A DNA stretch of 37,330 nucleotides from a virus, in the IMG/VR virus record IMGVR_UViG_3300025543_000083, positions 1 through 37,330 of that record. One strand, 5' to 3'. Of this stretch, positions 1 to 37,330 are shown piece by piece; the first letter of the stretch is position 1, and each line of letters starts with the position of its first letter. The notes below the pieces were generated by a model, which was given only the letters and a program-made list of their open reading frames with translations, had not been told where the DNA came from and made no database searches. The translations under genes were made by a program, and so were the position numbers.

Positions 1-407
1 TATCCACGTTCTCTAATGCGAGATAATGAGATACCTACACCACCACCGGATGCTGTTAATTTCATTAGTTCTGCGTTAGTTAAACCGATTCCACGTATTG
101 AATCAGGTGTATCAACACCAAAGCATGAGATTGGTAAGCCACGATCTGTTCCCATATTTGATAATACAGGTGATGCTAAACCTAACCAACCATTCCACAT
201 TATTTTAAAGAACTTATTTGCTAATTCTGGTTTTTTAAGTCTACCAGCTGAAGCATTTGCTACTCTTCTGAATGCTGTTTTAACTGTTTCTCCAGGTAGC
301 AAGTATCCCTTGCTAATGGTAGCTAAAGAAATTTCATCCATGTAAGAAGGATAATCTTTGCCTTCTACCCAATTTGTATAATCTGCTTGTAATGCGTTGT
401 TTTCCAT
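1..407 (-). CDS. nrdA: Ribonucleotide reductase class I alpha subunit, N-terminal part (cut by window edge)
   Basis: This is the large subunit of aerobic class I ribonucleotide reductase, which reduces ribonucleotides to deoxyribonucleotides for phage DNA synthesis. I translated it by hand because the frame runs off the left edge: ATG at 407, 135 codons visible. It contains the class I signatures SPVLSNMGTDRGLPISCFG (residues 79-97), with Cys95 in the position of the active-site cysteine E. coli C225, and TASGGGVGISLSRIRERG near the break. Only about 25 residues precede the catalytic N-terminal region, so there is no N-terminal ATP-cone. The start lies 3 bases after the nrdB stop, so the two subunits are co-transcribed and probably translationally coupled. 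The family is certain; full length is unknown. Confidence 0.93.
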   Translation of the reverse strand, partial: MENNALQADYTNWVEGKDYPSYMDEISLATISKGYLLPGETVKTAFRRVANASAGRLKKPELANKFFKIMWNGWLGLASPVLSNMGTDRGLPISCFGVDTPDSIRGIGLTNAELMKLTASGGGVGISLSRIRERG

Positions 408-410
408 ATT

Positions 411-1397
411 TTAAAATAAACTATTTGCGTCCCAATTTTGGACTCCTTTACTATAATTTGTTACCCGATTTGCGAAGAAATCGGTGTGTTGTTTACCACC
501 TGATAAGCTATCAAACCATTTCATTCTTTTTACTGCTTCTTGGTCTATACCATTCACAATTGATTCATATCCTAAATCACTCATTTTAGTGTTTACTCTA
601 TGTTTAATGAAAGATACTAAATCATATTTAGGACAACCTTTTAAATCACCCATTTCATAAACTTTATCAATAAAATCTAATTCTAATTTTAAAGATAGTT
701 TAGCAGCTTCTTCAATATCTGCTTTTAATTCAGGGGTGTTAAATTCAGGGTGTTCTTGTAATAATGTTCTAAATAACCAACACCCTGCTTCTGAATGTAA
801 TGATTCGTCTCTAATGCTCCACTCTACGATTTGGCCTACCCCTTTTAATTTATTATCTAATTTAAATGAAAGTAAAACAGCAAAAGAAGAAAATAAATTA
901 ACTCCTTCTGTGAATGCAGAAAAGATAGCTAATGATTTAGCTCTTTCATGCCAGTTTGGGGTACCATTATGAGAATCTCTTACAGTAGTTAAAGCTTCAA
1001 TTTTAGCCATTGTAGCTTCATCTTCTAAAAATTCACTAAAATCATCTAATCCTAGTTCTTCATTTAATAAAGAATAAGCTTCGGCATGAATTGTTTCAAA
1101 AGCTCCAAATGTAACCGCCATTTTAATAATTTCTGGTTTTCTAAACCATTTTGTAACTAAAGATGACCAATAGTCATTTACTACAGTTTCTGTTTGAGCA
1201 AACCCCTTTAAGATTGAACCAATAATATTTTTTTCTGTTTCTGTAAGGTTTTGTTTCCAATCATTTACATCAGACATCATAGGAACTTCTGTGTGCAACC
1301 AATGTGCCTGTTGTTGTTTTAACCAATAATTTGATGCTTCTTGATATTCAAAGGGTTTATAAACGATACGTTCTTTTAATAATGAGGTTTTTGCCAT
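411..1397 (-). CDS. nrdB: Ribonucleotide reductase class Ia beta subunit
   Basis: This is the 328-residue radical-generating small subunit that partners NrdA. The di-iron ligands can be read directly: E70, E101 and H104 (in FETIHAEAY), E164 (in FTEGVNLFSSF), and E198 and H201 (in RDESLHSEAG). The radical tyrosine Y108 sits four residues after H104, as Y122 does in E. coli R2, so this is a tyrosyl-radical subclass Ia type and not the Phe-containing Ic type. The C-terminus (NWDANSLF) is the kind of flexible tail that docks on the alpha subunit. The gene starts 19 bases after the helicase stop with an A-rich leader and no Shine-Dalgarno sequence, and is followed directly by nrdA. Length is slightly shorter than E. 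coli NrdB (376). Confidence 0.96.
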   Translation of the reverse strand: MAKTSLLKERIVYKPFEYQEASNYWLKQQQAHWLHTEVPMMSDVNDWKQNLTETEKNIIGSILKGFAQTETVVNDYWSSLVTKWFRKPEIIKMAVTFGAFETIHAEAYSLLNEELGLDDFSEFLEDEATMAKIEALTTVRDSHNGTPNWHERAKSLAIFSAFTEGVNLFSSFAVLLSFKLDNKLKGVGQIVEWSIRDESLHSEAGCWLFRTLLQEHPEFNTPELKADIEEAAKLSLKLELDFIDKVYEMGDLKGCPKYDLVSFIKHRVNTKMSDLGYESIVNGIDQEAVKRMKWFDSLSGGKQHTDFFANRVTNYSKGVQNWDANSLF

Positions 1398-1416
1398 TTT
1401 GTTTTTTTAGATTTAT

Positions 1417-2817
1417 TTATACTTTATCAAAACCGAATACTTCATCCTTTACTTCATTAAGTTTAGAATGCATTAATTTTTTATGTTGGGAATCAACATC
1501 AATATCATAACTATTAGATTTAGTACTTGGGGCCCAAGTACTTTCTTCATCAATATTTGCATTATATTCACCATGAACTTCAAAATGACCAGTAGAAGTA
1601 TCGGCTTTTGCTGAAAAAGTAAGCCCATCCATACCGTATCGGTTTTTCATAATGTGTAATCTAGCTGTATTATTTACTTTATCTTCTTTTTTACGAGAAA
1701 GAGACATACAGAAATCAGTGATCATTAATTTATCATAGGATCCTGCTGCTTTATCTCCTTCAATTACATCGTCTTTGGCTCCTGCTCTATTCACTTGAGA
1801 AACGGACCAAATAGGTATATCTAATTGTTTAGCTAAACCTTTAGTGCTTTGATAAATATCATCAATTTCATCCTTACGTTCACGGTTTGTTTTTCTTGAT
1901 GAAAGAAGATCAACATAATCTATAATTACAAGGTCAGGTTTAAAACCCATTCCAGTACATTTTGATATATGTGATTCAATTGTTGATATAGTTGCGCGCC
2001 CTGTTGGGTATTCTTTAATAATTAATTTACCAGGTAATTGGGGTACAATTTCTTCTACTTTTTCTTTATTTGCCTCTAAGTGTCTAACATCAATTTTAGT
2101 AAAGAAAGCATCATATCTCTTACCTACATATTCTTCTCCTAATTCTAAAGTATAATGTAAAACATTATACCCCATTCTAACTGCTATCCCTCCTAATGAT
2201 ACTAATGACCAAGATTTACCACCTCCTGGATTGCCAAATATAAGACCAAAGTCTCCATTTCCAAGTCCACCTTGTAATAAGTCATTAATTTTATCCCAAG
2301 GTGTAGGTATAACACTTCTTGAACTTTCTCTATACCTTTCTTCAATATCTTTAATATATTCATGTCCTACATTTTTATCTTGTCCTGCTTTTAAAGCATT
2401 ATCAACTAAAGATCTAATCCCATCAAAATCACCAGCTTTTAATAAATCAACTGAAGTCATTAATGCTCTTTTTAATTGTTGGTTTCTACAAAAATTAGTA
2501 AATTCTTCTTTTACATATTCTAAATCATCATCAGATGAAACATAAGCAATTTTTAATTGTTCTTTACATGATATTTGTAATACTTCATTATCTAATTTTT
2601 GTAATTCTACTTTTAGAGTATCTAATGAAGGTGTAGTATGATATTTATCATAATACTTTAGTATTTCTTTTATAGCCCATTTATGTGCACTATTTTCAAA
2701 ATATTCTTCAGATATAATATCATGGATATTAACTAAAAAATCCTTATGTGTTAATAATGATGATAGAACCTTAACTTGAAAGTCATGTCCGTATTGCTGA
2801 AGTGTTTTGAGTGTCAT
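1417..2817 (-). CDS. Replicative DNA helicase, DnaB/gp41-like
   Basis: This is a 466-residue hexameric 5'-3' replicative helicase of the DnaB/T4 gp41 family, expected to unwind DNA at the phage fork. Residues 1-150 form a helical N-terminal domain. The RecA-like motor follows: Walker A GNPGGGKS (195-202), the catalytic Glu in YTLELGEEY (about 225), Walker B LVIIDYVDLL (296-305), and the H4-type SVSQVNR (338-344). The C-terminal 50 residues are polar and probably disordered. The start ATG overlaps the stop of the exonuclease gene by one base, and nrdB follows, so this gene sits inside the SSB-UvsX-exonuclease-helicase-NrdB-NrdA operon. No separate primase gene is visible in the window, and no primase domain is seen here. 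Confidence 0.93.
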   Translation of the reverse strand: MTLKTLQQYGHDFQVKVLSSLLTHKDFLVNIHDIISEEYFENSAHKWAIKEILKYYDKYHTTPSLDTLKVELQKLDNEVLQISCKEQLKIAYVSSDDDLEYVKEEFTNFCRNQQLKRALMTSVDLLKAGDFDGIRSLVDNALKAGQDKNVGHEYIKDIEERYRESSRSVIPTPWDKINDLLQGGLGNGDFGLIFGNPGGGKSWSLVSLGGIAVRMGYNVLHYTLELGEEYVGKRYDAFFTKIDVRHLEANKEKVEEIVPQLPGKLIIKEYPTGRATISTIESHISKCTGMGFKPDLVIIDYVDLLSSRKTNRERKDEIDDIYQSTKGLAKQLDIPIWSVSQVNRAGAKDDVIEGDKAAGSYDKLMITDFCMSLSRKKEDKVNNTARLHIMKNRYGMDGLTFSAKADTSTGHFEVHGEYNANIDEESTWAPSTKSNSYDIDVDSQHKKLMHSKLNEVKDEVFGFDKV

Positions 2818-3857
2818 TAATCTTTGTAACCTTTAAATTGTGAAAATATATCTTGTATCCAGTATTCTAAATTTCTAATCATTCCTCCTAATTGGTCTTC
2901 ATTATAAAACTGGATAAATAAATCAGATTGTAATTCTGGGAAGTCTTCTATTATTAAATTATCTATATGTTCCTTCCCCTTATCATCTATCATAGGAGTG
3001 CTTAAATCCATAACTTTATAATTAGTTTCAATTCTATCCTGTTCCTGAACTATCCGTGAATATACAATATGTTCTTTAAATTTCCTAGCAGATATATCGA
3101 AAATATCTTGAAGTGTTAGTTCTTCTGTTTTTAATTCGGGAAATTTTTTAAATATTCCTTTAGCACCTAAACCTTTAATTCCTTTAATATTATCTGAATT
3201 ATCCCCTAATAATGCTTTATGGAGAATAAAATTATGGGGTAATAAACCAAATTTTTCTTCTACAACCCTAGGAGTGTAATATAATTTTTCCATTGGTCTA
3301 TATACAATAATCTTATCAGTTACCAATTGTAAAAAATCCTTATCACTAGATACTATAAAACAAGTAGAATTATGTTTTTCTACTAATTTTTCAGCTAACA
3401 CAGCTATAATATCATCTGCTTCCACTTTATCTAATATGGTGGTCTTAACAGGTAATAACTTTAAATATTGTATTATACGTACAATTTGATCGATTTTTGA
3501 GTCGTGTTCTTCCTCAATATTATCAAATGCCTCCCAATTTGTAACTCGTTGTAAATTCCTGGTTCCTTTGTATTCGGAGAGCAAGTTCTTTCGGTTGACT
3601 GTTGAACCTGCCCCATCGAATACTACATAAACAGAAGTTGGATTTGTTTGTCTAATCATGGCACCCAAAGAACGGAAGAAACCACCTAACCCCCCAATAT
3701 GAACCCCATCAGGGTTAACCATATTCATCATAGCAAAGTTTCTAAAAAACAAATTTAAACCATCTAGGATTAATACCCTATCATGTTTTTTTAAAGGAGT
3801 TTCTTCCCCTTGCTCTTGGACTGTATCCAAGAGCTTAAATAATTCTTTGTGTTTCAT
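2817..3857 (-). CDS. 5'-3' exonuclease / flap endonuclease (T4 RNase H / Pol I 5'-nuclease family)
   Basis: This 346-residue PIN-like 5' nuclease probably removes RNA primers and 5' flaps from Okazaki fragments. Acidic metal-binding positions typical of the family are visible: D32 in LILDGLNLFFR, D81 in VVFDGAG, the cluster EADD (146-149), SSDKD (170-174), and GDNSDN (218-223). The last is followed by a helix-three-turn-helix IKGIKGLGAKG (224-234). In T4 the equivalent is RNase H (305 residues); T5 exonuclease and the Pol I N-terminal domain share the fold. The gene lies 9 bases after uvsX and overlaps the helicase start by one base. A free-standing 5' nuclease fits with the polymerase-like gene at 6297-7571, which lacks such a domain. 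Confidence 0.92.
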   Translation of the reverse strand: MKHKELFKLLDTVQEQGEETPLKKHDRVLILDGLNLFFRNFAMMNMVNPDGVHIGGLGGFFRSLGAMIRQTNPTSVYVVFDGAGSTVNRKNLLSEYKGTRNLQRVTNWEAFDNIEEEHDSKIDQIVRIIQYLKLLPVKTTILDKVEADDIIAVLAEKLVEKHNSTCFIVSSDKDFLQLVTDKIIVYRPMEKLYYTPRVVEEKFGLLPHNFILHKALLGDNSDNIKGIKGLGAKGIFKKFPELKTEELTLQDIFDISARKFKEHIVYSRIVQEQDRIETNYKVMDLSTPMIDDKGKEHIDNLIIEDFPELQSDLFIQFYNEDQLGGMIRNLEYWIQDIFSQFKGYKD

Positions 3858-3866
3858 GTTTTATTT

Positions 3867-4940
3867 TTAAATATCCTGTTCGTCGAAAAGTACAGGTGTT
3901 ACGTCTTCTTGGTCTTCTATAATTTCAAATTGTCCTCCCCCTAGAATTTTAGACCATTCATCAGCATGAGCCTTTTTATACTCATTTTTATCCTTGTCAG
4001 TATCTTCAATAAAACCATGGTTTGTCATAACAATTTTACCTCTTGATTGCATACCATTAACATGGTTTTTATCAATTTGTAAGTTTGTTCTTTTACCCCA
4101 TTCTACCTGCATACCACCTTTAATTGCTTTGATTTTAGATGTTCCAGCATTTGAAATATTACCAAATGTAACTACAAATGTTGCATCATACCACATAGCC
4201 ATTCCCCCTTTATTCATCATTTTAGGTTGACCCATAGGTGATTCTGCTTTTGCTGTCCAAACTTTATTAACTGCAATTAGAGTATTAGTATAAGGTGATG
4301 ATTCTTTACGGGACATTACAATACTTTGGTTTACTGTATTGCCAAATTGAGTTGACATTGCTCCTGCATTCCACTCATTATTGTTTTTTAGTTTTTCAAC
4401 TGACATTGCGCAAGGGATAGATCCGATTGAATCCCAAAAGAATGCTAAATCATAAGGTAAGTTACCTTTTTTCTGCTCATTCTGTAAATCCATAATAAAG
4501 GCAGCTACATCTTCAATTGTATGTAAAGTCTCTCTATCAACATAGATAAAATTACCTTCATAATCTACAACATCCCCTTCATCATCCTTGATTAAATTTA
4601 CTTGTAACCCCATTTGAGCGGCATGTTCCCAATTCCATTTCATCTCAGTGATAATAAAAACAGGAAGTATTCCCATATTTTGAGCGGATACAGCTGCTTC
4701 TAACAATGCAGTAGTTTTACCTGTATCTGAATGTCCTCTAAGTATTGAAATATGCCCCATTGGCATACCAGGCACACCAGCTACTTTTTGAAAAGCAGGG
4801 GATAGTGGTATCCATTGTTGATCCTTAAATTTGACATTTTTATTTAAACCTTTAGAGGATTTAAATTTATTAAGATCAAATTTGCTCTTGATCTCGGCAG
4901 ACACTGCTGCCGAGAGAGACTTTGATATCTTTTTTGCCAT
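3867..4940 (-). CDS. uvsX: UvsX/RecA-like recombinase
   Basis: This 357-residue recombinase of the RecA/UvsX family forms filaments on ssDNA and drives recombination-dependent replication and repair. Walker A is GHSDTGKT (69-76), the catalytic Glu lies in FIITEMKWNWE (about E99), and Walker B is LAFFWDSIGSIP (165-176). The C-terminal tail is acidic (QEDVTPVLFDEQDI), as in RecA and UvsX, where it modulates DNA binding. The start follows the SSB stop by only 2 bases, so this gene is coupled to the SSB gene; the two proteins act on the same ssDNA. No UvsY-like mediator can be recognised in the window. Confidence 0.92.
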   Translation of the reverse strand: MAKKISKSLSAAVSAEIKSKFDLNKFKSSKGLNKNVKFKDQQWIPLSPAFQKVAGVPGMPMGHISILRGHSDTGKTTALLEAAVSAQNMGILPVFIITEMKWNWEHAAQMGLQVNLIKDDEGDVVDYEGNFIYVDRETLHTIEDVAAFIMDLQNEQKKGNLPYDLAFFWDSIGSIPCAMSVEKLKNNNEWNAGAMSTQFGNTVNQSIVMSRKESSPYTNTLIAVNKVWTAKAESPMGQPKMMNKGGMAMWYDATFVVTFGNISNAGTSKIKAIKGGMQVEWGKRTNLQIDKNHVNGMQSRGKIVMTNHGFIEDTDKDKNEYKKAHADEWSKILGGGQFEIIEDQEDVTPVLFDEQDI

Positions 4941-4942
4941 AC

Positions 4943-5776
4943 TTAGAAAGGAAGATCATCATTATCATTTGAATCACCTGATGCTGTTTCAAACATTGAA
5001 TCAAAAGCATCAGCTTTATTCTTTTTAACATTACTAGTATCTAAGCTAAAATTAGTACTAGGTGATGGTGTAGGAGAAGTTGTAATTACTTCATCACTAT
5101 CATCTTGTTCTTCAGGTGATAACCACTTTTCTAAAGCTGATTTCATTTCTTCAAATGTGAATTTTTTAAACAACCCCTCATTTGGGTTTGGTTGTTCATT
5201 TGTCCACTTTTCTACTAAACTAGCATCTTCACTTAATTGAGATGTTTTTAAACGAACACGTACTGATGATTTATTGTAAGGAGTACCTGTAGATTCTGGT
5301 CCTACTGTTTCAACTGTAAGATCTCTACCGTTTACAATATCAGTGTAGTCTCCAATTTCATCATCTACTGCAAGTGCAAGTAATTCTTCGTATACTTGTT
5401 TTCCAAATTGCCATAGACGAACACCCTTATCTTCTTCTCCTCTAACTACTACAGGAACAAAATAACGGGTCTTGGGGTCTAATTTCTTAGCCATAACAAA
5501 ATTTTCTTTAGTATACTCTTCTCTAAGCTTTGCAGCAAATAGAGCAATAGGATCTTTCTCCCCATAATTAAGAGGTGAAAGCATCACTTTATTAGTAATA
5601 CCATAGTAAATCTTTAGCTCAGAAAAAGGATTACTTGAATTATACGCTGATGGTACAATTCGAATTTGTTGTTTACCTACTGTAGGTCTCCAATAAACTG
5701 TTGAGTAATCGGTTTTTGTTGTTGATTGTTTTGTCTGAAGTCCTTCTAACTTCTGCTTGATTGCATTTAAATCCAT
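4943..5776 (-). CDS. Single-stranded DNA-binding protein, gp32-like
   Basis: This 277-residue protein should coat ssDNA at the fork and in recombination. The middle part (YWRPTVGKQQIRIVP, TRYFVPVVVRG, VRLWQFGKQVYEELL) has the layout of marine-phage gp32 homologues. A Ser/Thr/Pro/Asn linker follows (about 228-250), then an acidic tail ending in DDLPF. Two oddities: there is no cysteine in the whole protein, so the gp32 zinc-binding ribbon is missing, and the tip DDLPF resembles the DDDIPF tip of bacterial SSB that recruits replication proteins. It is the first gene of the replication operon, with a promoter-like element at 5814-5829 and an A-rich leader without Shine-Dalgarno. The assignment rests on pattern and context. 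Confidence 0.82.
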   Translation of the reverse strand: MDLNAIKQKLEGLQTKQSTTKTDYSTVYWRPTVGKQQIRIVPSAYNSSNPFSELKIYYGITNKVMLSPLNYGEKDPIALFAAKLREEYTKENFVMAKKLDPKTRYFVPVVVRGEEDKGVRLWQFGKQVYEELLALAVDDEIGDYTDIVNGRDLTVETVGPESTGTPYNKSSVRVRLKTSQLSEDASLVEKWTNEQPNPNEGLFKKFTFEEMKSALEKWLSPEEQDDSDEVITTSPTPSPSTNFSLDTSNVKKNKADAFDSMFETASGDSNDNDDLPF

Positions 5777-5813
5777 AATTGTAACTTTATTTAATTGTAA
5801 CTGTTTATATGTA

Positions 5814-5829
5814 ACTCTAATATACGAAC
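5814..5829 (-). promoter_or_regulatory. Putative early/middle promoter of the replication operon
   Basis: On the coding strand this reads TTCGTATATTAGAGT, an exact 15-base match to the element at 7585-7599 before the polymerase-like gene. It lies about 37 bases before the SSB start. TATATTAG is one base from the Bacteroidota -7 consensus TAnnTTTG, and a TTG (in TTTGG) lies about 20 bases upstream, near the expected -33 position. Promoter function is inferred from repetition and position. Confidence 0.5.
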
Positions 5830-5832
5830 TTA

Positions 5833-5850
5833 AATTTGGGGAGCCAAATT
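5833..5850 (-). other. Small hairpin between the polymerase unit and the SSB promoter
   Basis: A perfect 7-bp inverted repeat, AATTTGG / CCAAATT with a 4-base loop, begins at the stop codon of the 155-residue ORF. There is no T-tract after it, so it would be at best a weak terminator. Its left arm also supplies the possible -33 TTG of the SSB promoter. Confidence 0.3.
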
Positions 5851-6316
5851 ATAGTTCAATAATTTTATGTATTTTTGTTTTTAATTGGTTAAGCTCATTG
5901 TGTTGGGTAAGTAAAACACAATTTCTGTAATGTTTCCAATCTATTCTAAATTTAGTATCTACTACCCCGCCATTAAGCTTTTTAATTAATTCATTTAAAG
6001 CATTAATAGTATATAAGGTATTAGATTCTTTTTTTCTATGTACTAAGATAGTATTTGGGGGTATAGAATAAACGTTCGTTTGATCCACATTATATGTAAC
6101 CACATACTCCTGTGTATCTAAAATTTCAAGAACAAACATTTTATTATAAATAATTGTATAATTTTCCCTAATTTCTTCAATAAGGTTATCTAAGTTATCT
6201 AAGTCTGTAAATGTACAGAACAATTTGTTATCCAAGTCTTTAATATTTAGTAATGATGTTACTACATCATAATTCATATTATACGTATTTGGACTTTTAT
6301 TTAAAATCATAGTCAT
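5849..6316 (-). CDS. Hypothetical protein overlapping the polymerase-like gene
   Basis: This is a 155-residue protein of no family I recognise. It is rich in Asn, Ile, Leu and Thr, with predicted alternating beta and helical segments and no signal peptide, membrane segment or obvious catalytic motif. Its start lies inside the 3' end of the family-A polymerase-like gene (20-base overlap), so the two are co-transcribed and probably coupled. An internal ATG two codons later is an alternative start. The pairing suggests an accessory subunit or processivity partner of the polymerase, but this rests on context alone. It is the last gene of that short operon, since the SSB promoter follows. Confidence 0.75.
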   Translation of the reverse strand: MTMILNKSPNTYNMNYDVVTSLLNIKDLDNKLFCTFTDLDNLDNLIEEIRENYTIIYNKMFVLEILDTQEYVVTYNVDQTNVYSIPPNTILVHRKKESNTLYTINALNELIKKLNGGVVDTKFRIDWKHYRNCVLLTQHNELNQLKTKIHKIIEL

Positions 6317-7571
6317 AACCTTCTTTTGTTTTTGTATTTAATTTATATTTTTTAAAAATAACATCTATTTCTTTTTTAATCATCTCATCCTCCTCACTTA
6401 AATCAAATAGAAATGAATCATAAGTATAAAGTACCAATTTAGTTTTTTTCCCAACTAACATGCTACATATATCCCATAATATACGAACGTTCATCGACGT
6501 CTCCAAATTTTGTAGCAAGTAATTAAACAGTTTTTGTGGGTTCATTTCCCCTAGGTTTTCCTTTTTATATACAAAATTAGAAACAGGGCAAGTTATTTTA
6601 CCCTCACGCTCAAACTCTTCCCAAAGTTCTTTTACGTATATACTAATTTTATTAAAAAACTCCAGGTGCTCATATTGTTTGAATACTCCTCCGTATAATT
6701 GTTTAAACGTTAATTCCTTTGCTTTATTATAATCGACTTTGTATAATTTGGAAAAATGAGTGTGAATATCACTAGTGGGGAAATTATAATTAATGAGACG
6801 ACAAGACAAGCTAGGATGATAAGCAGAAATATCCACTTCATACAAAACATCATTACTTGGGATAAAACTTTTCCTACATCCATTTTCTTTATTGAGTGCT
6901 GCATAATTTACATTTTTAAATTTATTTGATGGTCTAGTTGTTGTTGTTTTTAAGTTGAACTGAGTGAAGACGTATTCACCATTAACGGGGTGGAAATATT
7001 CTTCGAAGGTTTCATTGTGTATTCGTATTCCACTTCGCTCGATGGAGTTGAATACCAAGGATACTTTATTGTTATAGAATTCATCATATTTTGTTTTTTC
7101 TTTGTTAATATTCGCTTTTAGATCCCCCCAAATCGTTTCACATACTTCATAATGTTTAACAATCGGTATAATTAAGTTTAATTCCGGATTATCTCCATGT
7201 TGTCTATAATATAACTCATGTGTTTGTGTTGTGGGTCGTATATACGTAGTAGGGGGTGTATTGATGTCATAAAGAGCTTTGAATAAATTTGGATAATAAT
7301 GTAATATTTCCTTTTTATCCCTACAATATAATGTTTCAAATTTTTCTAATAGTTTGTCTATACCCGTATTTAACGCATTTAAAGATTCGCTATGTGCAAT
7401 GCATACCATAAAACCTTTAGTTGCTTTAATTGGTCTAATATACACCAAACTTACATGGGATTGAGCCGGGTGAATAGCATTACTAAAAGGGATTACTTCA
7501 ATGAAGGCCTTTTTATAACTACTATTTATTAAAACATTTAATTGACTTTCGTCTTCTACTAACCAATACAT
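6297..7571 (-). CDS. Compact, divergent family-A DNA polymerase-like protein
   Basis: The 424-residue protein carries the ordered signatures of a family-A (Pol I) palm and fingers. These are: a TTTTRPSN segment (209-216) in the place of T.TGRLS; R233 and F236 before motif A; motif A VDISAYHPSL (D247) in place of DYSQIEL; motif B KELTFKQLYGG, with K285, F289 and Y293 matching E. coli K758, F762 and Y766; a QN-containing helix (LLQNLETSMNVRIL, 352-365) in place of the QG helix; and motif C YTYDSFLF (D385) in place of HDE. Both catalytic aspartates are kept. The position of R754 is occupied by Tyr281. Residues 1-160 may be a degenerate 3'-5' exonuclease domain without the DxE residues. It is less than half the length of E. 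coli Pol I, with no 5' nuclease domain. It is first in a two-gene operon. Confidence 0.78.
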   Translation of the reverse strand: MYWLVEDESQLNVLINSSYKKAFIEVIPFSNAIHPAQSHVSLVYIRPIKATKGFMVCIAHSESLNALNTGIDKLLEKFETLYCRDKKEILHYYPNLFKALYDINTPPTTYIRPTTQTHELYYRQHGDNPELNLIIPIVKHYEVCETIWGDLKANINKEKTKYDEFYNNKVSLVFNSIERSGIRIHNETFEEYFHPVNGEYVFTQFNLKTTTTRPSNKFKNVNYAALNKENGCRKSFIPSNDVLYEVDISAYHPSLSCRLINYNFPTSDIHTHFSKLYKVDYNKAKELTFKQLYGGVFKQYEHLEFFNKISIYVKELWEEFEREGKITCPVSNFVYKKENLGEMNPQKLFNYLLQNLETSMNVRILWDICSMLVGKKTKLVLYTYDSFLFDLSEEDEMIKKEIDVIFKKYKLNTKTKEGYDYDFK

Positions 7572-7584
7572 TTATAACCATTTT

Positions 7585-7599
7585 ACTCTAATATACGAA
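7585..7599 (-). promoter_or_regulatory. Putative early/middle promoter of the polymerase-like gene
   Basis: On the coding strand this reads TTCGTATATTAGAGT, identical to the element before the SSB gene at 5814-5828. It ends only 13 bases before the start codon, so the mRNA leader would be very short. Exact recurrence of 15 bases before two replication operons is the evidence; promoter function is inferred. Confidence 0.5.
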
Positions 7600-7607
7600 T
7601 AATTTAT

Positions 7608-8465
7608 CTAGTATCCACTCTCTCTTGAGATGTTTTTTCTAATTGAAGTACCTACTTCTCTATTTAAAATTGGGGGTTTAAGGTTATTTTCTATTTTTTT
7701 ACCCTCAAAAGGTATTAAAATACGATGTGGGGAAGCAGTATGAAATCTACCTTCCATGATTACCCCCCTAATTGGGAAGATATGATAATCTCCAGCATAA
7801 TTTTCATTAGTGTCTTGAACCTTTAATTCACCCCCTTTAGTTGAATAATATTTATTTTTTGTAGGGCGAAAGAATTTTAAATATCTACCTTTAAAGAAAT
7901 TGGAAAATCCTCTAATATTATTTTCTTTTTCATATAGTAAAACTATATTTTTATTAATATTATAAACTTCTATTGGTTTGCCTACCAATATCCAATCTAT
8001 TTTAATAGCGGTATATAATTGATATTGAACTGAAGGGTTCAATGTAAAAAAGTTATTATAAGTTTGTAAATTAACTTCTAGGTAAATGTTATTAATATTG
8101 TGTTTAAGAAAGTGTCTTTGGTATTGTTGATCTGTGTAATCCTCTTCAGTAGGGAAAACTATATTTCCTTGTGGGGGTGAGGGTAATATTACTGTAGATT
8201 TAGTAGAACTCAAATATGATAAAGGTAAAGTATTTGTGGATGTTGCTGTATTAGAGTCAACTAATGATACCTGATTATTAAGGTTAGCAATAGGGTTTTT
8301 GGATAATGGTCTATTACTTCCATCTTGTGGGGTTTTACCTGTAAAAAATTTCCCATCAGAGGTTTTATAATAAGATCCAATGTAATATTCACTTGTCCCT
8401 ACTATTTGGAATTCTTTTCCATTAGTAGATAAATTAGTTGTTATTTGGGATTTTGGGTAATACAT
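7608..8465 (-). CDS. Hypothetical protein at the end of the baseplate operon
   Basis: This 285-residue protein is not assigned to a known family. The N-terminal part (MYYPKSQITTNL, YYIGSYYKTSDGKFFTGKTPQD) is rich in Tyr, Gly and Thr and looks like a small beta domain. It is followed by a Ser/Thr/Pro linker (about 50-100) and a second domain with many aromatic residues. There is no signal peptide or membrane segment. It follows the hub-lysozyme gene by 6 bases and is the last gene of the baseplate operon, which suggests a virion or baseplate-associated protein. I have an impression of similar N-termini in other marine phage sequences but cannot name a function. Confidence 0.75.
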   Translation of the reverse strand: MYYPKSQITTNLSTNGKEFQIVGTSEYYIGSYYKTSDGKFFTGKTPQDGSNRPLSKNPIANLNNQVSLVDSNTATSTNTLPLSYLSSTKSTVILPSPPQGNIVFPTEEDYTDQQYQRHFLKHNINNIYLEVNLQTYNNFFTLNPSVQYQLYTAIKIDWILVGKPIEVYNINKNIVLLYEKENNIRGFSNFFKGRYLKFFRPTKNKYYSTKGGELKVQDTNENYAGDYHIFPIRGVIMEGRFHTASPHRILIPFEGKKIENNLKPPILNREVGTSIRKNISRESGY

Positions 8466-8471
8466 ATTTTT

Positions 8472-11400
8472 TTAAAATTTAGGACCTGTAGTATATGCTC
8501 CCGGGTTGTAGACAGGTTGGGCTGGTGGTGCTGTATAAGTATACCCTGACAGGTAAGTTTTATATTCTTTAGCTCTTCTATTAACTAATCCTGGTACAAA
8601 TCCTACAAATCCTTTAGCTGTAGTTCTGTAAATAAGGATAACCTCTGCTGCTTCTCTATACTGTTTTTTATTAATTCTTTCTCTAAGAGGAGTACGTCCA
8701 GTGGTTTTGGATGAATCGCCTATTGAACCTGCATTCCAAGCAATACTTACTAGAGCATCAAATTCTTCTTGTCTTAGAGGAACATTAATCGCATTTTTAA
8801 CTCTATTTTCATATTCAGTTATTTGCTTTAGTAAAAGAACATCTGCTTCTGCTTTAGTCATAGTACTATCCCATTTTAATTCAGGGAATGTAGGTTTAGT
8901 AAACCCATACCCTATAGTAAGGGTTCCTTGAATTGGGGTTGATGCTGTAAGAGTTGCGTTTGGTTGTTTATCATCATATGCGTTTGAGCGAAAACCTTCT
9001 ACTTTTTTAATATTTTCTAATTCTGTTTGACTTATTTTAAGATTTGAAATTTCTATTCTCCCAAGTGAATTATATGCTTCTACCTCTTTTTGATTAAGAT
9101 TAGCTATATTAGTGTTTGTAATCTCAGTATTCACTGTATTTAGAACTGCAAAACTTAAAAGAGAAGCATCAAATGGTGCTGTTTTGGGGACTGAAATTGT
9201 ATGTAATGATGTACCCCAATTATTACTAGATATATCGTGGTTTACTTTTGTAATTATAAAGTTTAAAGCAATTGGGTATTGTCTAGGTAAAAATCTTTGA
9301 TTAATTGATAAAGCATTATAAATTTTAACTCCAGATAATCCATCAATAGTTAAACTTAAATCCGCAGGAATAAAACCTATAGTATTTGATGGGTTTTTCG
9401 ATTGATTATAAACTTCATTATTAACACCAGTAATAAAACTTTTAAATAAAGTTTTTCCTAAACTATAAAAATCATCATTTAGATAAAAATATAAAGCGCT
9501 ATATTTAAAATTTCCCTTTGTATTTCCCCCAAAAGCTTCAAGTAACCATCCTAAATAATTGGTAAGTGGTTTTGGTTTTTCCTTAGATGGTTTGTCTTTA
9601 TTTATTATTTGTTGTATTCTTTTCCAGCCTTTTGCTTCTCTTACATATTCTGCCCAAGTTACATTTCCATAATCTCTCTGAGTAACAGGACATTCGTCAA
9701 CATCTTTTACTCCTGTGTTGGTAATTCCATATATCGTGGTTTCTTTTTGGTCTCTTGCAAACCAATCTAGACCATCCATCCAATCAGGTAAATAACTTTC
9801 ATCTACAACACATTTATTAGGGTCTTTCCAATGTTTAGACATTTTTACTAAGTTCTCTGCTGTTAAAGGGAAGTGTTCTGGAGTTGATCCTGAAATGTTT
9901 AAAATGGTTTCATCGGGGTCATCATAAGTGATAGCATAGGCATCTTCTAACCCATCATTCCATTTAGAAAAAGCAGTACCATCATAGTTTTTTGTAGTTT
10001 TATTTTGAGCAGTAGCACCAACAGTAATCATACTGGCTAATTCAGGACCTATTTTAGTCTTAAATCCAAAATCTCTTACAAAATTTGAAGTTGAACCTGA
10101 AGGTGAAAATCCATAAATTTCAAATGGGACCGTTTGACCAAATCTATTCTTAAATTTTGTTGAAGTTTCAATTCCAGGAATAGGATTTTGATCTATTATT
10201 TTTATTATATTATCATCTTCTATAATAGGTTCAAGTTTATTAATACCCCCTAAAGAAGAGTTTATATTATTACATATATCTTCTAAAAATTTATAAATAC
10301 TTATTTCTCCATCATTTGTATTTTTTTGGAGTGTATTTGAGATAAAATCGTAATTTAGGTAAATATTCATAATATTACCATATAATACATTTGTATCTTT
10401 TTCAACTTCAAAAAAATCTTTTAATTTAGTAAAAGAACCATGGTCGTTTTTAACTGCAGTAGGTTTATTTTTATAATCTTGTTTACTCCTTAAACTAATA
10501 TTTTCTGAAAATTGGGGTGCTATTAAGCATACTTTAGGATTAAAAGAAATTTGGTTTGGAAAAGCTGAACATATACTATCTCCGGACACGTCAAATTCTA
10601 ATATTTTACCACCATTAATTGAAGGGACACATAAGTTATTTAGTTTCTCTAATAGTGCACTAAAAGTTAAAAAATAGGTGTATTTATTACTGTCTACTCC
10701 TGTAGGGGGGTATTGTAATTCTTTATTTTTCTCTTTTTCCTCTTCAGTCTGTTCTTTAATTGTAAATTCTTTGGCATAACCTGCATTTGCAAACCATGAA
10801 TAATAATTAGTTTTCCAACCCCACCACTTATCCGGGGTACTTGAAGCTATATCATTATATAAGTCAAGGGATAACGTAGATGATCCAGCATTAGTAACAA
10901 TAGGACTTTCAACATCTAATAGTTTATTTGTAGCTTTATTACCTGCGGTAAATATTTCGTCTAATTGAGCAGCTGTAGTTAATTGAGAAGGTAAATTTAC
11001 TTTTAAAGATTCAATAACATCCCCTATTGTAATTAATTTTAAAGTTATGTCATAAGTACCATCAGGTTGAAAGCTCCAATCAAAGTTAACTACTTTTCCT
11101 AAAAAACCATCGTAATTTCCATCATAATCTCCCCTATATCTAGCAATAGCTTTTATAACTTTTCGATAATTATATGTAGAAAAATCTTGAAACCATAAAT
11201 CTTCAGTTAAAGTATTCCCTACATGTTTGAAATTCTCATCTTTATCTAAGTATTTATCCCATCCCCATTCTAATAACATACTATACCCTAATCTTAAATA
11301 TAAAAGTTCTATTAACTCAAATTGAAATAAATTATATGCTTTTAATTCTACTGTTGCTTCCCGAATTGAACCTCGATTTTTACAATCAATTTTAGCTGAT

Positions 11401-11903
11401 ATTAAACCCGGGGCAGGGACAATACCAAAGTCTGTTCCTCCTAACCCATAACTATTATCATTCCATAAACTGTTAGTTGAAGATACCCCAAATCGAGAAA
11501 TATGGGACCCTTGTGAGGTTTTTTCATTTTTATCATTATAAGTTGATGGGTTTATTTCTGTAAGAGTATTAAATAGAACAGCTTTTCTTGCTAATTGGTT
11601 TCCTGTAAATTCACCTGTGTTATTTATTCCTATATCTCTTAATCTTTGTTCTCCTGAACTGATAGTTGAATCTTCAAATTCTTTAGAACCTGTATTATAA
11701 GTGGCAATAGAATTAGTATTTGCTTTTTTTTCTTCATCAGTTTGACTTACAATTCTTACTGAGGAAGCAAGTTTTAACCAAGCATTATTATTATTTAATA
11801 GGATAAGATCAGTATTATCCCTCGCTTGCTTTCCTTGTAATCTTTGTCGTACTTGGATTTGTAGAGCGACGAAAGGATCTATTTTTTCTCCTATTATACT
11901 CAT
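8472..11903 (-). CDS. Baseplate hub protein with C-terminal GH24 lysozyme domain
   Basis: This 1143-residue protein joins a large hub-like region to a peptidoglycan-cleaving domain. Residues about 844-906 (DLSLTIDGLSGVKIY, LPRQYPIALNFIITKVNHDI, NNWGTSLHTISVP) match the pattern of tail-hub proteins of the T4 gp27 type. Residues about 955-1119 form a GH24 (T4 lysozyme-like) domain with the catalytic triad pattern E969, D978 (EGFRSNAYDD) and T996 (LTIGYGF), plus the core helix EEFDALVSIAWNAG. The segment between D978 and T996 is 12 residues longer than in T4 lysozyme. A short Pro/Tyr tail ends the protein. In T4 the hub (gp27) and the lysozyme (part of gp5) are separate chains; here they appear fused. 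It probably makes a local hole in the cell wall during injection. Confidence 0.85.
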   Translation of the reverse strand: MSIIGEKIDPFVALQIQVRQRLQGKQARDNTDLILLNNNNAWLKLASSVRIVSQTDEEKKANTNSIATYNTGSKEFEDSTISSGEQRLRDIGINNTGEFTGNQLARKAVLFNTLTEINPSTYNDKNEKTSQGSHISRFGVSSTNSLWNDNSYGLGGTDFGIVPAPGLISAKIDCKNRGSIREATVELKAYNLFQFELIELLYLRLGYSMLLEWGWDKYLDKDENFKHVGNTLTEDLWFQDFSTYNYRKVIKAIARYRGDYDGNYDGFLGKVVNFDWSFQPDGTYDITLKLITIGDVIESLKVNLPSQLTTAAQLDEIFTAGNKATNKLLDVESPIVTNAGSSTLSLDLYNDIASSTPDKWWGWKTNYYSWFANAGYAKEFTIKEQTEEEKEKNKELQYPPTGVDSNKYTYFLTFSALLEKLNNLCVPSINGGKILEFDVSGDSICSAFPNQISFNPKVCLIAPQFSENISLRSKQDYKNKPTAVKNDHGSFTKLKDFFEVEKDTNVLYGNIMNIYLNYDFISNTLQKNTNDGEISIYKFLEDICNNINSSLGGINKLEPIIEDDNIIKIIDQNPIPGIETSTKFKNRFGQTVPFEIYGFSPSGSTSNFVRDFGFKTKIGPELASMITVGATAQNKTTKNYDGTAFSKWNDGLEDAYAITYDDPDETILNISGSTPEHFPLTAENLVKMSKHWKDPNKCVVDESYLPDWMDGLDWFARDQKETTIYGITNTGVKDVDECPVTQRDYGNVTWAEYVREAKGWKRIQQIINKDKPSKEKPKPLTNYLGWLLEAFGGNTKGNFKYSALYFYLNDDFYSLGKTLFKSFITGVNNEVYNQSKNPSNTIGFIPADLSLTIDGLSGVKIYNALSINQRFLPRQYPIALNFIITKVNHDISSNNWGTSLHTISVPKTAPFDASLLSFAVLNTVNTEITNTNIANLNQKEVEAYNSLGRIEISNLKISQTELENIKKVEGFRSNAYDDKQPNATLTASTPIQGTLTIGYGFTKPTFPELKWDSTMTKAEADVLLLKQITEYENRVKNAINVPLRQEEFDALVSIAWNAGSIGDSSKTTGRTPLRERINKKQYREAAEVILIYRTTAKGFVGFVPGLVNRRAKEYKTYLSGYTYTAPPAQPVYNPGAYTTGPKF

Positions 11904-11906
11904 TTT

Positions 11907-12224
11907 TTAAAAACTATTTAATTTATTATATGCACTTTGTATAGCATCAATATTATTTGGTATTCTAATTTGTACCCCTAATGGTAAATAATATGAATCT
12001 TTAGATAATGAAGGGTTAGCTGATGAGATTATCCACCATAATGAAGAATCATTATAGTAGTTATTAGCTATAATATCAAATCTATCCCCTTCTTCGGCAT
12101 AAATATATATATCATTAGGGGATAAAGAAATCTCAGGGTATTTTACACCTTTATAGTATCTTATACCTCTAGTTCCATTAGGGTTAGTTTTTGTTAATAT
12201 TTTATTTCTTGTATATCTTCCCAT
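11907..12224 (-). CDS. LysM-type baseplate protein, gp53-like
   Basis: This 105-residue protein has one LysM-like fold across its C-terminal two-thirds: IYAEEGDRFDIIANNYYNDSSLWWIISSANP and then LPLGVQIRIP. This is the GD.l..iA..yY....lWw.I...N.......l..G..l.IP pattern of T4 gp53 and of phage tail protein X. In T4 gp53 is a baseplate wedge subunit where the LysM module helps assembly and does not necessarily bind peptidoglycan. The gene is packed between the tube-initiator-like gene (5 bases) and the hub-lysozyme gene (3 bases), which fits a baseplate role. Confidence 0.8.
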   Translation of the reverse strand: MGRYTRNKILTKTNPNGTRGIRYYKGVKYPEISLSPNDIYIYAEEGDRFDIIANNYYNDSSLWWIISSANPSLSKDSYYLPLGVQIRIPNNIDAIQSAYNKLNSF

Positions 12225-12229
12225 TTTTT

Positions 12230-14266
12230 TTATTTTTGTGGGATATAATTAAGATTATTACCACCTCCATTATAGTTGTTCTGCCCCCCCGCACTTGCTA
12301 ATGCAATATAATGTTCTGGTCCGTATTCTCCAACGAATGTTCCACCTCCTTCTAATACTTTACCGCCTGCGAAATTATTATTTTGTACTTTAGGAACAAA
12401 ATTATGGATTGGTATAAAATTAAACCCTGTAACTTTAATTATCATAGGTAATTCTTTAACAGAGGGGTCTGTAAAGATTTCTCTATCTGGGTTGCCTTCT
12501 GTACCGGGAACGTATCTTATATTAGTACTATCAGGAATAGCTATTTCCCAAGGTGATTCTGTAGGAACATCTAATGTTAACCCTGTCATTATACCTACTT
12601 GTTCATAACACCAACCACCAATTGTTAATGATATTAAGTTGCCACCCATATATCCTGTTTTTGAATATGAGGGAGCTGTAACAGAAGCTAAGTAATTTAA
12701 CTTTTGATACATTGGAATCAATTCTTGTTTAGATTGTGCAGCTACGGTCCAAGATAAAGATATATTTCTATCAAATCCTTGGTACTTATAAAAGTTTTCA
12801 CCTCTACCCATAAATTTTTGGGACTGCCAATCAGAACTAAAATTATCACTCATACTATCGATATGAGCTCTAAAATGAATATATGTTTTTAAACTTGGGG
12901 TTTCATTATTTATTACTCCAATTCTAAACTTTACTAAATCATTTTTAATATTATTTTGAGTAACATCCTTTGATTGATATATAGGTAATGCATTAATTTT
13001 GTCTAATGCATTTTTGTATCCTGAATTGCCTTCTACTGTAGAAGAACCTGAAATTTGGAAACCTACAGTATAACTACTTCTATTTCCACGCCTTCCTGGG
13101 TCTCCTAAATTAACTCTTTGTTCTATATTCTTTCTAGTATAATCTAAAGATGCTGGTATTTCTGCACTCCCCGAAGGTGCAATAATACTCGTAAAAGAAG
13201 GTTTATTAAATAATGAATCTTTACTAGTTGGAGAATAATCCTCAAGTTGTTTTTGGGTAAATACTTGTATTGGTGTTGAATTCTGTATTCCACTTGATAA
13301 TTTACCAGTGTTTGTTTTTAATAATGTTCCAGATTCATAAACACTAGGATTACGGGTATCTAAATAATCTTCTCTAAAAACTTCCGATGCTAATACTGAA
13401 TCTAAATTAGAATATATTAATTGTGGGGCTAAAAAACTTAGGGAAAATGGAGGGTTATTAAACCCATCTTTACCTCTAAATATGTCTTTATTATCAATAA
13501 ATTGTTGAGGTATAAATCTACTATTTTTAAGTTCTAACTTAGAGTTGTTAATACCCGTTCTTTGGTCAGACTCCATTGTAATTTTGGTCTTACCAATACC
13601 TAATGTAGCACCTGGCCCCCCAGAGTATGAGTATAAATCGTTTACATCAGTTTGTTTTTCATCTATTTTATTAAGTAAACCAAATAATCTACTTTTATTA
13701 CCTTCATCACCTCCAGTAGCTATAGTATTTAAATAAGTAGGTAAACCTAAGGGGCTATTACCATTTGGGCTTCCTTGTGTGGTTTTAAATTTAAAAGGGT
13801 TTAAACCTTGTTTATTTGTATGTAAACCAATCTCATTTCCTGCAGCTTGAGCTAAAGTACCTAATGGTGTATATACTCCTTGATTTAAAGGTACATTATC
13901 TTTTATAAATTGTCCTATAGCACCTAATGTACTAGTTACACCTGAGTCTTGGGTATAAGATTCATAACCTTTTTCTGAATTAACATTTGTTAAGGATAGG
14001 ACATTTTGTTTTACTATAAATAAGGGTCCGTTTGGTGACTTAAAATCAAAAAACATTTTGGCTAATCTAGAAACATCATTTACTACTATTTTGGGTAGTA
14101 ATGTCCCACCACGTAATAAAAAATCAGGTCCTCCTGTTCTTCCTATTTTAGAAAAACTTTCAGGGATTTTTGTTGTTACATAGGGTTGGTTGCTGTTTCC
14201 ACCACCAACTGTGTCTTTACCATACCTAAGAGATCTTAGATTGGTTGTTAAGTTAACTAGACCCAT
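12230..14266 (-). CDS. Baseplate / tail-tube-initiator-like structural protein
   Basis: This is a 678-residue structural protein. The long N-terminal part is Gly/Asn/Ser-rich and of low similarity to anything I know. The C-terminal 200 residues (IHFRAHIDSMSDNFSSDW, KFMGRGENFYKYQGFDR, YQKLNYLASVTAPSY, WEIAIPDS) have the pattern of proteins with a tail-tube-like fold that cap or initiate the tube, such as T4 gp48 and gp54, or comparable baseplate proteins. The position between the tape-measure gene and the LysM wedge protein agrees. It could alternatively be a different baseplate core component. The end is 5 bases before the next gene. Confidence 0.7.
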   Translation of the reverse strand: MGLVNLTTNLRSLRYGKDTVGGGNSNQPYVTTKIPESFSKIGRTGGPDFLLRGGTLLPKIVVNDVSRLAKMFFDFKSPNGPLFIVKQNVLSLTNVNSEKGYESYTQDSGVTSTLGAIGQFIKDNVPLNQGVYTPLGTLAQAAGNEIGLHTNKQGLNPFKFKTTQGSPNGNSPLGLPTYLNTIATGGDEGNKSRLFGLLNKIDEKQTDVNDLYSYSGGPGATLGIGKTKITMESDQRTGINNSKLELKNSRFIPQQFIDNKDIFRGKDGFNNPPFSLSFLAPQLIYSNLDSVLASEVFREDYLDTRNPSVYESGTLLKTNTGKLSSGIQNSTPIQVFTQKQLEDYSPTSKDSLFNKPSFTSIIAPSGSAEIPASLDYTRKNIEQRVNLGDPGRRGNRSSYTVGFQISGSSTVEGNSGYKNALDKINALPIYQSKDVTQNNIKNDLVKFRIGVINNETPSLKTYIHFRAHIDSMSDNFSSDWQSQKFMGRGENFYKYQGFDRNISLSWTVAAQSKQELIPMYQKLNYLASVTAPSYSKTGYMGGNLISLTIGGWCYEQVGIMTGLTLDVPTESPWEIAIPDSTNIRYVPGTEGNPDREIFTDPSVKELPMIIKVTGFNFIPIHNFVPKVQNNNFAGGKVLEGGGTFVGEYGPEHYIALASAGGQNNYNGGGNNLNYIPQK

Positions 14267-14270
14267 CTAT

Positions 14271-14504
14271 TTATCCAGGTAAGTTATTCAAATATTTTTG
14301 TGATGGGGTTACATTACCTCTATCTAATAAAGATGGAGATGGTAGAACACCATTATTAGGTTCTACACTCATTGCATTTGGATCACCTATAGTTGAATAC
14401 TCTTTATGTAAAGTAGACTGTTGGAAATTGGGGGTTGAAGGGGTTGCACCATCTAACCCACTTAATTGCGAACCTTGTTGTGTTAATTTGTTTAATAAAC
14501 TCAT
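14271..14504 (-). CDS. Small hypothetical protein in baseplate operon
   Basis: This 77-residue protein is rich in Ser, Pro, Asn and Leu, with no cysteine, membrane segment or known motif, and is probably largely disordered. It starts 29 bases after the tape-measure stop, with a copy of the late promoter motif 15 bases before its ATG, and is followed 4 bases later by the baseplate gene. The promoter motif and tight spacing support it as a real gene and as the first gene of the baseplate transcript. Function is unknown. Confidence 0.65.
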   Translation of the reverse strand: MSLLNKLTQQGSQLSGLDGATPSTPNFQQSTLHKEYSTIGDPNAMSVEPNNGVLPSPSLLDRGNVTPSQKYLNNLPG

Positions 14505-14519
14505 AATTATTGATTTTTA

Positions 14520-14530
14520 TTATAAATATT
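14520..14530 (-). promoter_or_regulatory. Late promoter motif before the baseplate operon
   Basis: The coding strand reads AATATTTATAA (then TAAAA), an exact copy of the recurrent late motif, 15 bases before the start of the 77-residue gene and just after the tape-measure stop codon. Function is inferred from recurrence. Confidence 0.6.
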
Positions 14531-14533
14531 GAA

Positions 14534-16942
14534 CTATTGTACTTCGTATAAACCTAAAGGAGCCATTTCTGGTGTCTTCTTAAATATTTTTTCTAATAGG
14601 GCATTTGTTGTACTCATATCTGTACCTCCTCCACCTTGTCCTAAATTAGTTCCGGCTACTAAAGTATCTTGATTATTAAGTGCTATTGAACCCTTTGGAG
14701 TAGAAACAATACGATCCCCATAACCCGCAGGGATAACACCATCATCCATTGTTTTTGCTTTGGAGCCTGCTGAAGACATTGCTGCTACTACTCCTGCTAT
14801 ACCTGCAGCAATTGCAATAGCACCTATACCCAAGGTTGCAGCTGATGCCGAAGTTACAGCTGCTATCGCCCCTGTTATTAAAGCTGGAAGTTGTGCTGCT
14901 GCTGCTATACCTGCTCTAATTAAACCCGGAACTAGGGATCCTACTACTGCTATACCTGCTACTGTTAATGCTGCCGCTATACCAGCAGTTACTGGTCCCA
15001 TATTTGCTAATGTTTCTTGTAAGGATACAGTAGGGTCAATAATTGCATTTATTATTTCAGATATACCATTAAATCCTTCTAAAATTGGAGTTATTAAGAA
15101 AGAAATCATTTCTATAGCGGGTACAAGTAAATCTATTATAGGAGAAATCATTTCCATTATAGGGGTTACAAGTTGTACAAAAACATCTTTAATCTTCATC
15201 ATTATAGCTTCGAATTTTTCAGCTTGACTATTTTGTTCTCTTAATCCTTCAATACCATCTTTTTCTAATTCAGCTGTTGCCTGGGCTAAACCTACCTCTT
15301 TTATCCTAGCATTTAATAATTTTTCTTTTTCCTTTGCTTCATCTCCTGTAGCTCCTGCTAATTGTTCTTGAACAAATAAAGTTTCTGCTAAACTATCTCT
15401 ATTCATACCAACAGATTTAGCTAATGCATCTTGTTGTAGTCTATTCATTTTAGAAAAATCTGCAGAGGAACCTATTTGATCTGATATTTCTTTAGCTACT
15501 GTAGCTAGATCATTGTTTAAAGCTGCCTGTCTTGCTTTTTCTAAGTTAATATCCTTACCTAACAATAATTCAGCTTGTAATTCGTTTTCAATGGAGGATT
15601 CAAAATCAAGTAAACTATCTGCTATGCCTTCAACTTTAGACATTTCCATACCTAAAGCTTTAGCAGTTGCTACTGCCTCACCTATTAGTGCAGGGTTTTT
15701 ACCAAATGATAATGTAGTGGCTGCTGAAACTTTACCTATATCTTTTAATAGTGATTTTTCATTTAGTAAAACACCATTTTGCATTGCTGACATTTTAGCT
15801 TGAGCCATAAACTCACCTGTAATGTCATTCATAGATTTGCCTGTAGCTAATGAAATATTATTAATGCCTATTAATTCTTCATTAGTAAATCCTGCCATGT
15901 CTCGCATTTCAGTAAATGCAATAGCGTTTTCACCTGCTAAAACAACACTAGTTCCTAGAGCATTGTTTATAGCCATTTGGGATTCTTGTATTCCCTTAGT
16001 AGTAACAAAAATATTTCCAGAATCATTAGCTTGCTTTGCAAATTCTTTCCTAGTTGCTAGAGCTTCAGTATAGCTCATATTTAGATTCTTAGCTAAATCA
16101 CCTGCCCCAGAATCTACCCCTTTTATAGCATCTATAAGTTGATCACCTAAAAATTTAGCTAATGCTAAGGGATCTGTAAGGTTCTTCATCATGGATTTAC
16201 CCAATGAACCTATACCTGCTTTTAAAATTTGTACTTTACCCCCAAACGTTGCTGTTTCTGTCCCCCCTTTAGTAACTTCATCCGCTACTTTAGACATTGC
16301 ATCTTCAGCATCCTTTATTCCCAGTTGGTCAACCAGACCACCCATTCCTAATTTATCTAAGGCGGATTTAAGACCACCAATCATAGCACCCCCTAGACCC
16401 ATAGCATCAGAAATTTTTTCTTCTTCAGCAAGTCTTTTTTTAGCAGTAGTTAATAAATCATTATATAAAACATTTTCATTTGCTAAAGTTCCTTCAATTT
16501 CAACTAAAGCTGCTAATTCTCTATCAGTTATTGAATTAGCATCATATTTTTGTTTAAGATTTGTATAAAGGGTTTTTTGGTTTTCTTTTTCAGCCTTAAT
16601 TTTATCTTGGATAGATATTAATTCTTTTTTACTAAGTTTATTAATACCTACTTGATCATTTTGTAGTTTTTGGGCTAAACCCGATAGGGCATTAAATGAT
16701 TTTTTTGCATCCGCTAGTGGTTTACTAGTTTTTTGCATTTCTTGAACTACATTTTTAAAACCTGAAGCGATACCTGAAATATCATTAGTAGCATCTTGAA
16801 GTTCTTGTTTAAGGGATTTAACAACTCTTTCAGCCTCATTAAGTTCCTTAGTATCAAATATTTTAATCTGCTTACCACCCAATTGCTTATTAAGTTCTTG
16901 GATTTGGTCATTAAGTTTTTTTATTTGGTCTAGGGCCGCCAT
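14534..16942 (-). CDS. Tail tape measure protein
   Basis: This 802-residue protein should set tail length and occupy the tube lumen. The N-terminal 180 residues are heptad-rich coiled coil (DQIKKLNDQIQELNKQL onward). The middle is helical, and residues about 580-718 are very hydrophobic with Ala/Gly/Ile-rich segments that may enter the host membrane. The end has the DDGVI...KGSIALNNQDTLVAGT pattern (about 733-766) seen near the C-terminus of many tape measure proteins. Its length is in the range of T4 gp29 (590) or longer. The position directly after the frameshifting chaperone pair is the canonical location, and those chaperones would coat it during assembly. A late promoter motif lies 17 bases before the start. 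Confidence 0.88.
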   Translation of the reverse strand: MAALDQIKKLNDQIQELNKQLGGKQIKIFDTKELNEAERVVKSLKQELQDATNDISGIASGFKNVVQEMQKTSKPLADAKKSFNALSGLAQKLQNDQVGINKLSKKELISIQDKIKAEKENQKTLYTNLKQKYDANSITDRELAALVEIEGTLANENVLYNDLLTTAKKRLAEEEKISDAMGLGGAMIGGLKSALDKLGMGGLVDQLGIKDAEDAMSKVADEVTKGGTETATFGGKVQILKAGIGSLGKSMMKNLTDPLALAKFLGDQLIDAIKGVDSGAGDLAKNLNMSYTEALATRKEFAKQANDSGNIFVTTKGIQESQMAINNALGTSVVLAGENAIAFTEMRDMAGFTNEELIGINNISLATGKSMNDITGEFMAQAKMSAMQNGVLLNEKSLLKDIGKVSAATTLSFGKNPALIGEAVATAKALGMEMSKVEGIADSLLDFESSIENELQAELLLGKDINLEKARQAALNNDLATVAKEISDQIGSSADFSKMNRLQQDALAKSVGMNRDSLAETLFVQEQLAGATGDEAKEKEKLLNARIKEVGLAQATAELEKDGIEGLREQNSQAEKFEAIMMKIKDVFVQLVTPIMEMISPIIDLLVPAIEMISFLITPILEGFNGISEIINAIIDPTVSLQETLANMGPVTAGIAAALTVAGIAVVGSLVPGLIRAGIAAAAQLPALITGAIAAVTSASAATLGIGAIAIAAGIAGVVAAMSSAGSKAKTMDDGVIPAGYGDRIVSTPKGSIALNNQDTLVAGTNLGQGGGGTDMSTTNALLEKIFKKTPEMAPLGLYEVQ

Positions 16943-16959
16943 GAGTATAAGTGGTTTTG

Positions 16960-16970
16960 TTATAAATATT
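16960..16970 (-). promoter_or_regulatory. Late promoter motif before the tape measure gene
   Basis: The coding strand reads AATATTTATAA (followed by CAAAA), 17 bases before the tape-measure ATG and just downstream of the chaperone distal ORF. It is an exact copy of the 11-base core. Confidence 0.6.
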
Positions 16971-16971
16971 A

Positions 16972-17271
16972 CTACTTATAACTTGTTTTACCCTTATATG
17001 GTTTAGAGGCAGCAGCAAAATCTGGGGTGTTGATCTTACCATCAGGGTTAATCATATTTTTTGTTCCTTTACCTTTACTATTTGACTTTTCGTATTCATC
17101 CTTTTCATTTTTATAAAATTTATCTATTTCAGAAAATGTATATTTACGAAGCCATATAGGCATATTATAAACAGAATTATAGTCATATCCTCCCTTACCA
17201 TGGAATAAAATTTGGTGGATTTGAGAAAAAAGAGATTTTCTAAATAAAGGTGCTGTATTAATAGTCAGGCC
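16972..17271 (-). CDS. Distal (T-like) half of tail assembly chaperone, reached by frameshift
   Basis: This reading frame has 99 sense codons from the T-run at 17272-17278 to its stop. It begins GLTINTAPLFRKSLF and continues SQIHQILFHGKGGYDYNSVY before reaching the first ATG at 17163 (MPIWLRKYTF). The 36 codons before that ATG are open and encode a plausible helix-rich sequence continuing without a break into the ATG-started part. I read this as the downstream half of a frameshift fusion with the gp26-like gene, giving a product of about 337-338 residues, analogous to lambda gpG-gpGT. The C-terminus is Lys/Gly/Asn-rich. The alternative is an independent 63-residue protein from the ATG at 17163. 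Confidence 0.7.
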   Translation of the reverse strand, partial: GLTINTAPLFRKSLFSQIHQILFHGKGGYDYNSVYNMPIWLRKYTFSEIDKFYKNEKDEYEKSNSKGKGTKNMINPDGKINTPDFAAASKPYKGKTSYK

Positions 17272-17986
17272 AAAAAAAGTTTAGGCCAATAGGGACCTCT
17301 ACCTCCTCTCCTGTATCTAAGATGTAGGATAAGTTTACATCTGGTTGAGTATTTTTGATATGGTCTCTAAAAGCACGAGAATCTCTAGCTAAAAAATAAT
17401 TATCAACAAAGTCTCTAATGTCTTTTTTTTCATCTTTTCCGTCTACTGATAATATCATATGTTTTAATCTTGTAGATAATTCGGGAGATACATCCTTATT
17501 TATTTTCTTTAAACCTGCTACTTCTCTATTTATTTGCTTTTCATCAAAGCCTGTAATGAGTTTATATGTAATTATTGTACCTGTTGATGGTAAAGTATAT
17601 GAAAATTCATTTTTACCCGCTTCAAATTCAGATTCATCAAATTCTTTGTTTTCTAATGTAGAACAATCTATAATATGGGATTCACCTTTTATTTTTACTT
17701 CATAATCTTTACCATACCCTAAAATACGAGAAGCTATTAATAATGAGTTTTTATCTCCTACTATTAAATCATCGATTTTAATATTTTTATCAACAATTAA
17801 AGAGTCCAATAATTTATCTAATACTGTACCTTTTTGGATGTAAGATTGATTAGATAAAATATCTTCTTCCCTAGCAGTCATATATTTCATTTCTACTTTA
17901 CCGCTTGATAGTGGATTGTCTTTTGAATAAATCAGACCTTTAGAAGGTAATTCAACCTCTTCGGTTGGGAATTTAAATTCGCTCAT
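17258..17986 (-). CDS. Tail/baseplate assembly chaperone, gp26-like
   Basis: This 242-residue protein resembles the T4 gp26-like baseplate hub assembly proteins of marine T4-like phages. The N-terminal pattern is FPTEEVELPSKGLIYS, KVEMKYMTAREEDILSNQSY, then DDLIVGDKNSLLIASRILGYG. It most likely acts as a chaperone for the tape measure protein and hub and not as a mature virion part. The ORF ends ...IGLNFFWPDY, and codons 237-238 lie in a run of seven T; slipping there by +1 or -2 joins it to the frame at 16972-17271. It is the first gene after the tube terminator, with a promoter-like element at 18021-18031 and an A-rich leader. Confidence 0.8.
   Translation of the reverse strand: MSEFKFPTEEVELPSKGLIYSKDNPLSSGKVEMKYMTAREEDILSNQSYIQKGTVLDKLLDSLIVDKNIKIDDLIVGDKNSLLIASRILGYGKDYEVKIKGESHIIDCSTLENKEFDESEFEAGKNEFSYTLPSTGTIITYKLITGFDEKQINREVAGLKKINKDVSPELSTRLKHMILSVDGKDEKKDIRDFVDNYFLARDSRAFRDHIKNTQPDVNLSYILDTGEEVEVPIGLNFFWPDY
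17272..17278 (-). promoter_or_regulatory. Putative translational frameshift site (T7 run)
   Basis: The coding strand reads AAC TTT TTT TGG, seven consecutive T just before the 0-frame stop four codons later. A +1 slip of the Phe tRNA from UUU to UUU before the UGG codon, or a -2 slip, enters a frame open for 99 codons. A -1 slip hits a stop after two codons (TTG GCC TGA). Confidence 0.6.
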
Positions 17987-18020
17987 ATAAATTTTATTTA
18001 GTTATAACTTTGTTATCTTA

Positions 18021-18031
18021 GTATACATATG
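18021..18031 (-). promoter_or_regulatory. Promoter-like element before the tail chaperone gene
   Basis: The coding strand reads CATATGTATACTAAG, a variant of the late motif with the G form (ATATGTATA). It lies directly after the tube-gene terminator and about 35 bases before the gp26-like start. The terminator-then-promoter arrangement recurs elsewhere in the window. Confidence 0.45.
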
Positions 18032-18037
18032 TAATAT

Positions 18038-18063
18038 AAAAAAAAGCTTGGCCGAAGCCAAGC
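18038..18063 (-). terminator. Intrinsic terminator after the tail tube gene
   Basis: A 7-bp stem GCTTGGC / GCCAAGC with a tetraloop (18046-18063) is followed on the coding strand by eight T (18038-18045). It lies about 34 bases after the tube stop codon. High tube expression with read-through control before the chaperone gene would be expected. Confidence 0.85.
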
Positions 18064-18096
18064 AATTTTCAAAAGGAAGGGTAAAAAAATTATTTT

Positions 18097-18585
18097 TTAG
18101 AAATTTAATATACAATAATCAGGTTGTACTGTTATTTGTAATTCAACAGCAGCACTTTCGTTATCCCAATTGTAATCTCCAAAAGTAGCTTCTGTAATCA
18201 TTGCTCCTTTGATAATCCATTCAGATACGATATCACCTACAGGTCCTAATACGTTCATAGTTAAATCTTTTTTATAGAAATCACTATACCCATCTCTACC
18301 TGTTACAGATTCGTGGTGTAGTCTAACCCACTCCATTACTGCTTGAGCACCACTTGGAGTAATTGGATCAAATAACGTCATTTGAATTGTATTCCAAAGT
18401 GTTTTACCTTTAACATATCTTGCAACGTTAATATGGTTCAACTGAACTGATCCTTGAGTTAATGAAACAGCTCCCATACCTTTAATTTGGTATGAAGGAA
18501 TCCCATCAACATACATGATAAATCTGTTCTGTTGCTTTGGCTCAAAAGCTGTATAAAATATTTCGTTTGGGTCTAATACTGCCAT
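18097..18585 (-). CDS. gp19: Tail tube protein, gp19-like
   Basis: This 162-residue major tail tube protein is essentially the same length as T4 gp19 (163). The start MAVLDPNEIFYTAFEPKQQNRFIMYVDG and the later pattern LMITEATFGDYNWDN-like (here MITEATFGDYNWDNESA) followed by VELQITVQPDYCIL are typical of T4-type tube subunits, which stack as hexameric rings. The gene follows the sheath gene, as in T4 (18 then 19). It has its own late promoter motif 14 bases before the ATG and a strong terminator after it, so it can be made as a separate abundant mRNA. Confidence 0.93.
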   Translation of the reverse strand: MAVLDPNEIFYTAFEPKQQNRFIMYVDGIPSYQIKGMGAVSLTQGSVQLNHINVARYVKGKTLWNTIQMTLFDPITPSGAQAVMEWVRLHHESVTGRDGYSDFYKKDLTMNVLGPVGDIVSEWIIKGAMITEATFGDYNWDNESAAVELQITVQPDYCILNF

Positions 18586-18599
18586 TTTATTTTATTTTA

Positions 18600-18610
18600 T
18601 TATAAATATT
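18600..18610 (-). promoter_or_regulatory. Late promoter motif before the tube gene
   Basis: The coding strand reads AATATTTATAA followed by TAAAATAAAA and the ATG 14 bases away. It is an exact copy of the recurrent 11-base core. Confidence 0.65.
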
Positions 18611-18624
18611 ATTATATTTTGTTT

Positions 18625-20394
18625 TTATTCAGGAAATGTTGCTCCAGTTGGTAAAACATTGAAATCTAAAATTACGAATTCAGCTGTTTTAGTTGGTTGT
18701 AGGTAAATTTGTCCTACTAGCTCATTTCTATCAATAACATCTGGTGTGTTGTTTGTCTCATCCATTACAACTTGGAAAGCATATAATCCTTGTCTTTGTT
18801 GTACTGATTCTAAGTATGGGTTAACTTGTGCTAAGAAATTATTTCTTGTAGCGATTGTATTTTGTTCAAATACTAAGTTATCTGATACTTGAGTAATATA
18901 GCTTTTTAAAGCAATTAATAATCTACGTACATTTACACGATCTAAAGCACTTGCTCTTTTCTGTAAAGTTTTCTGTCCAAATACTACAACTCCACTTCCT
19001 GGGAATGTAGCAATTGGGTTAACATTTGCTTCGTATAATGTATCTCTATTACCTGATGTTAATTTTCTTTCAGCTCTAATTACACTTCCTAAAGCTCCTC
19101 TAATTAGACCTGCTGGTGCGAACCATGGGTCTGAAGATGCATCAGTAAATGCATATACTGCTGGAATATACGTTGAAGCTGGCGCCCAAACTGTTTGTCC
19201 AGTAGCTGCGTCGATTGTTTGTAACCATGGCCAATATGTAGCTGAGTATGATGTATCATATCCTGCAGCTTGGTTTGTTACGGTTCCAATAGTACTATTA
19301 TAAGGTACTAAATCAATTACAGAAATACAATCCGTTCTACCTTGTGCTAATGCTACTAATGAAGTAACTTGAGCTCCATGTAAAGATCCTATTAACCCAG
19401 GGGCTGATATTACATTAAATTGGTAATCATCAACATTGGATAATAACTTAATTGAAGACGTATAATCGTTTGGAGCAAGACCTTGTATATTAGTTGAAGT
19501 TATATTTTCATTAAATCTAGCTTGTTGGTCATCTCCAAAATTAACTCCTGTAGCAGAAGTAAATGAACCTGAACCTACAGCTGGCATACTACCTGTAAAA
19601 TTATTTTTAAAAGTTCCGTTATTATCGAAATATTGTGGTGTTGGAGTATTTACAGCACTAACATAAACATAAGCACTTCTGTTAACATAACTACCATTAG
19701 TTTTAACATAGTAATCAGTTCCATCTTGTTCTATAGTATAAAAAGTATCACCTATAGCTTTTGCTATGTAATTAGGGGCTGTAGGATCTAATGATAAATT
19801 ATTATATGATTCTAATATAGCTTTTTGGTTTTGAGTATCATTACCGCGTCTAATAAATAATGAGAATTGACCTGAAGAAGTATTAACAGATCCAATTTCC
19901 CATCTAATATTATCAGATGAACCACTATCTAATGTACCACCAGCTGAATCTGCTGTTTGGTAATTATTCATTATAGTTCCTTCAGAAATTGTTGATAATT
20001 GAAAAGAGGTTTTTTGGTAACCTGCATCATCACTATCGCCAAACCCTAAAGTAATAATACCAGAATTATTAGCGGCTGCTTCACTTCCTGAAGTAACTGC
20101 AGATGTGAATGATCCTGTTACTACTCGAGTAACTAAAAGGGATTCACCACCTTGAGCAAAATAATTTCTTGCTGCTACTGAGTTTAAATATGTGTAGAAT
20201 TGGGATCCGCTTTCTACAGACCCTCCAAAAATAGCTTCATATTGAGAAAAAGAACTAACTGCTGTTGGGATATTAACTGGACCTTTTACTGCTGGTCCAA
20301 TAATAGCGGCACCAAAAGTTAAGGGTCTTCCCCCAATAAATGATGAATCATTTTCTCTTGCTAATACACCTGGAGATATTAAAGTTTCTGCCAT
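18625..20394 (-). CDS. gp18: Tail sheath protein, gp18-like
   Basis: This 589-residue contractile tail sheath subunit starts with the typical ETLISPGVLARENDSSFI and GAAIIGPAVKGPVNIPT. The conserved C-terminal sheath domain has SGVVVFGQKTLQKRASALDRVNVRRL, a helix (LIALKSYITQVSDNLVFEQN) and the end LQPTKTAEFVILDFNVLPTGATFPE. The middle is a variable, Ser/Thr/Gly-rich insertion region exposed on the outside in known sheaths. Length is near that of T4 gp18 (659). Its presence makes this a contractile-tailed (myovirus) phage. Confidence 0.96.
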   Translation of the reverse strand: MAETLISPGVLARENDSSFIGGRPLTFGAAIIGPAVKGPVNIPTAVSSFSQYEAIFGGSVESGSQFYTYLNSVAARNYFAQGGESLLVTRVVTGSFTSAVTSGSEAAANNSGIITLGFGDSDDAGYQKTSFQLSTISEGTIMNNYQTADSAGGTLDSGSSDNIRWEIGSVNTSSGQFSLFIRRGNDTQNQKAILESYNNLSLDPTAPNYIAKAIGDTFYTIEQDGTDYYVKTNGSYVNRSAYVYVSAVNTPTPQYFDNNGTFKNNFTGSMPAVGSGSFTSATGVNFGDDQQARFNENITSTNIQGLAPNDYTSSIKLLSNVDDYQFNVISAPGLIGSLHGAQVTSLVALAQGRTDCISVIDLVPYNSTIGTVTNQAAGYDTSYSATYWPWLQTIDAATGQTVWAPASTYIPAVYAFTDASSDPWFAPAGLIRGALGSVIRAERKLTSGNRDTLYEANVNPIATFPGSGVVVFGQKTLQKRASALDRVNVRRLLIALKSYITQVSDNLVFEQNTIATRNNFLAQVNPYLESVQQRQGLYAFQVVMDETNNTPDVIDRNELVGQIYLQPTKTAEFVILDFNVLPTGATFPE

Positions 20395-20422
20395 TGTTAT
20401 GTTTTATTATTGTTTTATTTTA

Positions 20423-20433
20423 TTATAAATATT
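20423..20433 (-). promoter_or_regulatory. Late promoter motif before the sheath gene
   Basis: The coding strand reads AATATTTATAA followed by TAAAATAAAA; 28 bases to the sheath ATG. It is an exact copy of the core. Confidence 0.65.
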
Positions 20434-20451
20434 AGAAATGTTTTCAAGAAA

Positions 20452-20703
20452 TTATTTTATAGCGGTAAATTCCCCACTTTCTAAATCAATGTTACCTTCT
20501 CCGTACTTATCTTGTAATTCTTGAGCAGTTTTTAATTGTTTTGCTTCTAATTCTTGATATTCCTTTATTAATTGTTCTTTATTCCTTTTAAATAAGTTAA
20601 TTTGTAAATCTAATTTACCTAAGTTTACTATAATTGTATTAGTATCCTCTTGATATTTTTTTAATACTTGTAACTCTTCATTCAATAACTTTTTACTTTC
20701 CAT
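20452..20703 (-). CDS. Small coiled-coil protein
   Basis: This 83-residue protein is almost entirely amphipathic helix with heptad periodicity (LLNEELQVLKKYQEDTN, LGKLDLQINLFKRNKEQL, YQELEAKQLKTAQEL), ending in a short acidic tail. There is no membrane segment or cysteine. It sits between the gp15/gp3-like candidate and the sheath gene, with a variant of the late motif upstream (20720-20732). It may be an assembly factor or minor tail component; the function is not known. The gene is supported by clear coiled-coil structure and a clean fit between neighbours. Confidence 0.75.
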   Translation of the reverse strand: MESKKLLNEELQVLKKYQEDTNTIIVNLGKLDLQINLFKRNKEQLIKEYQELEAKQLKTAQELQDKYGEGNIDLESGEFTAIK

Positions 20704-20719
20704 TTTAAATATTTTAATT

Positions 20720-20732
20720 TATAATAAATATG
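20720..20732 (-). promoter_or_regulatory. Degenerate late promoter motif before the small coiled-coil gene
   Basis: The coding strand reads CATATTTATTATAAA, which keeps ATATTTAT but departs from the core afterwards. It lies about 17 bases before the ATG. The match is weaker than at the other sites. Confidence 0.35.
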
Positions 20733-20749
20733 TAATAGGAATGTTAAAA

Positions 20750-21703
20750 TTAATTTCTACTACGACCATCTGAAGTAGGATTTTGAGTTATTTCGGTTGA
20801 ATTCTGTAAATTACTAACTGCTTCAGTTGTTATAGTAACTTTTGCTTTAGAATTATATACTTTAGTTGCATTTAACTCTTTTTGAATTGTATCCGGAATT
20901 ATATACCCCCTTAATCTTAAAGTAAACTCACCTTTTACTAATCTATCTTGACCTTGAGTTAATTCTGTTGCTGTAGTAAATTGATCAATAAACGCTCTAA
21001 ATTGAAATCTATCAGGATTACCCCAATATGAATCAGACGCATATTCACAGGCTTCAATTACTTTATTTAATTGTTCCATATAGTATGTTTGAATCAAACA
21101 GCTATATTCTAATGTTACATAATCAGGTTGTGCTACTATATGAAATTTTTCTACTGGTTTTCTATTATTTAATGTTGAGAAATTACTATAAAAATTTTTA
21201 GAACTAAATTGTTTAGACCAAGTCCCATATAAGTTAGGTTGATTAGCATCTAATTTATTAGCCACTGATCTATCCTTTGAGATATTATTTCTTTTAATTA
21301 CAATAATAGGTAACATTATAGCACCATCTTTATCTCTATATGAACCATCTTTTTGATATTGGTTCCATCTTTCAGAAGCACCATATAATACCGGAACATC
21401 TCTTCTAGTGCCGTTTTGATATACAAAGGGTTTTATAATATTTTTAAAATAGTAAAATACAGATTCATCTAAATCTTTAATACCAACAGAATATTGTTTT
21501 GTTTTATCCTCCTTAAAACTCATTTTAGTAGACCTATTAAAAGGAACTCCAGTTTCTTGGTAATTTGAGGGTGTATTAGTTAATTCATTAACATCATTAG
21601 GGTTAGTTTGTATTCCCCTACCTTCAATCCCAGAAAATGGGGATTGTTTTTGTTTACTTAAAGTTAACTGATATTTTGGTTGTGGTTTTCTAGGTGTAGC
21701 CAT
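20750..21703 (-). CDS. Tail completion / sheath terminator-like protein (gp15 or gp3 candidate)
   Basis: This is a 317-residue structural protein. The N-terminal 60 residues are polar and rich in Pro, Gln and Asn. The core (KDLDESVFYYFKNIIKPFV, DVPVLYGASERWN, MLPIIVIKRNNI, VTLEYSCLIQTYYMEQLNKVIEACEY) has the layout I associate with phage proteins that cap the tail and stabilise the top of the sheath, such as T4 gp15 or gp3. It overlaps the gp14-like gene by one base and precedes the sheath gene. The position between neck and sheath supports a tail-terminator role, but which T4 protein it matches is uncertain. Confidence 0.6.
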   Translation of the reverse strand: MATPRKPQPKYQLTLSKQKQSPFSGIEGRGIQTNPNDVNELTNTPSNYQETGVPFNRSTKMSFKEDKTKQYSVGIKDLDESVFYYFKNIIKPFVYQNGTRRDVPVLYGASERWNQYQKDGSYRDKDGAIMLPIIVIKRNNISKDRSVANKLDANQPNLYGTWSKQFSSKNFYSNFSTLNNRKPVEKFHIVAQPDYVTLEYSCLIQTYYMEQLNKVIEACEYASDSYWGNPDRFQFRAFIDQFTTATELTQGQDRLVKGEFTLRLRGYIIPDTIQKELNATKVYNSKAKVTITTEAVSNLQNSTEITQNPTSDGRSRN

Positions 21704-22236
21704 TAAAATCTTTCTTTATAAGGTGAAATATTAACTTTATCTGCAGGAATATAATAAGTAGAAGCTAATATTGAAACGCTTTCTCCAAATTTATCTAACC
21801 CAGGGTTTAATGGGTTTGGGGTACCATCATAGTCATTATTTGGATATGCAGGATTTTTACCTCCCCAATACTGGTTAGAAATAGTACCTTGAACCCCAAA
21901 ATAACTTTCTTCGTATAAGATTATATCTCCAACTTCAGGTACAATATTGGCTTTAATTAAATCATCCCTTAAGAAGAAAAAATCTATATTTTGTTCTTGG
22001 GTAATAAGTTCAAAATTACCTCCAGGGAAACTTTCGTCACTTCTATTTATTAAAACATTAAACAAAAATGGACCATTATAATATTTTTCCTCAGCTGCTT
22101 CACCATATAAATTTACTTTAGTTTCTTCTAATTTGAATTGGTATATAGCACATTGTTGAGTAATAATATTACCCATTAATTCTCTATTAAGATGTCTTAA
22201 TAAAGAAACGTCTCGTGCTGATGTAAACATTGCCAT
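21703..22236 (-). CDS. Neck protein, gp14-like
   Basis: This 177-residue protein resembles T4-type gp14 neck proteins. It has a helical start (RDVSLLRHLNRELMGNII), then YQFKLEETKVNLYGEA, KYYNGPFLFNVLINRSDE, IDFFFLRDDLI and VGDIILYEESYFGV, a beta-rich layout. In T4, gp14 joins gp13 to close the filled head and make the tail attachment site. It lies 1 base after the gp13-like gene and overlaps the next gene by one base, so the three form one translationally coupled neck block. Confidence 0.7.
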   Translation of the reverse strand: MAMFTSARDVSLLRHLNRELMGNIITQQCAIYQFKLEETKVNLYGEAAEEKYYNGPFLFNVLINRSDESFPGGNFELITQEQNIDFFFLRDDLIKANIVPEVGDIILYEESYFGVQGTISNQYWGGKNPAYPNNDYDGTPNPLNPGLDKFGESVSILASTYYIPADKVNISPYKERF

Positions 22237-22237
22237 A

Positions 22238-23416
22238 TTATGCTATATAAATTGTGTATGGAACTTTTTGTAGTTCTAGCATTTTTGATTCCCCCTCTTG
22301 TGCTCTTCTTTCTAAAGAGGCTTTTCTAGAAGTTTCATCAAAATATGCTCTTAATCTTTCTATTAATGCTGTTTTTTCTGCTGTTGCTGCTGCAATTAAA
22401 TCTGATTGGTTTAATGTAACATCAGAATTAGGAATTGGAATAGTTCCATATTTACCTCTTACATACCCTAGCATTTCTTTAGATAGTGCTAAAGCAAATT
22501 CAAATATCCATTGTCTACCTACTGAATTGATAAAATCATAGTTAGGGTTATTAAAGGGAGCATTGGAAACATTTGTTATTTTATCAGGCATTTGTTGTAC
22601 TGAGGTAGCAATTCTTTCATCTCTTAAAATATATTCGAACCACACTTTGTGTGTTGTTTCTTCAGAATAATTACTGAAATTAGGAATAGGGAATAGTCTT
22701 AATTTATCATTTCTAATTTCAAAGCTATATTGATTCCATCTAACTTGTTGATTCATTTCAATAGCTTGTATTACTTGCATATCGTAACTTAAAGGCATAG
22801 TTAAATAACCAGTACCACCTCCAAATCCACCTACACCTGCTATACCAGCTGCTACTGAACCACCAAATCCCCACCCAGTATAAGGGTCTAGATATTGAGC
22901 TGATGCTGGGACAGCTTGTTCATAAAATACTCTTTTAATTTCAATACCATTTTGATATTCAGAACCTGTATACCCACTAGCTGTCATAAATGTAGAAAAT
23001 GAGTAGTCTTGAATACTAGAGGTTAATTCAAATGAACCAGAATAATATGGAACATTACCCCCTGAACCTGCTTCTGCACCATACATTTCTGATAGTCTTA
23101 CTATGGGTTCAAAAGTGGGAGTTAATAATGCTTGGTTTAATGAAGAACCAGTTGTTAATCCTTCTAAAGATAATTGATTATCTCTTATTTTATAAGCATA
23201 TAATTCGTTACCATATGTAGTAACTGCTTCTTCAAAAGCTGTAAATATTGATCCTGATTGTAATTCTACATCTACTATAGGATAACCTAATCTAGAAGCT
23301 ACAAATTTAGCTACCTTTACAGAATCTGTTCTAAAATCTGATTGGTCATTGTAAAATCCAAATGGAACTGCATTTGGGTTCCAAATTGGACAACCATCAT
23401 ATATAGGAATGTTCAT
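22238..23416 (-). CDS. Neck / head completion protein, gp13-like
   Basis: This 392-residue structural protein has a predicted helical N-terminal part (KVAKFVASRLGYPIVDVEL, then EEAVTTYGNELYAYKIRDN), a Gly-rich central loop (about 180-205), and a C-terminal segment WIFEFALALSKEMLGYVRGKY followed by IPNSDVTLNQSDLIAAA. The C-terminal pattern is shared with neck proteins of marine T4-like phages that I would equate with gp13. It precedes the gp14-like gene by 1 base. A late promoter motif lies 15 bases upstream. The assignment rests on motif memory and gene order. Confidence 0.65.
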   Translation of the reverse strand: MNIPIYDGCPIWNPNAVPFGFYNDQSDFRTDSVKVAKFVASRLGYPIVDVELQSGSIFTAFEEAVTTYGNELYAYKIRDNQLSLEGLTTGSSLNQALLTPTFEPIVRLSEMYGAEAGSGGNVPYYSGSFELTSSIQDYSFSTFMTASGYTGSEYQNGIEIKRVFYEQAVPASAQYLDPYTGWGFGGSVAAGIAGVGGFGGGTGYLTMPLSYDMQVIQAIEMNQQVRWNQYSFEIRNDKLRLFPIPNFSNYSEETTHKVWFEYILRDERIATSVQQMPDKITNVSNAPFNNPNYDFINSVGRQWIFEFALALSKEMLGYVRGKYGTIPIPNSDVTLNQSDLIAAATAEKTALIERLRAYFDETSRKASLERRAQEGESKMLELQKVPYTIYIA

Positions 23417-23431
23417 ATGCTTATATTTTAT

Positions 23432-23442
23432 TTATAAATATT
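23432..23442 (-). promoter_or_regulatory. Late promoter motif before the neck operon
   Basis: The coding strand reads AATATTTATAAATAAAA, 15 bases before the gp13-like ATG. This copy also contains TATAAATA, the T4 late promoter octamer. A second near copy (TATATTTATAA, 23459-23469) overlaps the end of phoH. Confidence 0.65.
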
Positions 23443-23445
23443 AAA

Positions 23446-24183
23446 TTAATTTTTATTATTATAAATATAGGAACCTGAGGTTGTGATTGATATTCCTTTA
23501 TTAATTGCTTCTTCGTAATATTCTAACAAATCTTCAACAATTTCATTTCTATGGTTTGTTGTTAATGTAATAGCTTCTAAATTTTTAATTTTTCGGGAGG
23601 CTGTATATAAAAATTTAAACCCTGAATCTGATTTCTTTTTAAGGTCTGTTTGGTGAGAATCACCACATATCATCATTTTGCTTCTTAATCCTAAACGTGA
23701 AGTAATCATTTCCATTTGTTCATGGGTTACGTTTTGGGCTTCATCTACAATAATCATTGAATCTAAAAATGTTCTACCCCGCATAAATGATACAGGTACA
23801 ATTTCTATTTTACCATCATTTATTAACTTTTCAATTTTTTCTTTATCGTATAAAGCAAAGAAATTTTGATAAATAGGTTGAACCCATGGATCCATCTTTT
23901 CTCTTAAATCACCAGGTAAAAAACCTATTTCTTCTTTTGATACAGTAGGTCTGGTTATTATTATTTTGTCATATTGTCTCCGTAATAGACCATCTAGGGC
24001 AACATTACATGCAAGCAATGTTTTTCCACTACCTGCACCCCCTCCCAAGAGGGTAATTGTATTATCCAGGATGTGTTTTTTAGCGTCTTTTTGTTCTTCA
24101 TTAAGTTGGAGTTTGAACTTAATTGGATTTTTAGGAATTCTCTTAGGACGATATACATCATCCGTATGGGGTTTACTTGCCAT
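23446..24183 (-). CDS. phoH: PhoH-like P-loop ATPase
   Basis: This 245-residue PhoH-family ATPase has Walker A GGAGSGKT (48-55), the ITRPTVSKEEIGFLPGD block (76-92), Walker B MIIVDEAQN (143-151), and the GDSHQTD motif (174-180). PhoH proteins are ATPases related to superfamily 1 helicases, linked to phosphate starvation in bacteria and common in marine phages; the phage role is not settled. It lies between the HNH gene and the neck genes and not among replication genes. It has a long leader (about 120 bases from the promoter-like element at 24307-24317). Its last codons overlap a near copy of the late motif. Confidence 0.95.
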   Translation of the reverse strand: MASKPHTDDVYRPKRIPKNPIKFKLQLNEEQKDAKKHILDNTITLLGGGAGSGKTLLACNVALDGLLRRQYDKIIITRPTVSKEEIGFLPGDLREKMDPWVQPIYQNFFALYDKEKIEKLINDGKIEIVPVSFMRGRTFLDSMIIVDEAQNVTHEQMEMITSRLGLRSKMMICGDSHQTDLKKKSDSGFKFLYTASRKIKNLEAITLTTNHRNEIVEDLLEYYEEAINKGISITTSGSYIYNNKN

Positions 24184-24306
24184 AAATTCTTGAAATTTGG
24201 AGTTATGTGTTGGGTGAACAAAACCGTTGTAAATACGTTAAAAAACCATAGAATTTTAATATAGCTATATAATGAGATAAATATAGTTTTAATATAACGC
24301 ATTTTA

Positions 24307-24317
24307 TTATACATATT
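24307..24317 (-). promoter_or_regulatory. Late-type promoter motif before phoH
   Basis: The coding strand reads AATATGTATAATAAAA, the G-form of the late motif, placed just after the terminator of the HNH gene. The 12-mer TATTATACATAT (plus strand, 24305-24316) is repeated at 24961-24972 on the other side of the HNH gene. The leader to phoH is about 120 bases and holds no ORF or clear hairpin. Confidence 0.5.
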
Positions 24318-24324
24318 AAAAGAT

Positions 24325-24349
24325 AAAAAAACCCGGCCTAAGCCGGGTT
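24325..24349 (-). terminator. Intrinsic terminator after the HNH endonuclease gene
   Basis: A perfect 8-bp GC-rich stem AACCCGGC / GCCGGGTT with a 4-base loop is followed by seven T on the coding strand. It begins 4 bases after the HNH stop codon, a textbook intrinsic terminator. Confidence 0.9.
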
Positions 24350-24352
24350 AAT

Positions 24353-24940
24353 TTATTGAGGTATTTTATCGCTTTTTAACCTATTTTCAAGTGCCTCCAT
24401 AGGCTGTGTGTTAGTATAATGAAAACATTCATATAATTCTTTTTCATTATTTAAATCAAAAGAGGCTATAGGTTTAATATGGTCAATATGCCAATAACCC
24501 CCTTGATTGTCCCAATTCATTTTATCATCAAATTTTGATTCTAAGTAATTACAATAATCACCTATAGAACAACCTAGATATTCAATGGTTCTGTCTTTTT
24601 TTAATACTTGGTAAGTTTTTAAAGCCTCATGAATTCTGGTAGATGTTATATGTTTAATTCTGTAGGGTAGGTTTGTTGCGTATCTTTCTCTTTCCCATTC
24701 TCTGTATAATTCTTTATTGGTGTGGTAGTGGTTGTGGGAGTAGTTGTTAAAATATTTTTTATTTTCCTTTCGGTAGGTTTTGTAGTATTCTGCCCTGTCG
24801 TTTTTAGATGACTGGTAGTATTTTTTACTTTCTTTAAGTTTACAATCTTTACAATATATGTGTCTACCATCGGGTTTAGCTTTATTAACACAAAAATTAT
24901 CTATAGGTTGGGGTTGGTTACATCTTTTACATTGTTTCAT
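24353..24940 (-). CDS. Free-standing HNH endonuclease with N-terminal zinc ribbon
   Basis: This 195-residue protein has a Cys4 zinc-ribbon at the N-terminus (C4, C7, C30, C33: CKRC and CKDC), then a basic Lys/Tyr-rich helical linker (about 35-90). The C-terminal HNH nuclease site has HIDHIKP (H151, D153, H154) and downstream NTQPMEALENRLK with N177. This is the architecture of phage homing-type endonucleases that nick DNA near their own gene. It sits alone between the capsid gene and phoH, with a promoter-like motif before it and a strong terminator after it, and the same 12-mer flanks both ends. It is probably a selfish insertion in the head-tail cluster. No intron or intein partner is visible. 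Confidence 0.9.
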   Translation of the reverse strand: MKQCKRCNQPQPIDNFCVNKAKPDGRHIYCKDCKLKESKKYYQSSKNDRAEYYKTYRKENKKYFNNYSHNHYHTNKELYREWERERYATNLPYRIKHITSTRIHEALKTYQVLKKDRTIEYLGCSIGDYCNYLESKFDDKMNWDNQGGYWHIDHIKPIASFDLNNEKELYECFHYTNTQPMEALENRLKSDKIPQ

Positions 24941-24962
24941 AGGACCGAATTATTCTGTTCTA

Positions 24963-24973
24963 TTATACATATA
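24963..24973 (-). promoter_or_regulatory. Late-type promoter motif before the HNH gene
   Basis: The coding strand reads TATATGTATAATAGAAC, the G-form of the late motif, beginning in the T-tract of the capsid terminator and 22 bases before the HNH ATG. Confidence 0.5.
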
Positions 24974-24998
24974 AAAAAGAGGCGCAAAAGCGCCTCTT
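24973..24998 (-). terminator. Intrinsic terminator after the major capsid gene
   Basis: A perfect 9-bp stem AAGAGGCGC / GCGCCTCTT with an AAAA loop (plus strand) is followed by a T-tract on the coding strand. It lies about 28 bases after the capsid stop codon, as expected for the most highly expressed virion gene. Confidence 0.9.
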
Positions 24999-25025
24999 AG
25001 TTGGAATTTATTTAAATACTTCTAA

Positions 25026-26705
25026 TTATAGAGTGTTTAAACCATTGATATCGATTGTACCGTAGAATTCTGGGCGAACCATTTTCTTAGCATAACGAGT
25101 CAATAGACCTTTACGTGGTGTGAAGGTATTTGGATCGTATACTAGAGGAGTCATAATTAATGGAATGTATGGAGCAAATACTGCACCAGTTTCTAAGAAC
25201 TGAGAACCTCTAAATCCTAATAGGATTTTGTTAGTTGTCATGTATGGGTTCTTGTAAACTTTGTAACGTCCGTTTAATTGACCAACTTTCTGTACACCAA
25301 ATGCATAGCTTGCTTTAGCAGCATCACCATCAGTATCAGCAGCAAATCCAGGAATAGATTCCAAGATAGTACCTACAGAAGGAGAACATACTAAGAAGTT
25401 AGCACCACCACGAAGAGTTTTCTGGTGAATGATGTTAGATAGTTTTTGGATTTTAGTTCCTAATGTTTGGAACCATTGTCCTTGGCTATTATAGAATCCT
25501 AAAGAGCTAATAGTACCATCAGCACCATCATCTACGATAGATCTGTTATTAACTGCAGACCATACTTCATTTCCAGCTGCTGCATTTTCTAACAACATTC
25601 CTAAGATCTCTAAGTCAATTTCTAATGAAATATACTCACTTAAGATAGAAGTTAATTCAGCTTCAGCATCTAATGCGTGGTATGCATTTAAATCTTGTGC
25701 GAATTCTGGCGTCCATACTGCTTTCAATTTTCTAGTTTTAGCAACGATTGCAGATGATTTCATCTGTACATTGATTTCTGGAATTGAGATTGCTGGAGAG
25801 TTTAAGCTATTAGGCTCTGGGTTGTTATCTTCAAAATCACCTCTGTATTGGTCAGTTGGTTGTAATTGGTAAACTACACTAACAGATCCTGTAACTGCAT
25901 CACTAGCAAATGCTGATTTAGTTACAACAAAAGTAATGTTTGCACCACCATTGTAAGCAGTAAAAGCAGATACTTGAATTCCTGCAGAAGCAGAAACAGC
26001 ATCATAAGCGCTTGATCCTGAGAATAATTGGAATGCAGCTACACCTTCTTTGTCTACGAAATCTAAAGAAGCTGTTGGTACTGCAATTTTGTAATATTGA
26101 TTACCTGTAGCAGATGCTGAGTAGTTAGAATCGAAATCTAAATCACTCCAAGCAGCATCTGTAAAGAAAGTTCCACCAGCAGTTGCTACTGAAGAAGCTG
26201 TGTTGTTGATTGAATATCCAAATCTACCTGCACCGTAAAGACCACCTTCTGTTCCATTTCCAAAAGGAGCTGAATCAGCAGTACCGTTACCGTATAAAGA
26301 ATCTCCTGCAGAGAATGGTGATTTGTCACTTCCATATTGGAAGTCTAGGAAAAATACTAGACCTGAAGGTAAGTTCATTGGTTGAACACTAACGAATTCT
26401 TTCGCTGCGATTTGACCAAATACTTTTCTTACCAATGGTAAAGCAACTCCTGCCCACTGTCCACCTACATTTACAGCAGTTTGTGATTGGAATGTTCCTG
26501 ATGATGCAGCACCTCCACCTGTTTGTGAAGATTCTACTACAAGTTGTTTAGCTTGGTTTTCAAGGATCATACCCATATTACTTTTGTGGGCACCACCTAA
26601 ACCTTCTAATAAACCTGTTTTTTCCCATTTGCTAGCTAATCTAGCTGCATCAGACTGCATAGACTGATATGGGTTTGCGCTTTCTAATAATGAATTTAAG
26701 CTCAT
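25026..26705 (-). CDS. gp23: Major capsid protein, gp23-like
   Basis: This 559-residue major head protein of the T4 gp23 family is close in length to T4 gp23 (521). Typical blocks are NVGGQWAGVALPLVRKVFG, AKEFVSVQPMNLPSGLVFFLDF, the TRKLKAVWTPEFAQDLNAYH, DAEAELTSILSEYISLEIDLE region, and the end LVYDPNTFTPRKGLLTRYAK. T4 gp23 loses about 65 N-terminal residues to the prohead protease. Here LVVE (55-58), before a Gly/Ser/Ala stretch, is a plausible cleavage point. The gene follows the scaffold and ends at a strong terminator. No late motif is seen in the 35-base gap before it, so it probably depends on the scaffold-gene promoter. Confidence 0.96.
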   Translation of the reverse strand: MSLNSLLESANPYQSMQSDAARLASKWEKTGLLEGLGGAHKSNMGMILENQAKQLVVESSQTGGGAASSGTFQSQTAVNVGGQWAGVALPLVRKVFGQIAAKEFVSVQPMNLPSGLVFFLDFQYGSDKSPFSAGDSLYGNGTADSAPFGNGTEGGLYGAGRFGYSINNTASSVATAGGTFFTDAAWSDLDFDSNYSASATGNQYYKIAVPTASLDFVDKEGVAAFQLFSGSSAYDAVSASAGIQVSAFTAYNGGANITFVVTKSAFASDAVTGSVSVVYQLQPTDQYRGDFEDNNPEPNSLNSPAISIPEINVQMKSSAIVAKTRKLKAVWTPEFAQDLNAYHALDAEAELTSILSEYISLEIDLEILGMLLENAAAGNEVWSAVNNRSIVDDGADGTISSLGFYNSQGQWFQTLGTKIQKLSNIIHQKTLRGGANFLVCSPSVGTILESIPGFAADTDGDAAKASYAFGVQKVGQLNGRYKVYKNPYMTTNKILLGFRGSQFLETGAVFAPYIPLIMTPLVYDPNTFTPRKGLLTRYAKKMVRPEFYGTIDINGLNTL

Positions 26706-26740
26706 GTTTAAGTTTTTTTAGTTTTTATTAATTTTAATTT

Positions 26741-27913
26741 TTAAATCAGACCTGCAAGCTTACGCATACGGTCAAATACTTCATTTGATTCAATAATAGG
26801 TTGTTTTGATGCTTTAGGTTCTAAACCTGTTGCTTTTGAAGCTGATCCTTTTTTAATTGATTCATTAATAGTAGAGTTAGTAATTTTATCTACTAATCCT
26901 TCGGTTAATGTTTCATAAATAGTTTTAGCTTGTTTAACATCTACTGCTTTGTCAAATGCTTTTAATACTTTAACCTTTTTATCTTCGGTTAAGTTTTTTG
27001 CTTTAAAGATTTTGTTAGTATAAAGTAATTTGGCATTTAAAAGATTAACTTCTTGTAATTCAACTTTAAGGGCATTAATTTCATCTAATGCTTCTTTAAA
27101 TCTCATTTTTTCAGTTTCAGCTTCAGTTTTGTCATCTTTTTTACGATCATCACCTTCGGCTTTTTCTTTTTTAGTCATTTTCTCGTCTAACTCTTCTTTT
27201 TTAGCTTCGTCGATTTCGATATCAACATCTACATCTTCAACGTCTTCAACGTCTTCAACTTCAACATCAACTTGATCTTCTACGAATTCATCGCCTGGTT
27301 CAATTTCTCCACCTGCGACCATGTCTTTAATAACGTCTTCGATAAATCCTTTTAAGTCATCTTCTGACATGTCTTCAAGATCAATTTCTTCATCTTCAAG
27401 ACCATCTTCCATGTCTTCTTTTTCGTCTTTTTCGCCATCTAAGTAGCCTTCTTCTTCAGCATCAGTACGTTCGTCCTCTTTCAAGTCCTCTTTTTCGTCC
27501 TTCATACCGTCTAAATAGCCTTCTTCTTCAGCGTCTGTACGAGCGTTTTCATCAAGTTCGTCTTTTTCTAATTCCGCTAATAGCTCATCAAGATTAATTT
27601 CTTCGTCTAATTCTTCTTCTTTTTCTTCCTGTACAGTAGATTGACCTACTTTCTTAGGTACAAGATCTTTTAAAGAATCACCAGCCGGTGAATTTTTTCT
27701 TTCAAAACTAGGAGCATCGAATTCTTCAACTGATTCTATTTCTTCTTTTACTTCTTCATCTTCTTTATCCATTTCTTCTAACTTTGCAGAAAGCATAGAT
27801 TTAAGATGGGGTGTAAAAGCTTCTTCTAGAGCCAATTTGGCGTTTGCGATAGCTGTTTCTTTAACAGATTTAGCCTCAGCAATAGCCTCTTTTAACAAAT
27901 CTCTGTTTGCCAT
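26741..27913 (-). CDS. gp22: Prohead core scaffold protein, gp22-like
   Basis: This 390-residue protein is very acidic in residues 48-240, then coiled coil (FKEALDEINALKVELQEVNLLNAKLLYTNKIFKA) and a helical C-terminal part ending VFDRMRKLAGLI. This helical region followed by KNLTEDKKVKVLKAFDKA is characteristic of T4-like scaffold proteins, which form the prohead core and are then cleaved by the gp21 protease. It is longer than T4 gp22 (269) because of an acidic expansion holding a tandem 24-residue repeat (RTDAEEEGYLDG twice). It is the first gene of its transcript: a terminator and promoter lie upstream, with two hairpins in the leader, and the capsid gene follows. Confidence 0.88.
   Translation of the reverse strand: MANRDLLKEAIAEAKSVKETAIANAKLALEEAFTPHLKSMLSAKLEEMDKEDEEVKEEIESVEEFDAPSFERKNSPAGDSLKDLVPKKVGQSTVQEEKEEELDEEINLDELLAELEKDELDENARTDAEEEGYLDGMKDEKEDLKEDERTDAEEEGYLDGEKDEKEDMEDGLEDEEIDLEDMSEDDLKGFIEDVIKDMVAGGEIEPGDEFVEDQVDVEVEDVEDVEDVDVDIEIDEAKKEELDEKMTKKEKAEGDDRKKDDKTEAETEKMRFKEALDEINALKVELQEVNLLNAKLLYTNKIFKAKNLTEDKKVKVLKAFDKAVDVKQAKTIYETLTEGLVDKITNSTINESIKKGSASKATGLEPKASKQPIIESNEVFDRMRKLAGLI
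27413..27541 (-). repeat. Tandem 24-codon repeat inside the scaffold gene
   Basis: Two copies of RTDAEEEGYLDG.KDEKED (residues 125-143 and 149-167, period 24) are encoded at 27485-27541 and 27413-27469. The copies differ at several synonymous positions, so the duplication is not very recent. Low-complexity repeats of EDVEDVEDVDVD follow at about residues 220-231. Confidence 0.85.
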
Positions 27914-27939
27914 AATGTCCCAAAATTTAGTTTGTGAAA

Positions 27940-28000
27940 TACGATTATTAAGAATCGTAATAGAAATATTTATTACTCGACACCATATAAGAGATGGTGT
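27940..28000 (-). promoter_or_regulatory. Two hairpins in the scaffold/capsid mRNA leader
   Basis: The stem TACGATT / AATCGTA (27940-27959, 6-base loop) and the stem ACACCAT / ATGGTGT (27980-28000, 7-base loop) lie in the leader between the promoter-like motif at 28008-28019 and the scaffold ATG. The second would be close to the mRNA 5' end and could stabilise the transcript. This is inferred from inverted repeats only. Confidence 0.5.
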
Positions 28001-28007
28001 ATTATGC

Positions 28008-28019
28008 TTATACGTATAT
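28008..28019 (-). promoter_or_regulatory. Promoter-like motif before the scaffold-capsid operon
   Basis: The coding strand reads ATATACGTATAAGCATAATA, a variant of the late motif (ATAT-CGTATAA). It lies between the protease-gene terminator and the leader hairpins, about 95 bases before the scaffold ATG. Confidence 0.45.
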
Positions 28020-28030
28020 GAATATTTTTT

Positions 28031-28060
28031 AAAAATACAAAAGACGCCAAAAAGGCGTCT
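28031..28060 (-). terminator. Terminator after the prohead protease gene
   Basis: A 7-bp stem AGACGCC / GGCGTCT with an A5 loop (28042-28060) is followed on the coding strand by an interrupted T-tract (TTTGTATTTTT). It lies about 40 bases after the protease stop. The tract is broken, so termination may be partial. Confidence 0.75.
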
Positions 28061-28100
28061 AATGCTTTAAATCCGTCGGTAGCGTCCGAAGAAATACTCT

Positions 28101-28706
28101 TTATATTATTGGGCATGCTCCTTTTGAACAAAGGATTTCATGTATTATACTGTTTACTTTTGTGTAGTTAGGTCCAGAAATTTCTTTCCCTTCTCTAAGC
28201 ACATGCATAAATGAATCAGGGTTTGAAGGTGTAGAAACAAAATCCCAACATAGTAATTCAAAGTCATCTTGTACTTCCATTACACCACCTCTATCTTCTA
28301 ATGAACCCATACCACGAGATGATACACCTACTGTAACACCACTTTTAACTAGTTCTTTTAGAATTTGACCTGATGGAGTTGGTAATATTTCTATTTTACC
28401 CATTACTTTATCTCCATCCCACCAATATTCATTTATAATATGAGATACATTTTTTAAATTTATAACAGTTGCTTCGGGGTGATCTAATTCACCCATTGCT
28501 CTTCTTTCTTTGATGAGTTCTGAGTATTTGTTCATTTCACGTTCCCACAAATCCTTAGAATAATATCGACCATTACCATTTTTAATTTCGGCCGTAGCTA
28601 ATATACCTTCAACTATTAAGTTACCATTATCTTTATTAACATTTTCAGTTAATTGGACACGGTTATAATTTAAATTGTGGGTTTCTATTAGGAGTTGTTT
28701 ATTCAT
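28101..28706 (-). CDS. gp21: Prohead core protease, gp21-like
   Basis: This 201-residue serine protease of the herpesvirus-assemblin-like clan cleaves scaffold, capsid and core proteins during head maturation. The catalytic His lies in AMGELDHPE (H76) and the Ser in VTVGVSSRGMGS (S129 or S130). The N-terminal part (VEGILATAEIKNGNGRYYSKDLWERE) and WDFVSTPSNPDSFM also fit the family. Length matches T4 gp21 (212). The start overlaps the 424-residue core-protein gene by 8 bases. The terminator after it separates it from the scaffold gene. Confidence 0.93.
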   Translation of the reverse strand: MNKQLLIETHNLNYNRVQLTENVNKDNGNLIVEGILATAEIKNGNGRYYSKDLWEREMNKYSELIKERRAMGELDHPEATVINLKNVSHIINEYWWDGDKVMGKIEILPTPSGQILKELVKSGVTVGVSSRGMGSLEDRGGVMEVQDDFELLCWDFVSTPSNPDSFMHVLREGKEISGPNYTKVNSIIHEILCSKGACPII

Positions 28707-29973
28707 CTTCTGTTTGGATTTCGTCTACAATTTCTGCTCTTTGGTAAGACTTACCACATGATTTTTCATATACTTTTTCCATTTGAGATTTCTTCTTTTC
28801 TAAAAGCTTAATTTCTCTCTGCATTTCTTTCATTTTAGTTTTATCAATTAACTCACTAAGATTTTCATCTTCTTGAATTGAACTAACTCTATCTAATTTT
28901 TCTTGTATATGGTCATGTAAAAACTCTAATTGAGCTTCCATTTTAACGATATCACTAGCTTTTCCAATTTCAGCTAATTTACTATCTATAGATTCTTTTT
29001 TCACTTTTTTCTTTTTATCTTTAGAGGCATTTTTCATTGATTCTTTTTTATCTCCGTCACCATCAATATCTGCAAAATCAGGTTTATCAGCTTCATCCAT
29101 AGGTAAATCCTTTTCTTCTACTTCATTATATAATGAGCTATGGTATTGAGATCCTGCTTGGTTAGCTTGAAATTCATCTTCGGACATCATTTGTCTAATC
29201 ATATCCCCTGATTGAGCTGCTAAAGAGTTTGGGTTACCTGAAGTTACTATACCTCCTAATGATTCTTTAACTAATTTATATAGTTTCGCTTCTTTAACTG
29301 GTACCATATCGGCTTTTCCTGTTTTTAGTTTATCACTATATCCACTTCCACCATATGTTTTACCAGAATTTTCTTCAACTTTTTGTTCTGTATATCCCAC
29401 ACCAACACCAAATTGACCTTCTTTTACATAATGTAATTGATCTTTAGCTAAGTTTTTAATTACTTTTTCTTGAGCTTCTTCTAATGACAATTCTGGGTTT
29501 TCTTTAATTTCATAATAAACACCATTCATCATTTCTTGGGCATTAACATTGTTAATGTTATCTATTTTAGGAGAATAATCATAGTTTCTATCATCAATAT
29601 TTTCTACAGTACTATCAACTTTTTTAGCTTCTGCTTTAATTTTTTCATCTTGTTCCTTTGTATTAACTTTTTCTTCGTCGTCAATAATAGGTTTTAATGA
29701 TTTTGCTTTTTCTTCAGCTAGAAAAGCTTCAAATTTACCTTCCCAAGCTTGTTTATTTGGGTTAAAATCATCAGAAGTTAGTTGAGTTATAGGCTTTAAA
29801 TCTACATAATTCTCATTAAGTACACTTTTATTTTTTAAGATTTTTTCAACTTGTTCAAAAGTAGCAGAATTAGTAATTAAATTAGGGAAATTTCTTTTTG
29901 CTTCGTTTAGAAATACACCTTTATGGCCTTTTCCCTCTTTAATTAAATTATATTGTTCTTGTAATGTTTTCAT
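28699..29973 (-). CDS. Putative prohead core/internal head protein with DxDxDG motif
   Basis: This 424-residue hydrophilic protein is of unknown function. The N-terminus (MKTLQEQYNLIKEGKG) carries LQE and IKE, possible prohead protease sites. A DxDxDG calcium-loop-like motif occurs at about residues 300-310 (FADIDGDGDKKES), followed by a very Lys-rich segment and a C-terminal coiled coil (MKEMQREIKLLEKKKSQMEKVYEK). There is no membrane segment. It overlaps the preceding gene by 4 bases (ATGA) and the protease gene by 8. In T4 the small core proteins gp67 and gp68 lie between gp20 and gp21, so this is likely a head-core component, by position only. Confidence 0.7.
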   Translation of the reverse strand: MKTLQEQYNLIKEGKGHKGVFLNEAKRNFPNLITNSATFEQVEKILKNKSVLNENYVDLKPITQLTSDDFNPNKQAWEGKFEAFLAEEKAKSLKPIIDDEEKVNTKEQDEKIKAEAKKVDSTVENIDDRNYDYSPKIDNINNVNAQEMMNGVYYEIKENPELSLEEAQEKVIKNLAKDQLHYVKEGQFGVGVGYTEQKVEENSGKTYGGSGYSDKLKTGKADMVPVKEAKLYKLVKESLGGIVTSGNPNSLAAQSGDMIRQMMSEDEFQANQAGSQYHSSLYNEVEEKDLPMDEADKPDFADIDGDGDKKESMKNASKDKKKKVKKESIDSKLAEIGKASDIVKMEAQLEFLHDHIQEKLDRVSSIQEDENLSELIDKTKMKEMQREIKLLEKKKSQMEKVYEKSCGKSYQRAEIVDEIQTEDE

Positions 29974-30212
29974 TCTTCAGTTGTTAATAATGTTTTTATA
30001 TCTTTTAGATAATCTTTGATTAAATCTGTTCCTGTAACTACTGAAAAACTATTTGGATTTTCTCTGTAGTATTTTATTGTTGATATTTTAGCCTGTCTTA
30101 AGGGTTTAATTAAAGCTTCTAATTCATTTTCAATTTCGCTAAAGGCATTAATCCTTTCTTCTTGAAATTTAGATACTTTACTGGTTTCCTCATTTAATTT
30201 ATACTTATACAT
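29970..30212 (-). CDS. Small putative head-core protein (YKYKLxEE family)
   Basis: This 80-residue helical protein starts MYKYKLNEE, sharing YKYKLxEE with the start of the next upstream protein (30214-30780). LNE fits the (L/I)xE rule of T4-type prohead protease sites, so the N-terminus may be removed during maturation. The rest is amphipathic helix (FQEERINAFSEIENELEALI). The gene is coupled on both sides: 1 base after its neighbour and a 4-base ATGA overlap with the next gene. It is a positional analogue of T4 gp67/gp68; the exact role is unknown. Confidence 0.7.
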   Translation of the reverse strand: MYKYKLNEETSKVSKFQEERINAFSEIENELEALIKPLRQAKISTIKYYRENPNSFSVVTGTDLIKDYLKDIKTLLTTEE

Positions 30213-30213
30213 A

Positions 30214-30780
30214 TTAAAATAATTTATCTACTTCAAGTTCTGAACCTTTCTGTACATAAGTACCATTTTTATTTTTAGGGACTAACTTATATTTAAATTG
30301 TTTTACGTAAGCATTATCTTTAACTCCATCCTCTGTTGCTTTAGGACCAGGACCTAATGTTGCTCCTACTCCTTCTTTTTTAAGCTTTTTTTTTTGTTTT
30401 TTAAAAGCATAAGGTGTATTATAAGCACCAGCACCCCCAGAAGTAGACATTTCATCTATTTCTTCTTCATTTACTACCTTTTTATATTCATCTGGATAGT
30501 TTTTTCTGATATGAGTTCTATATTGGTTAAATAAGTTACTTACATTATTTGATAAACTATCAATTGTTTGATCACCTGCTTTTTGGGCTAATTTTTTTAA
30601 AGATTGTCTTAATTCTTGAAATTCTTTAAATGTAGTATCAAAGGCAGGAACATATTCTACCTTCCAAGATACTGATCCTGTTTCAGGGTCAATATCTTTT
30701 ACAGTGGTTTTTACACCCCTTTTAGTTTCAACGTCCCCTACATTAAAAGGTTCTTCTTTTAGTTTATATTTGTACGCCAT
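30214..30780 (-). CDS. Putative head-core protein (YKYKLxEE family)
   Basis: This 188-residue protein begins MAYKYKLKEEPFNVGDVETKRG. It has a short beta-rich domain (TVKDIDPETGSVSWKVEYVP), a helical section (KEFQELRQSLKKLAQKAGD), a Gly/Ser loop and a basic KKQKKKLKKEG stretch, and ends with a second FKYKL motif (about residues 165-170). I do not recognise a named family. It overlaps the 287-residue gene by 17 bases. Its position between portal and protease genes suggests a prohead core or assembly role. Confidence 0.7.
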   Translation of the reverse strand: MAYKYKLKEEPFNVGDVETKRGVKTTVKDIDPETGSVSWKVEYVPAFDTTFKEFQELRQSLKKLAQKAGDQTIDSLSNNVSNLFNQYRTHIRKNYPDEYKKVVNEEEIDEMSTSGGAGAYNTPYAFKKQKKKLKKEGVGATLGPGPKATEDGVKDNAYVKQFKYKLVPKNKNGTYVQKGSELEVDKLF

Positions 30781-31627
30781 TTGATGATTTAATTTCTTTT
30801 ATTAATTCATAGTATTGTAACAAATCAACTAAATTATCATCGTTAACTTTAGAAGTTTTATCTAATGGTGTTAACATTTTAGATATTTCTTGAATTTTTA
30901 TTTGAGTTGCTTTATCTTTTACCTTTTTAGATTCTTCTATTAATTGACTTTTTAACTTATTTATTTTAGAATTATAAAAATTTCTCAAACCTGGGGTTGA
31001 ATCTACTGAATTGATATATTCTTTAAGAACTTGTTTTTGATCTTGATTTAATATATCATACTTTTCATTAAACTTTTCAAGTAAAATTCTATATGTTAAT
31101 GATCGTAAGTCTTTGTCATATGTAGAAAATTCTTGTAGTACATTTTCTTTATTTTCTACTAAATTTGGTTCCTTTTTAGTTAAATGTTCTAACAAATTAA
31201 TTTTATTATTTATTAATTGTTTAGTATCTGGGGAAGTTATATTATTACTTTCTATTAAAGTATAAATAGAAGCTAAAGTTTTGTAATCACTAATTTGAGA
31301 CCCAAAAAAAGTAGGCAAATCATAATTTTGTTTAATTTCATTAATTAAATTATATTTTTGCTTTTTTAGAAGGGATTTATTTAAATATTTAGAGTTTTGT
31401 ATAGTAGTTTCTATATACACATTAGCATGAGATTCGTTTAAAACTTTAGATTTTAAAATAGATTCATATAGTCTATATTCACGACCCAATTCACTTTTTA
31501 CAAAATATTTCTTTAAAATGTCAATAGCTGGAGAATCTCCTCCTTTTAAAGTATCAGCTGTAATTTGACGAACTAATAATTCAAAAAGAATGCCTGTGTT
31601 TTTATATTTTGAATGTTTAATTTTCAT
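30764..31627 (-). CDS. Conserved-looking hypothetical protein after portal
   Basis: This 287-residue, mainly helical and basic protein begins MKIKHSKYKNTGILFELLVRQ and continues TADTLKGGDSPAIDILKKYF and ELGREYRLYESILKSKVLNE. No enzymatic motif, cysteine cluster or membrane segment is visible. It directly follows the portal gene and is the first gene of a coupled block ending with the protease gene. A late promoter motif lies 17 bases before its ATG, overlapping the portal stop. I have an impression of similar N-termini in other marine phages, always as unknowns. A head assembly role is inferred from position. Confidence 0.75.
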   Translation of the reverse strand: MKIKHSKYKNTGILFELLVRQITADTLKGGDSPAIDILKKYFVKSELGREYRLYESILKSKVLNESHANVYIETTIQNSKYLNKSLLKKQKYNLINEIKQNYDLPTFFGSQISDYKTLASIYTLIESNNITSPDTKQLINNKINLLEHLTKKEPNLVENKENVLQEFSTYDKDLRSLTYRILLEKFNEKYDILNQDQKQVLKEYINSVDSTPGLRNFYNSKINKLKSQLIEESKKVKDKATQIKIQEISKMLTPLDKTSKVNDDNLVDLLQYYELIKEIKSSNGVQI

Positions 31628-31644
31628 TGAAAAAATATATTTAT

Positions 31645-31655
31645 TTATAAATATT
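31645..31655 (-). promoter_or_regulatory. Late promoter motif before the head-core block
   Basis: The coding strand reads AATATTTATAAATAAA, 17 bases before the ATG at 31627. It overlaps the portal stop codon and includes the T4-late octamer TATAAATA. Confidence 0.65.
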
Positions 31656-33570
31656 AACCTCTTAGTTGAGATTCATTAAGGAGTGTACTATCATCTTTAT
31701 CTTGTTCAAAGACAAGTTTCTTTTCATGCATTTTTTTAAAAGCATCTAAGTTTTTTAAATAAGTCATTTGAGTACCTTCTAATTTTAGCCCTGATTTATT
31801 TGTATCTGTTCTACTATCTCTTGAATCATTTTTATCTGTATCCTTCATACGTTTAGTACCTAAAGGATCTTTACCAAAGTTACTATCTTGTTTACCATGG
31901 TTAGTAATAGATTTTTGAGGTCTTCCTAATTTAGGGTCATCATTACCATACCCATCAGGTACATTTCCAGGATCAGAATACATTCTCCCTTTACCATATA
32001 ATGAAGCTAAATCATGTGGTGTACCATAGGATTTACCTGTTGATATAGGGTCATTACCTTCTGCTTCAATTTGGGCATTTCTAAACTTACGTTTAGAATC
32101 CTCACGAACCATATCTCTATATTCATCATATTGATCTTCACTAAAGTGATAAACATTATGATAAATCCAATCAGATGGGACTAAGCCTTGTTCTAATAAA
32201 GTTCCTGCTAATTCTGATTTAGATTTAAGTAATTCAATTCTTTCCTGATCATAAATGATGGAAGGAGTTGTCATTGATAATTCAAAATTAGTTAATGTTT
32301 CATCTGTATAACCTTGGGTATATAAATGAACTAATGCTATTTTTTGTAATTCTGAAAGTAATATTCTTTGTATTCTATCAATTGTACGGGCAAACCTAAT
32401 GTCTTGTGCGGCTAGTGTTGCTTTACCTTCTACACCTTCTTCATAACCCATAAAGGCTTTAGGTACTTTAAGGGCAGCAAATAATTTTTCTCTTAAATAT
32501 TCTACATCAGCAATACCATCATACGCTAAACCTGGAGTAGTATCTATTCTAGTTGAACTATCATTTCCACGAACTGGGATGTAAAAGTCTTCTAACATGT
32601 TTTGCATGTTATATTTTAAATTGTACTCACCTGTTTTTTCATCCATGTAAGGAGTACGCTTCATATTATTAATAGTCTTTTGCATAAATGCCTCTACTTC
32701 ATTTGGGGGAATAGAACCAACATTTACATAAAATATTCTCTTTTCAGGAGCACGAGCAATTCTATGAATTAACATCGCATCTTCCATTAGTGAATATTGT
32801 TTATATAATTTACGGGCAGGTTCAATATATGAACGTCCATAAGGTAAATAATTAGCATCACCTACCATTCTGAAATGCGCCATCTCATAGTTATCATATA
32901 TTATAGATCCTCTATCATCCGGTCCCCCATCTAATTGTTGGTTAGGTACATTATAGTAGCCATATGAACTACCTGCAAAACCATCTGGATTCCATTTAAA
33001 TTTTACTTCAGCAGGATTTTCAGGGTTAGCACCTTCTATTCGTTCAATATGATATGCTGTGTAAGGTATAACATTGTATACACCAAATTTTTCGGCTATT
33101 TCCAATTTTAGAAAAAAGTCACCATATTTACACATTTGCCTAACCCACATCCAACCATTAAACTCAATGTTTAAAACATCATAAAATAAATTATATAATA
33201 TTTTTTGTATATCCTCGTTTGAACTTCTAATTTGAACTACTTCCCCCATATCATTCTTTAAAGTACACTCATCAGCTATAATATCTAAAGCAGAAGCAAT
33301 AATTGCATCCTGATCCATTACATCATATTCTGAATATAGGGTAGTTCTTAAATACTGGTAGTTTAGATTAAATTGGGCTCCATATAAAGATGTAGGCATA
33401 GTAGAATAAACCCTATTAAATCTATCTACTAATGCATTAGTTTCATATTCTCCACTAGATTGAATATGTCCTGAATCAATGGTTTTTACTTGGTTACCAC
33501 CTACATTTCGTATTACTACATCTGTAGAGAATAACCGTTTTAATCTTGAAAAAATACTTTTATCTGCCAT
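31654..33570 (-). CDS. gp20: Portal protein, gp20-like
   Basis: This 638-residue portal (head-tail connector) subunit forms the DNA entry ring. Typical T4-like portal blocks are LYSEYDVMDQDAIIASALDIIADECTL, IEFNGWMWVRQMCKYGDFFLKLE, the GRSYIEPARKLYKQYSLMEDAMLIHRIARAPEKR region, and PKAFMGYEEGVEGKATLAAQDIRFARTIDRIQ. Length is slightly above T4 gp20 (524) because of a polar C-terminal tail of about 100 residues. The late motif is 15 bases upstream. It follows the terminase gene, so packaging motor and portal are adjacent. Confidence 0.95.
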   Translation of the reverse strand: MADKSIFSRLKRLFSTDVVIRNVGGNQVKTIDSGHIQSSGEYETNALVDRFNRVYSTMPTSLYGAQFNLNYQYLRTTLYSEYDVMDQDAIIASALDIIADECTLKNDMGEVVQIRSSNEDIQKILYNLFYDVLNIEFNGWMWVRQMCKYGDFFLKLEIAEKFGVYNVIPYTAYHIERIEGANPENPAEVKFKWNPDGFAGSSYGYYNVPNQQLDGGPDDRGSIIYDNYEMAHFRMVGDANYLPYGRSYIEPARKLYKQYSLMEDAMLIHRIARAPEKRIFYVNVGSIPPNEVEAFMQKTINNMKRTPYMDEKTGEYNLKYNMQNMLEDFYIPVRGNDSSTRIDTTPGLAYDGIADVEYLREKLFAALKVPKAFMGYEEGVEGKATLAAQDIRFARTIDRIQRILLSELQKIALVHLYTQGYTDETLTNFELSMTTPSIIYDQERIELLKSKSELAGTLLEQGLVPSDWIYHNVYHFSEDQYDEYRDMVREDSKRKFRNAQIEAEGNDPISTGKSYGTPHDLASLYGKGRMYSDPGNVPDGYGNDDPKLGRPQKSITNHGKQDSNFGKDPLGTKRMKDTDKNDSRDSRTDTNKSGLKLEGTQMTYLKNLDAFKKMHEKKLVFEQDKDDSTLLNESQLRG

Positions 33571-33585
33571 TATATATAATTATTA

Positions 33586-33596
33586 TTATAAATATT
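33586..33596 (-). promoter_or_regulatory. Late promoter motif before the portal gene
   Basis: The coding strand reads AATATTTATAATAATAA, 15 bases before the portal ATG and overlapping the terminase stop codon. It is an exact copy of the core. Confidence 0.65.
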
Positions 33597-35175
33597 ATTT
33601 AAAAATCCAACTAATATCTTCTTTACCATGTTCTGTTTGGATTTGGTAAGGATTATTATAAGGGTTTGGTGTTCCTGCACCATAACTACCCATATATGGT
33701 GTTCTATTAACTACCATATTACTTAATGTTTGCTTGGTTAAATCAATACCCCTTTGTCTAAACTTAAGAGCCGTATCTCTAACATATAATGCTATACCAA
33801 AAGCCATAACTAAATCATCATTATAACCGGTTTGTGCTTCTGCTCTACCATTTTTCCAAATAAACACTTTCATTTCTTCTATCAATCTTTTAGATTGTAT
33901 AGTAACACTTCGATCACTAATATATTCTTGGAATTTACCTATTACCATAGGTCGGGTTTTAGATGACATTGTAAAACCGGCTACCATTTTAGAGTGATCT
34001 TGATATTTATCAAAATACGAATCTACTGTTGCTTCTCCACTCCGTTGTGAATAGTAAAGGTTAGAATATTGTCTGTCTATAGCTACTTGTATAGTTGCCC
34101 ATCCTATATTAGCATTTTCTATTACTAACATGGCATTATTATATTCCGTAGCTATACCTACTAATAAATGTCCAAATTCTTTAGTACCAATTTGTCCTTT
34201 ATATTCAGCTACTTGTACGCTATTTTCAATATCTATTATATGAAATGTAGAATAATCTTTACCATCGCCACGAGCAACATCAGCTACTACTAAATAGTCT
34301 CTACTATAATCTGCTGATTCCCAAACCCATAAATTTTGATCTGCTCCTCTTCTTTCTAAAGGATCTTTAATATGTGTTTTTTCATAATATTCTAAATATT
34401 CATTGTAGAATACAATATCACCTGAAGTGCTAAAATCACAATCACATTCTTGGGCTGCAAGTCTAGGATCTCCTAATAATGCATCTTGGGCATCTCTCCA
34501 TGCTTGGTCTCTTTCGGGATGTACATACCAAGGTAATTTAATAGGTAAAAAGTCATTTTCCCCGGATTCAGCTCTAACCCATGTTTGGTGGAACCAGTTA
34601 CCAGTACCATAAGGAGTGGATAATACAATTGCACCACCACCCGTTGCTAATGTTTGTTGTGCAGAAGCCCATGTTTCAGCAATATTATCAATAAAAGCAG
34701 CTTCATCAATTATTAGTAAAGAAACGGCTTCTGATCTTGCAGCATCTGCATTTGAAGATTTAGCTTGTATTTTTGAACCATTTACTAATCTAAGAGATAA
34801 TTTATTGTTTTCTGCTGAATCTACCTTAAGCCATGAAGGTAAATTTTCCCACATAAATTGTACTTTTGTAACTAAGTTACGAGCGGTTGCTTGAGTTGTT
34901 GCTAATGCTAATACATTTCGATCTTTATGAAACGTCATTAACCATAAAGAGTAACCTGCTGCTAGTGTGGATATACCCAGTTGTCTAGATTTTAATATAG
35001 CACTATAATCGTTATTTTGGAATAACGTTAGTACTTTTTCTTGAAAGGGGTATAGATTAAATTGTATGCGACCACGTTGCGGATGTTGTATATAACAGTA
35101 TTTACGCATAAAATGTACCGGATCCTTAGCACATTTTAAATATTCCTGACGTATTACTATTTTTAAATCTGACAT
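33595..35175 (-). CDS. gp17: Terminase large subunit, gp17-like
   Basis: This is the 526-residue DNA-packaging ATPase and nuclease. In the motor domain, Walker A is SRQLGIST (63-70), of the unusual R-x-L-G type seen in terminases, Walker B is LLIIDEAA (153-160) with the catalytic Glu, and motif III is STPYGTGN (186-193). In the RNase H-like nuclease domain, acidic residues lie in VVADVARG (D299), LVIENANIG (E353) and YNDDLVMAFG (D453, D454). The C-terminus is Tyr/Asn/Gly-rich. Length is close to T4 gp17 (610). No small terminase subunit gene can be recognised in the window. Confidence 0.96.
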   Translation of the reverse strand: MSDLKIVIRQEYLKCAKDPVHFMRKYCYIQHPQRGRIQFNLYPFQEKVLTLFQNNDYSAILKSRQLGISTLAAGYSLWLMTFHKDRNVLALATTQATARNLVTKVQFMWENLPSWLKVDSAENNKLSLRLVNGSKIQAKSSNADAARSEAVSLLIIDEAAFIDNIAETWASAQQTLATGGGAIVLSTPYGTGNWFHQTWVRAESGENDFLPIKLPWYVHPERDQAWRDAQDALLGDPRLAAQECDCDFSTSGDIVFYNEYLEYYEKTHIKDPLERRGADQNLWVWESADYSRDYLVVADVARGDGKDYSTFHIIDIENSVQVAEYKGQIGTKEFGHLLVGIATEYNNAMLVIENANIGWATIQVAIDRQYSNLYYSQRSGEATVDSYFDKYQDHSKMVAGFTMSSKTRPMVIGKFQEYISDRSVTIQSKRLIEEMKVFIWKNGRAEAQTGYNDDLVMAFGIALYVRDTALKFRQRGIDLTKQTLSNMVVNRTPYMGSYGAGTPNPYNNPYQIQTEHGKEDISWIFK

Positions 35176-35178
35176 TTA

Positions 35179-35607
35179 TTATTTTACTATTAATGCTGTA
35201 ATTATTACTGCTACTACACTTCCCCCTATGGTTAATTTATTTTTAAATTTTTGTTTTTTTAAATCAACTTGTAATTTTTTAGATAAATCTTGTGATAAAA
35301 GTAATTGGTTAGATTTAGTGGAAAGAATAGAATTAAAATTATAAATTTGAGAATTTAAACTAAAAATAATACTATCTTTTAAAACTATTTTTTGTTGTAA
35401 AATTTCAATTTTATCCTCAACGAGGTTTAATTCTTTTTTTAGACCATCACCTGTAATAAGGTCTTTAATAACTAATTTAGCAATTGGTTTAGTTAATTGT
35501 ATCTTGACGCTGTCTTGAGGTGATTTTTTTATAACGTTCTGTGAAAAACCTTTCAAGTTCATCATCATTAAAGTTATCAACAGCATCCACTTTAGTACTA
35601 ATTTCAT
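35179..35607 (-). CDS. Secreted coiled-coil protein with C-terminal membrane anchor (spanin-like partner)
   Basis: This 142-residue protein has an N-terminal signal peptide (residues 1-22, ending GFS, then Q23, a Bacteroidota-style cleavage site). A periplasmic coiled coil follows (about 55-115: LNLVEDKIEILQQKIVLKDSI), then a C-terminal hydrophobic segment (125-142: LTIGGSVVAVIITALIVK). There is no lipobox cysteine, so it is not a classical Rz1 lipoprotein. Its 5' end overlaps the upstream N-anchored coiled-coil gene by 119 bases in another frame, as Rz1 overlaps Rz. It precedes the terminase gene by 3 bases. A spanin role (final disruption of the envelope at lysis) is inferred from architecture and overlap. 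Confidence 0.6.
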   Translation of the reverse strand: MKLVLKWMLLITLMMMNLKGFSQNVIKKSPQDSVKIQLTKPIAKLVIKDLITGDGLKKELNLVEDKIEILQQKIVLKDSIIFSLNSQIYNFNSILSTKSNQLLLSQDLSKKLQVDLKKQKFKNKLTIGGSVVAVIITALIVK

Positions 35608-35863
35608 ACCTTAAATTATTTATTTTATTATCTTTAAGACCAATTTCTTGATCTAATTTGCTTATTTGTACATTTAATGTATCAATTTTAAAAGTCAATT
35701 CGTCATTTATGTGATGCAACGAATCGACTTTCTGCTCCAATGCTTCTATTTTAGCATTATATTTATTGATATATTCATCTTCATTTGAAGAGTACATATT
35801 AATTAAATAATAGGCACCAAAAAATACTATAGCAATATATAAAAACCTTTCTTTAGATGACAT
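35489..35863 (-). CDS. N-anchored coiled-coil protein, Rz-like (i-spanin candidate)
   Basis: This 124-residue protein has one N-terminal transmembrane helix (about 7-24, FLYIAIVFFGAYYLINMY) with no signal cleavage site. A long coiled coil follows (about 30-90: KIEALEQKVDSLHHINDELTFKIDTL), then a charged C-terminus (FFTERYKKITSRQRQ). This is the topology of lambda Rz-type inner-membrane spanins. The last third of the gene overlaps the secreted partner gene in a different frame. It starts 1 base into the stop of the 122-residue gene (TAATG). No holin or separate endolysin is visible beside it, so the lysis assignment is inference. Confidence 0.6.
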   Translation of the reverse strand: MSSKERFLYIAIVFFGAYYLINMYSSNEDEYINKYNAKIEALEQKVDSLHHINDELTFKIDTLNVQISKLDQEIGLKDNKINNLRYEISTKVDAVDNFNDDELERFFTERYKKITSRQRQDTIN

Positions 35864-36231
35864 TATATCTTCTTTTTATCTAGAATACTTTCTAGTTCTT
35901 TTTTTAATTTAGTTTTTGCCTTTAAGGTTTTTACTAATTCTTCTTTTTCTTCACCTTCAGCTTTAGAATATTCTTTAGCTAATGACTTCATTTCACGAGT
36001 TAATAAAGCTAATTCTTCTTTTGCTTTAGCTAAACCCTTAGTTTTTTTAATATCAGATTTAGTTGGTTCTTTATCATCTTCTTCTGATAGACCTAAATCC
36101 TTACTTAATTCAGCTGTTTTTTCAAGTTCTTTATTAAGTTTTATTTGGTTATCAATATCTTCTTTAGATGCTTCAGATAGCGATGTTATTATTTCCCCTT
36201 TTATAAACTCTTTTAATTCAGATCTTTTCAT
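35863..36231 (-). CDS. Charged coiled-coil protein
   Basis: This 122-residue, Lys/Glu-rich, almost wholly helical protein begins MKRSELKEFIKGEIITSLSEA and continues with heptads (KAKEELALLTREMKSLAKEY). The ELKEFIKGEI..SLSE start resembles a short N-terminal element I associate with several small marine T4-like phage proteins. There is no membrane segment or cysteine. The late promoter motif lies 27 bases before its ATG. It is the first gene of a transcript that would include the spanin-like pair and terminase. The function is not known. Confidence 0.7.
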   Translation of the reverse strand: MKRSELKEFIKGEIITSLSEASKEDIDNQIKLNKELEKTAELSKDLGLSEEDDKEPTKSDIKKTKGLAKAKEELALLTREMKSLAKEYSKAEGEEKEELVKTLKAKTKLKKELESILDKKKI

Positions 36232-36258
36232 TAGATTTTATATTATTATTAGATTTTA

Positions 36259-36269
36259 TTATAAATATG
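36259..36269 (-). promoter_or_regulatory. Late promoter motif before the spanin-terminase block
   Basis: The coding strand reads CATATTTATAATAAAA, one base from the core (C for A at the first position), 27 bases before the ATG at 36231 and directly after the kinase stop. Confidence 0.6.
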
Positions 36270-36800
36270 TTAAAGACTAGTAATATTCAATATTTGTTGA
36301 ATTCGCTCCTCTGTAGATCCGGATATCTTTTCTATTTTGCCCGCTTTATGACCATGTCTTTTAATAAGTGTGGTAATTGTAAAATCAATTAAATCTCTAT
36401 AATGTTCATCTGTTTCTCTTACACCATTATCTTCAATATCTATTCCGTAGGGAGATATATAAAATATATAATCATAATCCCTAACAAATTCACTAGCATA
36501 AGTTTCAAATGCTTCTTTGTCTTGATGATTTATTGATTTAGCATTTAAAGTAAAAGCCATAACATCAATTACAGTTCTATCTGTAATGATATTCTCCTGA
36601 ATTAATTCAGCACAGCGTTCTGCTAAAAATACTGTTTGGCCCTTTAATGTAGAATCTGTATTAAGTGGAATACCCTGCTCCATTAAAAATTTAGAACGCT
36701 CTGTTCTAAACATATAATCTTTAAATTGAGGAGTTTCTTTTAAAGCATTTACTAACGTAGTTTTACCTACACTCATTGTACCACATAAACCTATTTTCAT
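36270..36800 (-). CDS. P-loop nucleoside/nucleotide kinase-like protein
   Basis: This 176-residue P-loop protein has Walker A GTMSVGKT (7-14). RTERSKFLMEQG and LAERCAELIQENIITDRTVIDVMAFTL follow, a layout of deoxynucleoside or nucleotide kinases and of NadR-type (AAA_28) kinases, where DR after the strand is substrate-binding. It could phosphorylate a (deoxy)nucleoside or NMN-type substrate; the sequence does not decide. Length suits a single-domain kinase. It lies between a small conserved gene and the 122-residue coiled-coil gene. No promoter motif is obvious before it. Confidence 0.75.
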   Translation of the reverse strand: MKIGLCGTMSVGKTTLVNALKETPQFKDYMFRTERSKFLMEQGIPLNTDSTLKGQTVFLAERCAELIQENIITDRTVIDVMAFTLNAKSINHQDKEAFETYASEFVRDYDYIFYISPYGIDIEDNGVRETDEHYRDLIDFTITTLIKRHGHKAGKIEKISGSTEERIQQILNITSL

Positions 36801-36811
36801 AATTTGTTTTT

Positions 36812-37069
36812 TTAATTTCTATGTTGAGCTCCTTTAGGTGCAGGTTGTTTATACCAAGGCAAGCCTGTTTGTTGTCTAATTGCTTCTTTGTGATCCTCTT
36901 CAGAATATTGAATACCATAAAGGTAATATTCTCTTTTTTTCTCATTACCTTCAGGAATTAATGCAGGTCCACTCCAATTGTGCAATTTACCATCCCATAC
37001 ATAAGCAATAGTACCGTCTGCTTTTTTTAATTTTCTTGATTTAGGGAATGGGGTTTTTTTATCTACCAT
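36812..37069 (-). CDS. Small conserved-looking hypothetical protein
   Basis: This 85-residue basic protein has the distinctive pattern DGKLHNWSGPALIPEGNEKKREYYLYGIQYS followed by GLPWYKQPAPKG, read here in pieces. The Trp/Gly/Pro-rich DG.lHnw.GPA part suggests a small beta hairpin repeat, like a single MORN-type unit, followed by a helix. I associate this layout with short phage proteins of unknown role. The stop is 11 bases before the kinase start, so the two are co-transcribed. Confidence 0.7.
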   Translation of the reverse strand: MVDKKTPFPKSRKLKKADGTIAYVWDGKLHNWSGPALIPEGNEKKREYYLYGIQYSEEDHKEAIRQQTGLPWYKQPAPKGAQHRN

Positions 37070-37103
37070 AATTATTATTTATATTAAATATATGAAATTT
37101 ATT

Positions 37104-37330
37104 TTAATTTTCCAAAAGTGATTCAGCAACATATGTCCCTTGTGCACCACTTACCGTTATACCTCTAGCTGATAAAGCATCGCCTACAAAGTGAACGTTA
37201 GGATACTTGGTGAGTGCTAAATTGGTATAATCGACAAGTGGCTCAGGTGATAGATATTTTACTTCAGGTACATAAATACCCCAATCGTCTTTTAATGTTG
37301 GGAACACTTTTTTCATGTCCTCAATAAAAT
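37104..37330 (-). CDS. FAD-dependent oxidoreductase, C-terminal fragment (cut by window edge)
   Basis: About 75 C-terminal codons of a longer gene are visible, open to the right edge (FIED precedes the internal Met at 37316). The end, YPNVHFVGDALSARGITVSGAQGTYVAESLLE, is the FAD-binding C-terminal motif (GD....G...A...G...A) of flavoprotein dehydrogenases of the COG2509 or related type. PEVKYLSPEPLVDY precedes it. The substrate cannot be told from this part. An oxidoreductase next to a nucleotide kinase suggests a metabolic cassette upstream of the structural genes. Confidence 0.7.
   Translation of the reverse strand, partial: FIEDMKKVFPTLKDDWGIYVPEVKYLSPEPLVDYTNLALTKYPNVHFVGDALSARGITVSGAQGTYVAESLLEN

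Follow-up and report, generated by a model that had tools for sequence, protein, structure and literature searches.

A conserved slip site and a predicted +1 frameshift in the gp26-like tail assembly chaperone gene of environmental T4-like phages

The chaperone gene and its surroundings

The window analysed here is a stretch of 37,330 nucleotides, positions 1 to 37,330 of IMG/VR virus record IMGVR_UViG_3300025543_000083. It contains T4-like head genes (gp23 capsid, gp20 portal, prohead protease and terminase) and tail genes in the order sheath, tube, chaperone gene and tape measure. The features of the chaperone region are as follows.

18097..18585, minus strand: tail tube protein (gp19-like), the upstream gene
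18046..18063, minus strand: hairpin resembling a terminator, with T8 after it, in the gap from the tail tube gene to the chaperone gene
17258..17986, minus strand: gp26-like tail assembly chaperone, short form, 242 aa in the 0 frame, stop TAA at 17260-17258
17301..17307, minus strand: Shine-Dalgarno-like AGGAGGT, candidate stimulator, 22 nt before the slip codon
17283..17298, minus strand: small inverted repeat AGGTCCCTATTGGCCT just 5' of the T-run, uncertain candidate stimulator
17264..17281, minus strand: slip site AAC TTT TTT TGG CCT GAC, conserved in 252 non-redundant relatives
17278-17272, minus strand: T-run
17278-17276, minus strand: proposed slip codon, the first TTT
17265..17267, minus strand: TGA closing the -1 frame right after the T-run
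16972..17274, minus strand: +1-frame extension, 100 aa and then a stop
14534..16942, minus strand: tape measure protein, 802 aa, the downstream gene

The downstream gene was identified from its product, which in an alignment of 579 columns is 30% identical (E = 1e-55) to the protein annotated as tape measure in Flavobacterium phage immuto; the product of the upstream gene was recognised by its matches to phrog_4542 (E = 3e-22) and Pfam Phage_T4_gp19. An element similar to the terminator-like hairpin between the tail tube and chaperone genes was present in 189 of 201 relatives, and the record of Bacillus phage SP-15 also annotates a terminator between these two genes. Sub-threshold Rfam matches near 18040-18100 reflect this hairpin; a match to SNORD115 was taken as chance.

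The short form matched phrog_150 (baseplate hub, gp26 family) at E = 2e-9 in the window and down to 5e-15 in relatives, while Pfam and PDB sequence searches with the chaperone returned nothing significant. Separate AlphaFold models were built for the short form and for the extension. The model of the short form (pLDDT 91.9) matched gp26 and baseplate hub models of T4-like phages, including gp26 of Aeromonas phage 25 (E = 2e-4). The best two of 990 PDB chains compared with its N-terminal domain were 3fgx (Z 6.2, rmsd 3.8, 84 aligned) and the HK97 tail assembly chaperone 2ob9 (Z 4.8, rmsd 4.2, 82 aligned), both below the decisive level; at the level of the model, the resemblance of this domain to the HK97 chaperone is suggestive.

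The 3' end of the short-form ORF (17986-17258, minus strand) reads GGC CTA AAC TTT TTT TGG CCT GAC TAT TAA, with four codons (TGG CCT GAC TAT) between the T-run and the 0-frame stop. The numbers of the original prediction all hold when read from these letters and those which follow: the ORF ends four codons after a run of seven T, a -1 slip (TTT TTG GCC TGA) stops at once at 17267-17265, and the frame entered by a +1 or -2 slip is open for 99 codons when counted from GGC (100 from the slip point), of which 36 on the same count precede the first ATG, at MPIWLRKYTF. It also placed the gene pair before a tape measure gene, which is where the gene identified above lies. The +1 (= -2) frame has a TAA just 5' of AAC and is open from 17274 to a stop at 16974-16972; the short N part and the extension together give a predicted long form of 337 aa. 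A start of its own for this frame, at a TTG upstream of the T-run, was considered and rejected because that frame hits TAA immediately in the window.

Two further minus-strand ORFs in the window may be mentioned. The one at 8472-11903 encodes a protein of 1143 aa in the baseplate region, whose residues 966-1113 form a phage lysozyme domain at the C-terminal end; it is probably a tail-lysozyme fusion. The other, at 24353-24940 between the capsid and PhoH-like genes, has paired CxxC motifs (MKQCKRCNQPQPIDNFCVNK) and by eye appears HNH-homing-endonuclease-like; a Pfam search with it gave no match. No tRNA genes were found in the window.

Conservation of the slip site and of the extension

Scanning of viral contigs yielded 306 usable relatives, of which 252 were non-redundant; no relatives were found in plasmids. 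The exact TTTTTTTGG (252 relatives) or TTTCTTTGG (39 relatives) was present at the site in 291 of the 306, and once close variants were added the same architecture was found in all 252 non-redundant loci, with the consensus [T/C]TT [TTT/CTT/CTA] [TGG/TAY] CCN. The original prediction had proposed an alignment of related phages; in ours the site and the part of the extension before the ATG are conserved, and the T7 run itself is found in 214 of 252. The remaining slip sequences were TTTCTTT (n = 32), TTTCTAT (n = 3) and CTTTTTT (n = 3). Codon 1 was TTT in 249 relatives, CTT in 3 and TTC in none, although TTC makes up 19-20% of Phe codons elsewhere in these genes; clustering at 60% identity gave 41 groups, and TTC stood at codon 1 in none of them. 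The slip codons are followed by TGG (n = 247) or TAC/TAT (n = 5) and then by Pro, encoded by CCT in 251. The -1 frame ends at the same place, three codons on, in 224 of the 252 relatives, and the base before the T-run is a T in only 1 of 241, which indicates that the -1 heptamer U_UUU_UUU is avoided.

A single stretch encodes both the 0-frame motif F-[FL]-[WY]-P and the +1-frame motif [FY]-[GTI]-L, and Asp in the overlap is written GAC in 195 of 196 cases, compared with 19% in the rest of the genes. We attribute the fixed CCT and GAC to the overlap coding in both frames, and this dual coding itself speaks for translation of the +1 frame ahead of the 0-frame stop. The same layout was found in the isolated phages Flavobacterium immuto, Microcystis Mel-JY01, Rhodothermus RM378, Bacillus SP-15 and Listeria LIS04. 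Sites in distant homologues were TTT CTA TTC (LR756508), TTT TTT CAC (SP-15), TTT TTT AGT (LIS04) and TTT TTT TGG (RM378), and that of GXN1 was TTC TTT CGT.

We aligned 237 complete extensions from the relatives, which were 66-115 aa long and had the consensus FGLT..YR..LF.QIH.IVFHG.GGY...TVYNMPIWLR.FT; an alignment in which short forms and extensions were separate rows misaligned the extensions and was left out of the results. Between the slip and the methionine of MPIW, pN/pS was 0.28 in the +1 frame vs 1.29 and 1.81 in the other two, and by this measure the extension is under purifying selection as a protein before any ATG. An ATG was present in 220 of the 237 extensions, usually at MPIW, and absent from 17; where it is present, a shorter, internally started product could conceivably be made as well. 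Only one match was returned when a second full-length extension-bearing gene was sought in the 37-kb record, which may be a fragment.

The extensions of some relatives weakly matched phrog_634 (baseplate hub assembly catalyst, gp51 family) and phrog_32580 (tail assembly chaperone). Foldseek/VIA searches with the extension model gave no convincing relative: its best viral match, A0A343LED7 of Leptospira phage LE4, was not significant (E = 0.5). The structure-match list of the short form includes A0A343LED6 of the same Leptospira phage (E = 8e-5), a weak coincidence between models which would point toward the same pairing. Pieces of the extension are annotated as separate hypothetical proteins in the records of immuto, Mel-JY01, SP-15 and RM378 (L160:4839-4949; L161:4737-4973; L325:3312-3431; L324:3201-3377), and in this way current records misannotate the predicted long chaperone as separate hypothetical ORFs.

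The proposed shift and its alternatives

The programmed frameshift put forward in the original prediction is strongly supported by conservation across the 252 non-redundant relatives, and we infer that a frameshift-extended product is almost certainly made from this gene. The locus shares with frameshifted chaperone pairs in general the gene position, a conserved overlapping ORF which needs no start codon and a conserved slip-prone site shortly before the 0-frame stop. As to mechanism, we give a probability of roughly three in four to the gene making a short and a long chaperone by a ribosomal shift in which tRNA-Phe slips +1 at the first UUU. Most ribosomes would read to the 0-frame stop and produce the 242-aa short form. 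A minority would slip at AAC UUU UUU UGG, where the P-site peptidyl-tRNA-Phe on the first UUU would re-pair one base forward on UU(U/C); the slipped ribosome would then read the next UUU followed by GGC CUG AC..., 100 codons in total, to give the 337-aa long form. If the roles of lambda gpG/gpGT carry over, binding of the tape measure protein would fall to the part common to both forms, and recruitment of the tail tube to the extension.

All 252 relatives allow +1 re-pairing at codon 1 (UUU to UUU/UUC, or CUU to UUU); at codon 2, the 3 TTT CTA loci permit re-pairing neither by +1 nor by -2. Where isolates or complete phages carry a different site (RM378, SP-15, LIS04, LR756508 and GXN1), it is in every case UUU-Y and +1: GXN1 fits +1 at codon 2, as UUU-C, and the other four fit +1 at codon 1. 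Given these re-pairing fits, the avoided -1 heptamer and the broken T-runs, a +1 shift at UUU-Y is the most economical mechanism. It should be noted that several points count against +1. In E. coli, +1 shifting at UUU-U is reportedly far weaker than at CUU-U (PMC5009743); the A site holds UUU, CUU or CUA rather than an in-frame stop; and no significant downstream RNA structure was detected at the slip site (mean z -0.3 to -0.9).

Candidate stimulators lie upstream. A Shine-Dalgarno-like motif was found at -45..-15 in 162 of the 252 relatives (64%) compared with 1.2% of control windows in the same genes, and the end of its AGGAGG is mostly 22-28 nt from the slip codon. GAG makes up 88-90% of Glu codons at -30/-27 (background 17%) and GGG is found at -9 in 58% (background 6%); dual coding does not explain these codon choices. 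The spacing of 22-28 nt is farther than that of any Shine-Dalgarno stimulator known to us, and a stretched contact is expected to pull backwards, which would suit a -2 shift and also counts against +1. The inverted repeat is a less certain candidate: upstream stem potential was above that of codon-resampled controls (p < 0.05) in 20% of relatives vs 3% of control windows, a modest signal which was not significant in the TTTCTTT group.

The original prediction had left the shift as +1 or -2; the frame which these share is borne out, and between them +1 at the first UUU is favoured. In a -2 ribosomal shift, tRNA-Phe on the second UUU would move back two bases onto UUU and add one extra Phe, with the distant Shine-Dalgarno-like element, whose conserved position fits this direction, supplying backward tension. 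Such re-pairing is possible in 249 of 252 relatives, including the window itself, and would account for the constant TTT at codon 1 in the main group; there is precedent in the -2 shift of phage Mu in the equivalent genes and in the documented -1/-2 shifting on a U6A site (PMC5009743). However, the TTT CTA variants, LR756508 and GXN1 do not allow -2 re-pairing, their extension frame is unchanged and they do allow +1 re-pairing, and we therefore consider a -2 shift unlikely. Slippage of RNA polymerase, dropping one U or adding two at the T7 run with the aid of the small upstream hairpin, appears still less probable. The T7 run occurs in 214 relatives with an upstream inverted repeat, and a Roseiflexus IS630 element provides a documented case of slippage stimulated by a hairpin (PMC5009743), but the run is broken in 35 of 252 relatives (TTTCTTT and TTTCTAT) and reduced to TTT in LR756508 and GXN1, all with the same +1 extension, and the hairpin signal is as modest as described above.

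Translation of the downstream ORF from a start of its own (MPIWLRKYTF...), giving two separate genes, would agree with the ATG that the window and many relatives have at MPIW and with the GenBank records of immuto and Mel-JY01, which annotate separate small ORFs. Against it, +1-frame selection begins well before that ATG and reaches into the 0-frame overlap, where GAC is all but invariant, and 17 relatives have no ATG anywhere in the extension; we regard this as very improbable. The original prediction had itself named two outcomes which would speak against it, homologues with clearly separate genes and no similarity before the ATG, and a re-sequenced run of six T making a simple fused gene. 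The former is excluded by the conserved extension with its low pre-ATG pN/pS. The latter is excluded too: homopolymers are error-prone, but an error of sequencing or assembly, like decay of a fused gene, is refuted by the same state in 252 non-redundant metagenomic loci and several isolates, including versions free of a homopolymer.

Relation to other tail assembly chaperones

The +1 shift proposed here has counterparts and contrasts in several known systems. As for lambda gpG/gpGT, the gene stands before the tape measure gene, the slip lies near its 3' end, a short and an extended product are predicted and the extension has no start of its own. Lambda, however, uses a -1 shift on a heptamer, whereas here the shift would be +1 at UUU-Y in a protein of the gp26 family, and lambda-type -1 entry into the extension through an X_XXY_YYZ heptamer was not seen. 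Phage Mu (-2) and haloarchaeal HSTV-2 (+1) reach the same relative frame in equivalent genes at different sites, and re-pairing of the Mu type is not available in every member of our group. The review of Atkins et al. (2016) calls the shift in the tail chaperone of HSTV-2, a haloarchaeal myovirus, 'very likely +1' and puts the +1 shifts of Listeria phage PSA, which the original prediction had cited as a precedent, in the capsid and major tail protein (tail shaft) genes (PMC5009743).

Within the T4-like phages, the window protein shares the gp26 family (phrog_150) with T4, and the weak matches of some extensions to phrog_634 are to the gp51 family. In T4, as in Salmonella phage CGG4-1, gp26 and gp51 are separate genes, full-length and without a shift in T4, whereas the window phage is predicted to use one frameshifted gene. 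In cyanophage-type loci, T_TTT_TTC lies close before the stop with a gp51-like extension in the -1 frame (79 of 79 non-redundant), and S-SKS1, S-RIM2, HTVC008M, phiM7, Aeh1, YB07 and KVP40 have T_TTT_TTC or T_TTT_TTT with a -1 extension; this set of -1 loci comprises cyanophages, pelagiphage HTVC008M, KVP40, Aeh1, YB07 and phiM7 (L329, L331-L410, L328, L414-L419). The gp26 homologue of Vibrio phage D494 (L420) ends TCA CTT TTC AAG TAA, with an open -1 extension and no U_UUU_UUC heptamer.

Cyanophages, KVP40 and Aeh1 have in common with the window group a homologous upstream protein, a slip in the same terminal Phe-Phe motif and a similar conserved extension core, but they differ in having U_UUU_UUC/U, a T before the run and a -1 rather than a +1 extension. 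In hhalign comparisons the +1 and -1 extension profiles were linked (probability 61%, E = 8e-5), as were the +1 long form and the KVP40 long form (262 columns, 63%, E = 7e-5), and the cyanophage profile matched KVP40 at 99.6% and T4 gp26 at 93%. Compared directly by hhalign, the +1 long form gave no significant match to T4 gp26 or gp51; its link to them runs through phrog_150, KVP40 and the cyanophages. These profile comparisons give moderate support to homology between the +1 and -1 kinds. A large environmental T4-like branch would on this basis keep a +1 shift in the homologous gene and other branches a -1 shift at the same motif, so that the two-gene arrangement of T4 looks like one of several solutions. 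It is also conceivable, though less likely than not, that +1 shifting at UUU-Y in this very large group proceeds with neither stop nor downstream structure, stimulated by the Shine-Dalgarno-like element 22-28 nt upstream, and that +1, -1 and gene duplication have been exchanged at the same Phe-Phe motif within one chaperone family.

According to a 2022 paper, T4-like phages reportedly make these tail-chaperone proteins another way. The statement in the original prediction that T4-like phages are not generally described as frameshifting is partly true: the review of Atkins et al. (2016) has tail-chaperone frameshifting conserved in long-tailed phages 'except T4' (PMC5009743), but Vladimirov 2022, as cited in the PRFect paper, found both short copies and long, fused ones in some T4-like phages (PMC10885494), and poly-T -1 slippery sequences in T4-like chaperone genes are mentioned with the same citation in another paper (PMC12846349). 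The -1 shifting of T4-like phages may already have been described; we found no published description of the +1 group in these sources, Vladimirov 2022 being represented among them by the papers which cite it.

The E. coli RF2 gene (prfB) resembles the locus in that both involve a +1 P-site slip on a YUU-U type codon, here as predicted, and three of the relatives have CUU-U. RF2 has a stop in the A site and a Shine-Dalgarno sequence ~3 nt upstream, whereas neither is present here and the Shine-Dalgarno-like element is far more distant. A +1 shift at UUU-pyrimidine in E. coli argI, attributed to Schwartz and Curran, is said to involve tRNA-Phe slipping from UUU to UU(U/C) with no stop codon; there it is an error or a test system, whereas here the site is conserved in hundreds of phages. 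The 252 sequences form a natural set in which a +1 site can be studied in the absence of the stop codon and nearby Shine-Dalgarno sequence that RF2 has.
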